Below are positions 1 through 64,000 of a stretch of 64,000 nucleotides of DNA, piece by piece. The translations under genes were made by a program, and so were the position numbers. How positions within the stretch are numbered: the stretch's first letter is position 1; every line of letters starts with the position of its first letter. The notes under the pieces are model-generated. The model saw only the letters and a list, made by a program, of their open reading frames with translations, did no database searches and was not told the DNA's origin. This DNA is from Hypomyces perniciosus (lineage: Eukaryota > Ascomycota > Sordariomycetes > Hypocreales > Hypocreaceae): positions 2,852,001 through 2,916,000 of the forward strand of contig SPDT01000002.1 in assembly GCA_008477525.1 (NCBI GenBank). The letters are read 5' to 3'.

Positions 1-1442
1 ATTTGATAAAGTCGGCTGGCTCGACGCCACTTGGGTACGCCGCTTCTTGTAAAGTGCGAGCGCAATGGATCCCAACGACACTCTCCTCTCACCCACATTA
101 CTCCGCCTCCAACCGTATTATACCACTCACGACTTGATGAACACGACTACATACACCAATATGGCATCTAGCGATTTTGTTTTGCATCATGTGGATCTTT
201 GCTTCTGTCTCCCTTTTTTGCTTTCACGGCCCCTCTCGCGGCACTTGGAGCTGTTGACAGTGGATTTTTTTCCATCAACTCTCGAATTGCCAATGCGATT
301 GGACATGTTCATTTTTTTCCTCTCCCAGTTTATTTCTTTGAACCATTTCATGGATACGACCTATTTGGCATAACGGGAACTGTTTTTTTGGGAGGTACAT
401 ACACCAGAACATTAGGGGCTTTTTCACCATGATACCCGGAGGGCGACATACACTTGACCAAGATGGCGACCACGTCACTCCACCCAATTTTTCTTGCTTT
501 CCTTTGTCCTTCTCCCCAGGGGGTTTTCTTCTTTTTGAATTTTTTTTTCCCGTCAGGGCCTAGTTGCCACTGATGAGAATGCTTGGTCTCAGGATACGGT
601 TACGGACGGAGGCAGGGCGGGGTATGCATGTACGGCGTTTTGTTTTAGCATCGCTTGGCTGGTTGACATGAGGTTTATCTGGATCATTCCACGGATTTGC
701 ATTCAAGGCTGATCAGCCTGGATGCTGGAGGAAGAGATACGGGCTTGCAGTCGCATTCCCTTGGTTGCCATAGATTGTCAAGAGTCTACCTGGCTGGCTT
801 GTCGGTGTGTTGGCTGAGGAGTTCCCTTGGGGCTTTCTCAACCAGGGATGGTGTGTGGTGGCCGCTTTTTTTACGTGGTCTGAAGGAGCCAGTGGCATAC
901 CACTCGGCAGAGTTTGGGGAAATGTGGCGGGGAGATGAACACGACAGCAGTTTAGGCCGACAACTATGTGTCAATCAAATTTACTCTTTAGGAATATCCT
1001 CTGACATCATGGCATGTGAATTGTCCCAGGCTGCGTCATCGAGGCAAGTCATTAGTACGGCGCAGGAATAATAGCAGTAGCAGCAGCAGCATCTGGTTTA
1101 TGCCTTTTTTTATCATCCTTATCGCTCTCAGCCCTACAAACGGGGGTTCCGCAGGGGCGATCGCCAGGCGTGCAGCGGGAAGCAACTCTGGAGGGGGGCG
1201 TTATCAAGAGGCATGGTTTAAACTTATCAGTTGCAGCAAACAAAGCCAGGGGGGGTGAGATGGAGGCCGATGGTACGTACCGTCCGGCCGGGGCTCCGGA
1301 GGCGAGTCTCCACTTCGGAGGGAGACCGGAGCGGCAAGGAAGAAGCTAGAAGCAGGAACTCGGGAGTTTCGCTCCGAACACGTGTCTCTCATTTCATCCT
1401 TCCGTCATGGAGGCGACATCTCTGTCAACGATGATCCATTGA
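1..1442. other. Left-edge stretch without a supported gene
   Basis: I see no convincing gene here. Several open frames of 60-125 codons exist on both strands (for example plus 697-1071), but none has a recognisable domain or coherent splice signals. A short AGC-type microsatellite lies near 1070-1092. The left end could hold the untranslated end of a gene outside the window. Confidence 0.5.
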
Positions 1443-1640
1443 TTCATAATTGAGTCTACGACACAATGGAGCTCTGTGTTGGTTGCGATTACTGATGAGT
1501 TGGACAAAAGAAAGAGAAGAGTGTCTCTGTATACTGGTGAGGATATGGCGAGTGCGGTGTTGTTTATTGTGACGAATCAGTATCTTGTTGGACAGACGGT
1601 GGTTGTGGATGGGGGGTATACGCTGGCCTTGGGGGAGTAA
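1443..1640 (+). pseudogene. 3' remnant of a short-chain dehydrogenase/reductase gene
   Basis: The plus frame ending at the TAA at 1638-1640 reads as the C-terminal end of a classical short-chain dehydrogenase/reductase (SDR). A residue run GEDMASAVLFIVTNQYLVG is followed by the family-typical QTVVVDGG just before the end. The frame is closed upstream by a TGA at 1440-1442. No Rossmann GxxxGxG motif or Ser-Tyr-Lys catalytic region is visible upstream, so only about the last 65 residues survive. I infer a truncated relic of an NAD(P)-dependent oxidoreductase gene. An exon joined by introns to an unrecognised upstream part is possible but less likely. Confidence 0.6.
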
Positions 1641-2002
1641 GCGATGATAACTGAGAGTCAATATCGAACATGTCAAGGACGCAGACGACAGAGTCTTCGA
1701 GAGTCTTGTGATATGATAAGGACGTTGGCCTTCCACTCCGAGCTCTTGAGCCCCTGAGCCCCTCGCCGGATTCTTCTAACTGTACACTACCATACGCCCT
1801 CGTTTACTTGCAAACGGCGCCATCCCACCTATGTATGAGCGCAATATCAGACAATAATCAAATCAACCAGTATTTTACAATGGCATCTTCTTTGCCGCAT
1901 CATCGCACTTCAATATGCTGTACCGCCGCAATCCACTTCTTCTCATCCGCCCTAAACCTCCAGTTAGCTTTTCGTTGCTCTGCATCCAGACAGCTAGGCC
2001 AC
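1641..2002. other. Intergenic stretch, golgin 3' side
   Basis: There is no gene here. It separates the SDR remnant from the stop codon of the minus-strand golgin and probably holds the golgin 3' untranslated region. Confidence 0.5.
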
Positions 2003-5000
2003 TTACTTGTCAAACTTGAGCAACTTGCCCAACACTGGCACCAGCTGCGCCCTCAGCTTGTTGTCCTTCTGCTCCAGGAACTGCAGCAGAATGGTCTTCA
2101 GGTACATTGTGTCTGGCGACGACCCTCCGTTGACGCCACTACGCGTCGAGTCCATGGAGCTTCGGCTGGAACTGGCCACTGTTGAGGAGGACGCCAGCTT
2201 TGCCTGCGCGACCTTGAGATCCTTGGCCAGCTTTTCGTATCGCAGCCGCGAATCATCGAGCACCTTGCGTAGATCGGCGCGTTGCTTCTCGCCGTCACGC
2301 ATCTGACGCTCGGATGCGTCCAGGGCGGTTCGAAGCTGAGAGACTGTCCCTCGCATCTCCTCCGTCTCAGCCTCGACTTTGGATTCCACTGCCTCCAGCT
2401 CCTCCCTGCGGCGGCGCCAGTCCTTTTCCCGCTGCTCCAGTTCATCACGCTCATGTTCCAGCGTCTTCACCTCCCGTTCCAGTTCTCGGATCTTCGACTT
2501 GAGCTCTTCCGTCTCTCGGGCCCTTCTCCTCGCGAGGGTACTCGACTCGTCCTCGATCCGCTCGCGCTCCTCGATCGCCGCCTCCATTCGTGCTCGCATC
2601 TCCCTGACCTTGGTATCCGCGCGCTCGTCCACGTCCGCGAGAAGTCGGCGCATTGTCTCTCCTTCCCGTGTGCGCTCCTGGAGCAGTCGTTGCACCTCAG
2701 CCACTTCTTCCTCCAGCGACTCGGCCTGTGACTGTGCCTCTTTGAGCTGCACTGACATTTCGGCAGTCTGGTCTCGCATGCTGCTCAGCAGACCCTGGGC
2801 ATTGGCGTATAGTTGCGTCTTGAAGTCAACTTCCTCCTGGGCTGCTGTCTTCTCCCGCCTCAGCTTGTGCATCTGCTCCTCCAGCTCCGCAACACGTGGG
2901 CGTAGTTTGTTCAATTCGCCCTGCACCCTCTGCAGCTCTCGCTCGGCCTTTTCTGCCTTGGAGCTCAGCTCAATCTTCTCCGCCTCTGCGCGCCTGAGAT
3001 CGCGTCCTGACACACGTTGAGCGTCTTCCAGTCGCGCCTTAGCGGTGCCCTCGGCCGCAAGCTTCTCTTGCAGATTCTTCACCTCCGTGTCACGGTCTGA
3101 TGCGATCTGCTGAGCACGGGTCAAGTCCCGCCTAAGGTCCTTCTCCTTCTTCTCCATCTCCTTCAACTCCTTCGTCTTCGCTGCCAGCTCCTCTTTTGTC
3201 GCCTTGAGAGTGACTGAATCTTGCCTAAGACTCTTCATTTCTGGCTGCGCCTTCTGCAAAATCTCGCGCAGCTCCGCTGCGTCTTTGAACCGAGTTTGCG
3301 CTAGCTGCTGGGCGGCACCAAGATCCGACTGCAATGTGGCCGACTTGTCCTTCAGGTCCTCGTACTCCTTTTGAAGGGCCTCCATTTCGGCTTGTAGCTT
3401 GGTGTTCGCCTGGGTATTTGAGCCCAGAGAGGCGATCTTCTCTTCCAAGGTTGCGATTTGCGCCTTCAATTCCGCCTTCTCGCGCTGCAAATCCTTGATC
3501 TTCTCCTTGTCTTCAACATGATCTTGACCAATGTTGATGAGGTTCTCCTGTAGAGTCTCAATCTCCTCGCGAAGATCCTCTTCTGTCTTTCTCCTCTTGG
3601 ATAATCGCTCGATCTCTTTGTCCTTATCAGCGATTTCCTCCTTGAGTTTAAAGATCTCCACTTCCAGTGCTGTGTTGTCAGGTCCTTCAGCAGACTCAGT
3701 TGGGGCTTCGTCTGCGACCTCGCTTGGCTCGGTTTCCACCACCTCAACCGCTGGTGCAGAAGCTGCACCACCCTTGCCCTTCTTCTTCCTATTGTTCTTC
3801 TTTTTCAAGCCGCCACCAGGTGCTGCAGGTGTAGCCTTGGGAGGTTGGGGAGAAGATGCCGCTGTTGAGGGCGCCGTTGGAGTCAGGGGTTGAGAATTGA
3901 GCTTCTTAGTCAGCTCCTCGATCTTGCTCTGGCTATCTGACTTGTCCTTCTTTAGAGATTCGATTTGAGTCGTAAGATTATCGATGAGTTTCCTGGAGAT
4001 GGCCTTTGCGTTTGTAGCCTTGGTGAGTTCCACATCTAGGTCGCTGGCTCGCTTATCGGATTCCGCCAGTGAAGCCTTTATCTCTTTGACCTTTGATGAA
4101 CCAGTAGTCTTTTCCTCGTCCAATTTAGCCTCTAGTTCCTTGAGCTGTGCCTGAGATTTCTCGAGTCTTTCCGTTAGGCTGGATATATCCTTAGTCCTCG
4201 CGTCCAGCTGTGTCTGTAGAGCGCCCTGCGAAGCCGACGCTTCACGAGATTCGCTAAGCTCTCTAGCTGATTTCTCCAGACTCTCCGCCAAACCAGCACT
4301 GCTCTCCTTGACTGCAGAAAGCTCCTGTTTCAGGCCATCCACTTCTGACTTGAGCTTCTCAATCTCTTCGGCCTTTGAGGCAGCATCGGCCTGAAGTTGG
4401 GGGATCTCATCATCGTAGGAAAAGAAGTCTTCGTTCGCCTCTTTAGATACCTTAGATGCGGACTTGTCTTTGTCATCGTCTTGATCATCGTCAGGCTTCT
4501 TGTCGTCCGTCGCTGTCTCTGTTGGCTTGGCAGCCTTGAGAGCATCGAGTTCTTCCTGCAACGCCTTCAATTTCTCTTCGCTCTCTTCATTCTTCTTCTT
4601 GAACTCGTTTTTCTCAGCTGACACCCTCTTGAGCTCATCCATCACCATGTCTCCCTTGAGTTTCAATTGGTTTAGGTACTCGACTAGGGCCTCTGGATCA
4701 GCGATGGAGGTGAGCGCGGTGTTCTCACGAAGGGCCTTTTCGAACGGCTCGATCGCTGTGGCACGCCGGTGGGCAACTCGGTATGAACGTAGAAGCTCTG
4801 CGGGAGATGTTAGTCTGTCTCAATCTTATACCCATCAGCGGACGAATGAAATAGGAGCCCACCAGGGTATGTTGATTCAAGCTTCTCGAGCTTGCGCAAC
4901 CGTTGTCTGATTTCCGGGGTCAATGCCGAGCCAGCCTTGTTGGCCTGGCCAGCACCTCCATCTCCAGCATTGCTGTTGTCGCGTGCTTCGTCCTCTTTGG

Positions 5001-5441
5001 CCTCGTTGCCCTCATTCGTCTTCTCGTCAGCCCCTGACTTTCCAGTAGCCGACTCCCCATTCGGCGCGTCCTTCTCGGGTACAGCTGGAGGCTTCGGCGT
5101 TCCGGCTCGACTCGGCTCGTCGCTATCATCGATGACGAAAGCTGCTTCAAAGACGGCAGGATCAGGGTTCTGCGCGGCATCTCCAGCATCGACACTCGAG
5201 TCTTTAGGTCGAGGTCGCCGTCCAGAAGTACTGTCGTTCCTACGCGATGACGTCGAGCCAGACCTGGAAAGGGATGGTGTCTCCAGGGACTTCTGCCGCG
5301 CCTGTTCCTCGGCAATGGTGCGGTCGATGGCGCCTCTTATTCTCTATTGATTCCACATTCCGGTCAGCAAACAGAAATGCCAACCCAACCACTTCGTGCG
5401 TTTTGGCTCAGGGGCGCATAGGAGAAACCGACTTGGAACAT
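2003..5441 (-). CDS. GRIP-domain golgin (Imh1-like), three exons
   Basis: This encodes a long coiled-coil tether of the trans-Golgi network. I read three coding exons: 5433-5441 (ATG TTC CAA only), 4863-5343 and 2003-4797, giving about 1094 residues. Residues 4-15 (RIRGAIDRTIAE) and the segment joined across the second intron (LEKLESTYP to ELLRSYRVAHRR) match the N-terminal pattern of fungal GRIP golgins. The rest is almost continuous Glu/Lys/Leu heptad coiled coil, interrupted by an Ala/Pro/Lys-rich linker with a KKKNNRKKKGKGG stretch. The last 40 residues are a GRIP domain with the conserved Tyr-Leu-Lys (YLKTILLQFLE); in this family GRIP binds Arl1-GTP at the Golgi. Introns are 4798-4862 and 5344-5432. 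The first has an unusual GTCGGT donor but a good CTGAC branch site, so the 9-nt start exon is the least certain part. Confidence 0.9.
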
Positions 5442-6414
5442 GATGGATCCGTGGTGACCGTGATTGGCCGGGGTGCGAAGCAAGAAATGGAGAGTTCGAC
5501 CATAAGGGAAATCGTTTGAACAGAGAGACGCAGCGCGGCGCAAGAAAAGGCAAGCTGAGGCGTATCAGATGGCCTCGCGCAGGAGCATAATTGCTGTGTT
5601 TCGCGATGTTTCCCAGAAGATGACAGCCTTAGCCTCAACAACTCAGCCTCCTTCCTCTTGGTGAGAGGAGGCTGCAGCAGGTGGGCTACCGGTGCTTTGG
5701 GCTTAGCGCCATTCACGAGTTATTCAGCAATGGCCGAAAGAGGCAGTATAATACGAGGTGAGGTACTCCGTATTCCGGGTAGTGATTGGGTTAGGCACAA
5801 GGACATGTTTGAATGAAATAGTATCCTGAAATATATACATATATACAAATGAGGGAAAGACGGATATCATATATCATACTAGTGAGTTGTATATTTTATG
5901 GTGAACAGGTATTTCGAGGGTATTATTTATGATACTAAATTCTAGTAGTATGTATGTATTACGACGAGTAGCTTTCCGCATAATAGTCCAAATGATTTAT
6001 ATGTGCCTCGTATGGATTGTTTATATAGTTTATATCTTGTTTTCACGCACTTCAAGTCTCCAAATGATTGATTGGTTTTATTTATTTTCTACTCATCCCT
6101 GATACGTCAGAGTAATGCAGTCAGTCATTCGATTTCCTAGTGGTTATACGTCTCTTGTTTGCTATCTTGACCTCGTATGCATACATACCTACATTCCAAA
6201 GAGCGGGGGATTTTATGTATGATTCTTACCTGCATATATAGGTACGCATGACTTGCCAGTGGCGAGGCTGAACCTACTTGCCACCAACAGCTGAATACCT
6301 ATTTTGATTCAGTCTCACATAATATTTATGTATGTCTGATCTCGCCTCCGCACTCTCTCCAACTCGCCATCAGTCCGGACACCTCTGCCGTCCAGAAGCT
6401 GAGCATCGCCCAGA
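5442..6414. other. Divergent intergenic region between golgin and F-box/ankyrin gene
   Basis: This holds the upstream regions of the minus-strand golgin and the plus-strand ankyrin gene. The middle (about 5810-6330) is A+T-rich. One TACTCCGTA word lies at 5764-5772. I see no gene. Confidence 0.5.
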
Positions 6415-8271
6415 ATGCTGTTGTTTGACTTGCCAGACGAAGTGCTGGAGGCCATCGGCAAGGCCCTGACAGAGGATGCCGACATTGCAGCACTTGTTCT
6501 GACCAGCCGCCGGCTCTGCTCTATTTTCGGCGACTATCTGTATCGCCATAACGAGAGCTGTAGCGAGGCAGCGGCCTTGTTCTGGGCTGCCGAACATGGC
6601 CGAGAGGAGACGCTTCGACGGGGCATGGAGGCTGGAGTCACAGTTCGTGATCATCCCAACCTGCTTTCTGTAGCTGTGACGCATGGACGCGTGGCCATCA
6701 TCAAGACTCTTCTTGCTGTTGATGGCCTCGATCCCAATGCCGAGGACGAAGACGGGTGGACGCCGTTGGGCCTTGCGGTGAACAAAGGTCATCTCGAAGT
6801 TACCAAGATCCTCGTGGAGCACGGCATCAACATCTCGCAACTTACTCGAGGAGGCTGGACGCTGGTCAATGTCGCCGCCCACAGGGGGCATTACCACATC
6901 TTCAAGCTTCTTGTGGACCATGGAGCCGACATCTCTGCCCGGAGTGAAAATGGCTGGTCGCCACTTAAATCGGCAGCATGCGGCGGCTTTGTCGATATCG
7001 TCGAGTTGCTTCTCAACAATGGCGCCGACATCACTGTGACAAGCAACGTTGGCTGGACATCACTGCATTCGGCAGCGAATGCCGGACACACCGACGTGGT
7101 GGAGCTGCTTCTCAACCACGGCGCCGATACCACCATCGCGGCCCACGAAGGCTGGACGGCTTTGACTCTGGCGGCCGACAAGGGCAGACTCAAAGCCGTC
7201 AAGTTACTCGTTGAGAAAGGCGCCGACATCGAGCTTGCTTGCGGCAACGGCTGGACTGCGCTTTGCTTGGCCGCAGACCATGGCCAGGTGGCCATCATGA
7301 AGGTGCTTCTTGACCGTGGCGCGACAACCGGATGCAAAGCAGAGGGGGGATGGTCGGCTCTCACACTGGCTGCAAACAACGGGCATCTCGCAGCGGTGGA
7401 GACGCTTCTCGATTATGGCGCAGACATCGAGATTGCGACGAATGCAGGATGGACAGCACTCATGTCAGCCTCAGACAATGGACATGTTGAGATCGTCAAG
7501 CTGCTTCTCGAAAAAGGTGCCAATATCGAGGCTGCAAGCGAGAACAAATGGACAGCGTTGTTCACAGCCACAGACAGCGGTCACACGGATATTATCAAGC
7601 TGCTTCTGGAACACGGGGCCAACAGCATGGCTGTCAACAGAGGCAATCAGACGCCGGGGCTCAGGGCAGCCCATGTGGGAAGTCTTGTAGCCATCGAGCT
7701 GTTCCTCAAAGCGCCGGACTTTGAAGTCGACCAGATGGACAACCAGGCCCGGACGCCGCTCTTCCATGCAGCCATGCGCGGACACGCCGACGTTTTGCAA
7801 GCGTTGCTCCCCCATAGCAAGGCGAAAAATACCAAGGACCGGTACGGCACCACTCCCATTGTCGCGGCGACCAGGAACGGACATGATGAGGTGGTTGAGC
7901 TGTTGATGAAGCACGGCTGCGCGGATCTGGAGGCGAAAGACATCTTTGGCAGCACCCTCCTAGCAACAGCCCAAAGGAGCGGAAGCGAGCGACTCATCGA
8001 GATGCTACGGAAACACGCTGAGCAAACCAGCGTGGAGGTTCCGGATGCGGATCCAGCGGACCAGGGCCGCGAATACGTGTTTGAACCAGATTCATGTTGG
8101 TGCGATGCGTGTTGTCGATGTACGGTGCATGGCACCGCGTCTTTCGTTTGCGATTTGTGTGATGGAGGCGGCTTTGTCATCTGCTCAGAGTGCGCTGATG
8201 CGGGTCTTCAATGCCAGGATGAGACGCACAGTTGGAGGCCCCATCAGTGTGCTCGAAGCGGCGGAGGGTGA
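6415..8271 (+). CDS. F-box / ankyrin-repeat protein with C-terminal zinc finger
   Basis: This is a single exon of 618 residues. Residues about 3-40 (LLFDLPDEVLEAIGKAL...) look like an F-box, the Skp1-binding segment of SCF ubiquitin ligases. Residues about 80-545 hold roughly fourteen ankyrin repeats. Many share an unusual core with Gly-Trp-Thr/Ser where TPL is typical, followed by ALxLAAxxGHxxxVxLLLxxGADI. The C-terminus has closely spaced cysteines (CWCDACCRC, CDLC, CSEC, then Cys...His...His...Cys), resembling the ZZ-like zinc finger seen at the ends of fungal NACHT/ankyrin proteins. The repeats are near-identical in DNA as well, suggesting recent unit duplication. A role as a substrate receptor or recognition protein is inference; the partner is unknown. 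The ATG at 6415 is the first in frame and begins the F-box directly. Confidence 0.88.
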   Translation: MLLFDLPDEVLEAIGKALTEDADIAALVLTSRRLCSIFGDYLYRHNESCSEAAALFWAAEHGREETLRRGMEAGVTVRDHPNLLSVAVTHGRVAIIKTLLAVDGLDPNAEDEDGWTPLGLAVNKGHLEVTKILVEHGINISQLTRGGWTLVNVAAHRGHYHIFKLLVDHGADISARSENGWSPLKSAACGGFVDIVELLLNNGADITVTSNVGWTSLHSAANAGHTDVVELLLNHGADTTIAAHEGWTALTLAADKGRLKAVKLLVEKGADIELACGNGWTALCLAADHGQVAIMKVLLDRGATTGCKAEGGWSALTLAANNGHLAAVETLLDYGADIEIATNAGWTALMSASDNGHVEIVKLLLEKGANIEAASENKWTALFTATDSGHTDIIKLLLEHGANSMAVNRGNQTPGLRAAHVGSLVAIELFLKAPDFEVDQMDNQARTPLFHAAMRGHADVLQALLPHSKAKNTKDRYGTTPIVAATRNGHDEVVELLMKHGCADLEAKDIFGSTLLATAQRSGSERLIEMLRKHAEQTSVEVPDADPADQGREYVFEPDSCWCDACCRCTVHGTASFVCDLCDGGGFVICSECADAGLQCQDETHSWRPHQCARSGGG

Positions 8272-9036
8272 GCAGTGAGGCCTGAAAGTGGAGGTGTATG
8301 GGCTGGATGGATGGATGGATGGATGGACATGGGCTCGGATTTAGTTGAATAAGATGAAGATGATGCTGATGCTTATTGAAGATGAAGATGATGATGACCT
8401 TTGGGTTGATGGGGGGACGTTGATAGGTACGGATATTTTGTAGGTATTCAAAGTTATTTATGGTACGAATTTTATGAGTATATGAAGATAGCTAATAGAC
8501 ATCTTACGGCCATGAATACAGTCTCTTCTTAGTAAAAAAGCAGCAACACTGGCAGTTTACTTTCTCATCCAGCGTCTCTTGAATGAATTCCAAGGGTTAG
8601 GTGTAATACTAATACGGAATACGGATACTATCCCACAAGTGGCTTGACTCTGGAGCGTAGTAGTATGTACTACGGAGTACATAGTACGGAGTACATACAT
8701 ACAACTGTGGCTAATGTGGGGTAATTGTGGCTGAGACGCTTGGGCCGCCACCAAGCCCCGCCACCCACCTGCCCAATGGAGTCACCGCCCGCTCCTTTTG
8801 GCCACTCAGGCTCATCTGCTGTCCAAACTGCCAATCTGTCTGTTAGTATCTCCATCTTGTGAATGCGAAGCTGCCAGACTGCAGATCTGGCCTTTCGCAC
8901 CTTTTCCAGCTGCGCTTCTTTAAAGCGCCAGCTCTGAAACACTGCCTTACCCTTCTCCTCCTTCTCCTCCTTCTCCTCACCCTCGTCTCCAATTATTAGG
9001 CCTTTGGGCCTGGACTTGTCCGAGAATCCGCACAAG
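8272..9036. other. Intergenic region with simple repeats and lunapark promoter
   Basis: A TGGA microsatellite lies at 8303-8328 and GATGAAGATG-type repeats follow at about 8350-8395. Two TACGGAGTA words sit 14 bp apart at 8671-8679 and 8685-8693. A CTCCTTCTCC pyrimidine tract at about 8953-8990 lies just upstream of the lunapark ATG and is a typical fungal core-promoter feature. I see no gene. Confidence 0.5.
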
Positions 9037-10277
9037 ATGGTCTCCTTCTGGCCCTGGGGGGTTCGTTCACATGCTAACCGAGACCATCGACAACGAGAGC
9101 ATATTTGGCTGACAACATGAAAACCAGGGCGGTGATTCCTCCCCAGCCGGTTTCGAAAAGGTGCTCTCCGCGCTTTCGACCAAGATCGCCGACACACAGG
9201 CCCGTCTCGAGCGGATGCGCCTGAGATCCCGCAAGGCCAAGGTCCTCGGCACGCTCTACCTTTCCTTTGCTTACCTTGTCTACGCCATTGTCCTGTTGCT
9301 AGTTGTTGGGTATAAGAACCTGGGAGCTTACGAATGGACTGGAATGGCTGGTGGACCAGTCCTGTAAGTTCCAAAGCGCGTTGCAAACGGATGCCCACCC
9401 CCCACCTCCTCCTGAGGTAACTAACACGTTGGTGTCGCACAGAATCTACACAGCGCGAGTGATCATCACCAGCTACTACACCTTCCGTACCGAGAGCTTA
9501 GAAACCCAGCTGCATGAGCAGGAAGATGAGCGCGCAAAGACGATCCAGAAGCTCAAGGATGCGACCAAATACGACTCCACCATGGAACTTATCGAGAAAT
9601 ACGGAGGAGAAGACAGCAGGCCCAGGAGCAGGCAGCAAGAGGGCCCCGAAGACTCCCTTGAGGGGAAGCCACAGGCTGGTCAAGTCACCACCCCTAGCCG
9701 TACGAACATGCTGCCCCCTCCAACAGCCAATATCCAGCGACGAGACGGCCCTCCCAGTCGCCCGGTGACACCACAGGTCCCTTCGCCAAACTCTCTCGAC
9801 CCCACGGCCGAATTCGCCCCTAACGCCTTCAACCACTCACTTCCTCCCCAAGACCTATCGGGTCATTATTACGATACTTCGTTTGCACCAGCAGAGTCGC
9901 ACTGGTACGATCGCATCTTTGACGTCCTGCTCGGCGAGGATGAGACCGCCGCCAAGAACCGAATCGTGCTCATATGCTGTGTCTGCCGCCTCGTCAACGG
10001 CCAAGCCCCTCCTGGAACCAAGAGCCTTGCTGAGCTGGGTATCTGGAAATGCATGGCTTGTGGCAAAGCAAATGGTCAGATGGACGAGGGCAAGCGCATC
10101 GTCAGGGAAGTGCTTGCAAAGGCTGAGAAGGGGCAAGACCAAGGGGACGATGCAGATGATGTGGATGATGAACTAGTCACGATAGAGAACGTGGATGCGG
10201 AGACTTCAAGCACCGGGGTTGATACTGATGGGCCGGCGGCTACCGTCAAGGCACGTCGAGCCAAGGGCAATAAGTAA
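9037..10277 (+). CDS. Lunapark family ER three-way-junction protein
   Basis: The exons 9037-9060, 9128-9363 and 9443-10277 give 364 residues. The protein starts MVSFWPWG, as lunapark proteins do. A coiled stretch (STKIADTQARLERMRLRSRKA) precedes two membrane segments at about residues 50-71 and 80-101, flanking a short loop. A second coiled segment (LETQLHEQEDERAKTIQKLK) and a Pro/Ser-rich linker follow. The C-terminal zinc ribbon has C265-x2-C268 and C290-x2-C293, the last pair in CMACGKANG. In this family the protein sits in the ER membrane with both ends cytosolic and stabilises tubule junctions. The introns (67 and 79 bp) have GTTCGT and GTAAGT donors and CAG acceptors in phase. The acidic tail ends in a Lys/Arg-rich stretch. 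Confidence 0.93.
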
Positions 10278-10919
10278 GGGGCCAGCCAGCCAGCCAGCCG
10301 AAGGCGAACAACCAAGTGTTTGGTTTCATGTCTGGAGAGAGGGCAAAGGCCTAGAGATATCAGGCGTTCCATATCTCCTCTGTCATTACCGGTGTGATTG
10401 ATACCCAGGATTGGGCAGCATGGGTCGGTCATTGAATAATATTGCCAAAATTAATAGTAAAGTAGAAAAGGGGATGAATTGTGCAGTCAATAAACAATGT
10501 CAAGCACGCAACGCCAGAGACTAGAGGCATGGCCGGAAGAAAAAAAGAAAGAAGAGGAAAAAAAAATTGATACGGTCATGTCGCAGAGTCTATCTATCGT
10601 TGGCTTTCCATACATTCCCAATCGTTGCCGTCGTTCCTTTCATCCATCAACCACGCCACCTTGTTTCCTCCGCTCCTCATCACACCAACACATCTACACC
10701 CTACCTTACCTATATCCTACCCCATGTGATGCTGCAACATCATTCATCCAGACAGGAGAGACCTCCCCGAGTCCCAGTCCCCTCACCTCACCTTGTAGCA
10801 ACCAGGGCCAAAGCCCAGTTCAGACGCGTGAGCAATAGGGTGAGCGCGGCAAGAAGGAGGAAGGATGCGGTCCATGGCGTGTGCTGCGGCTTGCCCTCGT
10901 CCGTGAGTCGACCAATTCC
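10278..10919. other. Convergent 3' intergenic region
   Basis: This lies between the ends of lunapark (plus) and the SRPK kinase (minus). It contains a CAGC repeat at about 10282-10302, an A-rich tract near 10540-10567 and pyrimidine-rich sequence at 10620-10800. Open frames here have no recognisable content. Confidence 0.5.
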
Positions 10920-14761
<3,842 letters not shown>

Positions 14762-15736
14762 GGTTGCTGTTGTGCTGTTGTGCTGTTTTGGTGGTGGTGG
14801 TGGTGGTTGCTATCGCAAGAGATCTGATCTGATATGGGGGTTGTACGGAATGCGTGGCTGATGCGCTTTTTGCAGCCGCCCGCTGTTGTTGTGGTGATGA
14901 TGGGTGATGATTTGGATGTTGATGGCGAATACCTATGCTGACAGGCTGTCTATCCGTCGATATGTTTGGACATGCTTGTGCTATATGATACCGTCGGCGT
15001 CAAGGGTTTTTGTCGGCGAGATTGCTAAGCCAAGATGTGTTGCGCAGCCGGTTACGATGGAATGAGGCTCGAAAGATCGACTGACTGTCTGTCTATCTGT
15101 CTTGTCCGTTCGTTATGGTGGCTACCTTATCCGCTTCGCGAGCCGCCTAATTATCGCGCGCGCGCTCTTGTGGCGGGTGTGTGGTGGACGTGTGGCGGGG
15201 GCACGTCAACTGTGGCAACTACTGTGGCAATGCTAGATTGACTTTTTAATAATAATTGTGTAAAAATAAAAAAAACTAAAAAAAAAAAAAACTCATGTCA
15301 CTAATAGAACTGATAAAACTAATAAAAGAAGAATATTTCTTCATGTTCGTACGCAGACAACGTGGTCTCAGTGTCGGCCTGGGCTGCGACCAGCTTGATA
15401 CAATTTCGTCATCGCGACTTTGCCCTTCAATTCGATCCTGCCCAAGCCACATCCATCCTTCTACTCCACACATAAGATCGAGAGACTAGGGATCGAAAAA
15501 ACCAAGAAAGAAGCCAATCTTGATTCAAAGTTCTATTTTTGGGTTTTTTTTATCAGTAGTACGGAGTAGTTGATAGTACTTCGTAGTACTCCGTATATTA
15601 AGGTAGTAGGAGCAACTTTTGACTGGTGGGTGGACGCCTGCAATGACGCACGTGATCTCGTGTGTATTACCTTGCCTCAGCCACGCTTCTCTTATCTTCG
15701 TCCTCCGCCCCTCTCTGCTTCACGCGTTAATCCATC
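14762..15736. other. Divergent intergenic region with A-tracts and 9-bp words
   Basis: No gene is seen. The stretch includes a GT-rich segment (about 14785-14815), an A-rich segment at about 15245-15295 and a triple occurrence of the 9-bp word: TACGGAGTA at 15560, TACTTCGTA at 15577 and TACTCCGTA at 15587. It would carry the promoters of the SRPK gene (leftward) and the coiled-coil gene (rightward). Confidence 0.5.
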
Positions 15737-16783
15737 ATGGCGACCATGTGTGAATACATGACCCGCGACGAGTATGTCGACCTCCAAAATAAGCTGAATG
15801 ACCAGATTCGGGATGAAGTCCGTATTCTCCATGGACATGTGGATCAGATGAAGGGAGGTGTCGCTGAAGCCCTGCGAAAGTCCGAAGTCGCAACCAAAGC
15901 CGAATTCACAAAAGTTCACAGAGAAATCAACGATGTTCGCACCGAAATGAGGGCCGAATTCAAGGATGTTCGTGCTGAAATGAGAGCCGAAATCGAAGAT
16001 GTTCGCAGAGAAATGAGAGCCGAATTCATAGATGTTCGCAGGGAAATTCAAGAACTTCGTGACGAAACAAGAGCTGGATTCCAACAAGTTCATGGACAAA
16101 TCAAGGAACTTCAAGCCCAACACGAACGCACCTGGGCTTCACAGCAGAACAACAGACTTCGAAAGCTACACCTCCCAATACGACCAGTTCCTATTCTGCT
16201 TCCTGAAAAAGGCCTCGTCTGGCCTGGCGAGGAATACTTTCCCAGGAACGCCCATGAATTCTACCAGTTGCGAACTCCAGACACTGGGGACAAAAAATAC
16301 AGGCTGGCTTGTCTCGCCGCGTTCTATGATATTGCTGAGGCAGATCCTTCTCTGGTTTTAGATTACCTAGAAGATATTCTTGGCCTGTGCGAGGAGAACT
16401 TCATCGACTCCCTCCCGAGGGCTCAACGGGGCCCTCAACGGAGGTCCCCACGGACTCCCCAGCCGAGGTTTCAAAGGAGGGCCAGACGGAGGGTTCAAGG
16501 GAAGGCCCAACCGGGGACCCGACCACAGTGGACTTCACAAGTCGTTATGCGGCCAAACCCAGATCAACCAAATCTTTCTGATGCGTCGATGGCTCGGGAC
16601 CCTGATGCTTCAGAAGAGACTCGCATTGGTTGGAATCCCAAGTGGTCACCTTATCCTTCCGTCAATCAGGTAGCAGCCACGACAGGAGGCCAAAGCAAGG
16701 ATGGTGGAGAGCCAAATTCCGATGATGGCACCCCAACCAACCCCATTACTAGCTCCACAGGGTCTAGAATGCAGGAGGAATGA
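15737..16783 (+). CDS. Coiled-coil protein with 11-residue repeats, function unknown
   Basis: This is a single-exon frame of 348 residues. Residues about 1-135 form a highly charged coiled coil. Its core, at DNA 15932-16063, repeats every 33 bp (DVRxEMRAEF and variants), an 11-residue hendecad periodicity. The middle (about 145-215) looks globular (GLVWPGEEYFPRNAHEFYQL..., then a YRLACLAAFYDI helix). The segment at 16387-16580 is Arg/Pro-rich and open in all three plus frames. The tail is polar and disordered. I do not recognise a family. The globular part suggests a real protein, so a plain repeat artefact is unlikely. A frameshift or intron near 16390-16580 cannot be excluded. The ATG at 15737 is the first in frame. 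Confidence 0.65.
   Translation: MATMCEYMTRDEYVDLQNKLNDQIRDEVRILHGHVDQMKGGVAEALRKSEVATKAEFTKVHREINDVRTEMRAEFKDVRAEMRAEIEDVRREMRAEFIDVRREIQELRDETRAGFQQVHGQIKELQAQHERTWASQQNNRLRKLHLPIRPVPILLPEKGLVWPGEEYFPRNAHEFYQLRTPDTGDKKYRLACLAAFYDIAEADPSLVLDYLEDILGLCEENFIDSLPRAQRGPQRRSPRTPQPRFQRRARRRVQGKAQPGTRPQWTSQVVMRPNPDQPNLSDASMARDPDASEETRIGWNPKWSPYPSVNQVAATTGGQSKDGGEPNSDDGTPTNPITSSTGSRMQEE
15932..16063 (+). repeat. Four 33-bp tandem units within the coiled-coil gene
   Basis: Units start at 15932, 15965, 15998 and 16031, each beginning GATGTTCG. They keep the reading frame and encode 11-residue coiled-coil repeats. The last unit diverges after its first half. Confidence 0.9.
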
Positions 16784-17823
16784 GTGGGTGGGTGGGTGAT
16801 CTGTTTTTTGATGACTTTTTTTTTCTTTCTGGTCGGCCTCATCACCACCTTGACCAAGATCTGGTTCCCTAGCGACTTTTTGTTGAACTAATGATGTTTT
16901 GCCAGCGCACAATAATGAATGACAAACGCATAGATACCCGTAATGAGAGCTACCCATAGTAATGAGAGTTCTCCATAGTAATGAGAGCTACCCATGGTAA
17001 TGAGTTACCCATAGTGATGCGTGTTATCTATGGTAATCAGAGTTAGTTGTGGCCAAGGACCCTTGCCCTCTCCCACCATTTCGTCAACGCGGTACGGAGT
17101 ATTATATACCACTCGTATTATTAAGCTAGAACGAGGCTTCCAATTACCGGTCTGGAGTCTGAACCATCATCTGTAAGTAGTAGGTAGTGGTATAAGTGCG
17201 AGGTAGTAGTATAGCCATGGATTCGTGGAAACTTGGTGCGTTCTACGACTATTAGTATTAGTATGATGTATTTCCCGATTCTCCACAAACGGTAATATTG
17301 CCTATTGGCTCCATATTTGTCGTTCGATGCATCAAGGGTCTTCCAACGTTTGTGACGCAATTATCTTGTCTGGGTGACATGATCCTAGTCGCAGAGCTCG
17401 CGTGGTTTTCCACTCCGCTCAGCTGTGTCTCCTGTTGGATCATACGATTTCTCCCATAAGGTAGGCAGGTATTTTTAAACCGTTGACCGTCCTCGCTCGC
17501 GTGCATCAAGGCCACGGCTTGGCCTTGAAAGAGTTTTTCCTCCCTCTCATCTCATCTCATCTCTCACATATCACATTTCATGGCGTCACGCAGGCCTCCC
17601 TTGTCATGGCGGTCATGGCGGTCATGGGGCATACGAATGCCCTGTGTTGTGCGCCGTATTACTTCGTACTTCTGCAGATAAGAAGCATTAGATGCCCGTC
17701 CCGAGCCTTCCCACGTGGCATTGCTTGTTGTTTCATTAATATTAATAATTAATTCCTAGATTAACTTTGGCATCTCAATCCCATCTGAACCCTATTACTA
17801 CTACAGAGTACGGAGTACATATC
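16784..17823. other. Intergenic region upstream of flavohemoglobin
   Basis: This contains the minisatellite described separately (16935-17046), a TACGGAGTA word at 17093-17101, a CTCAT repeat at about 17547-17561, GGTCATGGC repeats at about 17605-17630, and a TACGGAGTA at 17809-17817, just before the flavohemoglobin ATG. I see no gene. Confidence 0.5.
16935..17046. repeat. Degenerate minisatellite of about 19 bp, six units
   Basis: The repeating unit is close to ACCCATAGTAATGAGAGTT. Six consecutive imperfect copies are visible with small length changes. The array is noncoding, 150 bp downstream of the coiled-coil gene. Confidence 0.9.
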
Positions 17824-19128
17824 ATGGCATTGTCGTACCAGCAGGCTCGACTGGTGAAGGAAACCGTCCCGGCTCTCACCAAACATGGCGAACGCATCAC
17901 CACCACCTTCTATCGCAACATGCTCATGGACCATCCAGAGCTCAATGACTTTTTCAACTCAGCCAACCAAGCCAATGGCCGTCAGCCTAGGGCCCTGACG
18001 TCCATCATCCTCAGTTTTGCCACTAACATCAACCACATCACCGAGCTGATACCCAAGATGGAGCGCATGTGTCAGAAGCACTGCTCTCTAGGCATCAAAC
18101 CCGACCAGTATGTGATAGTGGGGGACTATCTTGTTGCTGCTTTCGCCGAGGTGCTGGGTCCTGCCATGACGCCCCAGGTCAAGGAGGCGTGGCATAAGGC
18201 ATACTGGCTACTTGCCAAGATGCTGATCGGGCGAGAGGCCCAGCTGTATCGCGATTTTAACAGTTGGCAGGGCCGGAGAAGGTTTCGCATTGAGGAGAAG
18301 GTGGAAGAGTCCGAGGACATTTACTCCTTCTACCTTGTCCCCGAGGACGGCGCCAAACTACCAACCTTCATGCCTGGGCAATATGTCACATTACGGGTCC
18401 ATGTGCCCGAGAAGGGCTTCACGCAGAATCGACAATATTCATTGAGCGACAGGCCGAGACCCGACTACTACCGCATTACAGTGAAGCGGGATCGCGGCAC
18501 ACGTCTGGCGCGGCGATCTAGCCACTTTCCTTCGTCATTTGGTCTCCATCCAGGCATTGTCTCCAACATGCTGATTGACCACAAGAATGCTGGCGACATT
18601 CTTGAACTGACGCACCCCGCTGGAGAGTTCTTCCTCGATGTCAATAATACCTCCAGCAGCCCTCTCGTCTTAATATCAGCGGGTGTTGGCGTTACTCCTA
18701 TGGTTTCCATCCTCAACACTGTTATGGAACTCCAGCCCAACAGACCAGTCTCCTGGGTTCAAGGGTCAAGAGATACAATCCCGTTCCATCTCCATATCCG
18801 AAAGCTAGCGCGCGAGAGACCCAACATCAAAACAAACATCTTCAAGACAAATCTTGCCGAGTCGGACTTGGTCGGTGTCACGTATGATCATGACGCCCGA
18901 ATAGACCTCGCCAAGATCCACCCCGAGGACCTATGGCTGTCCCATCCAGTAGCTGAGTATTACATTTGCGGGCCGGAGCAGTTTATGATAGAGATGGCCA
19001 AGCACCTGAGAGACCATGGTGTGGACAGTTCCCGGATCAAACTCGAGCTATTCAGCACAGGCGATGCCGAGTTTCAGGTCGATACTATGAGTATTGCGTC
19101 TGGAAGATCTCAGGCATCCAGCCATTAG
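17824..19128 (+). CDS. Flavohemoglobin (nitric oxide dioxygenase)
   Basis: This is a single exon of 434 residues. The N-terminal globin domain (about 1-145) has distal Tyr30 (FYRNM) and Gln54 (RQPRAL) and proximal heme ligand His86 (KHCSLG). It is followed by a ferredoxin-reductase FAD domain with RQYSLS, and an NAD(P) domain with SAGVGVTPM and a C-terminal YYICGPEQFM. Enzymes of this family convert NO plus O2 to nitrate using NAD(P)H, protecting against nitrosative stress. Length and domain order are normal. The start at 17824 places the usual MALSYQQARLVKET helix at the N-terminus. A TACGGAGTA word ends 6 bp before this ATG. The protein has no targeting peptide that I can see, so it is probably cytosolic. 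Confidence 0.95.
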   Translation: MALSYQQARLVKETVPALTKHGERITTTFYRNMLMDHPELNDFFNSANQANGRQPRALTSIILSFATNINHITELIPKMERMCQKHCSLGIKPDQYVIVGDYLVAAFAEVLGPAMTPQVKEAWHKAYWLLAKMLIGREAQLYRDFNSWQGRRRFRIEEKVEESEDIYSFYLVPEDGAKLPTFMPGQYVTLRVHVPEKGFTQNRQYSLSDRPRPDYYRITVKRDRGTRLARRSSHFPSSFGLHPGIVSNMLIDHKNAGDILELTHPAGEFFLDVNNTSSSPLVLISAGVGVTPMVSILNTVMELQPNRPVSWVQGSRDTIPFHLHIRKLARERPNIKTNIFKTNLAESDLVGVTYDHDARIDLAKIHPEDLWLSHPVAEYYICGPEQFMIEMAKHLRDHGVDSSRIKLELFSTGDAEFQVDTMSIASGRSQASSH

Positions 19129-21134
19129 ATCAATTAGGATGCCGTTCGCATCGTGCGAATGTTTATATATACTGTAGGTCATAGAGAAAAATTATGTGCT
19201 CACGAGCGATAGAATACTCCTTATTTTAGAGCAATTTAATCACCCTAGACGAGACGGCTATGCAACAATCTGGCTTATTATTATCTTTGTTGTCTGAGCA
19301 GCCTTCTTGGCGCCCCAATCTGGGTGTTATCTTGAAACGTGACCTTCGTCGATACTTGTGAGCTTCCTCTCGTGAAGAAAACGCAGTGTTGTGCTTCTGA
19401 GCGAACTTCCGAAGGCGCCAGACCCAAAAGACAAGAATTACTCAAGGGCAATAGAGCTTGGCCGTGGACAGAAAGTAAATGGTTCACTTCTTCGAGACAC
19501 AACGCGGTGTCTAGCCGGTGGATGGCTCTATATTCGTATCGTCCTTCTCTTGCTCTTGGTGGTGAAACTGGCCACCGAAAAGACGTGCTCATTATCAACC
19601 CGCCGCACAACCCACCGGTCTAGCTTACAAACCGGAACTCATGATGCCTGACGTAAGACCTAAATTGATTAGAACAATAACTACGGAGTAAACGAGTCTA
19701 GATACTAATGCGATGTGGGGAGGCTCCGGAGCACTGGTAACCAGACAAAGTCAGAAAAAAACCGAGGATAAAAGAGAAAGGGAAAAAAGATTCCGCAGTA
19801 AGGGGCAGCCACTGTCTTTTGAAAGGAACCTTCCGGGGCTAATATCATCGTATAAACTAACTAGTATTTGCTGCAACGGGCGCACTACAATTGTTACTGA
19901 GACTACTCTGTACTTCGTACTATACTATTTATCCTGTGCGGCGCGACTGACAAGGGTAGTAGTAGTGCTCCGTACTGGTAATGTGATTCTACGACGACGA
20001 GCGAGTGAGATGGACTGAGCTACTCCGTACAGGTGTTATATTTCTAGTACTAGTGTCTGTTATCGGAATGAGGATGGACTAGTACCCTTACAGTACCTTA
20101 ATAATGGATGTCGGCGCTCTAGCTGGCCGAGTCTATGACAAGCGATGGTCCGAAAGGTTTAGATCCCGAACCCATAGGCACCATCGTTTTGATTCCAAAC
20201 CCTCGTCCGTCAGTGCCGGCCAGACACGTGTAGCTTCATTGATAGTTCTGTCGGCTACTCCGTGAAGTTCATCGTAATAACGGGCTTATACATCTTTTGA
20301 TCACAGTGTTCATCTCGGCTCTTCTCTGTCTTTTCCATGGCCATGACTAGTCTTTGTAGGTAGCACGGCATTTGCCAAATTAGTCATATCATACTTCGTA
20401 CTCACCTCGCATCAGTTGCAATTGCCGAGATATAAACTTCGCACTCACTAAGCCAGGGCATAACGGTTTGGCATAACAGGTGGATCGCCCAGTCGACCTA
20501 TCTGTCTGATCTGTATTACCCCACATGGAAATGAGCTATTAGTAGTATTTAAATACGTTGGAAATATCCTCTTATACATGCCTTTGGTAGTCGTTCGTTA
20601 GCACATTAAATTAAATCGCGGATCTGGTGACGGGCAGAAAGGCCTGGACTGCGACGTGAGTTGGTGACGCCCTACGAAGCAGTAGAAGGTGCCTCGAATA
20701 GCAATCGGATTTAAATGAAATACAGCTTCAAACGCCGGCATGCCGCATCTCCGCGGCTTTCTTACGTAGGCTGTATGCACCAATGATGTATTTATTAGTT
20801 CGATCCAACAAGCCGGCTGCTTACTTGGTGGAGCAATCCATCTCATCCCCGTCAGAGTTTAGTAAATTAGAGAGGCAAAGTATACTTCGTATTAAGCAAC
20901 TAGACATGAAGCTCGTTCTGTTAGCAGGTTTTGAACCGTTATGGTGTCCTTAAATATTTGAAGTTTTGTCAACCAACAACCCCAATGACTCCTGTGATAC
21001 TTGCTCCTTTGTATTGGCTCTTTGTACGTTGGTTCGGAGACTGATAGGGTTGTTCCACTATTAATAATGTTTGTTCGTGTCGGTCTCCGTCTTCGAATTG
21101 AACTAATCGTCAAGTAGACGCGAATTGAGCTGCC
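19129..21134. other. Two-kilobase gene-poor stretch
   Basis: No gene with recognisable content is seen. Frames of up to about 100 codons near 19281-20018 and at 20598-20846 look accidental. 9-bp words occur at 19682, 19911, 20021, 20392 and 20883, making this one of the densest areas for them. Composition is slightly A+T-rich. Decayed gene remains are possible. Confidence 0.45.
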
Positions 21135-22058
21135 ATGACCCGTCTCCAACCATCACTCTCTGACGTGCCAGACGAGATCGTCTTGGCTGTCGCGGAATAC
21201 CTGGATATCCCATCCATCTTCTCATTTATTCGCTGCAGCCATCGTTTCTTGGGTGTACTTCTCGTCGCTCTTTACCAAAAGGATGCGATGACCTGCTCTC
21301 GTCCTTTCGGCCCGCCTGATCTGATGTGCCGCTTTGAAGAGGACAGTGAACAATATGCCATTCACTGGACTTGCTGGAGAAGCTTTGAGAATGCCCTAGA
21401 AGCGGCTTTACACGCAGCCGCCATTGCACCATGGTATTTTAATGCGCGCGACAAATACGACCGCACACCCTTATCTGTAGCAGCCATGCGAGGCGATGCT
21501 GCCCTCGTCCAGTGTCTACTCAATGCTGTTGGCGTTGATGCTCAGGCGCGTGACTTCCGGGGAGCGACACCATTATCACATGCCTCTTGGAATGGCCACG
21601 AGCGTGTGGTAGAGATTCTTTTAGCCCATGCATCTTCATCATTCTCAACGACCCCACAGGATGCTGGGGATGTCTATGGAATGACCCCATTGTCATATGC
21701 ATCATCCAACGGACATGACCGGATCGTGAGAATGCTTCTTCAGGCTGGTGAGGATAGATATGTTATTGATGAAGACAAACACACGCCGCTCTTCTATGCG
21801 GTGCAAGGAGGCCATGAATCAACCACACGGGTATTGTTGGAACACGGATGCTGCGACATTGAGTATTTAGACCAAGAAGGTCGCACCCCTTTGTCACACG
21901 CGGCGTGGGGTGGACATGAGGGCATTGTTCGGATACTGCTTGAGACAGACCAGGTTGATCCTGAATCGAAAGATGCGTGGGGGATGACTCCCATCATGCA
22001 TGCTGCAGCACAGGGACATGTAATAGTCTGTAAACTTCTCAATGAGGTTAGGAAATAG
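21135..22058 (+). CDS. F-box / ankyrin-repeat protein
   Basis: This is a single exon of 307 residues. Residues about 8-42 (LSDVPDEIVLAVAEYLDIPSIF...) resemble an F-box. After a linker, residues about 105-305 form six ankyrin repeats with the TPLSxAAxxGHexVVxxLL pattern (for example TPLSHASWNGHERVVEILL). It lacks the cysteine-rich tail of the larger ankyrin protein at 6.4 kb, and its repeats are more diverged. By family analogy it could be an SCF substrate adaptor; the target is unknown. The codon after the last repeat is the stop, so the protein may be a short member or a naturally truncated one. Confidence 0.8.
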   Translation: MTRLQPSLSDVPDEIVLAVAEYLDIPSIFSFIRCSHRFLGVLLVALYQKDAMTCSRPFGPPDLMCRFEEDSEQYAIHWTCWRSFENALEAALHAAAIAPWYFNARDKYDRTPLSVAAMRGDAALVQCLLNAVGVDAQARDFRGATPLSHASWNGHERVVEILLAHASSSFSTTPQDAGDVYGMTPLSYASSNGHDRIVRMLLQAGEDRYVIDEDKHTPLFYAVQGGHESTTRVLLEHGCCDIEYLDQEGRTPLSHAAWGGHEGIVRILLETDQVDPESKDAWGMTPIMHAAAQGHVIVCKLLNEVRK

Positions 22059-22992
22059 ATAAGACCTTCGATGTCTGAAAGAAGTTGGTGGAGCGCCTCT
22101 AAGCCGTGAAGGTTCCTAGCCTCGTCGCACGAGATCAAAAGCTAAATGATAAGCTGTTACTATTTATACATGCATCTGAATCTGTAAATTCCCGCTGTTG
22201 AGCAATCTCCCTAACCCATTACTTACCCCTGGAACGAGGCTCTGGGATGTTGCAAAGGACCCTTAATAACACTTCTACGTTACCACAGTTCAGATCTGCT
22301 CGCCATTATATCAACAATGTGTACTTTGCTGGAAATTGATGTGCTATTGTTGAGACATCTGTGAGAGATTCATGATTCCAATCAGGGGACAGCGACAGAC
22401 TTGCTGTGGCGTCTGTGATCCAGCTTCCTAGGTCCTGCACGCCTGCTCTTTCGCAATCTTGAGTCTGTAACTGGTGGGAGGAATAATTACTTAGGCTGAT
22501 TTCATTCGACTGGTGTTACATTTCTCATATCAACACCAGGGACTGTCCATCAGCGATCGTCATGTGGCTGCCCTCAGATATGTTTAGTTATCCGCTCTAG
22601 CAAAAGTGTAAGCTTACTGTTAGTTCGTACATAGTTGCTTACCAGTCGACGTCAAATACCACCTTAAGCAACATGATTATTTTATACGGCATTATTTTAC
22701 CAATCTTTACATTGTCATCTATAGACTTGTTGCGACATGAACTACTCTGGGATCATAGTACAGCAGTCATACATCTATCTGCCTATCAGGCCTAGTCAGG
22801 GCTGACTTATCCTGATTGAAGGTTTGTTGAACTTACGCGAACTCGCAAGCGGTTGAGCCCATAATTTGTAGGAACGGGCCGGACCGCGTGCTGGTGAGAA
22901 TTTAGGTGCACACCCTTTCCCATAGTACTCCAGTCTGTAGTAGAGAACATAGCTCCCTTCATCCCTCTGGGCACACTCTAGCTATAAGATCG
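22059..22992. other. Convergent intergenic stretch
   Basis: No gene is visible. It lies between the 3' ends of the ankyrin gene (plus) and the first HET gene (minus). Confidence 0.5.
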
Positions 22993-25119
22993 CTAAACAA
23001 TCTCCACATCTTTGCATAATGCTTCATTCCATGCCTCCCCATACATGATTCCGTGGACATAACATGGCCCCATTATGTTCTCCCCTCCATCTGGCTTCGG
23101 CCGAACAACAAGGGGCATCTTCCCTCCACGAAAGAGCATAATTTGGTCCCCAATCGCACTCTGCCTGGGGACAGCGGCAAGATATCCCTTCTCAGTCCTT
23201 GCTAGGCGACGATACAAGGTGGTTTCAGTGGCAGTAGAATATACTCTGTCTCCCAGGTTCTTGAACCCGGATAATATGCCTGTGGTCGCGATCATCCATT
23301 TGTAAAAAGCACCATTCATGCCAAGTCCTTTGAGGAAAGTGAACATCTTGGGCCCACGGAACGTCTTTCGCCACTTCCTATATCCTTCCAAGGCTGATTC
23401 TTCCCCATTCGGTACATTCCCGGCACACATTGTGATGGCAAAAGCGGTTTCGGGGTCTTCGCCAGTTGGATACTTCCGGTACTTGCTTGACAAAGCAAGC
23501 CTCTCCCACTGGATCAGCGTGTCAAAGTATGTGCCTAATCCGGTGAAAATTGTGTGGATAACACTTGTGACCTGGTTCACTGATGATGTCATGCCGTCGA
23601 TGTCTACATGATCCATCTTTGGAACGGTCAGAACGTCCCCGAGTTGTATGATTCGGTCGAATTCGTAGCCTGATAGGACGAGCGAGTCAGTGCCCGGCTT
23701 GAGTCGAGGCTCCCAATGATCAATAGTCGAGGCGCGAAATGGTCGCACCGTTGCGTCCTCCCCGTTTTCCCGATCAGCATCCCGAACCAAGCCGACAGGG
23801 GCCGGCTGTTCTAGCAAAGTCCAATCTGGAACCCAGGATGGCGAGCTTAATGTCGGCGTCACCATGCGATCGGTAAGAAGGATGTCCAGGTTCCGTGTAT
23901 TCGACATGACTGCCAGCGCTGTCCGCTTGTAGCATTCTTCCACCGAAATGGTGTAATCTGGAGCAATTCCCAACGCTTCAGATTCTTCCCTGGTGAGGAG
24001 ACCAAGGATTGAGTATACTTTGTCCCGAGGATCAGTCGCTTGTAAAGGCAAGACCTGCCAAAGAAGCGAAAGAAGGTCAACGGATTGCGAATATGCATCC
24101 GGATATTGCAACCTCAATCGTGTCAACATCATCATGATCAGTCCGCCGCGTACGATCTGTTCAGGCCTGCCTTCTAGCGCCGAATCTCCGAGAAAGACCG
24201 CCAGTGTGAAGCCGAAGTGAAAGATGTCCCAGTCAAGAGCCTTTGTACCACACACGATTATGGCTTCTCGCGCAAGACAAACTTCCTGGAGGACCCAGCA
24301 GCGCGTGAACCAAGGACGACTGATCAGCCGTAAAAAGGCTGCTGACTCTTTGCTTGTCGCGTCAGGCACGTCATCTGGTTCGGCCTCACCATCAGCGTCA
24401 CCCTTTTCCCCAGAGGCCTGCGAGTTGGAGTCGGAGACTTCGTTGGCTTCAAGTTTCCGGCTCTTGGCTTCAGCAGCCTGGCGGCGCTTTACCTCGGCCA
24501 GCTTCTCTTTCAAGAACTGGTCCTTATTCGGTCCCCACAGGACATCAACTCGGTTGACGATGCCAGCATCTTCGGTGAGCAGCGCCAGTCTATTCCTAAC
24601 CATGCGCTCGCATAGAGGGAAGATCAGGTCGCTATCTTCATCCTCCTCGCCCAGCCATATAAGCACCGTAACCGCGGCCCGATAAATGTACCGCATGAGA
24701 TTTACCTGATGCGCTCGCTCGGCGATATCATTCTGGTTGATGCAGATGGCGTCAATCCACAAGACCCTTTCCTCCTCCGCCGGACGAAGATGACGGAGAG
24801 CAGACTCCAGGTTTGCCGTTACTGAAAAGGGTTGACCACCGCAGAAAATAGAACGCCTGTTGGAGGCATCCCCCCAGCAGTATGAGAGTGCCTCGTAGAC
24901 GGGCCCATCTGATTCATCGAGTTTGGTGACTGAGAGGCGGACATGGATAGGAGCCTGTGGATCGGTGCTTGGGGCCAGTGTCAGAAGACGAATATAATCA
25001 CCGTCTAACCGATCTTGGATGTTTTCGTATTCATAGTCGGACATTTCTTTTGGCCCGAAAAGCTGGTGCTCGAGTACGGAGTAATTCTCCGTGGTTGGTG
25101 ATGATGGGAGCTGAGGCAA
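22993..25119 (-). CDS. Heterokaryon-incompatibility (HET) domain protein 1
   Basis: This is a single exon of 708 residues. The HET domain is clear: YEALSYCWGD at residues about 75-84, LWIDAICINQND at about 120-131, then the VxLMRYIYRxAxxVLIWLGEEDEDSD segment. A Ser/Glu/Asp-rich insert and a long C-terminal region with WFTRCWVLQE, DPRDKVYSILGL and SWVPDWT follow, all typical of fungal HET proteins. The C-terminus ends with a GDQIMLFRGGKMPLVVRP-type segment. HET proteins drive cell death after fusion with unlike individuals or act in allorecognition; the partner and trigger are not evident. A TACTCCGTA word (reading as coding strand) falls in codons for Tyr-Ser-Val near residue 13. The gene lies 465 bp downstream of Argonaute on the same strand. 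Confidence 0.92.
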   Translation of the reverse strand: MPQLPSSPTTENYSVLEHQLFGPKEMSDYEYENIQDRLDGDYIRLLTLAPSTDPQAPIHVRLSVTKLDESDGPVYEALSYCWGDASNRRSIFCGGQPFSVTANLESALRHLRPAEEERVLWIDAICINQNDIAERAHQVNLMRYIYRAAVTVLIWLGEEDEDSDLIFPLCERMVRNRLALLTEDAGIVNRVDVLWGPNKDQFLKEKLAEVKRRQAAEAKSRKLEANEVSDSNSQASGEKGDADGEAEPDDVPDATSKESAAFLRLISRPWFTRCWVLQEVCLAREAIIVCGTKALDWDIFHFGFTLAVFLGDSALEGRPEQIVRGGLIMMMLTRLRLQYPDAYSQSVDLLSLLWQVLPLQATDPRDKVYSILGLLTREESEALGIAPDYTISVEECYKRTALAVMSNTRNLDILLTDRMVTPTLSSPSWVPDWTLLEQPAPVGLVRDADRENGEDATVRPFRASTIDHWEPRLKPGTDSLVLSGYEFDRIIQLGDVLTVPKMDHVDIDGMTSSVNQVTSVIHTIFTGLGTYFDTLIQWERLALSSKYRKYPTGEDPETAFAITMCAGNVPNGEESALEGYRKWRKTFRGPKMFTFLKGLGMNGAFYKWMIATTGILSGFKNLGDRVYSTATETTLYRRLARTEKGYLAAVPRQSAIGDQIMLFRGGKMPLVVRPKPDGGENIMGPCYVHGIMYGEAWNEALCKDVEIV

Positions 25120-25584
25120 TTTAAATACTACAGACAGCTTCAGGCTTCAGCTCGCCATGAGGCTGAGTCAATAGAATCGATAGTCCACAGTGTAGGGCGC
25201 GTGGACCATTGCCGTAAGGCGCTTTCATTTAATCTTGCATGCAAACCGGCGATTTCTTAAAACTGACTGGAACGTTATCCACTTGATGTGAGACATCATC
25301 GGCCCGAATTCTTTATTCTCAATCCTACTAGGAGTCGGTATTTCTCTCCCCCCGATATCCTTCACTACCCCTGTTTGGCATCATGGTCTTCATTTCGCAG
25401 GGCCGTTCTCCCTTATCATCTCTCCATTCAGTCGGGAGCATATTGGTTCCGTGGCCATCCCCAACAGCAATACTCGGTTTGAGAGGCTTTAGGCAAGTTG
25501 ACTGCTGGTCGGCCATCAGCTAAGGCGTGGACGCCTATAGCTTCACGCGACGCGACGGGCACTTTATTGGAGAGCCAGGCTCTT
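25120..25584. other. Spacer between Argonaute and HET gene 1
   Basis: This is the 465-bp upstream region of HET gene 1 and 3' region of the Argonaute gene, both on the minus strand. I see no gene. Confidence 0.5.
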
Positions 25585-28500
25585 TCAGATGTAAAACATG
25601 CTATCCCTCACCCTCTCATGAATCCGCACATCATGCTGAGTAGCTCCGGCTCCGGGACCACCCGCCACACTGCCCGCCACGGATGGTGCAGCCGAGTTGG
25701 TTGGTGTCTCAAACAGGCTGCTGAGATAGCATCGCGCACGTTCGCATACAATATCAGCGTAGTACGCTGGTGTGCAAATGCTCACGGCTTTAGTAGCACG
25801 GCCAAACACATAGCACATGCTCTGCGTCAAGTCCTGCAGCTCGTCCGCCACGTTTTTCCCAGGGACTTTCACGTATCGCGGACGGAAGATCTCATCCAGT
25901 ACGACGTAGTAGTGCGCTGGGCGCGCGGTTCCTTGCAGGGCAGTATGAGCCTGGAGAAAGAAATCCCAGTTTCGTGCCTCGGTGACGCTGCGGTCAACCA
26001 CAGTGCCGGACCTCGTGTTACCGGACCGGTCTGCATCGGCCTCTTTGGTCGGATAGAAGCGAGTATGATGACGCTTCCCAACTATGACGACGGTCAGACG
26101 TGGTAATCCCTTCTTTTGATCAACCGCCGGATAGACCTCCTTGCAGGCTGCGCGAAGCAGCGGTACCTCCTCATCTAGGACCTTTTGGTACTGACCCTCC
26201 GAGACGCCATCACGGTAGATAAGGATGTTTTCCGGCAGAGCAGTGTGCTTGCCCTTGTCGCGCCACAGACGTAGACGCGACTTCAACATATCCTTCAGAT
26301 CGGAGACCATCTCCTGGCGGCGCTCAGACTGGATACTGAGAACGGCGGGCCACTGACCAAGCGAACGGTCAACGCTTGCGACCATACTAGCGATGCTGGG
26401 CGCCAGCCTGGCAGATCCAGGAGACGGATGAGTTACGTCAATGCCAACGATCATTGTCTTATCCTCCGAAATGAAGCCCAAGCGTGAGGGCTCGACAAGC
26501 TGATTGCTTCCACCAAGCTTCAGGTTGAACTTGAGAGCTTCGTTGCGGAAATACTGGTCCTGACCCTTAGCGAGCTTGCTGCCGACGCTGCAAACGGTGT
26601 GGATGCCGTATTTCACGTCGCCCAACTGCTTGATGCGGTTGTATAGGGGAATGGGAGCCGCGGGAAGGATGACAAAGAGTAGTTGCAGAGATGCAGCCGC
26701 ACGCTGGATCAAAGGTTCAAGCTGAGGATCGTCCGTACTATTTAGTTGCACTCGCTGCAGGGGTTGAAGCGGAGGGCTGGCGTCAATGCCCGTGTCATTC
26801 AGCACATGTTGAAATTTGCCCATCAGGTCTTTCAAGGATTCTGATGTGAATCTATGGGCGCCGGGGTACGCGTCGGGCATATCGATATACAGACAAGACC
26901 ATTTCCTCATGGTCCCGCTGTGGTTGAACTTCAGGCTTGGAGAGTCGCGCGGGACCATGTTCCAACTGCCACCTATCGTGTTTGCTTGTTTGTTCTGCTT
27001 ATAGACGACCTTCGGGCTGACGAGAACGCGGCCTTGAACGGTGATGAGGTTCGGCACAACGGTGATTCCGAATTGGCTCTGTAAGATATTAGAAGTCCGC
27101 TCATGGGTGATGTATTTCAAGAGGGCAAACGAGGCCTACCAATCGAGGATTTGTGTTTGGGGACAAGCCTGCAGCCTGCAGTCCTTTCGTAACAATGGAT
27201 GTTGCGTTTTCAACCGGCCTTCGAACAGCAAACCGAATCATGTTTTGGGTTTGCTTCGGATCCAGGCTAGTTTTGGCAGGCTGGCCGGATAGGACGTAGC
27301 ACACCTGGGGAGGCAGATAAGTTGGGGTCTCTCGCCTACCGACATTGATGACAGGCAGATTGGGGTTGGCAATGTGGATGCCATAGGCTGCGCGAGTGTT
27401 AGCAGCCTCTCACGTGGTCAAGGATGCAAGAAACCACCTACTTTCAACGAAGAAATTGTAAACAGAGATATACCGCCCTGAGCTAGCCGCAGACTGACTT
27501 GGGGGTTTGTCCCCGCCGCCTTTCCCCTTGCCACCCTTTTTCTTCTTTCCAGCAGGGGAAGAAGGAGATTGATCTTTCTGAGCCGGTGATGTTTCGAGCC
27601 AGAACTCCACGTCTTTCGGCCCAGATCCAAATTGCTTGATTCTCGGAGGATGCTCCAGACCATGGCCATCGTTCTTGTTGGCAAGACCGAAAATAGTCTT
27701 GATTCTCGGTATAACTTGGCCAGTTTTATTCACCTTCTCTTTGAGGTGAGTTGTCTTGATTCGGAGCCCCTTGAAGAATTTCTCCAACTTGAAGAAAGCC
27801 CGGGGAGACTCGAACCGGAGAATGAAGTGGTCAAGAGGGCCCTCTTGGTAAAATGCACCGTGACTCACGTTGACATTGACTAGAACTCGAGCCGTCGCCA
27901 CTCGTACACTGGCGAAGAAGCCGCGTATGGCCGTAAGGCAGCTACCGAGGTCCCAAGTATCCGCCTGCTGGTCCAGAGAGAAAGTCTTGGACGCTCCGAT
28001 GGTGGCGAGATTCCCAGACGACTTGGCATGGTGATTGAGGAAGATGTTGAAGGCTTGGATCATGGGTAGCTGTTCAGAGTACTGAGCAGACGGACTGGTC
28101 GACGTGAGGTAGGCTAGCAATTCAGAAACCGCTAGTGTATTGGCGAAGAAGAGCTTCACGTGGTACTCGGTGGCACCGGAGCGTGGCGTGTCTTCATCCT
28201 CGGCTCGATATTGTATGTCGACGGTTTTATCGTCAAATCTCTGTCGACAGATAAGAGTAGACTTGAAGTCGGTGGCGATGTCGTTCTTGAGTGATGCCAA
28301 CTCCGATGTCTCCACCAATAGACGGATGATCTGAGTCAACTTTCTCCCCGTAGCGGCTGGGGTAACGGAAACATCGTATCGGTACAAGACCAGCTTTGGC
28401 GACACGTTGAAAGCAAAGTAGTTTGCCCAGAGGACGACATTCGTTCCCTTGGTGCCGTAGCTAGGACGGTTGGGGAATGCATCTTGCAAGCTGAGCTTAC

Positions 28501-28848
28501 TGAGATCGATCGCTTTGTTCTTCGCTTGGAGAGCATCCTCGATGTTGGTCACGGACTGATCGGGGTTTGGGATGCCACTGGGGAGGCTGTGAAGAACAGG
28601 CGCTTGTGAGTATGATACACCACAGAGATAGAGCTCGAGACTGATATAGGTACTGACGAGAAGACAGCGACCGGTCCTCCGCCTCCTCCACCTCCTCCGC
28701 CTCGTCCACCACGACTGAAGCTGCCCCGGAATGGGGCGCCGCCGCCGCCACGGGCTGCTCCACCTCCGCCGCGAGATCCGCCCCGGGCATCTCCGCGCCC
28801 TCCGCGTCCGCCGCGTCCTCGATAGTCTTGTCCACCGCGATGGGACAT
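25585..28848 (-). CDS. Argonaute protein (QDE-2-like), four exons
   Basis: Exons 28658-28848, 27442-28586, 27140-27387 and 25585-27078 give about 1025 residues. The order is an N-terminal Arg-Gly-Gly region (MSHRGGQDYRGRGGRGG...), ArgoN, a PAZ region spanning the second intron (VYNFFVE / YGIHIANPNLPVINVG), then MID and PIWI. The PIWI slicer tetrad is present: D742 in GIDVTHPSP, E784 in RQEMVSDL, D818 in YRDGVSEGQ and D970 in AYYADIVC. Asp in the last position (instead of His) is, as I recall, also seen in QDE-2. I infer a catalytically competent small-RNA-guided endonuclease. The introns of 61 and 54 bp have canonical ends; the first (28587-28657) needs a GTCAGT donor and is the weakest boundary. 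The gene forms a silencing pair with the RdRP-helicase gene 1.9 kb away. Confidence 0.94.
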
Positions 28849-29843
28849 GGCGCTTGTGTTATTTGGTTAGGGGAAAAAGCAGTTGGAGAGAGTGTCGTCA
28901 AGACATGGAGTGCAGTTGACTTGGGAAGTCTGTAAAGGTAGTCGACGGTCTGCTTATTTATAGGCAGTGATTTCATGTAGCACAAACACGCATTGCTTAT
29001 GAGGGGTCAACGCATTGTTTGGGCCCCCCGCATATGTACCAGGAAAACGCCTTGATTGAAACTGAGGGTCGCGAATCCAAGGAAACGTGGGAAAAGATAA
29101 GTGGCTTGGATCTACTATTTGCCTTGACGCCCTTGGACGGACCAAAAACACCGTCTCAAGGTCTTGTCAAGGAGAATGACGGAGAATGACTTCAGACTTC
29201 AAGATTGGCAAATTGCGCCTTGATGAACGCGTTAAGCACGTGAGTATACACGTGACGCGTCAGGTTATGTTCTCTTCCTCCACAACCTACTTCGTGGATA
29301 GCTCTTCTTTTCTCAATGGTACACTCTTCAATAATCGATCATCATCTCCAGTATTACTTCGTACTATTTTCTGCCTGCTAGGCTTAACAGGAGGATTTTG
29401 GGAATTGGAGCCTAACCCTTGTATGGTAAGGCAGCAAGCGTGGCGTTCGGGCCGACGGGCCGATCCCATCTCCGACGTCCTTAATTTCTCGACCCGCCTC
29501 TATCCTCCCTACCCTGGAAATTTTATGAAGCAGTATGAAGTATGGTAGCATGCCGTAGTGACGAACATTTATGCACGATATCATACGAGGTACTTCGTAC
29601 AAACATGGCATTCTCCTCACCCTCTGTTCATAAATTAAATCAAGGTTATAACCCATTGGCTGGATAAATTTCAGTATCAGATCAGCTGTCGATGGTCCAA
29701 AAAACCCCACCTGATGATAGCAAATCCATATTCAGCCCCAGAGCATTTAGTTCAGAGAAATCTGTCGGGTTGCTCTTGAAGGCCCGAGAAAACAGTGTCA
29801 TGATGTCAAGATCCCTACATCGTCACGACTACTTATTCCCATG
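28849..29843. other. Upstream region of Argonaute
   Basis: No gene is supported. Two TACTTCGTA words occur at 29355 and 29591. The stretch lies upstream of Argonaute and downstream of the NTPase gene, both minus strand. Confidence 0.5.
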
Positions 29844-30476
29844 TCAAATCTCCGAAAACACACTGTCCATCCACTTCGACCATACAAATGCAGCCCTCTT
29901 TTCCACATTCAACATGGAGCATGGAATGACGTGGTACTTCAACCCTACCTCCTCCAACATCTGGCAGAATTCATGATGATAGTCGATCCAATCTTGCATA
30001 TCCCTCGGCATCAGCCTCACTCCATCGTCCACGAGCCAGTTTGCTCCGGCTTCGCAGACAAATATCAGCGACTTTGACATTCTATCCCACGCTTCCTGCC
30101 AATGACTGGTTGCCATCATGGATTCGACTGCTTCGGGTCCGACGTGACGACTTGCATACACGATTGGGTCGAGTCCGGAGCGATCCGAAATCATCCATCC
30201 ACTCTCTTTGAGCGCCGCACGCTCGCTGTGGGATTGCGCTTCGAGTATGAGGGACTGCAATTGCGAACAGCGACCCCGGTCCGAGGTGATGTCGTTCGCC
30301 GTGAAGCCGTGAACTTTTAGAACAGATCGGGCGACCTCCTTGACGATCTTGGGCGGTGGAATATTGAAATAGTTGCCGAAAGAGCTCTCCAAAGCATGGA
30401 CAAGTGTCGTCTTGCCTGTGCACTGGGCACCGACAATATAGATATTCTTCATGTTGGGTGTGTAGCGAGCTGTCAT
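29844..30476 (-). CDS. Small P-loop NTPase (AAA_28-like)
   Basis: This is a single exon of 210 residues. A Walker A motif GAQCTGKTT lies at residues 16-24 after a short beta strand (NIYIVG). A likely Walker B/acidic strand (GWMISDRSGLDPIVYA) follows at about residue 92, and the helical C-terminal part carries DMQDWIDYHHEF. This layout fits the AAA_28 group of nucleotide-binding proteins, related to NadR/Ttd14-type P-loop kinases, common as short fungal hypotheticals. The substrate is unknown. It is transcribed away from the RdRP-helicase gene, with only 301 bp between the two starts. The ATG at 30476 or Met9 at 30452 could both serve; Met9 would still leave Walker A intact. Confidence 0.8.
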   Translation of the reverse strand: MTARYTPNMKNIYIVGAQCTGKTTLVHALESSFGNYFNIPPPKIVKEVARSVLKVHGFTANDITSDRGRCSQLQSLILEAQSHSERAALKESGWMISDRSGLDPIVYASRHVGPEAVESMMATSHWQEAWDRMSKSLIFVCEAGANWLVDDGVRLMPRDMQDWIDYHHEFCQMLEEVGLKYHVIPCSMLNVEKRAAFVWSKWMDSVFSEI

Positions 30477-30777
30477 GGTGCCCTTGGACCATCTGCACTA
30501 CCAAGATCGATGGCATAAATCTTCAGGAGAATTCCAGACGGCAGAGGACTATTTGAATATTTAGGCACAACAGAAATAATGAGTAACAAGCTTTCTGGTT
30601 GGCCCCTCTCATGCGGGAGGCCGTCGCATCGAAAGTGCGGAGTAGCTGCAGTGTGACCATATATGATACCATCATTCCCAACACCAACCTGTGTGGAACA
30701 CCGAACATCCTTACCAGTTTCCTCTCCTTTGTTGTGAGAATTCCCATATCCAAGCAAGAAATTATCATATCGTCAGA
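30477..30777. promoter_or_regulatory. Shared 301-bp divergent promoter region
   Basis: This region lies between the start codons of the NTPase (minus) and RdRP-helicase (plus) genes. It must hold both promoters and both leaders, so co-regulation is plausible (inference). I cannot pick a TATA box confidently. Confidence 0.45.
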
Positions 30778-33700
30778 ATGCCTAAAGCTTCGGCAAATCC
30801 CAAATCCTTCGAGCACGTTCTCCGTGAGCGAATCTGCTTGGATGATGACGAATGGGACTTCGACGTGCCAAGGCTGCCTTCCTCGGCGTCTGCAAACAGT
30901 GCTGGCCTCATCAAGATGGTCAGTCTCTCGACCAACGACTCCCACCACCGGCTTGTTCTCCGATACGTACCTGTCGAGATGAATCGTGCCATCAGTGACG
31001 CTCCACTAGATCACTATCTCTCGCTCTCGTTCTCCGAGTTCCGTTCCATTAGGAATCCCTTACCTTCGAATGTACCGTGTGGCAGCCAAGGCACACAGCC
31101 TACAACCCCACGCGAATGTTCCGAGTATGCCATCAAGTTCCTTCGGGCAGGCATTCGCATTCATGGAGTACATTACTACTTTTACGGTCACAGCAATAGC
31201 CAGCTCAAATCGAGGACATGCTTTCTCTACGCCGCCTCCAAGGAACAGATCGCAGACAAGGTCGAGTCACTGGGGGACTTTACCAAGATGAAGACGGTGG
31301 CCAAGAAGGCAAAGCGCATCGGATTGCTTTTTTCAGTCGCCCATGCAGCTCTCAAGGTCGATCCGAAGAGAGTCGAAGATATTCCAGACATTGAGACAGG
31401 AGACTACAATTTCACGGATGGTTGCGGGCTAGTTGCACCTAGCTTTGCCCAGGATCTGGCCAGACGTGCTGGAATCGCATTTCGGAACATGAGATATACA
31501 CCATCAGTCTTTCAGATCAGGTATCGAGGGTACAAGGGAGTTCTGACGTTGGATCCAACCATGAAGAAGGGGGGCACATGGCTCAAAATGAGAAAGTCGA
31601 TGAAGAAATTTAATGGGGGAAACGACTTGTCTTTCTCGGTCGTCGAGTATTCCAAGGTATATATCCCTTCTGCTAGATTTACCAGCCTTGGTGTTAGGAT
31701 GCTGAGAGTCAGGACAGCCATACACATTTGGTCATCTCAACGATGAAATTATCGTCCTTCTTGATGCTCTGGGCATTGATAGGCAGGTTCTCATTCGCAA
31801 GCAACAAGAGCACTTCAACTTCCTTTCCGACGCACCTCGGGATCCCCGCTCTGCATTCCGATTCTTGTGCCATCTTAATATGCCGGAATTGGCGGAGCGT
31901 GTCATCATAGATTCGCTCGACGCGGTGCGACCGCAAATCAACAGGCTCGTAAATACCGAGTATGACAAAATGCTGAACAAGCGTGAAGAGCAAAAATGCC
32001 GTATCCTGATCCCTCAGTCAAGGATTCTATTTGGCGTTTGTGACACTTGGGGCGTTCTTAAGGAAGGCCAATGTGCCGTCAAGATCACGATGGATGGAGA
32101 CGGGCAGCCGTATGCCCTGAAAGGCATGAAGGTGTTGGTGACGAGAAACCCATGCCTGCATTCTGGCGATCTTCAAAAGCTTGATGTTGTGGAACGACCA
32201 GAACTTGCTCATCTGGTGGATTGCATAGTATTCCCGACCATAGGGCGACGTCCAGCCGCAGACATGATGTCCGGGGGGGATCTGGATGGTGATACTTGTG
32301 AGTGAAGATCGATCTCCCCTTTTGAGGCCTGTCGCGGTCTTAGAGAGTTGGATTGGGGCCCCGTGAGTCCATAATTAATGCATTTGGTAGTCTTCGTCTC
32401 CTGGGATCCAGAGATTATCCCCTCAACCATAGCTCAGGCAGCACATTACCCAGGGGTCCGCGAACCACTAAGATTTGCCCCTATCACAGATGATGATCGG
32501 TTGGTGTATTTCGCCAAGTACACAAACGCATCGCTGGGCCGCGTCAAGAATCTCTATCTCAAATGGGCAAGGGCAAACGGTGCCATGAGCCCTGAATGCC
32601 AGGAACTGAACCGCCTCTTCTCCCAGTGTGTAGATGGGAATCGAATCAAGGACAGCCAACTTGCCAAATTCGATAAGCCCCCAACTCCTAGCGGCGATGC
32701 CATCACGTTTGTCCTTGATGAGCTTCATGAGATAGCGAAGAACACCATTGCCACACAGAAAAGTTTGAGACCAACTAACATGGAGGGCTACACTTTTGAT
32801 GGTGTGGAGCTCCTTCTATGCAGGGACAATATTGCGATGTCGGAGATGGAATTGATCAAACTAACCGTTCAGTGGTGCAGAAAGACGGGGACTTCATTTC
32901 TTCACTTGATGCATGCGTTCGACTTCAATGCTCTAACACCCGAGGACAAATCGTGGGTTTTGGCTCAAATCCCTACGTCAATAAATGCCCCCGGCCTTGT
33001 TTTCAATGCTCTATGTTCTTCAAATTTGGTCACAGAATCTGAGCTCAACCACTTTCATCTCAATTATCCCGGGATGCATTGGAAACGCGTATACGATTCT
33101 GATCAAGACCGTCTTGCCACATTCTTGGATGCCGCCTCCAAGAGTCTCGAACTGTTTCATAAGACACTTATTGTCTTTCGACCGAATGATCGTTTGACGT
33201 TGGCAATGTACGTGCCACAAAAGATTACACCAGATGACGATTTCCTGGTCGACAACAAGGTCAGACTTTTCGCCTTTCCGCACTCACAAGGAAGGGAAAC
33301 TCAAAGCCGCCTCTCACTACCGACAAAGAAGGGATACCAACTGTTTTGTGATGGGAACACATTTCAACTCTTTGAGGGCAAGCGAGGCAATACATGGGTG
33401 TATATCGGCCGTGGAGCGTCCAACGACAGCAGCTATAGAAACGTACCACGGACTCAAGACCGCAGAAAGGCACGGCAAGAAACCTTGGACACGAAAGTCA
33501 ATTACGACTTCATGGCAAGTGTTGCGTTGAACAAATTTGGCAAAGGGTTGCAAACCCATATGGGAAGACTTCACAGACAGGGCATTTCTGCTGCGGTGAG
33601 TTTAAATTTTGGCTCGATTCGCTCCATTTGCAGAGCTAACGGGAGCCAAAGGAGATTTACATTATCAGCAATCGCGACATCCGTTCCATTCGTAACCTTG

Positions 33701-36278
33701 ATCTCTGGGAGAACTATATTGGCACCGATCAGACACTCCCGCTATTCGAACAGACACCAAAACTGTACGACGTTCCAAAGCTTCACAATGTTGACTGGGG
33801 CTCAGAAGATCGCCTTATCGTCGCGGTTGCTAAACAAGGGAACCTTTCAGCTCTCCAAGATGTATTAAACTCTGAGTATTTGGAACAACTCTTCATCTGG
33901 CTCCTAGAGAGGGGACAGAGGGAGCTTTTGTTTCGATGCTATGATCACCTTATTGCAAGTATCCGATCTAACCAGGTGATGGCTTCAATGAACGCTATCC
34001 TACAACTGATGACAGGGTTCTCGCACAAAATACCCTATGTCTCTGTCGCATTCGCCAACTTTGGCGTACCAGATGGCCTTGGCACTATTCTTCAGAACAG
34101 CAGTACTTTGCTGCTAAGAAACATCATTCTCTCCGAGAGTGAGTACGGCGAGCTTGTCGTGGCCCCCTTTCAAGCCATCTTGGAGAACGTGACGCAGCTC
34201 TCCCTCGCGTCCTTTGCTGATCTTGTCGAGATTATTTCTCTCACTGTCAATTCTTCTGATGTAGCTCTAGACCTACTACTGGAATGTCTCAATCAACAGA
34301 GTGCAAGGCTCCTCACTGGTCGACCAGCCATTACTCAGCACTTCGTACATAACATGATAGCAATAGCCATGGAACATATCGCAGAAGTGCAAGACGCAAA
34401 GACAATAGAAGCCGAGCTATTGAACATCCAACTGTATGATAACAAGAGTACTAATATTATGGGAACACAGATTGAAGTCTCCTTCAGGATTGATGCTACC
34501 AGCGGCACACCGAAGGCCAATACTCACGTACGATTCGTCACTGCTAGCCCGCCTACGAGCTGTCTTCTTGGAAGAAACTATTCAATGGATGGACTTGTTG
34601 TTGGAAGCCAACCGGGAGTTGCAAAAATTCTTTGCTTTCACCCTCTTCCATCTTACTACAAAGACTGCTCCTGGAGGCTGCAGCGCTGTGGACTCTTTGT
34701 GACGACAAAGACCATGTTAGATGCGATTAAGAACATCGCCACGCTTGAAAATGACTGTTGTGGAATCATCGACCAGATTCTTGGAATTCGGTCTTCATCT
34801 GGGGCGACGGACTCCAGATCCAGTCCTACAAAGTCTACTTCCAAACCTGCCGTGGATCATTTGAATGAGAGCCAGATTACTGCAGTTGAAGCTGCGCAGA
34901 GGAACAAGCTCACTTGTATTTGGGGTCCTCCGGGAACTGGAAAGACACAGACAATTGTTGAAATAATTCGAAGACTACAGTTAGACCCCGAGTCTAGGAT
35001 TCTCGTTACAGCACCGACCCATAACGCTGTGGACAATGTCATGAGGAGATACCTTGGACAGATCAGTAAAGAAGGCGTGCCAAAGCCCTCCGACCCAACA
35101 ACACCTTTGCGAATATCTACTGAGGTAAGAGCCCCAGTTTCTGTGGTGTTCGCCCATTCCACTCTTATTTACTTCATGGAAAAATACATCAAGCTGAATA
35201 CTTTATTGTTCTCCAGGTAGGAAAGGTAGCCGAAGATCTACGGAAATACACATGCGACGCCTTGGCCGGGCAAGAAGTCTATTCTAGTCACAGCGCCATG
35301 CGCCAGGCCAAGCAGCGAGTAAGCAAGGCTCGCATCATCTTCACAACATGCATCGGTGCAGGTCTGGGCCTTCTCCGGGAAGAAGCATTTGACACCGTGA
35401 TTGTCGACGAGGCATCTCAACAGACGGAGCCCGCGTCGCTCGTGCCCCTTGCCAAGGGGTGCAATAAAGCTATCTTGGTCGGAGACCACGTCCAACTGAG
35501 GCCCACGGTACAGAATACAACTATGGCACTTGGATTCGATGTGTCACTGTTTGAAAGGCTGTACACACGACCAGGAAGCACGCCTGGCATGGCTAAAGTC
35601 ATGTTGGATGTACAGTATCGGATGCATCCTACTATCTCTGAGTTTATTTCGCGAGAATTCTATGAGGGGAGACTGTTGTCTGGGTTACAGGATCAGGATC
35701 GGCCTCTCCCGGCTTCGTCGTTCCCCTGGCCTACATCAAGACTATCCCCAGCGTCAGTTGTATCGGTATCCAAACAACACTCAGCTGAGAAGCAAAAGGC
35801 TTCGCGGATGGTCTTTGTTGAATGCTCTGGGAGAGAGGATTTGGGAAACAAGTCCAAATCAAACAAAACCCAGGCAGACATGTGCTTTGCGATCTGCAAG
35901 CTTCTGCGCACAACCGTCACAACAGATGACAGCTCTTGTCTTCCATCGCTTGTAGTATTAACGCCGTACTCTCACCAAGCCCAACTTCTCACAAGGCTCC
36001 TTAGGGGGCTCACCAACGTGGAAGTCTCCAGCATTGACGGTTTCCAAGGCAGAGAAGCGGACATTGTTATTTTTGTCACCGTACGCTGTAATGAGAGTCG
36101 AGAAATTGGGTTTCTTAAGGACCTCCGACGGATGAATGTCGCGCTCACTAGAGCGAGGTTGGGGTTGATTGTTGTGGGCAATGAGATGACACTGACTGGC
36201 GGAAGGGAGGAAGAGGAGAGTACTGGGATGTGGCGGAGGTTTCTAGGTTTGCTTTCACGAGTCGACATCTCAGAATGA
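30778..36278 (+). CDS. RdRP fused to an SF1 (Upf1/Sen1-type) helicase
   Basis: Exons 30778-31656, 31718-32297, 32391-33595, 33652-35124 and 35217-36278 join in phase to 1732 residues. Residues about 130-520 are a cellular RNA-dependent RNA polymerase: FTDGCGLVAPSFAQDLARR, VFQIRYRGYKGVLTLDP and the metal-binding D481-L-D-G-D485 in SGGDLDGDTFFVSWDP. After a long linker, the C-terminal third is a complete superfamily 1 helicase: LNESQITAV, Walker A GPPGTGKT (1313-1320), APTHNAVDNVM, D1443-E-A-S, GDHVQLRPT, YRMHPTI, SIDGFQGREADIV and VALTRAR. I infer that it makes double-stranded RNA and unwinds or remodels its template or product. Introns are 56-93 bp. The RdRP lacks the long N-terminal extension of QDE-1/SAD-1-type enzymes; only about 130 residues precede the core. 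Confidence 0.88.
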
Positions 36279-36300
36279 AAGTAGGAAAATGTCTTCTTTG

Positions 36301-36677
36301 TTACGGGGAATGCTGAGTTGCAGGGCGCTCCAAGTCCAGTAGTCGATCGATAGGTTCTTGGGGAATTAAGACACCAACCAGTGCAGAGCATCGACGGTCC
36401 GAGAGATCAAATGGGATATGTGCGCGCATGACCCTGTTCTACACAGAAAATTCACTGCTAACGAGGGTGGTCAGCCATCAGCCATCAGCCATCAGCTATG
36501 AGGAACTCACCAAAAGTGCTCTGAAGCCAGATCGTATTCGGAACCTTGGTGTTGCACCAACGTCTGGCTGATGCTGCCATGTATTCTGCGATGCGATGCG
36601 ATGCGATGCGATGCGATGCGATGCACAGGGGATGAGATATCTTCGGGGGTTCTCGGATAGTTCTGGGGCTGAGCCAT
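36301..36677 (-). CDS. Possible small spliced gene, 99 residues, unknown function
   Basis: This is a tentative two-exon model. Exon 1 is 36511-36677 (MAQPQNYPRTPEDISSP...) with a GTGAGT donor. Exon 2 is 36301-36433, after a CAG acceptor, and ends at the TAA at 36301-36303. The 77-bp intron carries a GCTGAC branch-like site and the phases agree. Exon 1 contains a GATGC pentanucleotide array that reads as HRIAS repeats, with the frame unbroken. No family is recognised. It begins 22 bp past the RdRP-helicase stop, tail to tail. It may be non-coding transcript or chance. Confidence 0.35.
36590..36624. repeat. GATGC pentanucleotide array
   Basis: Seven perfect 5-bp units lie inside exon 1 of the possible small gene. 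Confidence 0.95.
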
Positions 36678-39855
<3,178 letters not shown>

Positions 39856-40295
39856 ACGCGGAATGGACACTGTCCTTGGTGTATGCCGATCGATGAATCC
39901 TCTCAGGCATGGATCAACTGTTAGTGCTGAGTTCATCAGCATGGAAGACGCAGGGGAGGATTTTTAATCACTTGCTGGATGTCGCCAACGCCAGTAAAGG
40001 ACAGTAGATATTGGGGCGCGTTTTCACTTTATTCTATAACTATTATTACCAATTGAATTTTCTGTACATAAATATGCATATCCCAGTCCGAACCCTGCTG
40101 GCTGCAGGTGGACTGTAAAGACTTGTTGTGTCTGTCTACTTGCCCTGTAGCTGTAAACTTCAATAACTGTCGCGTAATGAATGAGCCGGGATAAATTGCT
40201 ACTATGTATACAGTGGTTTTACAATTTTGCCATAGCGGTTAAATTTAAAAGAACATTATTCTTGCTGTCCAAGTTCCGTACTGCGTCGATCACTG
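39856..40295. other. Convergent 3' intergenic region
   Basis: This is the region between the GH20 stop and the HET gene 2 stop. It is A+T-leaning and contains probable 3' untranslated sequences. I see no gene. Confidence 0.5.
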
Positions 40296-42599
40296 TTAAG
40301 CCAATACAAAACTCTCTTCAACACCTGCTCCCGGTTCTAACGCCTCGCCATTCATAATCCCATCGCAATATGCCTCGCCCAAATATTCATATACTTTGTT
40401 GCCCATTCCCAGGTCCTCAGTTTCTCTTATCACATGTGGTACCGTTCCACCATGAAACACTACTATGGCATCGCCTGGTGTCATCAGCGCTGGGCCTATG
40501 CCGACATAGCCTGTCTCTGTGCGATAAAGCTTTCGATCTCTATTCTTGAGTAGGTTCGAAGTGAAGGCGTCCATGTCCGACCCAAATACGACCTCAGGAT
40601 CGAGTCCTACTCGTTCAACTGCCTCACGAGTGGGTTTGAGATTGACTTTGCCAAAGCGGTGGCGGAACTTGATATAGAATTTCGCGAATGAGATCCTCGC
40701 GGAGGCGACGCAGAGTCCAACCATGTCCGTAACAAAATCCAGAAGGGCGTCACATACGATCTTACCAGCTGCCACTGGGTCCAGGGCACAGAGGCGAAGA
40801 CTTTCCATCTCCGAAGCAGGCGTCCAGTACCAAGGGGTAATTCCTACAGTGCGATAAATGCGTGTAATGTGATATGCAGCAATGGCCTCGTCAGAGTTGA
40901 GGAGTCGTTGTCCCAAATGAGAAATGGTATCGTGGAGAGCTCTGAGTCGTTCGACGCCAGGAGAAACACCGAGCTTTTCTGTAAAGTACTTGTAGGACAG
41001 ACCCGAGTCGCAAAGTCGAAGACAAATTTGAGCGTACATCTCCTCATTTTGAGCAGAAGGACCCCGACCATTGACCGTAGCCCGTGCCTCTCGTACAATG
41101 TCTGACACTTCATCAAAAAACGCCTTTGCCCGGCGGTAGTCAATCTGTTCCATTATTTGTGGTTTGGGGTCTGCACGGTGCGTGCGATTCCCAACGCGTA
41201 CGACCTTATCAATCAAGACTCCTCGAATAATCAACTGTGAGGACCTCTCATCAAACCGGAAATGAGCCCCTTCCTTTGGCCCTCCAGCAGAAAAGATAGG
41301 TTCTGTTAAGTCTGAGTATCCAACCGGAATTGTGAGATCCATCGCCCAGTCCGGGACCCAAGACGGCAATTTCCTGGTGTCTGAAGGAAGGCCTCCGGTG
41401 GTCTGTTTGGGAAACTGAACAAACAGCAAGGCGTCAATATTTTCCTCCAGCAGCAAGGGAGTGACCTCAGTATATACTTGAATCACTTCCTTTTTGTAAC
41501 GGATATGAATTCGTTGTCGCAATCGGTCATCATCCGCAGTAAGCCCCAATAAGCCAAATATTCGATCTTCATCTAGACTAGCCCCGATTTTCTTACTATC
41601 GTGGTTGATATTGTACTTGAGCACTAGGTCGTATAGACCCCGTCTTTTGCCATTTTGATGGATGGCCTTGCGCTCCTGGAAAATACGGATCAAACCTGCT
41701 GTCTTATCGAAAATAGCATTGCGTCGACGGAGCTCATGCTGTCCCATAGCCCCGACCAGTTGTCGCACCCAGTGTGTGTTGTACAGATTGTAGAAAAGCG
41801 CCCCCGACCGGAAGCAGTCAAAGCAGAGTGACTGATAACCACAGACAAAGATGACAACTGGAGCTAGACAGGCTTCTTGGATAACCCACAAGCGATTGAA
41901 CCAGCGCCGGTCGAGCACATCGGCGAATCCATCCAAGGGAAAGGTGTCTCCAAAACGTCGAATCATATGTAGAAGATCATCTCGATCCTCGCGCTCCTCT
42001 CCACTCACTTCGATAGATGGGTCCATCACGGCGTCAAAAACATGCATGAAATGACCGAGTCGTGGCCCTATAACTCGACTCAGGACACCTTCATGACATA
42101 TCTTGTGAACATATCGAAAATATTGGTTTGAGCCGTGGGTCGGAAGACCAAGCCAAACAACAGTGCGATTACATCTCGTATAAATGTCTCGCATGAGCTG
42201 GACTTGGTGGCTCTTTTCAGAATTGTTCTCTTGATTGATGCTGATCTGATCAATAAAAAGAGGCTGGTGATGTGCGGTGCTGTCAGGGACAAGATGAAAG
42301 AGTGCTAGCTCCAATGAACGATATATATACAGTCCGCGAGGGCCATCTTTCGTTTCCACAATGATTTGTCGATTTGGCGCAGTTGTCTTAGATGGAGCAT
42401 TCCAGGCGTAGGAGAGAGCATCGTAAGACGTGTTCAAGTCAACATTGACCTCGATAATCTCAACGCGCAGCGTGCCGTAAGCGCAAGGTAGGAGAGACGG
42501 CCTCGGTGGAAGCAGCCGAACTACACGGAAGACCCTTTGCGAAGGGTCAATAGGAGTATATTGGAAAGGCGGTAGATAGTTGAGGTTGAAGAGCGACAT
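40296..42599 (-). CDS. Heterokaryon-incompatibility (HET) domain protein 2
   Basis: This is a single exon of 767 residues from the ATG at 42599; the frame is open a little further upstream but without ATG. The HET domain shows YDALSYAWN at residues about 59-67 and PLFIDQISINQEN at about 113-125, then VQLMRDIYxRCxRTVVWLGLP. Downstream segments WFNRLWVIQEACLA, DRIFGLLGL and PSWVPDWAMDL are shared with HET protein 1, as is a C-terminal GDAIVVFHGGTVPHVIR segment. The two proteins are distant relatives, not recent copies. It is the last intact gene before the A+T-rich block. Confidence 0.92.
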   Translation of the reverse strand: MSLFNLNYLPPFQYTPIDPSQRVFRVVRLLPPRPSLLPCAYGTLRVEIIEVNVDLNTSYDALSYAWNAPSKTTAPNRQIIVETKDGPRGLYIYRSLELALFHLVPDSTAHHQPLFIDQISINQENNSEKSHQVQLMRDIYTRCNRTVVWLGLPTHGSNQYFRYVHKICHEGVLSRVIGPRLGHFMHVFDAVMDPSIEVSGEEREDRDDLLHMIRRFGDTFPLDGFADVLDRRWFNRLWVIQEACLAPVVIFVCGYQSLCFDCFRSGALFYNLYNTHWVRQLVGAMGQHELRRRNAIFDKTAGLIRIFQERKAIHQNGKRRGLYDLVLKYNINHDSKKIGASLDEDRIFGLLGLTADDDRLRQRIHIRYKKEVIQVYTEVTPLLLEENIDALLFVQFPKQTTGGLPSDTRKLPSWVPDWAMDLTIPVGYSDLTEPIFSAGGPKEGAHFRFDERSSQLIIRGVLIDKVVRVGNRTHRADPKPQIMEQIDYRRAKAFFDEVSDIVREARATVNGRGPSAQNEEMYAQICLRLCDSGLSYKYFTEKLGVSPGVERLRALHDTISHLGQRLLNSDEAIAAYHITRIYRTVGITPWYWTPASEMESLRLCALDPVAAGKIVCDALLDFVTDMVGLCVASARISFAKFYIKFRHRFGKVNLKPTREAVERVGLDPEVVFGSDMDAFTSNLLKNRDRKLYRTETGYVGIGPALMTPGDAIVVFHGGTVPHVIRETEDLGMGNKVYEYLGEAYCDGIMNGEALEPGAGVEESFVLA

Positions 42600-43732
42600 G
42601 TTGACGACTCGCAAAGATAAAAGAGGGTGCCAACAATTATGCCAGAAAGTCACGCAGAAATATCAAACTACGAAGTACGAAGTACGTTGGAAGGAATCCA
42701 ATCGCATCTTTAATATCCAAAGATATGCAAAGCCATTAGCTCTTTGTGGGCTAGGATGATGCACCTCAGCCGCAATATTGGCATTGCCTTCCAATCACAC
42801 CATTCTATGTTATGTACTGATCAATGCGCATAGCATAGTCAATAAATTTCCAAGGATAAAACCACGCGTCATACCCTTCACTTCCCACCCCGGACAGCAT
42901 ATCTGCCTAACAGAATGCCTAACAGATTGGTAAGGGACATTTGCCTTCCGAAAACTGAACGGACGAAAAGGCAACCACACACTTCCTATCATAGTAATGC
43001 TCCTTAACAAACTATCTCAAAATTCTCCTCTGAACAATTGAGGGATTTATCGCTGTAATTGACAACGGTTTTCGGAAAGAAAGTACCGGCGCATCTCTGT
43101 TATAGCTGGTTCTACAGTTGAGTTGGATAAGAAGGAACAAAATGCAGGGCCCTTTTGAGGATATCAAAAAGAAGGTATTCGTATTAGTTGTGGTTGCTGA
43201 ATCAAAAGGTTCCGTCGCAGTTAAGGCAGATGAGAGAAGGAAATCGTCGAGTCTAAAATGTTGTGAGCGAGGTTATGGATCTGTAATGTGTAACGGAACT
43301 TCACGCGAACAAAGGAGGTTTTATCTGTCTGACAGAAGTGGAAACTGCTATTCTTGGGTCTTACGACCAAGGGAGTAGTTTATAGATCGGGACCTAAAGC
43401 CGCATATGAGGATGAAATGTAACAGAATTTAGTGGCTTGGGGTAAATTAAGGCCATAGCCACTAGTCAGCTAGTTTTAACGTCCGGGACGCTGCGCCCAG
43501 CGACCACGACTTCCGAGAGGAGATTGCTTGGCGCTTATATCATTGAGCCCGAAAGATATAAGAAGAACATATTTTATATCACATCCTCGTTATCCCTAGC
43601 GCTTGTTGTGGTTCTCGACTTTGTCACACTTCTTCGGGATGAAGAGTCGATTCCCATGTATACGGGAGTAAGTGATATCAGAGAACCGACAATCTGAGGT
43701 GGCTAAGAAGGAGTTGATCAACGACCTCTATG
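42600..43732. other. Boundary region before the A+T-rich block
   Basis: No gene is supported. Two overlapping TACGAAGTA words occur at 42669 and 42676, upstream of HET gene 2. The segment at about 43455-43700 has balanced composition, TATA-like stretches and CT-rich sequence resembling LTR or leader sequence, but no second copy is visible in this window, so I leave it unassigned. Confidence 0.4.
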
Positions 43733-44519
43733 GCCTTTTAATTTTACAGTTAAAAGGAGGGGAGTAGTGTATTATATGTATAATTTATAAATAAATCCTT
43801 TTATTAAATTATTATTTAATTATTTTTTTATTACCTGCAATGTATTAAATAAAAATAGCCTATTCTTTTAATATAAAGGGTTTTTTCCTAGCAGTATTTT
43901 AATTTTATAGTTTTAGGCCTATTATAAACGAAGTTTATTTGCTGTCTTTAACAGGAAAGTATTATATAGGTTATATAGCTAGGATAGTAGTTTTTTTCAG
44001 ATATTTAATTTATTAAATTTAAGTTTCCCTACTCTAAATTTCTTTATATTAGCAGCTATAATCTTTTTTAATTATATTAAAAAGTAATATTTATTAATAA
44101 AATTATATATTTCTTTTAATAATATTATTTTTACTTTAATATAGTCTCTTTATCCTGTAAATAATTATTAAAAAAACTTATTTAAAATCTTTAATAAAAT
44201 AATAAACATTAATTCTTTAATTTTAATAATTTAATTTATCTTTTTTAAATTACTTTCATTATATAAATATATAATTAATAATAAAAAGTAATAAAGTTTA
44301 TAGCTGCTATTATTTATATATCCACTATATTTAAATATACTTTTTAATTTTAAAGTTTAATTTAGTTTTATAGAAGTAATATATTAAAAAGTAATAGTAA
44401 TAGCTTTAATAAAGGTTTTCCTTTTTATTATTAACTGTAAATTATAAAAGTAGGTAATAGCTTTATATATATTTGATTTAAGATTCTTTATATTTATATT
44501 ACTTTATTAGTAATTATAT
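43733..44519 (-). mobile_element. Older inverted gypsy fragment, left part
   Basis: This stretch is the decayed reverse complement of the internal region at about 47130-47930 of the neighbouring element. Matching landmarks include the ...CAGTTAAAAGGAGGGGAG start and the ATATAGGTTATATAGCTAGG stretch. It ends abruptly at the 5' LTR of the full element, and its continuation lies at 51190. Confidence 0.8.
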
Positions 44520-44691
44520 TGTTACGGCACCGACCATGACGCGATATTGATGCCCTGTCACGTAAGCCCCGGTTATATAACTAAGCACTAATGCGCTCCT
44601 AGCCATAGCTTGCTATAAAGCTTTAGGGCTTTCTCGCTCTTTATGGCATAATAACGATATTTGCCTTAACCTGCCTTTCTATACTGTAATA
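44520..44691 (+). repeat. 5' LTR
   Basis: It starts TGTTACGGCACCGACC and ends near CTGTAATA. It aligns end to end with 51018-51189; most differences are C/T or G/A. Confidence 0.88.
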
Positions 44692-47600
44692 GTTTATACT
44701 ATCCCTTAAATTAACTGCGCTATTGCAAGGTATATACTTAATTAATAATAAATTCCCTTAAATCCCCCTTTATTCCTAAACCTATAATAACGCCTTCATA
44801 GCCTAGCCTTTATCCCTTAAACCCTATATTTATAAAAAACTAATTATAAGTAAAATAAATATAAATGCCTTAAACTTTACTTTACAGCTTTACCTAGCTT
44901 AATAGATTATAATTTTAACGATAAAGCTAATATTTGTCCTTTTTTTTTAAACCCCATTAAAAATCTAATATTAATAATAATAATATATATTTAATAAATA
45001 TAACTATTAAAGATAATGACTTTTATTATTAATTTTATCTTTTTAGTTGAATAATAAAAAAAAGCTTAATTTAATAAAAAAAATAAAAATAAACCTTTAA
45101 ATAAATTTTTTTAAAGTAAATAGTTAAAAACTAAAACCTTAATGTATAAATTAAAGCTTAAATTAAAGCTTTAAATGCAGCTTTACTATTAAACTTTAAA
45201 AATAATAATTTATTTAACTGCTATTAAATTAAAAACTTTAAATAATTTAATAATAAATAAAAAGATATTATTAAATATTAATAAAAATATATTGATTAAT
45301 ATTTTTAAATTAATATTACTTTTATAAATAATTAATTAATTCTTTAATTAAACTTAAATGTTTTTTATATATTATAAAGCTTTTAAAAGGAAATATATAT
45401 TAATTATAATAAAGAAACCTTAATATTATTATTAAAACTTTTAATAACCCTGCTTACTAGTATTAAAAAACTAATATAGCACTTTTCATTAATTTTAATA
45501 AATAATATAACATAATTTATTTATTTTAAAAAACATTATAGTCTTTTAATAATTTATATATATTAAATAAACCTTTTTAAAACTTTATAATAAAGTTATT
45601 TATATTAAATAATAAATATAATAAAACTATTAAATAAATAGTAAAGGCTTTAAAAATAAAAATCTTTTAAAAGTTTATTAATATTATAAAGATTTAAATA
45701 ATTAAAATAAATAAATCTAACTTTATTTAATAATATTAACTTTATTAAATTATTTATAATAAACTTAAAAAGGCGCCTATTATAATACTTTTTATACTGC
45801 TTAAATAAACTAATATTAATAAAATTATTAATAATAGTAATATTAATATTAATAGAATAATTAAACTATTGCCTTAATATTAGCTAATAATTTAATATAG
45901 TTAAATATTATATGTACTCTACTATTTTACTTTTAAATCTTTTATAAAAAATATATTATTAAAAGATTTTACTTTTAGTATAAAAAAATAAATTATAGCT
46001 TTAATAAATATAATAAAAAAAGTAGTTTAATATATATTAAAAAGATCTATATTAAATATAAAACTAAAAGCACTAGATTTAACTATATTAACTATACTTT
46101 AATTTAATAATACTTTAAAGTTAATAATAAAATAGCCTAGTAAAGTATAATAATTAAACTTTAATAGCGCATTAATATTACCTGCAATACCTAATTAAGC
46201 TATAAATCTAGGCTTTAAATAATATACCCTTTTTAAATTTTAATAATAATAATAATAATAGCACTATTTTATTAACTTTTAATTTACTTTAATTTAGCAA
46301 GCTTTATTTATTAAAAACTTAAACTTAACTTATAAATTCAAGAAAAAATTAACCTTTATCAAAAGTTATAAATAAAGGTTAACTATAAATAAAACTATTA
46401 TCTTAAAATAAATTTATTATTATCTTTTTAATTAAAAACCCTTTAAATTTCAATTAATAAATAATAAATCCCTTTTAATATAAATTATATTATTCTTTAT
46501 ATATAATATTTATATTAATATAAAAGCTTTAATAAATAATAGCTATATACTTTAAGCTTTTATGAACTGCGCTTTTATTAAGCAATTTAATATTATGATT
46601 TAATAACTGCTATTTATTAAAAACCTTTTATTTATTAATAAAAATATAATTAATAAAATTTTAAACTTTTATATTATATAAATTATAATTAGCTTTTATA
46701 AAAAAGAAGTAAACTTTTATATTATAAATATCTTTAATAATATACTTATAATCTTAAGCCTTTTATAGCTAAAAAAATATAACTTTAATATTAATTAAAA
46801 AAAGTTAACTATTATTTTTAAATCTTATTACTATTATAACTATTATCTTTTAAAAATATAATTAATTTTATATAGGTTTTAATAGTAATTGAAATAAAAA
46901 ACAATTTTATTAAAGTTAATATAAGGAATATATATTATTAATAATTAAGAGTTAAAAATACTTTAAATAAAGTAAAGTTTAATTTAATTAAATAAGGAAT
47001 TATATTATACTAGTAATTATTAATTAAAAATACTTTAAAAAAGATAAACTATAACCTCATTAAAAAAAGCCTTTAAACTATATATTTAATAAACTTTAAT
47101 ATTAAAGTAAAATTACTATATAACCTATAAATATAATAGAATTAATAATAAAGAAATATAAATAGAAATAATTTTAAATTAAATATATATAAAGGTATTA
47201 TTTATTTTTATAATTTATAGTTAATAATAAAAAAGAAAACCTTTATTAAAGCTATTACAATTACTTTTTAATATATTATTTCTATAAAACTAAACTAAAC
47301 TTTACAATTAAAAAGTATATTTAAATATAATAGATATATAAATAATAGCAGCTATAAACTTAATTACTTTTTATTACTAATTATATATCTATACAATAAA
47401 CGTAATTTAAAAAAAGATTAATTAAACTATTAAAATTAAAAAACTAATATTTATTATTTTACTAAAACTTTTAAATAAATGTTTTTAATAAATATTTATA
47501 AAATAAAAAAACTATATTAAAGTAAAAATAATATTATTAAAAAAATATAACTTTATTAATAAATACTATCTTTTAATATAATTGAAAAAAATTATAGCTA

Positions 47601-47899
47601 TTAATATAAAGAAATTTATAGCAGGGAAATTTAAGTTTAATAACCTAAATATTTTAAAGAAACTACTATCCTAGTTATATAACTTATATAACACTTTCCT
47701 ATTAAAAACAGTAAATAAATTTCCTTTATAATAGGCTTAAAACTATAAAATTAAAATACTGTTAAGATAAAAGCCTTTATATTAAAAGAATAGGCTATTT
47801 TTATTTAATAAACTATAAATAATAAAAAAATAGTTAAATAATAATTTAATAAAGGGATTTATTTATAAATTATAAATATAAAATACTACTTTTTTCCTT

Positions 47900-49060
47900 T
47901 TAGCTGCAAAACTAAAAAGTAGTATTTATATTTATTAAAACTATTAAAGGTTAACTAATATTACTATTAAAAATTAATACGTATTATAATTAATTTAAAA
48001 AATCTTTAATACTTTAAGTTGTATAAAAGTATATATAAAATTTAATATTGTTACTATATTTAATAACCTTTATCTTATTAAAGGGAATATATAGAAAACA
48101 GTATTTATTATAAAGTTCAGCCTCTTTAAAATATTAGTTATACTTTTTAGCCTTTATAATACACCTATTATATTTTAACATTATATTAATTATATTTTTT
48201 ATAACCTCTTTAACTATACTTATATAATATACTTTAATAATATCTTTATATATTTATTAAATTAAAAAGAATATTAAAAATATATATATAAAATAATAGC
48301 CTGCCTTTAAAATATTAGCCTTTAAATTAATATTATTAAATATATATTTAAAATAATAAAGATAAAATACTTTAACTTAATTATTACTTTAAAAGGATTT
48401 AAAATTGATTTTAAAAAAGTTAAAGCTATATTAAACTAGCAATTACTTAAAAGAGTAAAAGATTTATAAAGGTTCTTTAACTTTATAAATTTCTATTATT
48501 ATTTTATTTAAAGATACTTTAAAATAGCTATACTATTAAATAAAGTTTTAAAAAAAGATGAACTATATATTTAAAAAGAGAAGTAGTAAAAAGCCTTTAA
48601 TTCAATTAAATATACCTTTAAATTAACTTTAATTTTAGCCCTTTTTAACTATAATAAATAAATAGTCTTTAAAATTAATGCCTTTAATTAAGTATTAAAT
48701 AGTATCCTATTATAATATAATAAAAAAGGTATTTTATACTTTATTATATTCTTTTCTGTAAAGTACAATACTTAAAAATATAATTATAAAATCTATAATA
48801 AAAAACTTTTAGCTATTATTAAACTAATAAAGGAATAGCGCCTAAAACTATAAAATTTATAAGAGTTTAATGTTATTATAGATTATAAAAACCTTAAATA
48901 CTTTACCTTAATTAGAGCCTTAAATTAACAGTAAATCTAACAGTTTAAACTTTTCTCTAGCTTTAATTTCTATATTATCTACTAACCTAGCTTTAAGGCT
49001 ATAAAGCCTAATACTTTAAATATAAAAGCAGAAAATAGGCTTGCGAAATTAAACCCTTTT
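47900..49060 (+). pseudogene. Decayed gypsy reverse transcriptase and RNase H
   Basis: Fragments in shifting frames recall the RT start (LTNITIKN near 47950) and RNase H (YNKELLAIIKLIKE near 48800, then IIDYKNLKYFT near 48880). Frequent stops, most explained by CAA/CAG/CGA to TAA/TAG/TGA or TGG to TAG/TAA changes, interrupt every frame. Confidence 0.8.
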
Positions 49061-49599
49061 AATAACTAAATGAGAAATAGGTAATACACTATTTTCCTAT
49101 AAAGTTCTTTTAGCTTTAAAATTTAGGCAATATTTTAAAAAGAAGTTTTATTAAATGTGGAACTATTTATAAAGGCTGCCTTTATAGCTATAATAATACC
49201 TACAGAAAATAAACTAATTAATAACCTAATTACTGCAGTATATAAATAAATATTATAATAAAAGAAATAGTAAGTGTATTTTAAGACTTTAATATCTATT
49301 AATAGCTAAAATAGCTTTATAAAAAACTTTAAATTATAATAAATAACTGCTAAATAATAAATAATAAAATCTATTACTAAAAGCAGCTTTTTATTCCCTT
49401 TAATAATAAACTTTATATATAAATCTTATTTAGAAACTATTTAAGCGGCCTAGCTAAATACTTAAGTAGGTTTAAAACCTTAAACTTTATTAACTAAATA
49501 TACTAATAGCTATAGATATTAAAAGATATTAAGGTATTTATATAAGCCTATAAACTATACGTTAGAATAAAAGCTTTATAATTTTTACTATAAAACTTC

Positions 49600-50020
49600 C
49601 TTTAACTATTATTAATCTTATTCCGTATATAGTTAAATATCTTTATTAACTATATTATATTATTGCCTAAATCCTGCCACTATAATATTACTTATAAATA
49701 TTTATTAATAATAGGTTATTACTTTATAAAAATAAATTATTTTATATTTATTACTTTACTATTAATAAAAAAGCTGGCTAATATATTTATTAATAGGATT
49801 TACTGCCTTTATAGTATACCTAATAATATTATATTAAACTGCAGTATATAGTTTATATTAAAATTCCAAAAATAACTTTTAAAGTAATTAAAAGTTATAT
49901 TGAAATAATTATTAGCCTTTTACTTTAAAATTAATAGCTAGATTAAAATAATTAATATAAATATAAAATGACCCTTATAAACTTTTATTAACTTTTATTA
50001 AAATAACTAAGTCTATTACC
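49600..50020 (+). pseudogene. Decayed gypsy integrase core
   Basis: The frame at 49663-49851 stays open for 62 codons. It reads as an integrase core remnant (PKSCHYNITYKYLL, KLANIFINRIYCLYSIPNNI), with several catalytic-region residues changed by transitions. Confidence 0.8.
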
Positions 50021-50299
50021 TTTTATTAGCTGAATTTACTGTAAATAATATAATATCTAAAACTATTAATATATTATTATTTTTCGCTAATTATAGTTTT
50101 AACCTGTATTTAAAGATAAAGCCTTTATAGCCCTGCTTATTAAACCTTTTTATAGTAAAGAAAAAAGAGTTTTTTTATATTAATATTATTACTAAGTGAT
50201 TTAAATATATTATTATATAGCTAAAAGCCTTTATTAAAGCTTTTAAAAAAAGATATAAAGAAAATATAAATATATAGACAAAGGTATTACTAGTCTATA

Positions 50300-50730
50300 C
50301 TATTAGGCAAGAGGTCTTTATTAATATGTAAAATATAAAAATTAACTGGCTAATAAAGAAGCTAGATAATAAATAGGCGGGACTTTATATAATAATAAAG
50401 GTATACCTATAAGCCTATACTATTAGCCTGCTAAAAGGCATAAAGATTTTTTTAATTTTATATAACTCCCTTTTACAACTTAAAATAGCCACTTTATTGC
50501 ACTTTAAATAAAAGATAATTAATAAAGCTAAATTAAAAAAATATTTAAGGCAAAGTATTAAAAAGGGAAAATAGTATAAATAAAGTATAAAAGAAATAAG
50601 AGTTTAAAGTGCTTTTAGATTATTATAATAATAATAAATTCTACTATTTTATTAAATAAAAATATTATACTGCTATATAGCAATTAACTACAGACCTATA
50701 AAGCTAAAAAAAGGTAATATAAAACTTTAT
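50300..50730 (+). pseudogene. Decayed integrase C-terminus and chromodomain
   Basis: The remnant starts with KKLDNK, then KIF..LYNSLLQ near 50440, and a chromodomain-like EFKVLLDYYNNNKFYYFIK near 50600. Chromodomains target this class of elements to methylated histone H3 (family knowledge). Confidence 0.7.
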
Positions 50731-51002
50731 AAGAAAAACCTAAAAAAGCTAGGCTTATTGCAATAAATATTAAAAGGAATTATAAAAAAGGAAAAAAAGG
50801 AAATAGCTAGAAAAAGATTAATGCCTATAAAGCGCTAACTAAAGACTACACTATATTAAAGTCTATAGCTAAATTATATATTACTAATATTAAAAACTAT
50901 ATAATTTACCTTATTTACCTTTATATTAAAAATATTAAAATAAATTACTTGGAATTTTAATTTATATAAGTAATATAGTTATTTGCAGCTAAATAGTATA
51001 AT

Positions 51003-51014
51003 AAAGAGGGGGGG
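51003..51014 (+). other. Polypurine tract before the 3' LTR
   Basis: AAAGAGGGGGGG lies 3 bp before the 3' LTR start, the expected site of plus-strand priming. Its survival as a G run within A+T-rich sequence is notable. Confidence 0.7.
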
Positions 51015-51017
51015 TAT

Positions 51018-51189
51018 TATTACAGTATTAACCATAACGCGATATTAACGCTTTATTACGTAAGCCCTGGTTAAATAACTAGGCACTAATACCCTCCTAG
51101 CTATAGCTTTCTATAGAGCTTTAAGGCTTTCTCACTCTCTATAGTATAATAATAATATTTACCCTAACCTGCCTTTCCATGCCATAATA
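51018..51189 (+). repeat. 3' LTR
   Basis: This is 172 bp, equal in length to the 5' LTR, and more decayed at its left end (TATTACAGTATTAACC against TGTTACGGCACCGACC). Confidence 0.88.
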
Positions 51190-51350
51190 TATATAATATT
51201 TATAAATTATATAATAATGTTAATTTAATATTAAAGTTTATAAAATATATAGTTTAAAGGCTTTTCTTTTTAATTAAATTATAATTTATTTCTTTTAAAG
51301 TATTTTTAATTAATAGTTATTAATATAGTAATATATAATACTAATATAGC
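51190..51350 (-). mobile_element. Older inverted gypsy fragment, right part
   Basis: This is the reverse complement of about 46960-47130 of the full element, including TTAAAGTATTTTTAATTAAT. It continues the fragment that stops at 44519, proving nesting. Confidence 0.75.
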
Positions 51351-53070
51351 CAAGTGCTATAACCGGGAAATAGCAGGGAAATAGAGGAACAATAAGTACG
51401 GATATTTCCCTGAGTTTTCCCGGAAAATCTCTGAGAACAGATTTCCCAGACATTTCCCCAGTAACTCCCTTTAAGGACTATATAAGAGAAAAGGGAAATA
51501 AAGGGAAAAGGGACATTAGTTTTTACTCTTTTATTCTATTATATATTTTATAGTAGTAATCTTTATAGCATTTAACTATACAATAATTCAATAATATAAA
51601 GCTTATATAACCTATAACTTTATAGTATTTAATTATATAATAACCTTATTATATAAAGCCTATATAAATCATAATAACTTTAACTATAAACATTTAATTA
51701 AAAAGAAAGATTTTATAAATATATAATAAAAACCTTAAGAAAGTAAAAGAGTTAATTTTACTAGTATAACTTAAAAAATTAAAGAATAAATAAAGAATTA
51801 AAAGGTTAAAAAAACTCTTTATAATTTATAATTAAAATAAGAAAAAGGATTTTTTAAGGGTTAATTTAGGCTATAAATTAAAGGATTTATATACTGCTAT
51901 TATAGTATATAAATTTCTATAACTTTTAAGTATTTTAGAAAAATTAAATAAAAAGTAATTAATATATTGAAAAAAGAAATAAACTATTTTATTAAATAGT
52001 TTAAATTAAAATCGCTGAAAATAAAGCGATATATATATAAAGATTGTTTAAAAAATTAAACGTAGTATTTAATATAAATATAAAATATAATTTTAAAAAT
52101 AGTAAAATATAAAGGAAAAATATATTTATATTTAAGACTTTCCATTTATTAATTAAATTTATTTTATTAATTAAAAACATAATATACATATAGCAATATA
52201 AGCTTAATATATCTATTAACTCTTTTATTATATTAATTACTGTAAATTTACATTATTTCACTATTAAGATAAAAATGTAAATAAACTTTAACCTTTTTTT
52301 ATAAATATTGAAAAATATATAATTAAAAGGCAATTTAATAATTAAAACTAAACCGCTTAGCCTTTTATTAAAAAGATTATATATACTATTAAATAATATA
52401 TTACTTTATTTAAATATATATATACTTTATAAAAGTATTTTATCCCTTTAATATAATATTATAAAGAAGTAAAAAACTGAAAAAGTATATTATTAAAAGA
52501 ATATAAAGAATCGCGATATAATTAAAGAGATATTTAAAAGGCTACCTTTTATTAGTAATTAAAGTTATAACCTATACCCGCTACTATTTAATTTAAAAAT
52601 TAATTTATTAATATTTTTAGCCTCCTTTTAAAGTAAATAAAAATAAATAAATTTAAATAAATATAGTTTTATTTAAAAAAAGTAAATAAATTTAACTTTA
52701 TAAGCTTATTTAAAATTACTTTTAATAATATTAAAAGAAATATAAAAATATTAATATAAAAAAGAGTTAAAAGATTTATTAATATATTTAAATAATATAA
52801 ATTTTAAAGGTTAAATATATGTAAGAATTGTATTAATATATATGCTAATACTATTATTAAATATAGTGCTAGATTAATACTTTAAAGATATTAAGAAAGA
52901 AATAAAGGCATAGTTATATAAATTAAAAGGCAGATTAAAGATATAATATAACCTTTTAAATAAGCGATATATAATATATATTAAAACAGGTTTATTAGTT
53001 TTAAAAAAACAAAACCTTTATTATTTAAAATATAGTAAAAGGAGTTAATATTTGTTAAAAAGGAGGGCTA
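51351..53070. other. A+T-rich stretch with one G+C-richer islet
   Basis: At 51351-51520 the sequence becomes richer in G+C, with repeated TTTCCC/GGGAAA motifs. It then passes to A+T-rich DNA without any frame I can assign. An element end or LTR is possible for the islet. Confidence 0.35.
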
Positions 53071-53420
53071 AAAAGTAAGGATTTCAGTGTATCTGGGTAA
53101 CCTTCCTATTCTGGCTAGACCTGGAATTAGGCCCGACGCTAGGACCGAATTCCTAGAGGAACTTCAGTAGAAAGTCAGGAAATTTCTGTTATCTTTAACG
53201 ATAACAATTAAGCTAGGACCAGCTACCCCGCCTACCCTAGACTCAATATAATAGGCATAATGCCTATTGTGAAAAATCTAACTAAAATAGTTTGTCGGGG
53301 GTAACTGACATGCCTAACGCACCCGCGTTTTTCCTTTTAGCTTACCTGAGAAAGGTTAGCCGCTTATTTAAGCAGCTACTAGATTAAAAAAGCACAGGAG
53401 TATAAAGATATATAAATAGA
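53071..53420. other. G+C-richer island inside the A+T-rich block
   Basis: About 350 bp of near-normal composition contains TGTCGGGGGTAACTGACATG at 53293-53312, which resembles an LTR start. I could not find a second copy in the window. Confidence 0.4.
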
Positions 53421-56400
53421 CCTAGTTTAATAAAGAGTAACCTTCTTTCCCCCTTTAATATATAACCCTACTTATAAAAATATAGCCGCTAAGGTATATA
53501 AAGGTAACTGTTAATTGCTTTTAGCTGCTGGTATTATAATTAAATAATCTACAGTATCTTTTAGTCTTTATATTACTTAATTACTGCTTTATAGTTCTAT
53601 CAAGAGCGCAGTTCCTGCATTTAATACTAGTTATTATATATAAGTATATATATATATTATATATATGTTTTAAAGTGCTAATTCCCCTTTGATAAAACTA
53701 GTAACCGAGATAAAGGGAAATTTTAAAGATTATATTTTAAAAAGTAATTACTGAGGGCACTTTTATACTATTATTAAAATTTACCTTTATTTAACTATTA
53801 ACAAAATTATAGGCTAGCTTTATTTAATTTTTATATAAATATAAGACAATTAGTTAAAGGAAATAGCCTAAAACCCCTTTTATAACTATTTAATATAAAT
53901 TAATATAATACTTAACTCCGAAAATGCAGGTTATCTAGTTATAATTTCTAAAAAAAATTAAAATTAGTAACCTGGGTATAATGCGCTGAAATATAATAAA
54001 AAAGTAAAACCTTAAAAACCTACTAGTCGATAATACCTGCTAATTGAGAGTTAAAATCCCAGGGAAAATTATTAAACAACTAATTACTATAGTAAAAGTA
54101 AATATATAGGTAAAACAGTTAACACTATATAACTTAAGCCCCTTTAAACTATTAATACACTATTATAACCCCTATTTCATTTACTAGTAAATAAATTAAC
54201 AGGTAAAACAGCTATAAAGGGCCAATAAAGAATATATTAATTATTTAATCTCCCAGTATAGAGACTTTATTTTAATTTTATTAATATTTTTAATTAGGTT
54301 TTTCTTAACTTTAAATAAAAGTATTATTTTTACTGCTTTCGCAATTTTTAGTATATAGGCTATCTTTATTTATATTAAAGATATTTAAAAAGATATAAAA
54401 AGGATAATAATTTAATATCTTGCAACCAGTATTAATACAGGAAACTATCCTTAAAAGACTAGCTAATTTCTTTATCCCAGACAGATAAATATAACCCTCT
54501 TTTTTTATAAAAAAACTCCCTATATTAATAGAATATTACTATAACTTTTTTACTAAAAAATATATCCCTTTTTTAGCCGAGAAAGGAATACTCCTTTAAA
54601 GGCCAATTATCTAGGTCAGATAACTGTAATCTATAAAAGAAAAAGTATTCTTTCACTAAAGAATTATTTAATTAAAACTTTAATAACTTACTTTAACTTA
54701 AAGTAAAAAAGTCTAAATTAAACTAATAACCTCCTTTTATTAGAATACTAGATGCAACCTTATCTTTAACCCTTTAACTTAAAAAATCATTTAATTATAC
54801 ACTTAACCTAATATTAATAACATTTATATCTATTATAATAAAATCTAAAAAAAGATTAAACTTTTTAACAGAAAAAGGGAAATTACTATTTTAAAAGTTC
54901 TTTTTCTTTATTTAAGCCTTTAAGAATATTTAAGGTATAAAGCCACTAATAAAGATTAACTTTGTAAGCAAATTTAATAGTAAGAATATATCCTAATTCT
55001 TAAAAAACTATAAATAAAAAATAAAAGATTAAAGAATCTTAACTAAGGATTAAAGGAAACACTTAAAACTATTTATAAAAGTAAAAGAATAAAAGATAAT
55101 TTAGATTTTTATTAAAAAAAGTATTAGCTAAAAAAAAAAAAAAAAAGAACTTTTATAATACTATAAATAATAAGATAAAGATTAATCGGAATTATATACA
55201 GTATAACTCTAAAACCTTTATTGCTATAAACCTATAAAAATATAGTTTGTGATAGATTAGTTACTTTAATATTAGTATCTCTGTTAAAAGCTTAATAAAA
55301 GAAATTAAAAGACAGTAATACTGTATTCCTATAATATCGCGAAAATAATACTATTAAAGCTACTTTAATTAATAATAGCTTTTAAAGGGATTAAAGAAAT
55401 TAATAATTTTAAAGATTCAATATACATTAAAGTTTAGATACTTTATTATAATAAAATATTAATAAAGTTTAATATTTAAAAAGCCTATTTTTAAAAGTTT
55501 AATAAAAGATTATTTAAAATTAAAGATTTATGAAATTTATTTAAGTTAAAGTTAAGCCTAACAATAAAAAAGTACAAAACAAAATAGCCTAAACCCGTAA
55601 AAATTAATTATAACTTTATAGCTTAAAGATTAAATAAACGCTTTATTTAAAAATTTTAATAAACTAATAATTTAGCTCTTTTAATAAAAAGAAAAGGCAA
55701 TTAACTTAAAAGAAAAAGAATATTATTGCATTACTATTAATAGTAATAAACTTAAATAAAGACCTTTTATTTTAATAATCTCTATTAATAATATTAATAT
55801 AATAGACCCTTTATATAATAATATATTAAATATTTTCTTTATTTATTATTTAAAGGCAGTTATTAATATTAAATACTGCTAATATTATAAAAATAAACAC
55901 TATTTTCTTTCAAACTATATTAAATTAGCCTATAATAAAAGCTATAGGTTTATAATATATAACCTAGCAGTAAAAATAGCTTAAATAGGCCTGCGGAAAA
56001 CCTTAATCCTGCCTTAACTTATTATATTAATTATAACTATCAAAACTTATATATAAAAATAATAGCGCTTTAAATAGAATCGTTTAAAGCTTAAAATAAA
56101 GTTTCTTTAAGCCTATTACTTATAAAAAAAATAAAACCTAGCTTCTTTAATTAAAAGTTAATTACTTATAAGGCTAAACTCTTTAATATTATTTATAATA
56201 AAGTAGTATATAAAGAGATATTTAAAAATTAAGTACTATAAAGGTTAAATATAATTCCTATAAAAAGATTAATAATAAATATTATATACTTTACAGGCAA
56301 AGATTAAATAATTGCTAAAAAAAAGGGATAATATATAAATAAAAAGGGTTAAAAGTTTTTCTATAAACCTAGCTAAAATAGCCTCCTTAAAGGAACCTTT

Positions 56401-58399
56401 AAATAAATATAACCAGGCCAGCTTAACTAAAGAATTATTTAATTAAACTCTCTTTACTAACTTTATAATTAGCAGGGGATAAAAGTATATTTATATAATT
56501 AATAAAGCAGATAAATAAATTAAAAAAAGCTATTACTGCCCCAAATAAAAAAACCAATTAAAAAAGTAACTGCATTTAAACCCTATACCTATAACCTTAA
56601 AGGCTATACTATCTAGACTGCAATATAATAAAGAAAGCAGAATTAAAGGCGCTAAGAATAGGGAGGAATTACTAAAAGTAGAGTAAACTAAAATAATAAT
56701 CTAAGCAGTAATTCTAAATAATGCAATTAAGCTTAAAACTAGTACTCTTTTAAATATTATTCTAAAACTTGCAAACGCTTTAAAAGCAGACTTAATTATA
56801 AAATTATAAAAGATTACTAAAATACAGTTTTATAAGAAAATTAATTTAACTATCTTTAAATATACCTTATATTAAATAATATCTATCTTTATATATAAAT
56901 ACCCTTTAAAGGAAAAACTATTAAAAAGACTAAATATAATAGCTGTATATATAAAACTAATTATATAAATTATTTAATTACTATAGAATTAACCTTTTAA
57001 AGCTATAACTTTATAACCTTTATTAATAAAGGGATTATTAAATAAAAAGTTATTTAATTTTAAAGACTTAAATCTATTACTACTTTTAAAAATATACTTT
57101 TATAAACTAAAATAATTAAATATAGCTATTAACTATAAAGTAAATTAATTATAGAAGTCTATAACCTAGATTTATATAGTTTAAATAAGAAAAATCCTTT
57201 ACTATTTACAAGACTTATTATAAATATAAGTATATTTAAAAAAGCCTAAAAGTATATTTATTAAAGTACTTATAGATTTAAGGTTAAAGAGAAATATTGT
57301 TTTTTGTTAGCTAGCTATAAAATATAATATAATACTATATTCTTGTAAAGTCGTTAGCATTATATTTAATAATAGGCAAGTAAATATATATAGTAAAACT
57401 ATTATTTAAGTATATATAGGCAATACCTAGATAGCAGTTAGATTTTATATTACACTTAATAATATTTTAATGCCCTTTATCTTTAAAATACTATTAATTT
57501 AGGCTATATAGCTAATATTTAATTATATACTAAAAAATAAGGATTTATATATAAAATATAAAATAAAGAATATTTAAGTTATTACTTTAACTATTAAAGC
57601 TATTTATTAAAAATATAAAATAAAGGTATTATATAATTTAAAGCTAAAATAAATATTAACTTTATATTTAAGTATAAAGTTAATAAAGTAAAAGAAAGCT
57701 TAAAAAACCTTTGCTTTACTTTTAAAGAAAGGGTTTTATATAAACTATTAAAGTAAACTAAAGAGGATTTAATTTAGCTGCTACTGGCTAATAAATTAAA
57801 AGATTAAATAAAAGTAATAAAAAAAGCAGTAAAGGAATTTAAAAGAGTAAAGGAATAAAAGAGAAAGTCTTAAAAGAAAGCGCAGAAGAATAAATAAATT
57901 AGAACTAATACTATATATAAAAAGAAAGGTATAAAAATCTATTTAGTAAATAATACCTTATTTAACAGTTTTATTCCTGCTAAAAGTCTTTATTAAAAAT
58001 AAAAAATAAAAAATAAAGTAAAAGATAATTTAAACCTTAATACTTTATTTATTAAATATATTACTTTAAAGTTCTTATTAATTAAAGCTAGGTTAAGACT
58101 TATACTAGACCGCCTAGCAGTAATCCTAAAAATAGTAAAAGGGAAATTGACAATATAAAAAACTGCAATTTTAATATAGATTTTAAAAAATAAAAAAATA
58201 ATACTTTCCTAGGATTTTATAAAATATAAAAAGCTAAACTTTAAAATTACTTTACTATAAACTATTTATATAGTAAAGTATAATACTTAGCAGAGCAGTA
58301 GTATCTTAATCCTTAAAGGCATAAAGAAAAAAGTAGTTAACTTGCTATAAGTATATATTAAAAAAGGTCTTTTAAAAGAAAGTTATAAGCTATATAAAA
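53421..58399. other. A+T-rich decayed DNA, unassigned
   Basis: There are no recognisable protein remnants that I can defend. The right half is probably the 5' and gag part of the second gypsy element. Stop codons are dense in all frames. Confidence 0.4.
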
Positions 58400-61130
58400 A
58401 CCTGTTTTTCTTATTATAAAAGAAAGATAGCAGCCTTCGCCTTATTAACTCTATTATATAAATAAATAAAGTAACTATTAGGGATACCTTTATTCCCTTA
58501 AACGCAAACTAATTTAGCAAGGACTTTACAGGTTATATAATATTATTATTACTACAGTTTTTTTTAGGCTATCATTAAATCCCTTTTAACGAGAAAAGCC
58601 AAAATATAACTATATTTATAAGCCCTATTAGCCTTTTAAAATACTGCACTTTTCTAATAAGCGCTATAAACTTAATAGCGCAATTTCAATATATTATTCT
58701 TTAAATACTATTTAATCTTATATATATAGTTTATTAACTATTCTTAAATAATATTACACTATAAAGTTTAAAGTCTATATATAGCAGTAAAAAAGCAATA
58801 TTTAAAGTTTAATACTATATCTTAAAATATCTGTAAAACCTAAATAAAACCCTAGTAAATATTAAACTATTAAAATATATAATTTTAACAGTAAAATTAA
58901 TTTTTTATTAAAAATCCGCTAAATTAATAAAATACCTATATAAAATCGAAAAGCATTAACTGGCTATAAGTAAAATTATTAAAATCAAAAAATAAAAAAA
59001 CTATAAAACTATTAATAAAGTTTAATCTTTCTTTAATTTAATTAGCTACTATAGATACTAGATTAAATACTTTATATAAATTATTAAACCTTTAATAACC
59101 TTATTAAAAAGAAAGGCCCTTTAAAAGTAAATTAAAAAATAACAATAAACTATAAATAAACTTAAAAAGCTTATTACTTCTACCTTAATACTAGTAATAT
59201 TAAATATAAAGAAAGGATATAGGGAGGTAATCCTTATAGTTAACGCTAGTATAATAGGCTAAAGGGCTGTTTTAATATAGATTATAAAAGGGAAAAAATA
59301 ACTAATTTAATATAAAAGTAAATACTAGCTTTTATTAAAAATAAAATATAACGCTATAAAAAAATATAAAGCTTTACTTTAAGCCTTTAAAAGGCTATAT
59401 ACTTATATTTATAAACTTCTATTTATATTAAAAATAAATATTAAAATAATTATTAGTTAAATAAACAGTAAAATTAATAATATCCTTAGCAGGTATATAA
59501 CCTAATAGATGAATTATATTTTTCTTTTTAACTTTACTATTAAATATATTCCTAGGAAAGAAAATATTATAGCGGATACTTTATCCTATAAACCAGTAAC
59601 CGCTATAAATAAAGCTAAAGCTAAAAGAAAAAAGGACTTAAAAGATTTTATAAATATATATTTAAATATAATTTTATTTATACTATTAAAGGAGGAGTAT
59701 AGTAAAGAGTTATAATAAATCGTATAATACCTTTAAATAATATAAAGACTATTTAATCTTTTAATTATAGACTTTTAGCGACTAAAAAAGAAAGTAAAAA
59801 GGTTTATTATAAAAGATAGGAAATTATAGGCAAAACTAATAAAATACTGCTGCTAGCCTGCATTTATCTTTAATAGCCTAACTTTAAAGAAAGGAACTGT
59901 TTAGCAGTACTACGCTAAAATAGGCTATAAAGGCTAAAAGGTAACTTTCTGGTTTTTAAAGGAAAAATACTAGTAGCCGCAAATATAAAATAATATATAC
60001 AAAGCAGTTATATTATACCCCTGGTATTAAAGATTTAATTTATACTGCTTTAAAAAGGTAGCTATTATAATAGAATTAACTAAGCCTATAAAGAAAGTCT
60101 CTTTTAATATTTAATATATTTTAAATAACTATAAATATATCTACCTATTTAAAAGAAAATATAACTTTTATAAATAAATAAAAGAAAAACCTATATTTAC
60201 TTTATTATTAGCAGTAATAATAAAGTTTATATTTAGATAAATATACTAATTTAATATAATAATTTAAGCTATTATAGATAAAGGACTAGAAATAAAAAAA
60301 ATACTTTTAAAGGTATTAATTAATCTAAAAGTTAAAATTATTTAGATATTAATATATAACCTTAAAGCTAATACTGCAGTAAAGGTTAACTATTAAAGCT
60401 TAATATTAACACTAGTAAAGATAGCTAAACTTAATAAAAAGAAATTCCAGAATTTAAATAAAGCAATTATAGCTAATAAATATATAGTAAAAAGCTTAAT
60501 AAAATACTCTATATTTTACCTATTATTTAACTAAAAACCAATTTTTCCCTTAAAGGTAAAACTATTTACTTAGCAGCTAATTAATAAAAATAAAGTTTAT
60601 ATAATAGAAGATTAATTAATAGCATATATCTATATACTTAAAAAAAAATAAAAGACTTTAAAACAGCTTAGGAAAAAGTAATTATATTTTATTAAATATT
60701 AGCTAAAAAAATAAATACTGACAATCAGTATTTACTGCAAAAAGCAGCTAAACTACTCCTCCCTAATAACCTTATTTTACTCTATAATATAAAGCGCTAA
60801 AGGGACCTTTTAAAAGATATAAAACTAAAGATATATTAGCTAAGTTTATTTAAAGTTAAGTTTTAAACAGATATAATAAAAGTATATAAACTGAAAACAT
60901 TAAATAAAGTCCCGCTTAATAAAATTTATTTAAGTAAATATTTAAAGAAGTTTATAAAAGATAAATTTAGCTAGTAAATAGCTAAAAGTAATAAAGAGAC
61001 TTTTATAGATTAAAACTTAAAAGTAAATAAAGATTTACTTAAAAATAAAGCAGTTAATAAAGCGACAATTAAAGTTATTAATAATTAAAAACTCGAAAAG
61101 CTTTACAGTAACTCTATAACTATTAAAGGA
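58400..61130 (+). mobile_element. Decayed internal region of a second, distinct gypsy element
   Basis: Plus-strand remnants occur in the order RT, RNase H, integrase. The RT segment (58430-59110) recalls a different lineage from the first element (for example KSQNITIFISPISLLKYCT near 58600). RNase H ends with FNFTIKYIPRKENIIADTLS (59527-59586). An integrase zinc-finger and core trace runs from about 59880 to 60560. No LTRs were found, so the element limits are unknown. Confidence 0.75.
59509..59715 (+). pseudogene. RNase H C-terminal remnant still open for 68 codons
   Basis: This is the longest stop-free piece of the second element. The KYIPRKENIIADTLSYKP pattern corresponds to the RPGKENxxADALSR end of gypsy RNase H. 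Confidence 0.75.
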
Positions 61131-64000
61131 ACGCATAGTTAATAAGATTAAATAGTCTAGTTAAAAACTAGGGTATATACTTATAAATTAAAGGAAAAAG
61201 AGATATTCTAACTAAAATATAGTCCTTTATAATACTTTAAAGTAGCTATTCCCGGAATAAACTAAATAAATTAAAACAACTACCTTTATATAAAGGATAT
61301 ATAAGGGAGGATAAGCGGCAATGTTCCTAAAACAGCTGCTAAATATTATTTTTAACAGGGAAAAGACAGCCGCTAACTAAAGTCTACTACACTGCCTATA
61401 AAAAATATAACCTAAATACACTATAAGGAAAAGAACTATAAGATTAAATAATTCATTAACTATATTTCCCTATTAACTGCTTATTTTTTAATAGTAAAAG
61501 CTAAAATAAACTTCTAAACCTATTAAATTGCCTAATTCTCTGCCTTTTTATTTCTTTTAAAATAAAGAAAATCCTTTATAAAATAAACAGCTATTAAAGG
61601 ATTAAAATGATTAAAGACTATTAGCCTAATAAAAGTAAATATTTAATTCTTTTCAAAAAAAGTAATAACTATACATTGGTTACTTTATTAAAACTAATAA
61701 CTAAAAAAATATCGCTAAATATAAAAAAAGCCTTAAACTAAAGGTAATTTAAATAATCCTTTTATTAAAAACTTAAAATAAAGATATAATTATAAAAAGG
61801 GAATAAAATATATTCTTTAACAGTTATAACAGTAATAGACTAAATTTAAAGGCACCTTTAGCAAAATTAAGGATTATACTGTTTATAAAATAATACAAAT
61901 AAAGCTTTAATATACTTTATCTGCTTAAAAAGAGTATAAAAGAATTACCTATAAATATATAAAATCTCTACTAAAATATAAATAAGCTTAAAAAGCTTTC
62001 CTTTAATAGTGTATATAATATTTTAAAAATATAATTAAAAGCTTTTAAAAGTATAGCGCTAAAAGTATTCCTTAAAGGTATAACCTTTTATAAATAATAA
62101 AAGCAATAAAGATAATATAAATAAAAGGGAGAAAGCAATCTTTAAATAAATTAATAAATTTAACTAATTAATATTAATATTACCTATAATCTAAATAGTA
62201 AAATACTTTTAAACTTAAATAAAGTTAAAATAAAAACGCTAATTAAATAATACTATTTACTAAAGCCTTATTTAAAGTAAATAGTTAAATAAAAAGATAA
62301 AGCTAAGTTTAACCTTTCTAGGATAAAGAAATCTCGCTAAAGGTTTTCTCGCCTATAATAGGTATATTAATAAAGTTGGCTATATTAAGCAACTAATAAT
62401 AGGCTTTGTTAGCGGGATCCTTTATAATTAAATAATAGTTAAAGAAAGATTAAAAGGAAAAGAAAAGAGAAAGAGAAAAAAAAAAAAAAAAAGAATAAGT
62501 TATAAAGGCTACCTTCAAAGAGCAGTAATTTATATATAATAAAAAAACCACCCTATACACTAAACTGTATACCTATATCTATAAAAAGACAAAAATAATA
62601 CTATACTTTACCTTTCTTTTTTCTCTCTATCTATTTAAATATAATCCTGTTTTATTATAACTAAAATATTACCTTTACTTTAAATCCTACTCTAAAACTA
62701 TTTAATTATACCTTTCTTCTTTCTTTACTATAATGCCTTATTTAAAGAAAAACCTTTACCTTTTTATTTTATTTTTCTAGCTTATAAAAAATAAACTAAA
62801 AACTCTACTCTTTTACTATATTAGCTAAATATCTTTAAGCTACAGTAAAAACTTCTTTAAACTAAATAAATAAAACCTTACTATTAGTCCTATTATAAAT
62901 TAATATAGCCATTAACTATTATAAATCTACCCTTAATTTAATTAATATATTACTAGGTATTTACAATTATTAATTAAAATAATAATTACTTTAAGCTATA
63001 TTTACTATAAAAATCTTATATTAATATTTAACTTTAAAGTAAATAAATAGTGCTTTTATATTAAAAATATCTATAACTTTTTATATAATTTATCCTATAA
63101 ATGATAAGTGTTAAACTTTACTTTAAAAGTAATATTTTTTATAATAGTAAAAGGATTAGCAACTATTAAAGTAGCTTAAGTTAAAATTATAGTACTTATA
63201 AATACTTTGAAAATACCCCTGCCTTTAATTGAATAATAGTTTAAGCTTTTAATATTTTTAATAGACTATAAAACTTTTAATACTTTATTAAAAGATAATA
63301 AACTTTTATAGCATTAATCTATTTCTTTAAATACTAGTATATTTATATTTTTAATAAATATAAATACTTTTATTACTTTAACTTTTATAGATATAACTGT
63401 AAATGCTAAGCGCAGCAGTTCTTTAATTTATAAGCCTATATAATCGAGAAAGCCAGATTTCTTTATTTATTTAACTTTTATATAGTTTTATATATAAAAT
63501 AACCTAGAGCTAATAAATATAGCTATTTAAGCCTGTTTTAAATCCAGTAAATACTCTATAAACTTATTAGCGTTAAATTAAATTAACTAGCAGGACCTTT
63601 AAGCGGGATCTTTATCTCTTTTAGCTTTAAAAAGTATAAAATAATTAACTTAAAGGGATTTAAACTTGTACTTTAAGATTAATATTAATACCTGTACTTA
63701 AAATATTTAGCTCAAAGCTATATAAATATAATTTAAATTTCGCACTAATCTTTAATAGTAAATAAATTTACTATTATAAATTCTAGGATAAACGTTAAAA
63801 ATATCGTGCCTTTTTTAATTAAATACTATTTAATTTAATTAAATTAAAGCTAATAGGCTCCCCTTAAAATAACTTATAAAAGGAATATAATAAAGATTAA
63901 TAGTTAATGCCTAGCTAACCTAAAAGTATTAATAAATAACTTTATAAAAGAGAATAGATTAATTTATTATAATAATAGTCTTTTTTAATAATTAATTGCC
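61131..64000. other. A+T-rich decayed DNA to the window end
   Basis: No gene or clear element boundary is seen. An A tract at about 62468-62492, a TTAGCGGGATCC stretch near 62412 and some G+C islets (61300-61400) occur. Other mobile-element remains are likely but I cannot name them. Confidence 0.4.

Follow-up and report, generated by a model that had tools for sequence, protein, structure and literature searches.

Hypomyces perniciosus carries an Fgrdrp5-type RdRP-helicase gene divergent to a kinase-like NTPase gene, with an extra Argonaute gene beside the pair

Gene content and surroundings of the locus

The window, by which we mean the whole stretch of 64,000 nt that was analysed, corresponds to C5:2852001-2916000 of the Hypomyces perniciosus genome, which was searched as 44.0 Mb in 23 contigs. 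Positions 25585-36278 of the window hold three genes adjoining one another: an Argonaute, a small P-loop NTPase and a fusion of an RNA-dependent RNA polymerase (RdRP) with a helicase (Table 1). The initial annotation had placed an Argonaute and an RdRP within 11 kb of each other with a small NTPase gene between, and domain and exon models recover all three at these positions. A gap of 995 bp separates the start of the Argonaute from the stop of the NTPase.

Table 1. Features of the locus, in window positions
Feature	Position	Strand	Length and structure	Remark
Argonaute	28848-25585	minus	1025 aa, 4 exons: 28848-28658, 28586-27442, 27387-27140, 27078-25585	extra QDE-2-like paralog
AAA_28 P-loop NTPase	30476-29844	minus	210 aa, single exon	model resembles NadR kinase domain and deoxynucleoside kinases
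Divergent intergenic region, NTPase start to RdRP-helicase start	30477-30777		301 bp	candidate shared promoter
RdRP-helicase, Fgrdrp5 type	30778-36278	plus	1732 aa, exons 30778-31656, 31718-32297, 32391-33595, 33652-35124, 35217-36278	

HET frames flank the locus on both sides (22996-25146 and 40299-42662), as had been described before, and a GH20 gene and an ankyrin gene also lie in the flanks. The mutated block, a putative retrotransposon, that had been put at about 8 kb is recognisable by its composition as an AT-rich block beginning at about 43.75 kb, 7.5 kb away from the RdRP-helicase. Three pieces of this block are strongly RIP-like, with CRI values of 0.91, 0.92 and 1.15, while the three-gene locus has a value of -0.69 and no RIP signature.

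The RdRP-helicase

The RdRP part of the fusion contains a PF05183 domain with the motif DLDGD at residue 481, and the same protein continues into a C-terminal SF1 helicase (AAA_11 and AAA_12) with a Walker A motif at residue 1313; helicase motif names and splice signals were assigned by eye and introns were read as GT-AG. Trichoderma proteins align with the spliced protein over its full length, about 70% of the residues being identical. Among the best 120 of 408 homologs, 99 are at least 1600 aa long and 96 of these 99 carry both motifs; such long single-protein homologs support the five-exon fusion model. The fusion is already known as Fgrdrp5 of Fusarium graminearum and is widespread in Pezizomycotina. 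A description of an RdRP-helicase was not found in the available text of papers on Cryphonectria (PMC4182546), Colletotrichum (PMC4890784) and Trichoderma (PMC10986496), in which the word helicase occurs once, once and not at all, respectively.

RdRP matches were found at four loci of the genome. The QDE-1-like gene is C5:624876, which scores 603 bits against QDE-1; the window RdRP reaches only 68 bits against QDE-1 compared to 226 bits against plant RDR2, so that it is not the ordinary QDE-1 ortholog. Both remaining RdRPs lie on C3 and reach 272 and 328 bits against plant RDR2. The helicase part matches UPF1 with 170 bits and ZNFX1 with 85 bits in a comparison with solved structures, and among these a ZNFX1 type was set aside as the weaker match.

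A tree of 57 rows chosen from the best 120 homologs, together with the window protein, covers six classes and requires 6 class changes where the minimum is 5; the class labels in this tree and in the Argonaute tree below were checked for three species (Cladobotryum, Cudoniella and Microdochium). The rows nearest to the window protein by tree path are Cladobotryum, itself a member of the Hypocreaceae, and Trichoderma. With this spread over classes and a tree close to taxonomy, the RdRP-helicase behaves as a core gene.

The Argonaute

All five domains of a eukaryotic Argonaute (ArgoN, L1, PAZ, L2 and Piwi) are present in the window protein. At the motif positions it carries D742, E784, D818 and D970, which we take to be the four catalytic DEDD/H positions, and the protein accordingly looks slicer-competent, as had been proposed.

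Piwi genes number four in this genome. Three of the four Argonautes were compared with QDE-2, using query stretches that differ somewhat in length: C4:1185432 scored 432 bits, the window Argonaute 360 bits and the C8 Argonaute 340 bits. The fourth, C4:2745752, shows 29% identity to the window Argonaute over the compared part. Within the three, C4:1185432 is nearest to QDE-2, and the idea that the window Argonaute is the ordinary QDE-2 ortholog was discarded. By these bit scores both window genes are extra paralogs beside QDE-1 and QDE-2 relatives, which answers a question that the initial annotation had raised; as the QDE-1-like RdRP and, of the three Argonautes compared, the one nearest to QDE-2 sit elsewhere, the two window genes come in addition to the usual set. 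The C8 Argonaute and a run of frames with an SF1 helicase match and AAA domains stand tail to tail, with about 240 bp between them; these helicase frames contain one TGA, attributable to an intron or to damage.

The family tree of 63 rows chosen from the best 120 Argonautes and the window protein shows 8 class changes against a minimum of 3. It is thus more discordant with taxonomy than the RdRP-helicase tree, though a mixture of paralogs could also produce this discordance. Ilyonectria, Microdochium (Xylariales) and Fusarium solani are linked through short branches, and two Fusarium rows are placed among rows from Eurotiomycetes and Dothideomycetes; horizontal movement, old paralogy or mislabelled assemblies may account for such placements. 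With 96% local support, the window Argonaute itself falls into a set of eight that also contains Trichoderma, Cladobotryum and Escovopsis as well as one row from Cordyceps; it is therefore probably long resident in this lineage. In a separate tree of 40 of the best 120 listed Argonautes and the genome's own four, the other own Argonautes are long-branched, which leaves their placement unsure.

The NTPase

The small protein between the two silencing genes belongs to Pfam AAA_28 (96.9 bits) and is the sole clear AAA_28 match in the genome. A further candidate on C16 was rejected, being weak (26.8 bits) and interrupted by a stop; the next frame has, by eye, an ABC-type LSGGQ signature. Walker A and DG-x-R motifs are present, and the predicted model adopts a kinase-domain fold resembling the NadR ribosylnicotinamide kinase domain and deoxynucleoside kinases. 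Against TIGR01526, which describes the whole two-domain NadR protein, the NTPase scores 30.5 bits with a cut-off of 341. We infer its substrate and any part it may have in silencing.

Conservation of the neighbourhood

Homologs were taken from the best 120 of 408, 474 and 710 proteins, of which 111 named RdRP-helicase, 102 Argonaute and 67 NTPase rows were used; the rows dropped were mostly unnamed metagenome rows. As a proxy for adjacency we used the occurrence of these rows on equal-sized contigs within a species, along with locus tags, in a table typed by hand. Among the listed rows, NTPase and RdRP-helicase lie in 17 of the 23 shared species, including two leotiomycetes, on contigs of equal size, a measure that refers to the longest contig in each 90% cluster and does not amount to adjacency. 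Equal sizes between different species do not occur among these rows, and in 7 of the 17 species the contig is shorter than 140 kb. Trichoderma reesei is one of the species with contigs of equal size. Adjacency by tags is seen for four listed pairs only, namely the consecutive tags of Fusarium gaditjirri, F. nygamai, Cudoniella acicularis (Leotiomycetes) and, across strains, F. verticillioides. The last species counts among the six listed with unequal contigs, as its contig size is missing; for F. oxysporum, F. xylarioides, T. atroviride and T. gracile the strain names or tag prefixes differ or a tag is absent, and for Podospora didyma the mismatch has no evident reason.

The Argonaute behaves differently. 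Considering the listed Argonautes, which are relatives of the window type only, so that other types beside the pair would escape notice, the contig equals that of the RdRP-helicase in size for 1 of 15 species and that of the NTPase for 1 of 11, in both cases Hypoxylon trugodes. That contig measures 3.29 Mb and therefore gives little information on the closeness of the three genes. For T. novae-zelandiae, T. chlorosporum and Cladobotryum, the Argonaute of the window type among the listed rows maps to a different large contig. The check suggested in the initial annotation, a search for conserved adjacency of all three genes, came out by this measure in favour of NTPase and RdRP-helicase and against the Argonaute, and the three genes probably do not form a conserved island. 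The conserved neighbour of the RdRP-helicase is the NTPase, which that annotation had underrated. A report of this pairing was not found in the part of the open-access literature searched.

Divergence of the NTPase correlates with that of the RdRP-helicase (r 0.96, 153 pairs), a parallel that is expected from the species tree alone. Conserved divergent pairs can also share a promoter without a common pathway.

Interpretation of the locus

The better finding here is the recurring pair of RdRP-helicase and kinase-like gene rather than a three-gene island. We lean, by a little, towards an old divergent pair made up of an Fgrdrp5-type RdRP-helicase and an NTPase like the NadR kinase; in this hypocrealean lineage the pair would have an accessory QDE-2-like Argonaute as a neighbour. 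The working proposed with it is as follows. The UPF1-like helicase would load onto or remodel aberrant single-stranded RNA, which the RdRP would convert to double-stranded RNA. The genome encodes paired, Dicer-like RNase III domains on C22 and C8 (three more matches are single), and Dicer-type enzymes from these two contigs would cut the double strand, after which an Argonaute, perhaps the neighbouring one, would slice matching RNA; the window Argonaute may in this way use products of the window RdRP. The NTPase would most likely phosphorylate a nucleoside, a nucleotide or an RNA 5' end for the same RdRP step. What the data show are the gene structures, the motifs, the predicted kinase-like fold and the repeated occurrence of NTPase and RdRP-helicase on a single contig across many species; the biochemical steps are proposals. 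A bolder version strikes us as unlikely but worth stating: Rdrp5-type silencing would have an unrecognised dedicated NadR/deoxynucleoside-kinase-like enzyme, encoded divergently to the RdRP-helicase in many Pezizomycotina and phosphorylating the substrate or product of the RdRP (a nucleotide or an RNA 5' end), and the accessory Argonaute would have joined it here to form a compact silencing locus.

We see even chances that the Argonaute owes its position to a chance rearrangement and does not work with the pair, which alone would then be meaningful. The rarity of equal-sized contigs in the listed rows and the different large contigs of the three relatives named above agree with this, as do the numbers of the F. 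graminearum Argonaute tags FGSG_08752 and FGSG_00348, which in the available parts of the literature are far from that of Fgrdrp5, FGSG_09076. On the other side, random placement of 4 + 4 genes on 44 Mb leads one to expect just 0.0046 Argonaute-RdRP pairs so close, a figure calculated post hoc; in Hypoxylon trugodes all three genes share one contig, albeit one that says little on closeness; and the second Argonaute, on C8, also adjoins an SF1 helicase frame. Moreover, in the sections available of one F. graminearum study, the mycoviruses FgV2 and FgV3 both strongly up-regulate FGSG_09076 and also induce the Argonaute gene FGSG_08752 (PMC4071046). This induction of orthologs would also suit the accessory defence island against mobile RNA or DNA, working as a unit, that had been suggested for the three genes, and makes a defence role for the locus plausible by analogy. 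The adjacency is real, the HET neighbours and the RIP-marked block are there, and an Argonaute tree at odds with taxonomy is what accessory genes would give, if mixed paralogs are not its cause. Against such an island stand the seldom shared contigs of Argonaute and RdRP-helicase in the listed rows and the core-like spread of the latter over six classes, with one change above the minimum. We regard the three-gene island as a weak reading and quite improbable.

The pair itself could be explained if the NTPase served housekeeping, as a kinase of nucleosides or of NAD salvage, and had no tie to the RdRP-helicase beyond a common bidirectional promoter. NadR acts in metabolism, and the predicted fold of the NTPase is of the NadR and nucleoside kinase type. 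Its likeness to NadR in sequence is weak, however, a second clear AAA_28 gene is missing from the genome, and among the listed rows relatives of the NTPase turn up repeatedly, in two classes, on the contig that carries the RdRP-helicase. We hold this explanation to be possible though somewhat doubtful.

In F. graminearum, strains lacking Fgrdrp5 are reported to discharge ascospores at 47.6% of the wild-type level, and the gene has been placed in the exonic-siRNA pathway. According to PMC4870495, hypovirus siRNAs are predicted to target its mRNA, and silencing by hairpin RNA may not depend critically on it. The RNAi machinery had no role in growth, abiotic stress or pathogenesis under the conditions tested, according to the accessible part of PMC4515635. 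Partial texts of PMC11237814, PMC9693516, PMC6764512 and PMC6028722 formed the further literature basis.

Parts of the fungal silencing machinery have usually been discovered through homology to Argonaute, Dicer or RdRP. Finding one gene again and again next to an RdRP, in two fungal classes, gives an uncommon hint of a partner still missing, and the small kinase-like gene may be an overlooked component of fungal RNA silencing. Should the Argonaute be linked in sister species too, the locus would lend itself, as a natural pair, to asking which Argonaute is supplied by which RdRP.

Comparison with known systems

QDE-2 of Neurospora is like the window Argonaute in its domain set, and the score of 360 bits covers the MID-Piwi part; its closer relative in this genome is nevertheless C4:1185432. 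Compared to NadR, the NTPase has no adenylyltransferase domain and falls far under the cut-off, and the DTD stretch of NadR faces SDRS in the alignment. Fgrdrp5 is the nearest known counterpart, with 52% identity over 99% of the window RdRP-helicase. In the available descriptions it likewise has C-terminal DEXD-like helicase and AAA_12 domains and stands apart from QDE-1 and nearest to plant RDRs. Unlike at the window locus, going by locus tag numbers in these partial sources, it has no Argonaute with a neighbouring tag, and an NTPase neighbour goes unmentioned in them.

The RDRC complex of fission yeast consists of Rdp1, the helicase Hrr1 and Cid12, and thus has an RdRP acting with an SF1 helicase, as the window fusion would. 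In contrast to RDRC, RdRP and helicase are here joined in one polypeptide, the helicase is nearer to UPF1 than to ZNFX1 among solved structures, and the neighbour is a kinase-like NTPase instead of a nucleotidyltransferase.

Besides the locus in the window, the same genome carries a second Argonaute-helicase neighbourhood, on contig C8. Here frames with an SF1 helicase match, which contains one TGA, and with AAA domains lie tail to tail with the Argonaute at a distance of about 240 bp. A few kb away from this Argonaute are frames that by eye look like reverse transcriptase (LINE type) and RNase H.

Features on C8 and in the window (L041-L043, DNA pieces of C8)
Feature	Position	Strand	Basis
Argonaute-helicase neighbourhood, plus-strand part	C8:2849278-2856733 (L041:7278 to L042:4733)	+	
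Argonaute-helicase neighbourhood, minus-strand part	from C8:2856976 (L042:4976-7962)	-	
Overlapping LINE-type reverse transcriptase and RNase H-like frames	L043:342-2943 (C8)	-	read by eye
Very AT-rich block	window 43750-64000, extending to window end		GC per 250-bp step, RIP-like signature

The AT-rich block of the window has a strong RIP-like signature, with GC values of 0.08 to 0.37 near its edge (250-bp steps) and about 0.2 farther in.

In the tree, short branches unite window-type Argonautes from Ilyonectria, Microdochium and Fusarium solani (homologs P0160, P0169 and P0216), fungi belonging to two orders; this closeness may reflect horizontal transfer or a mislabelled assembly. The F. 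culmorum match of the RdRP-helicase, whose F. graminearum ortholog is FGSG_09076 (Fgrdrp5), is tabulated as a hypothetical protein among the top 20 up-regulated genes (log2 5.66) in an azole-adaptation study (PMC6028722).
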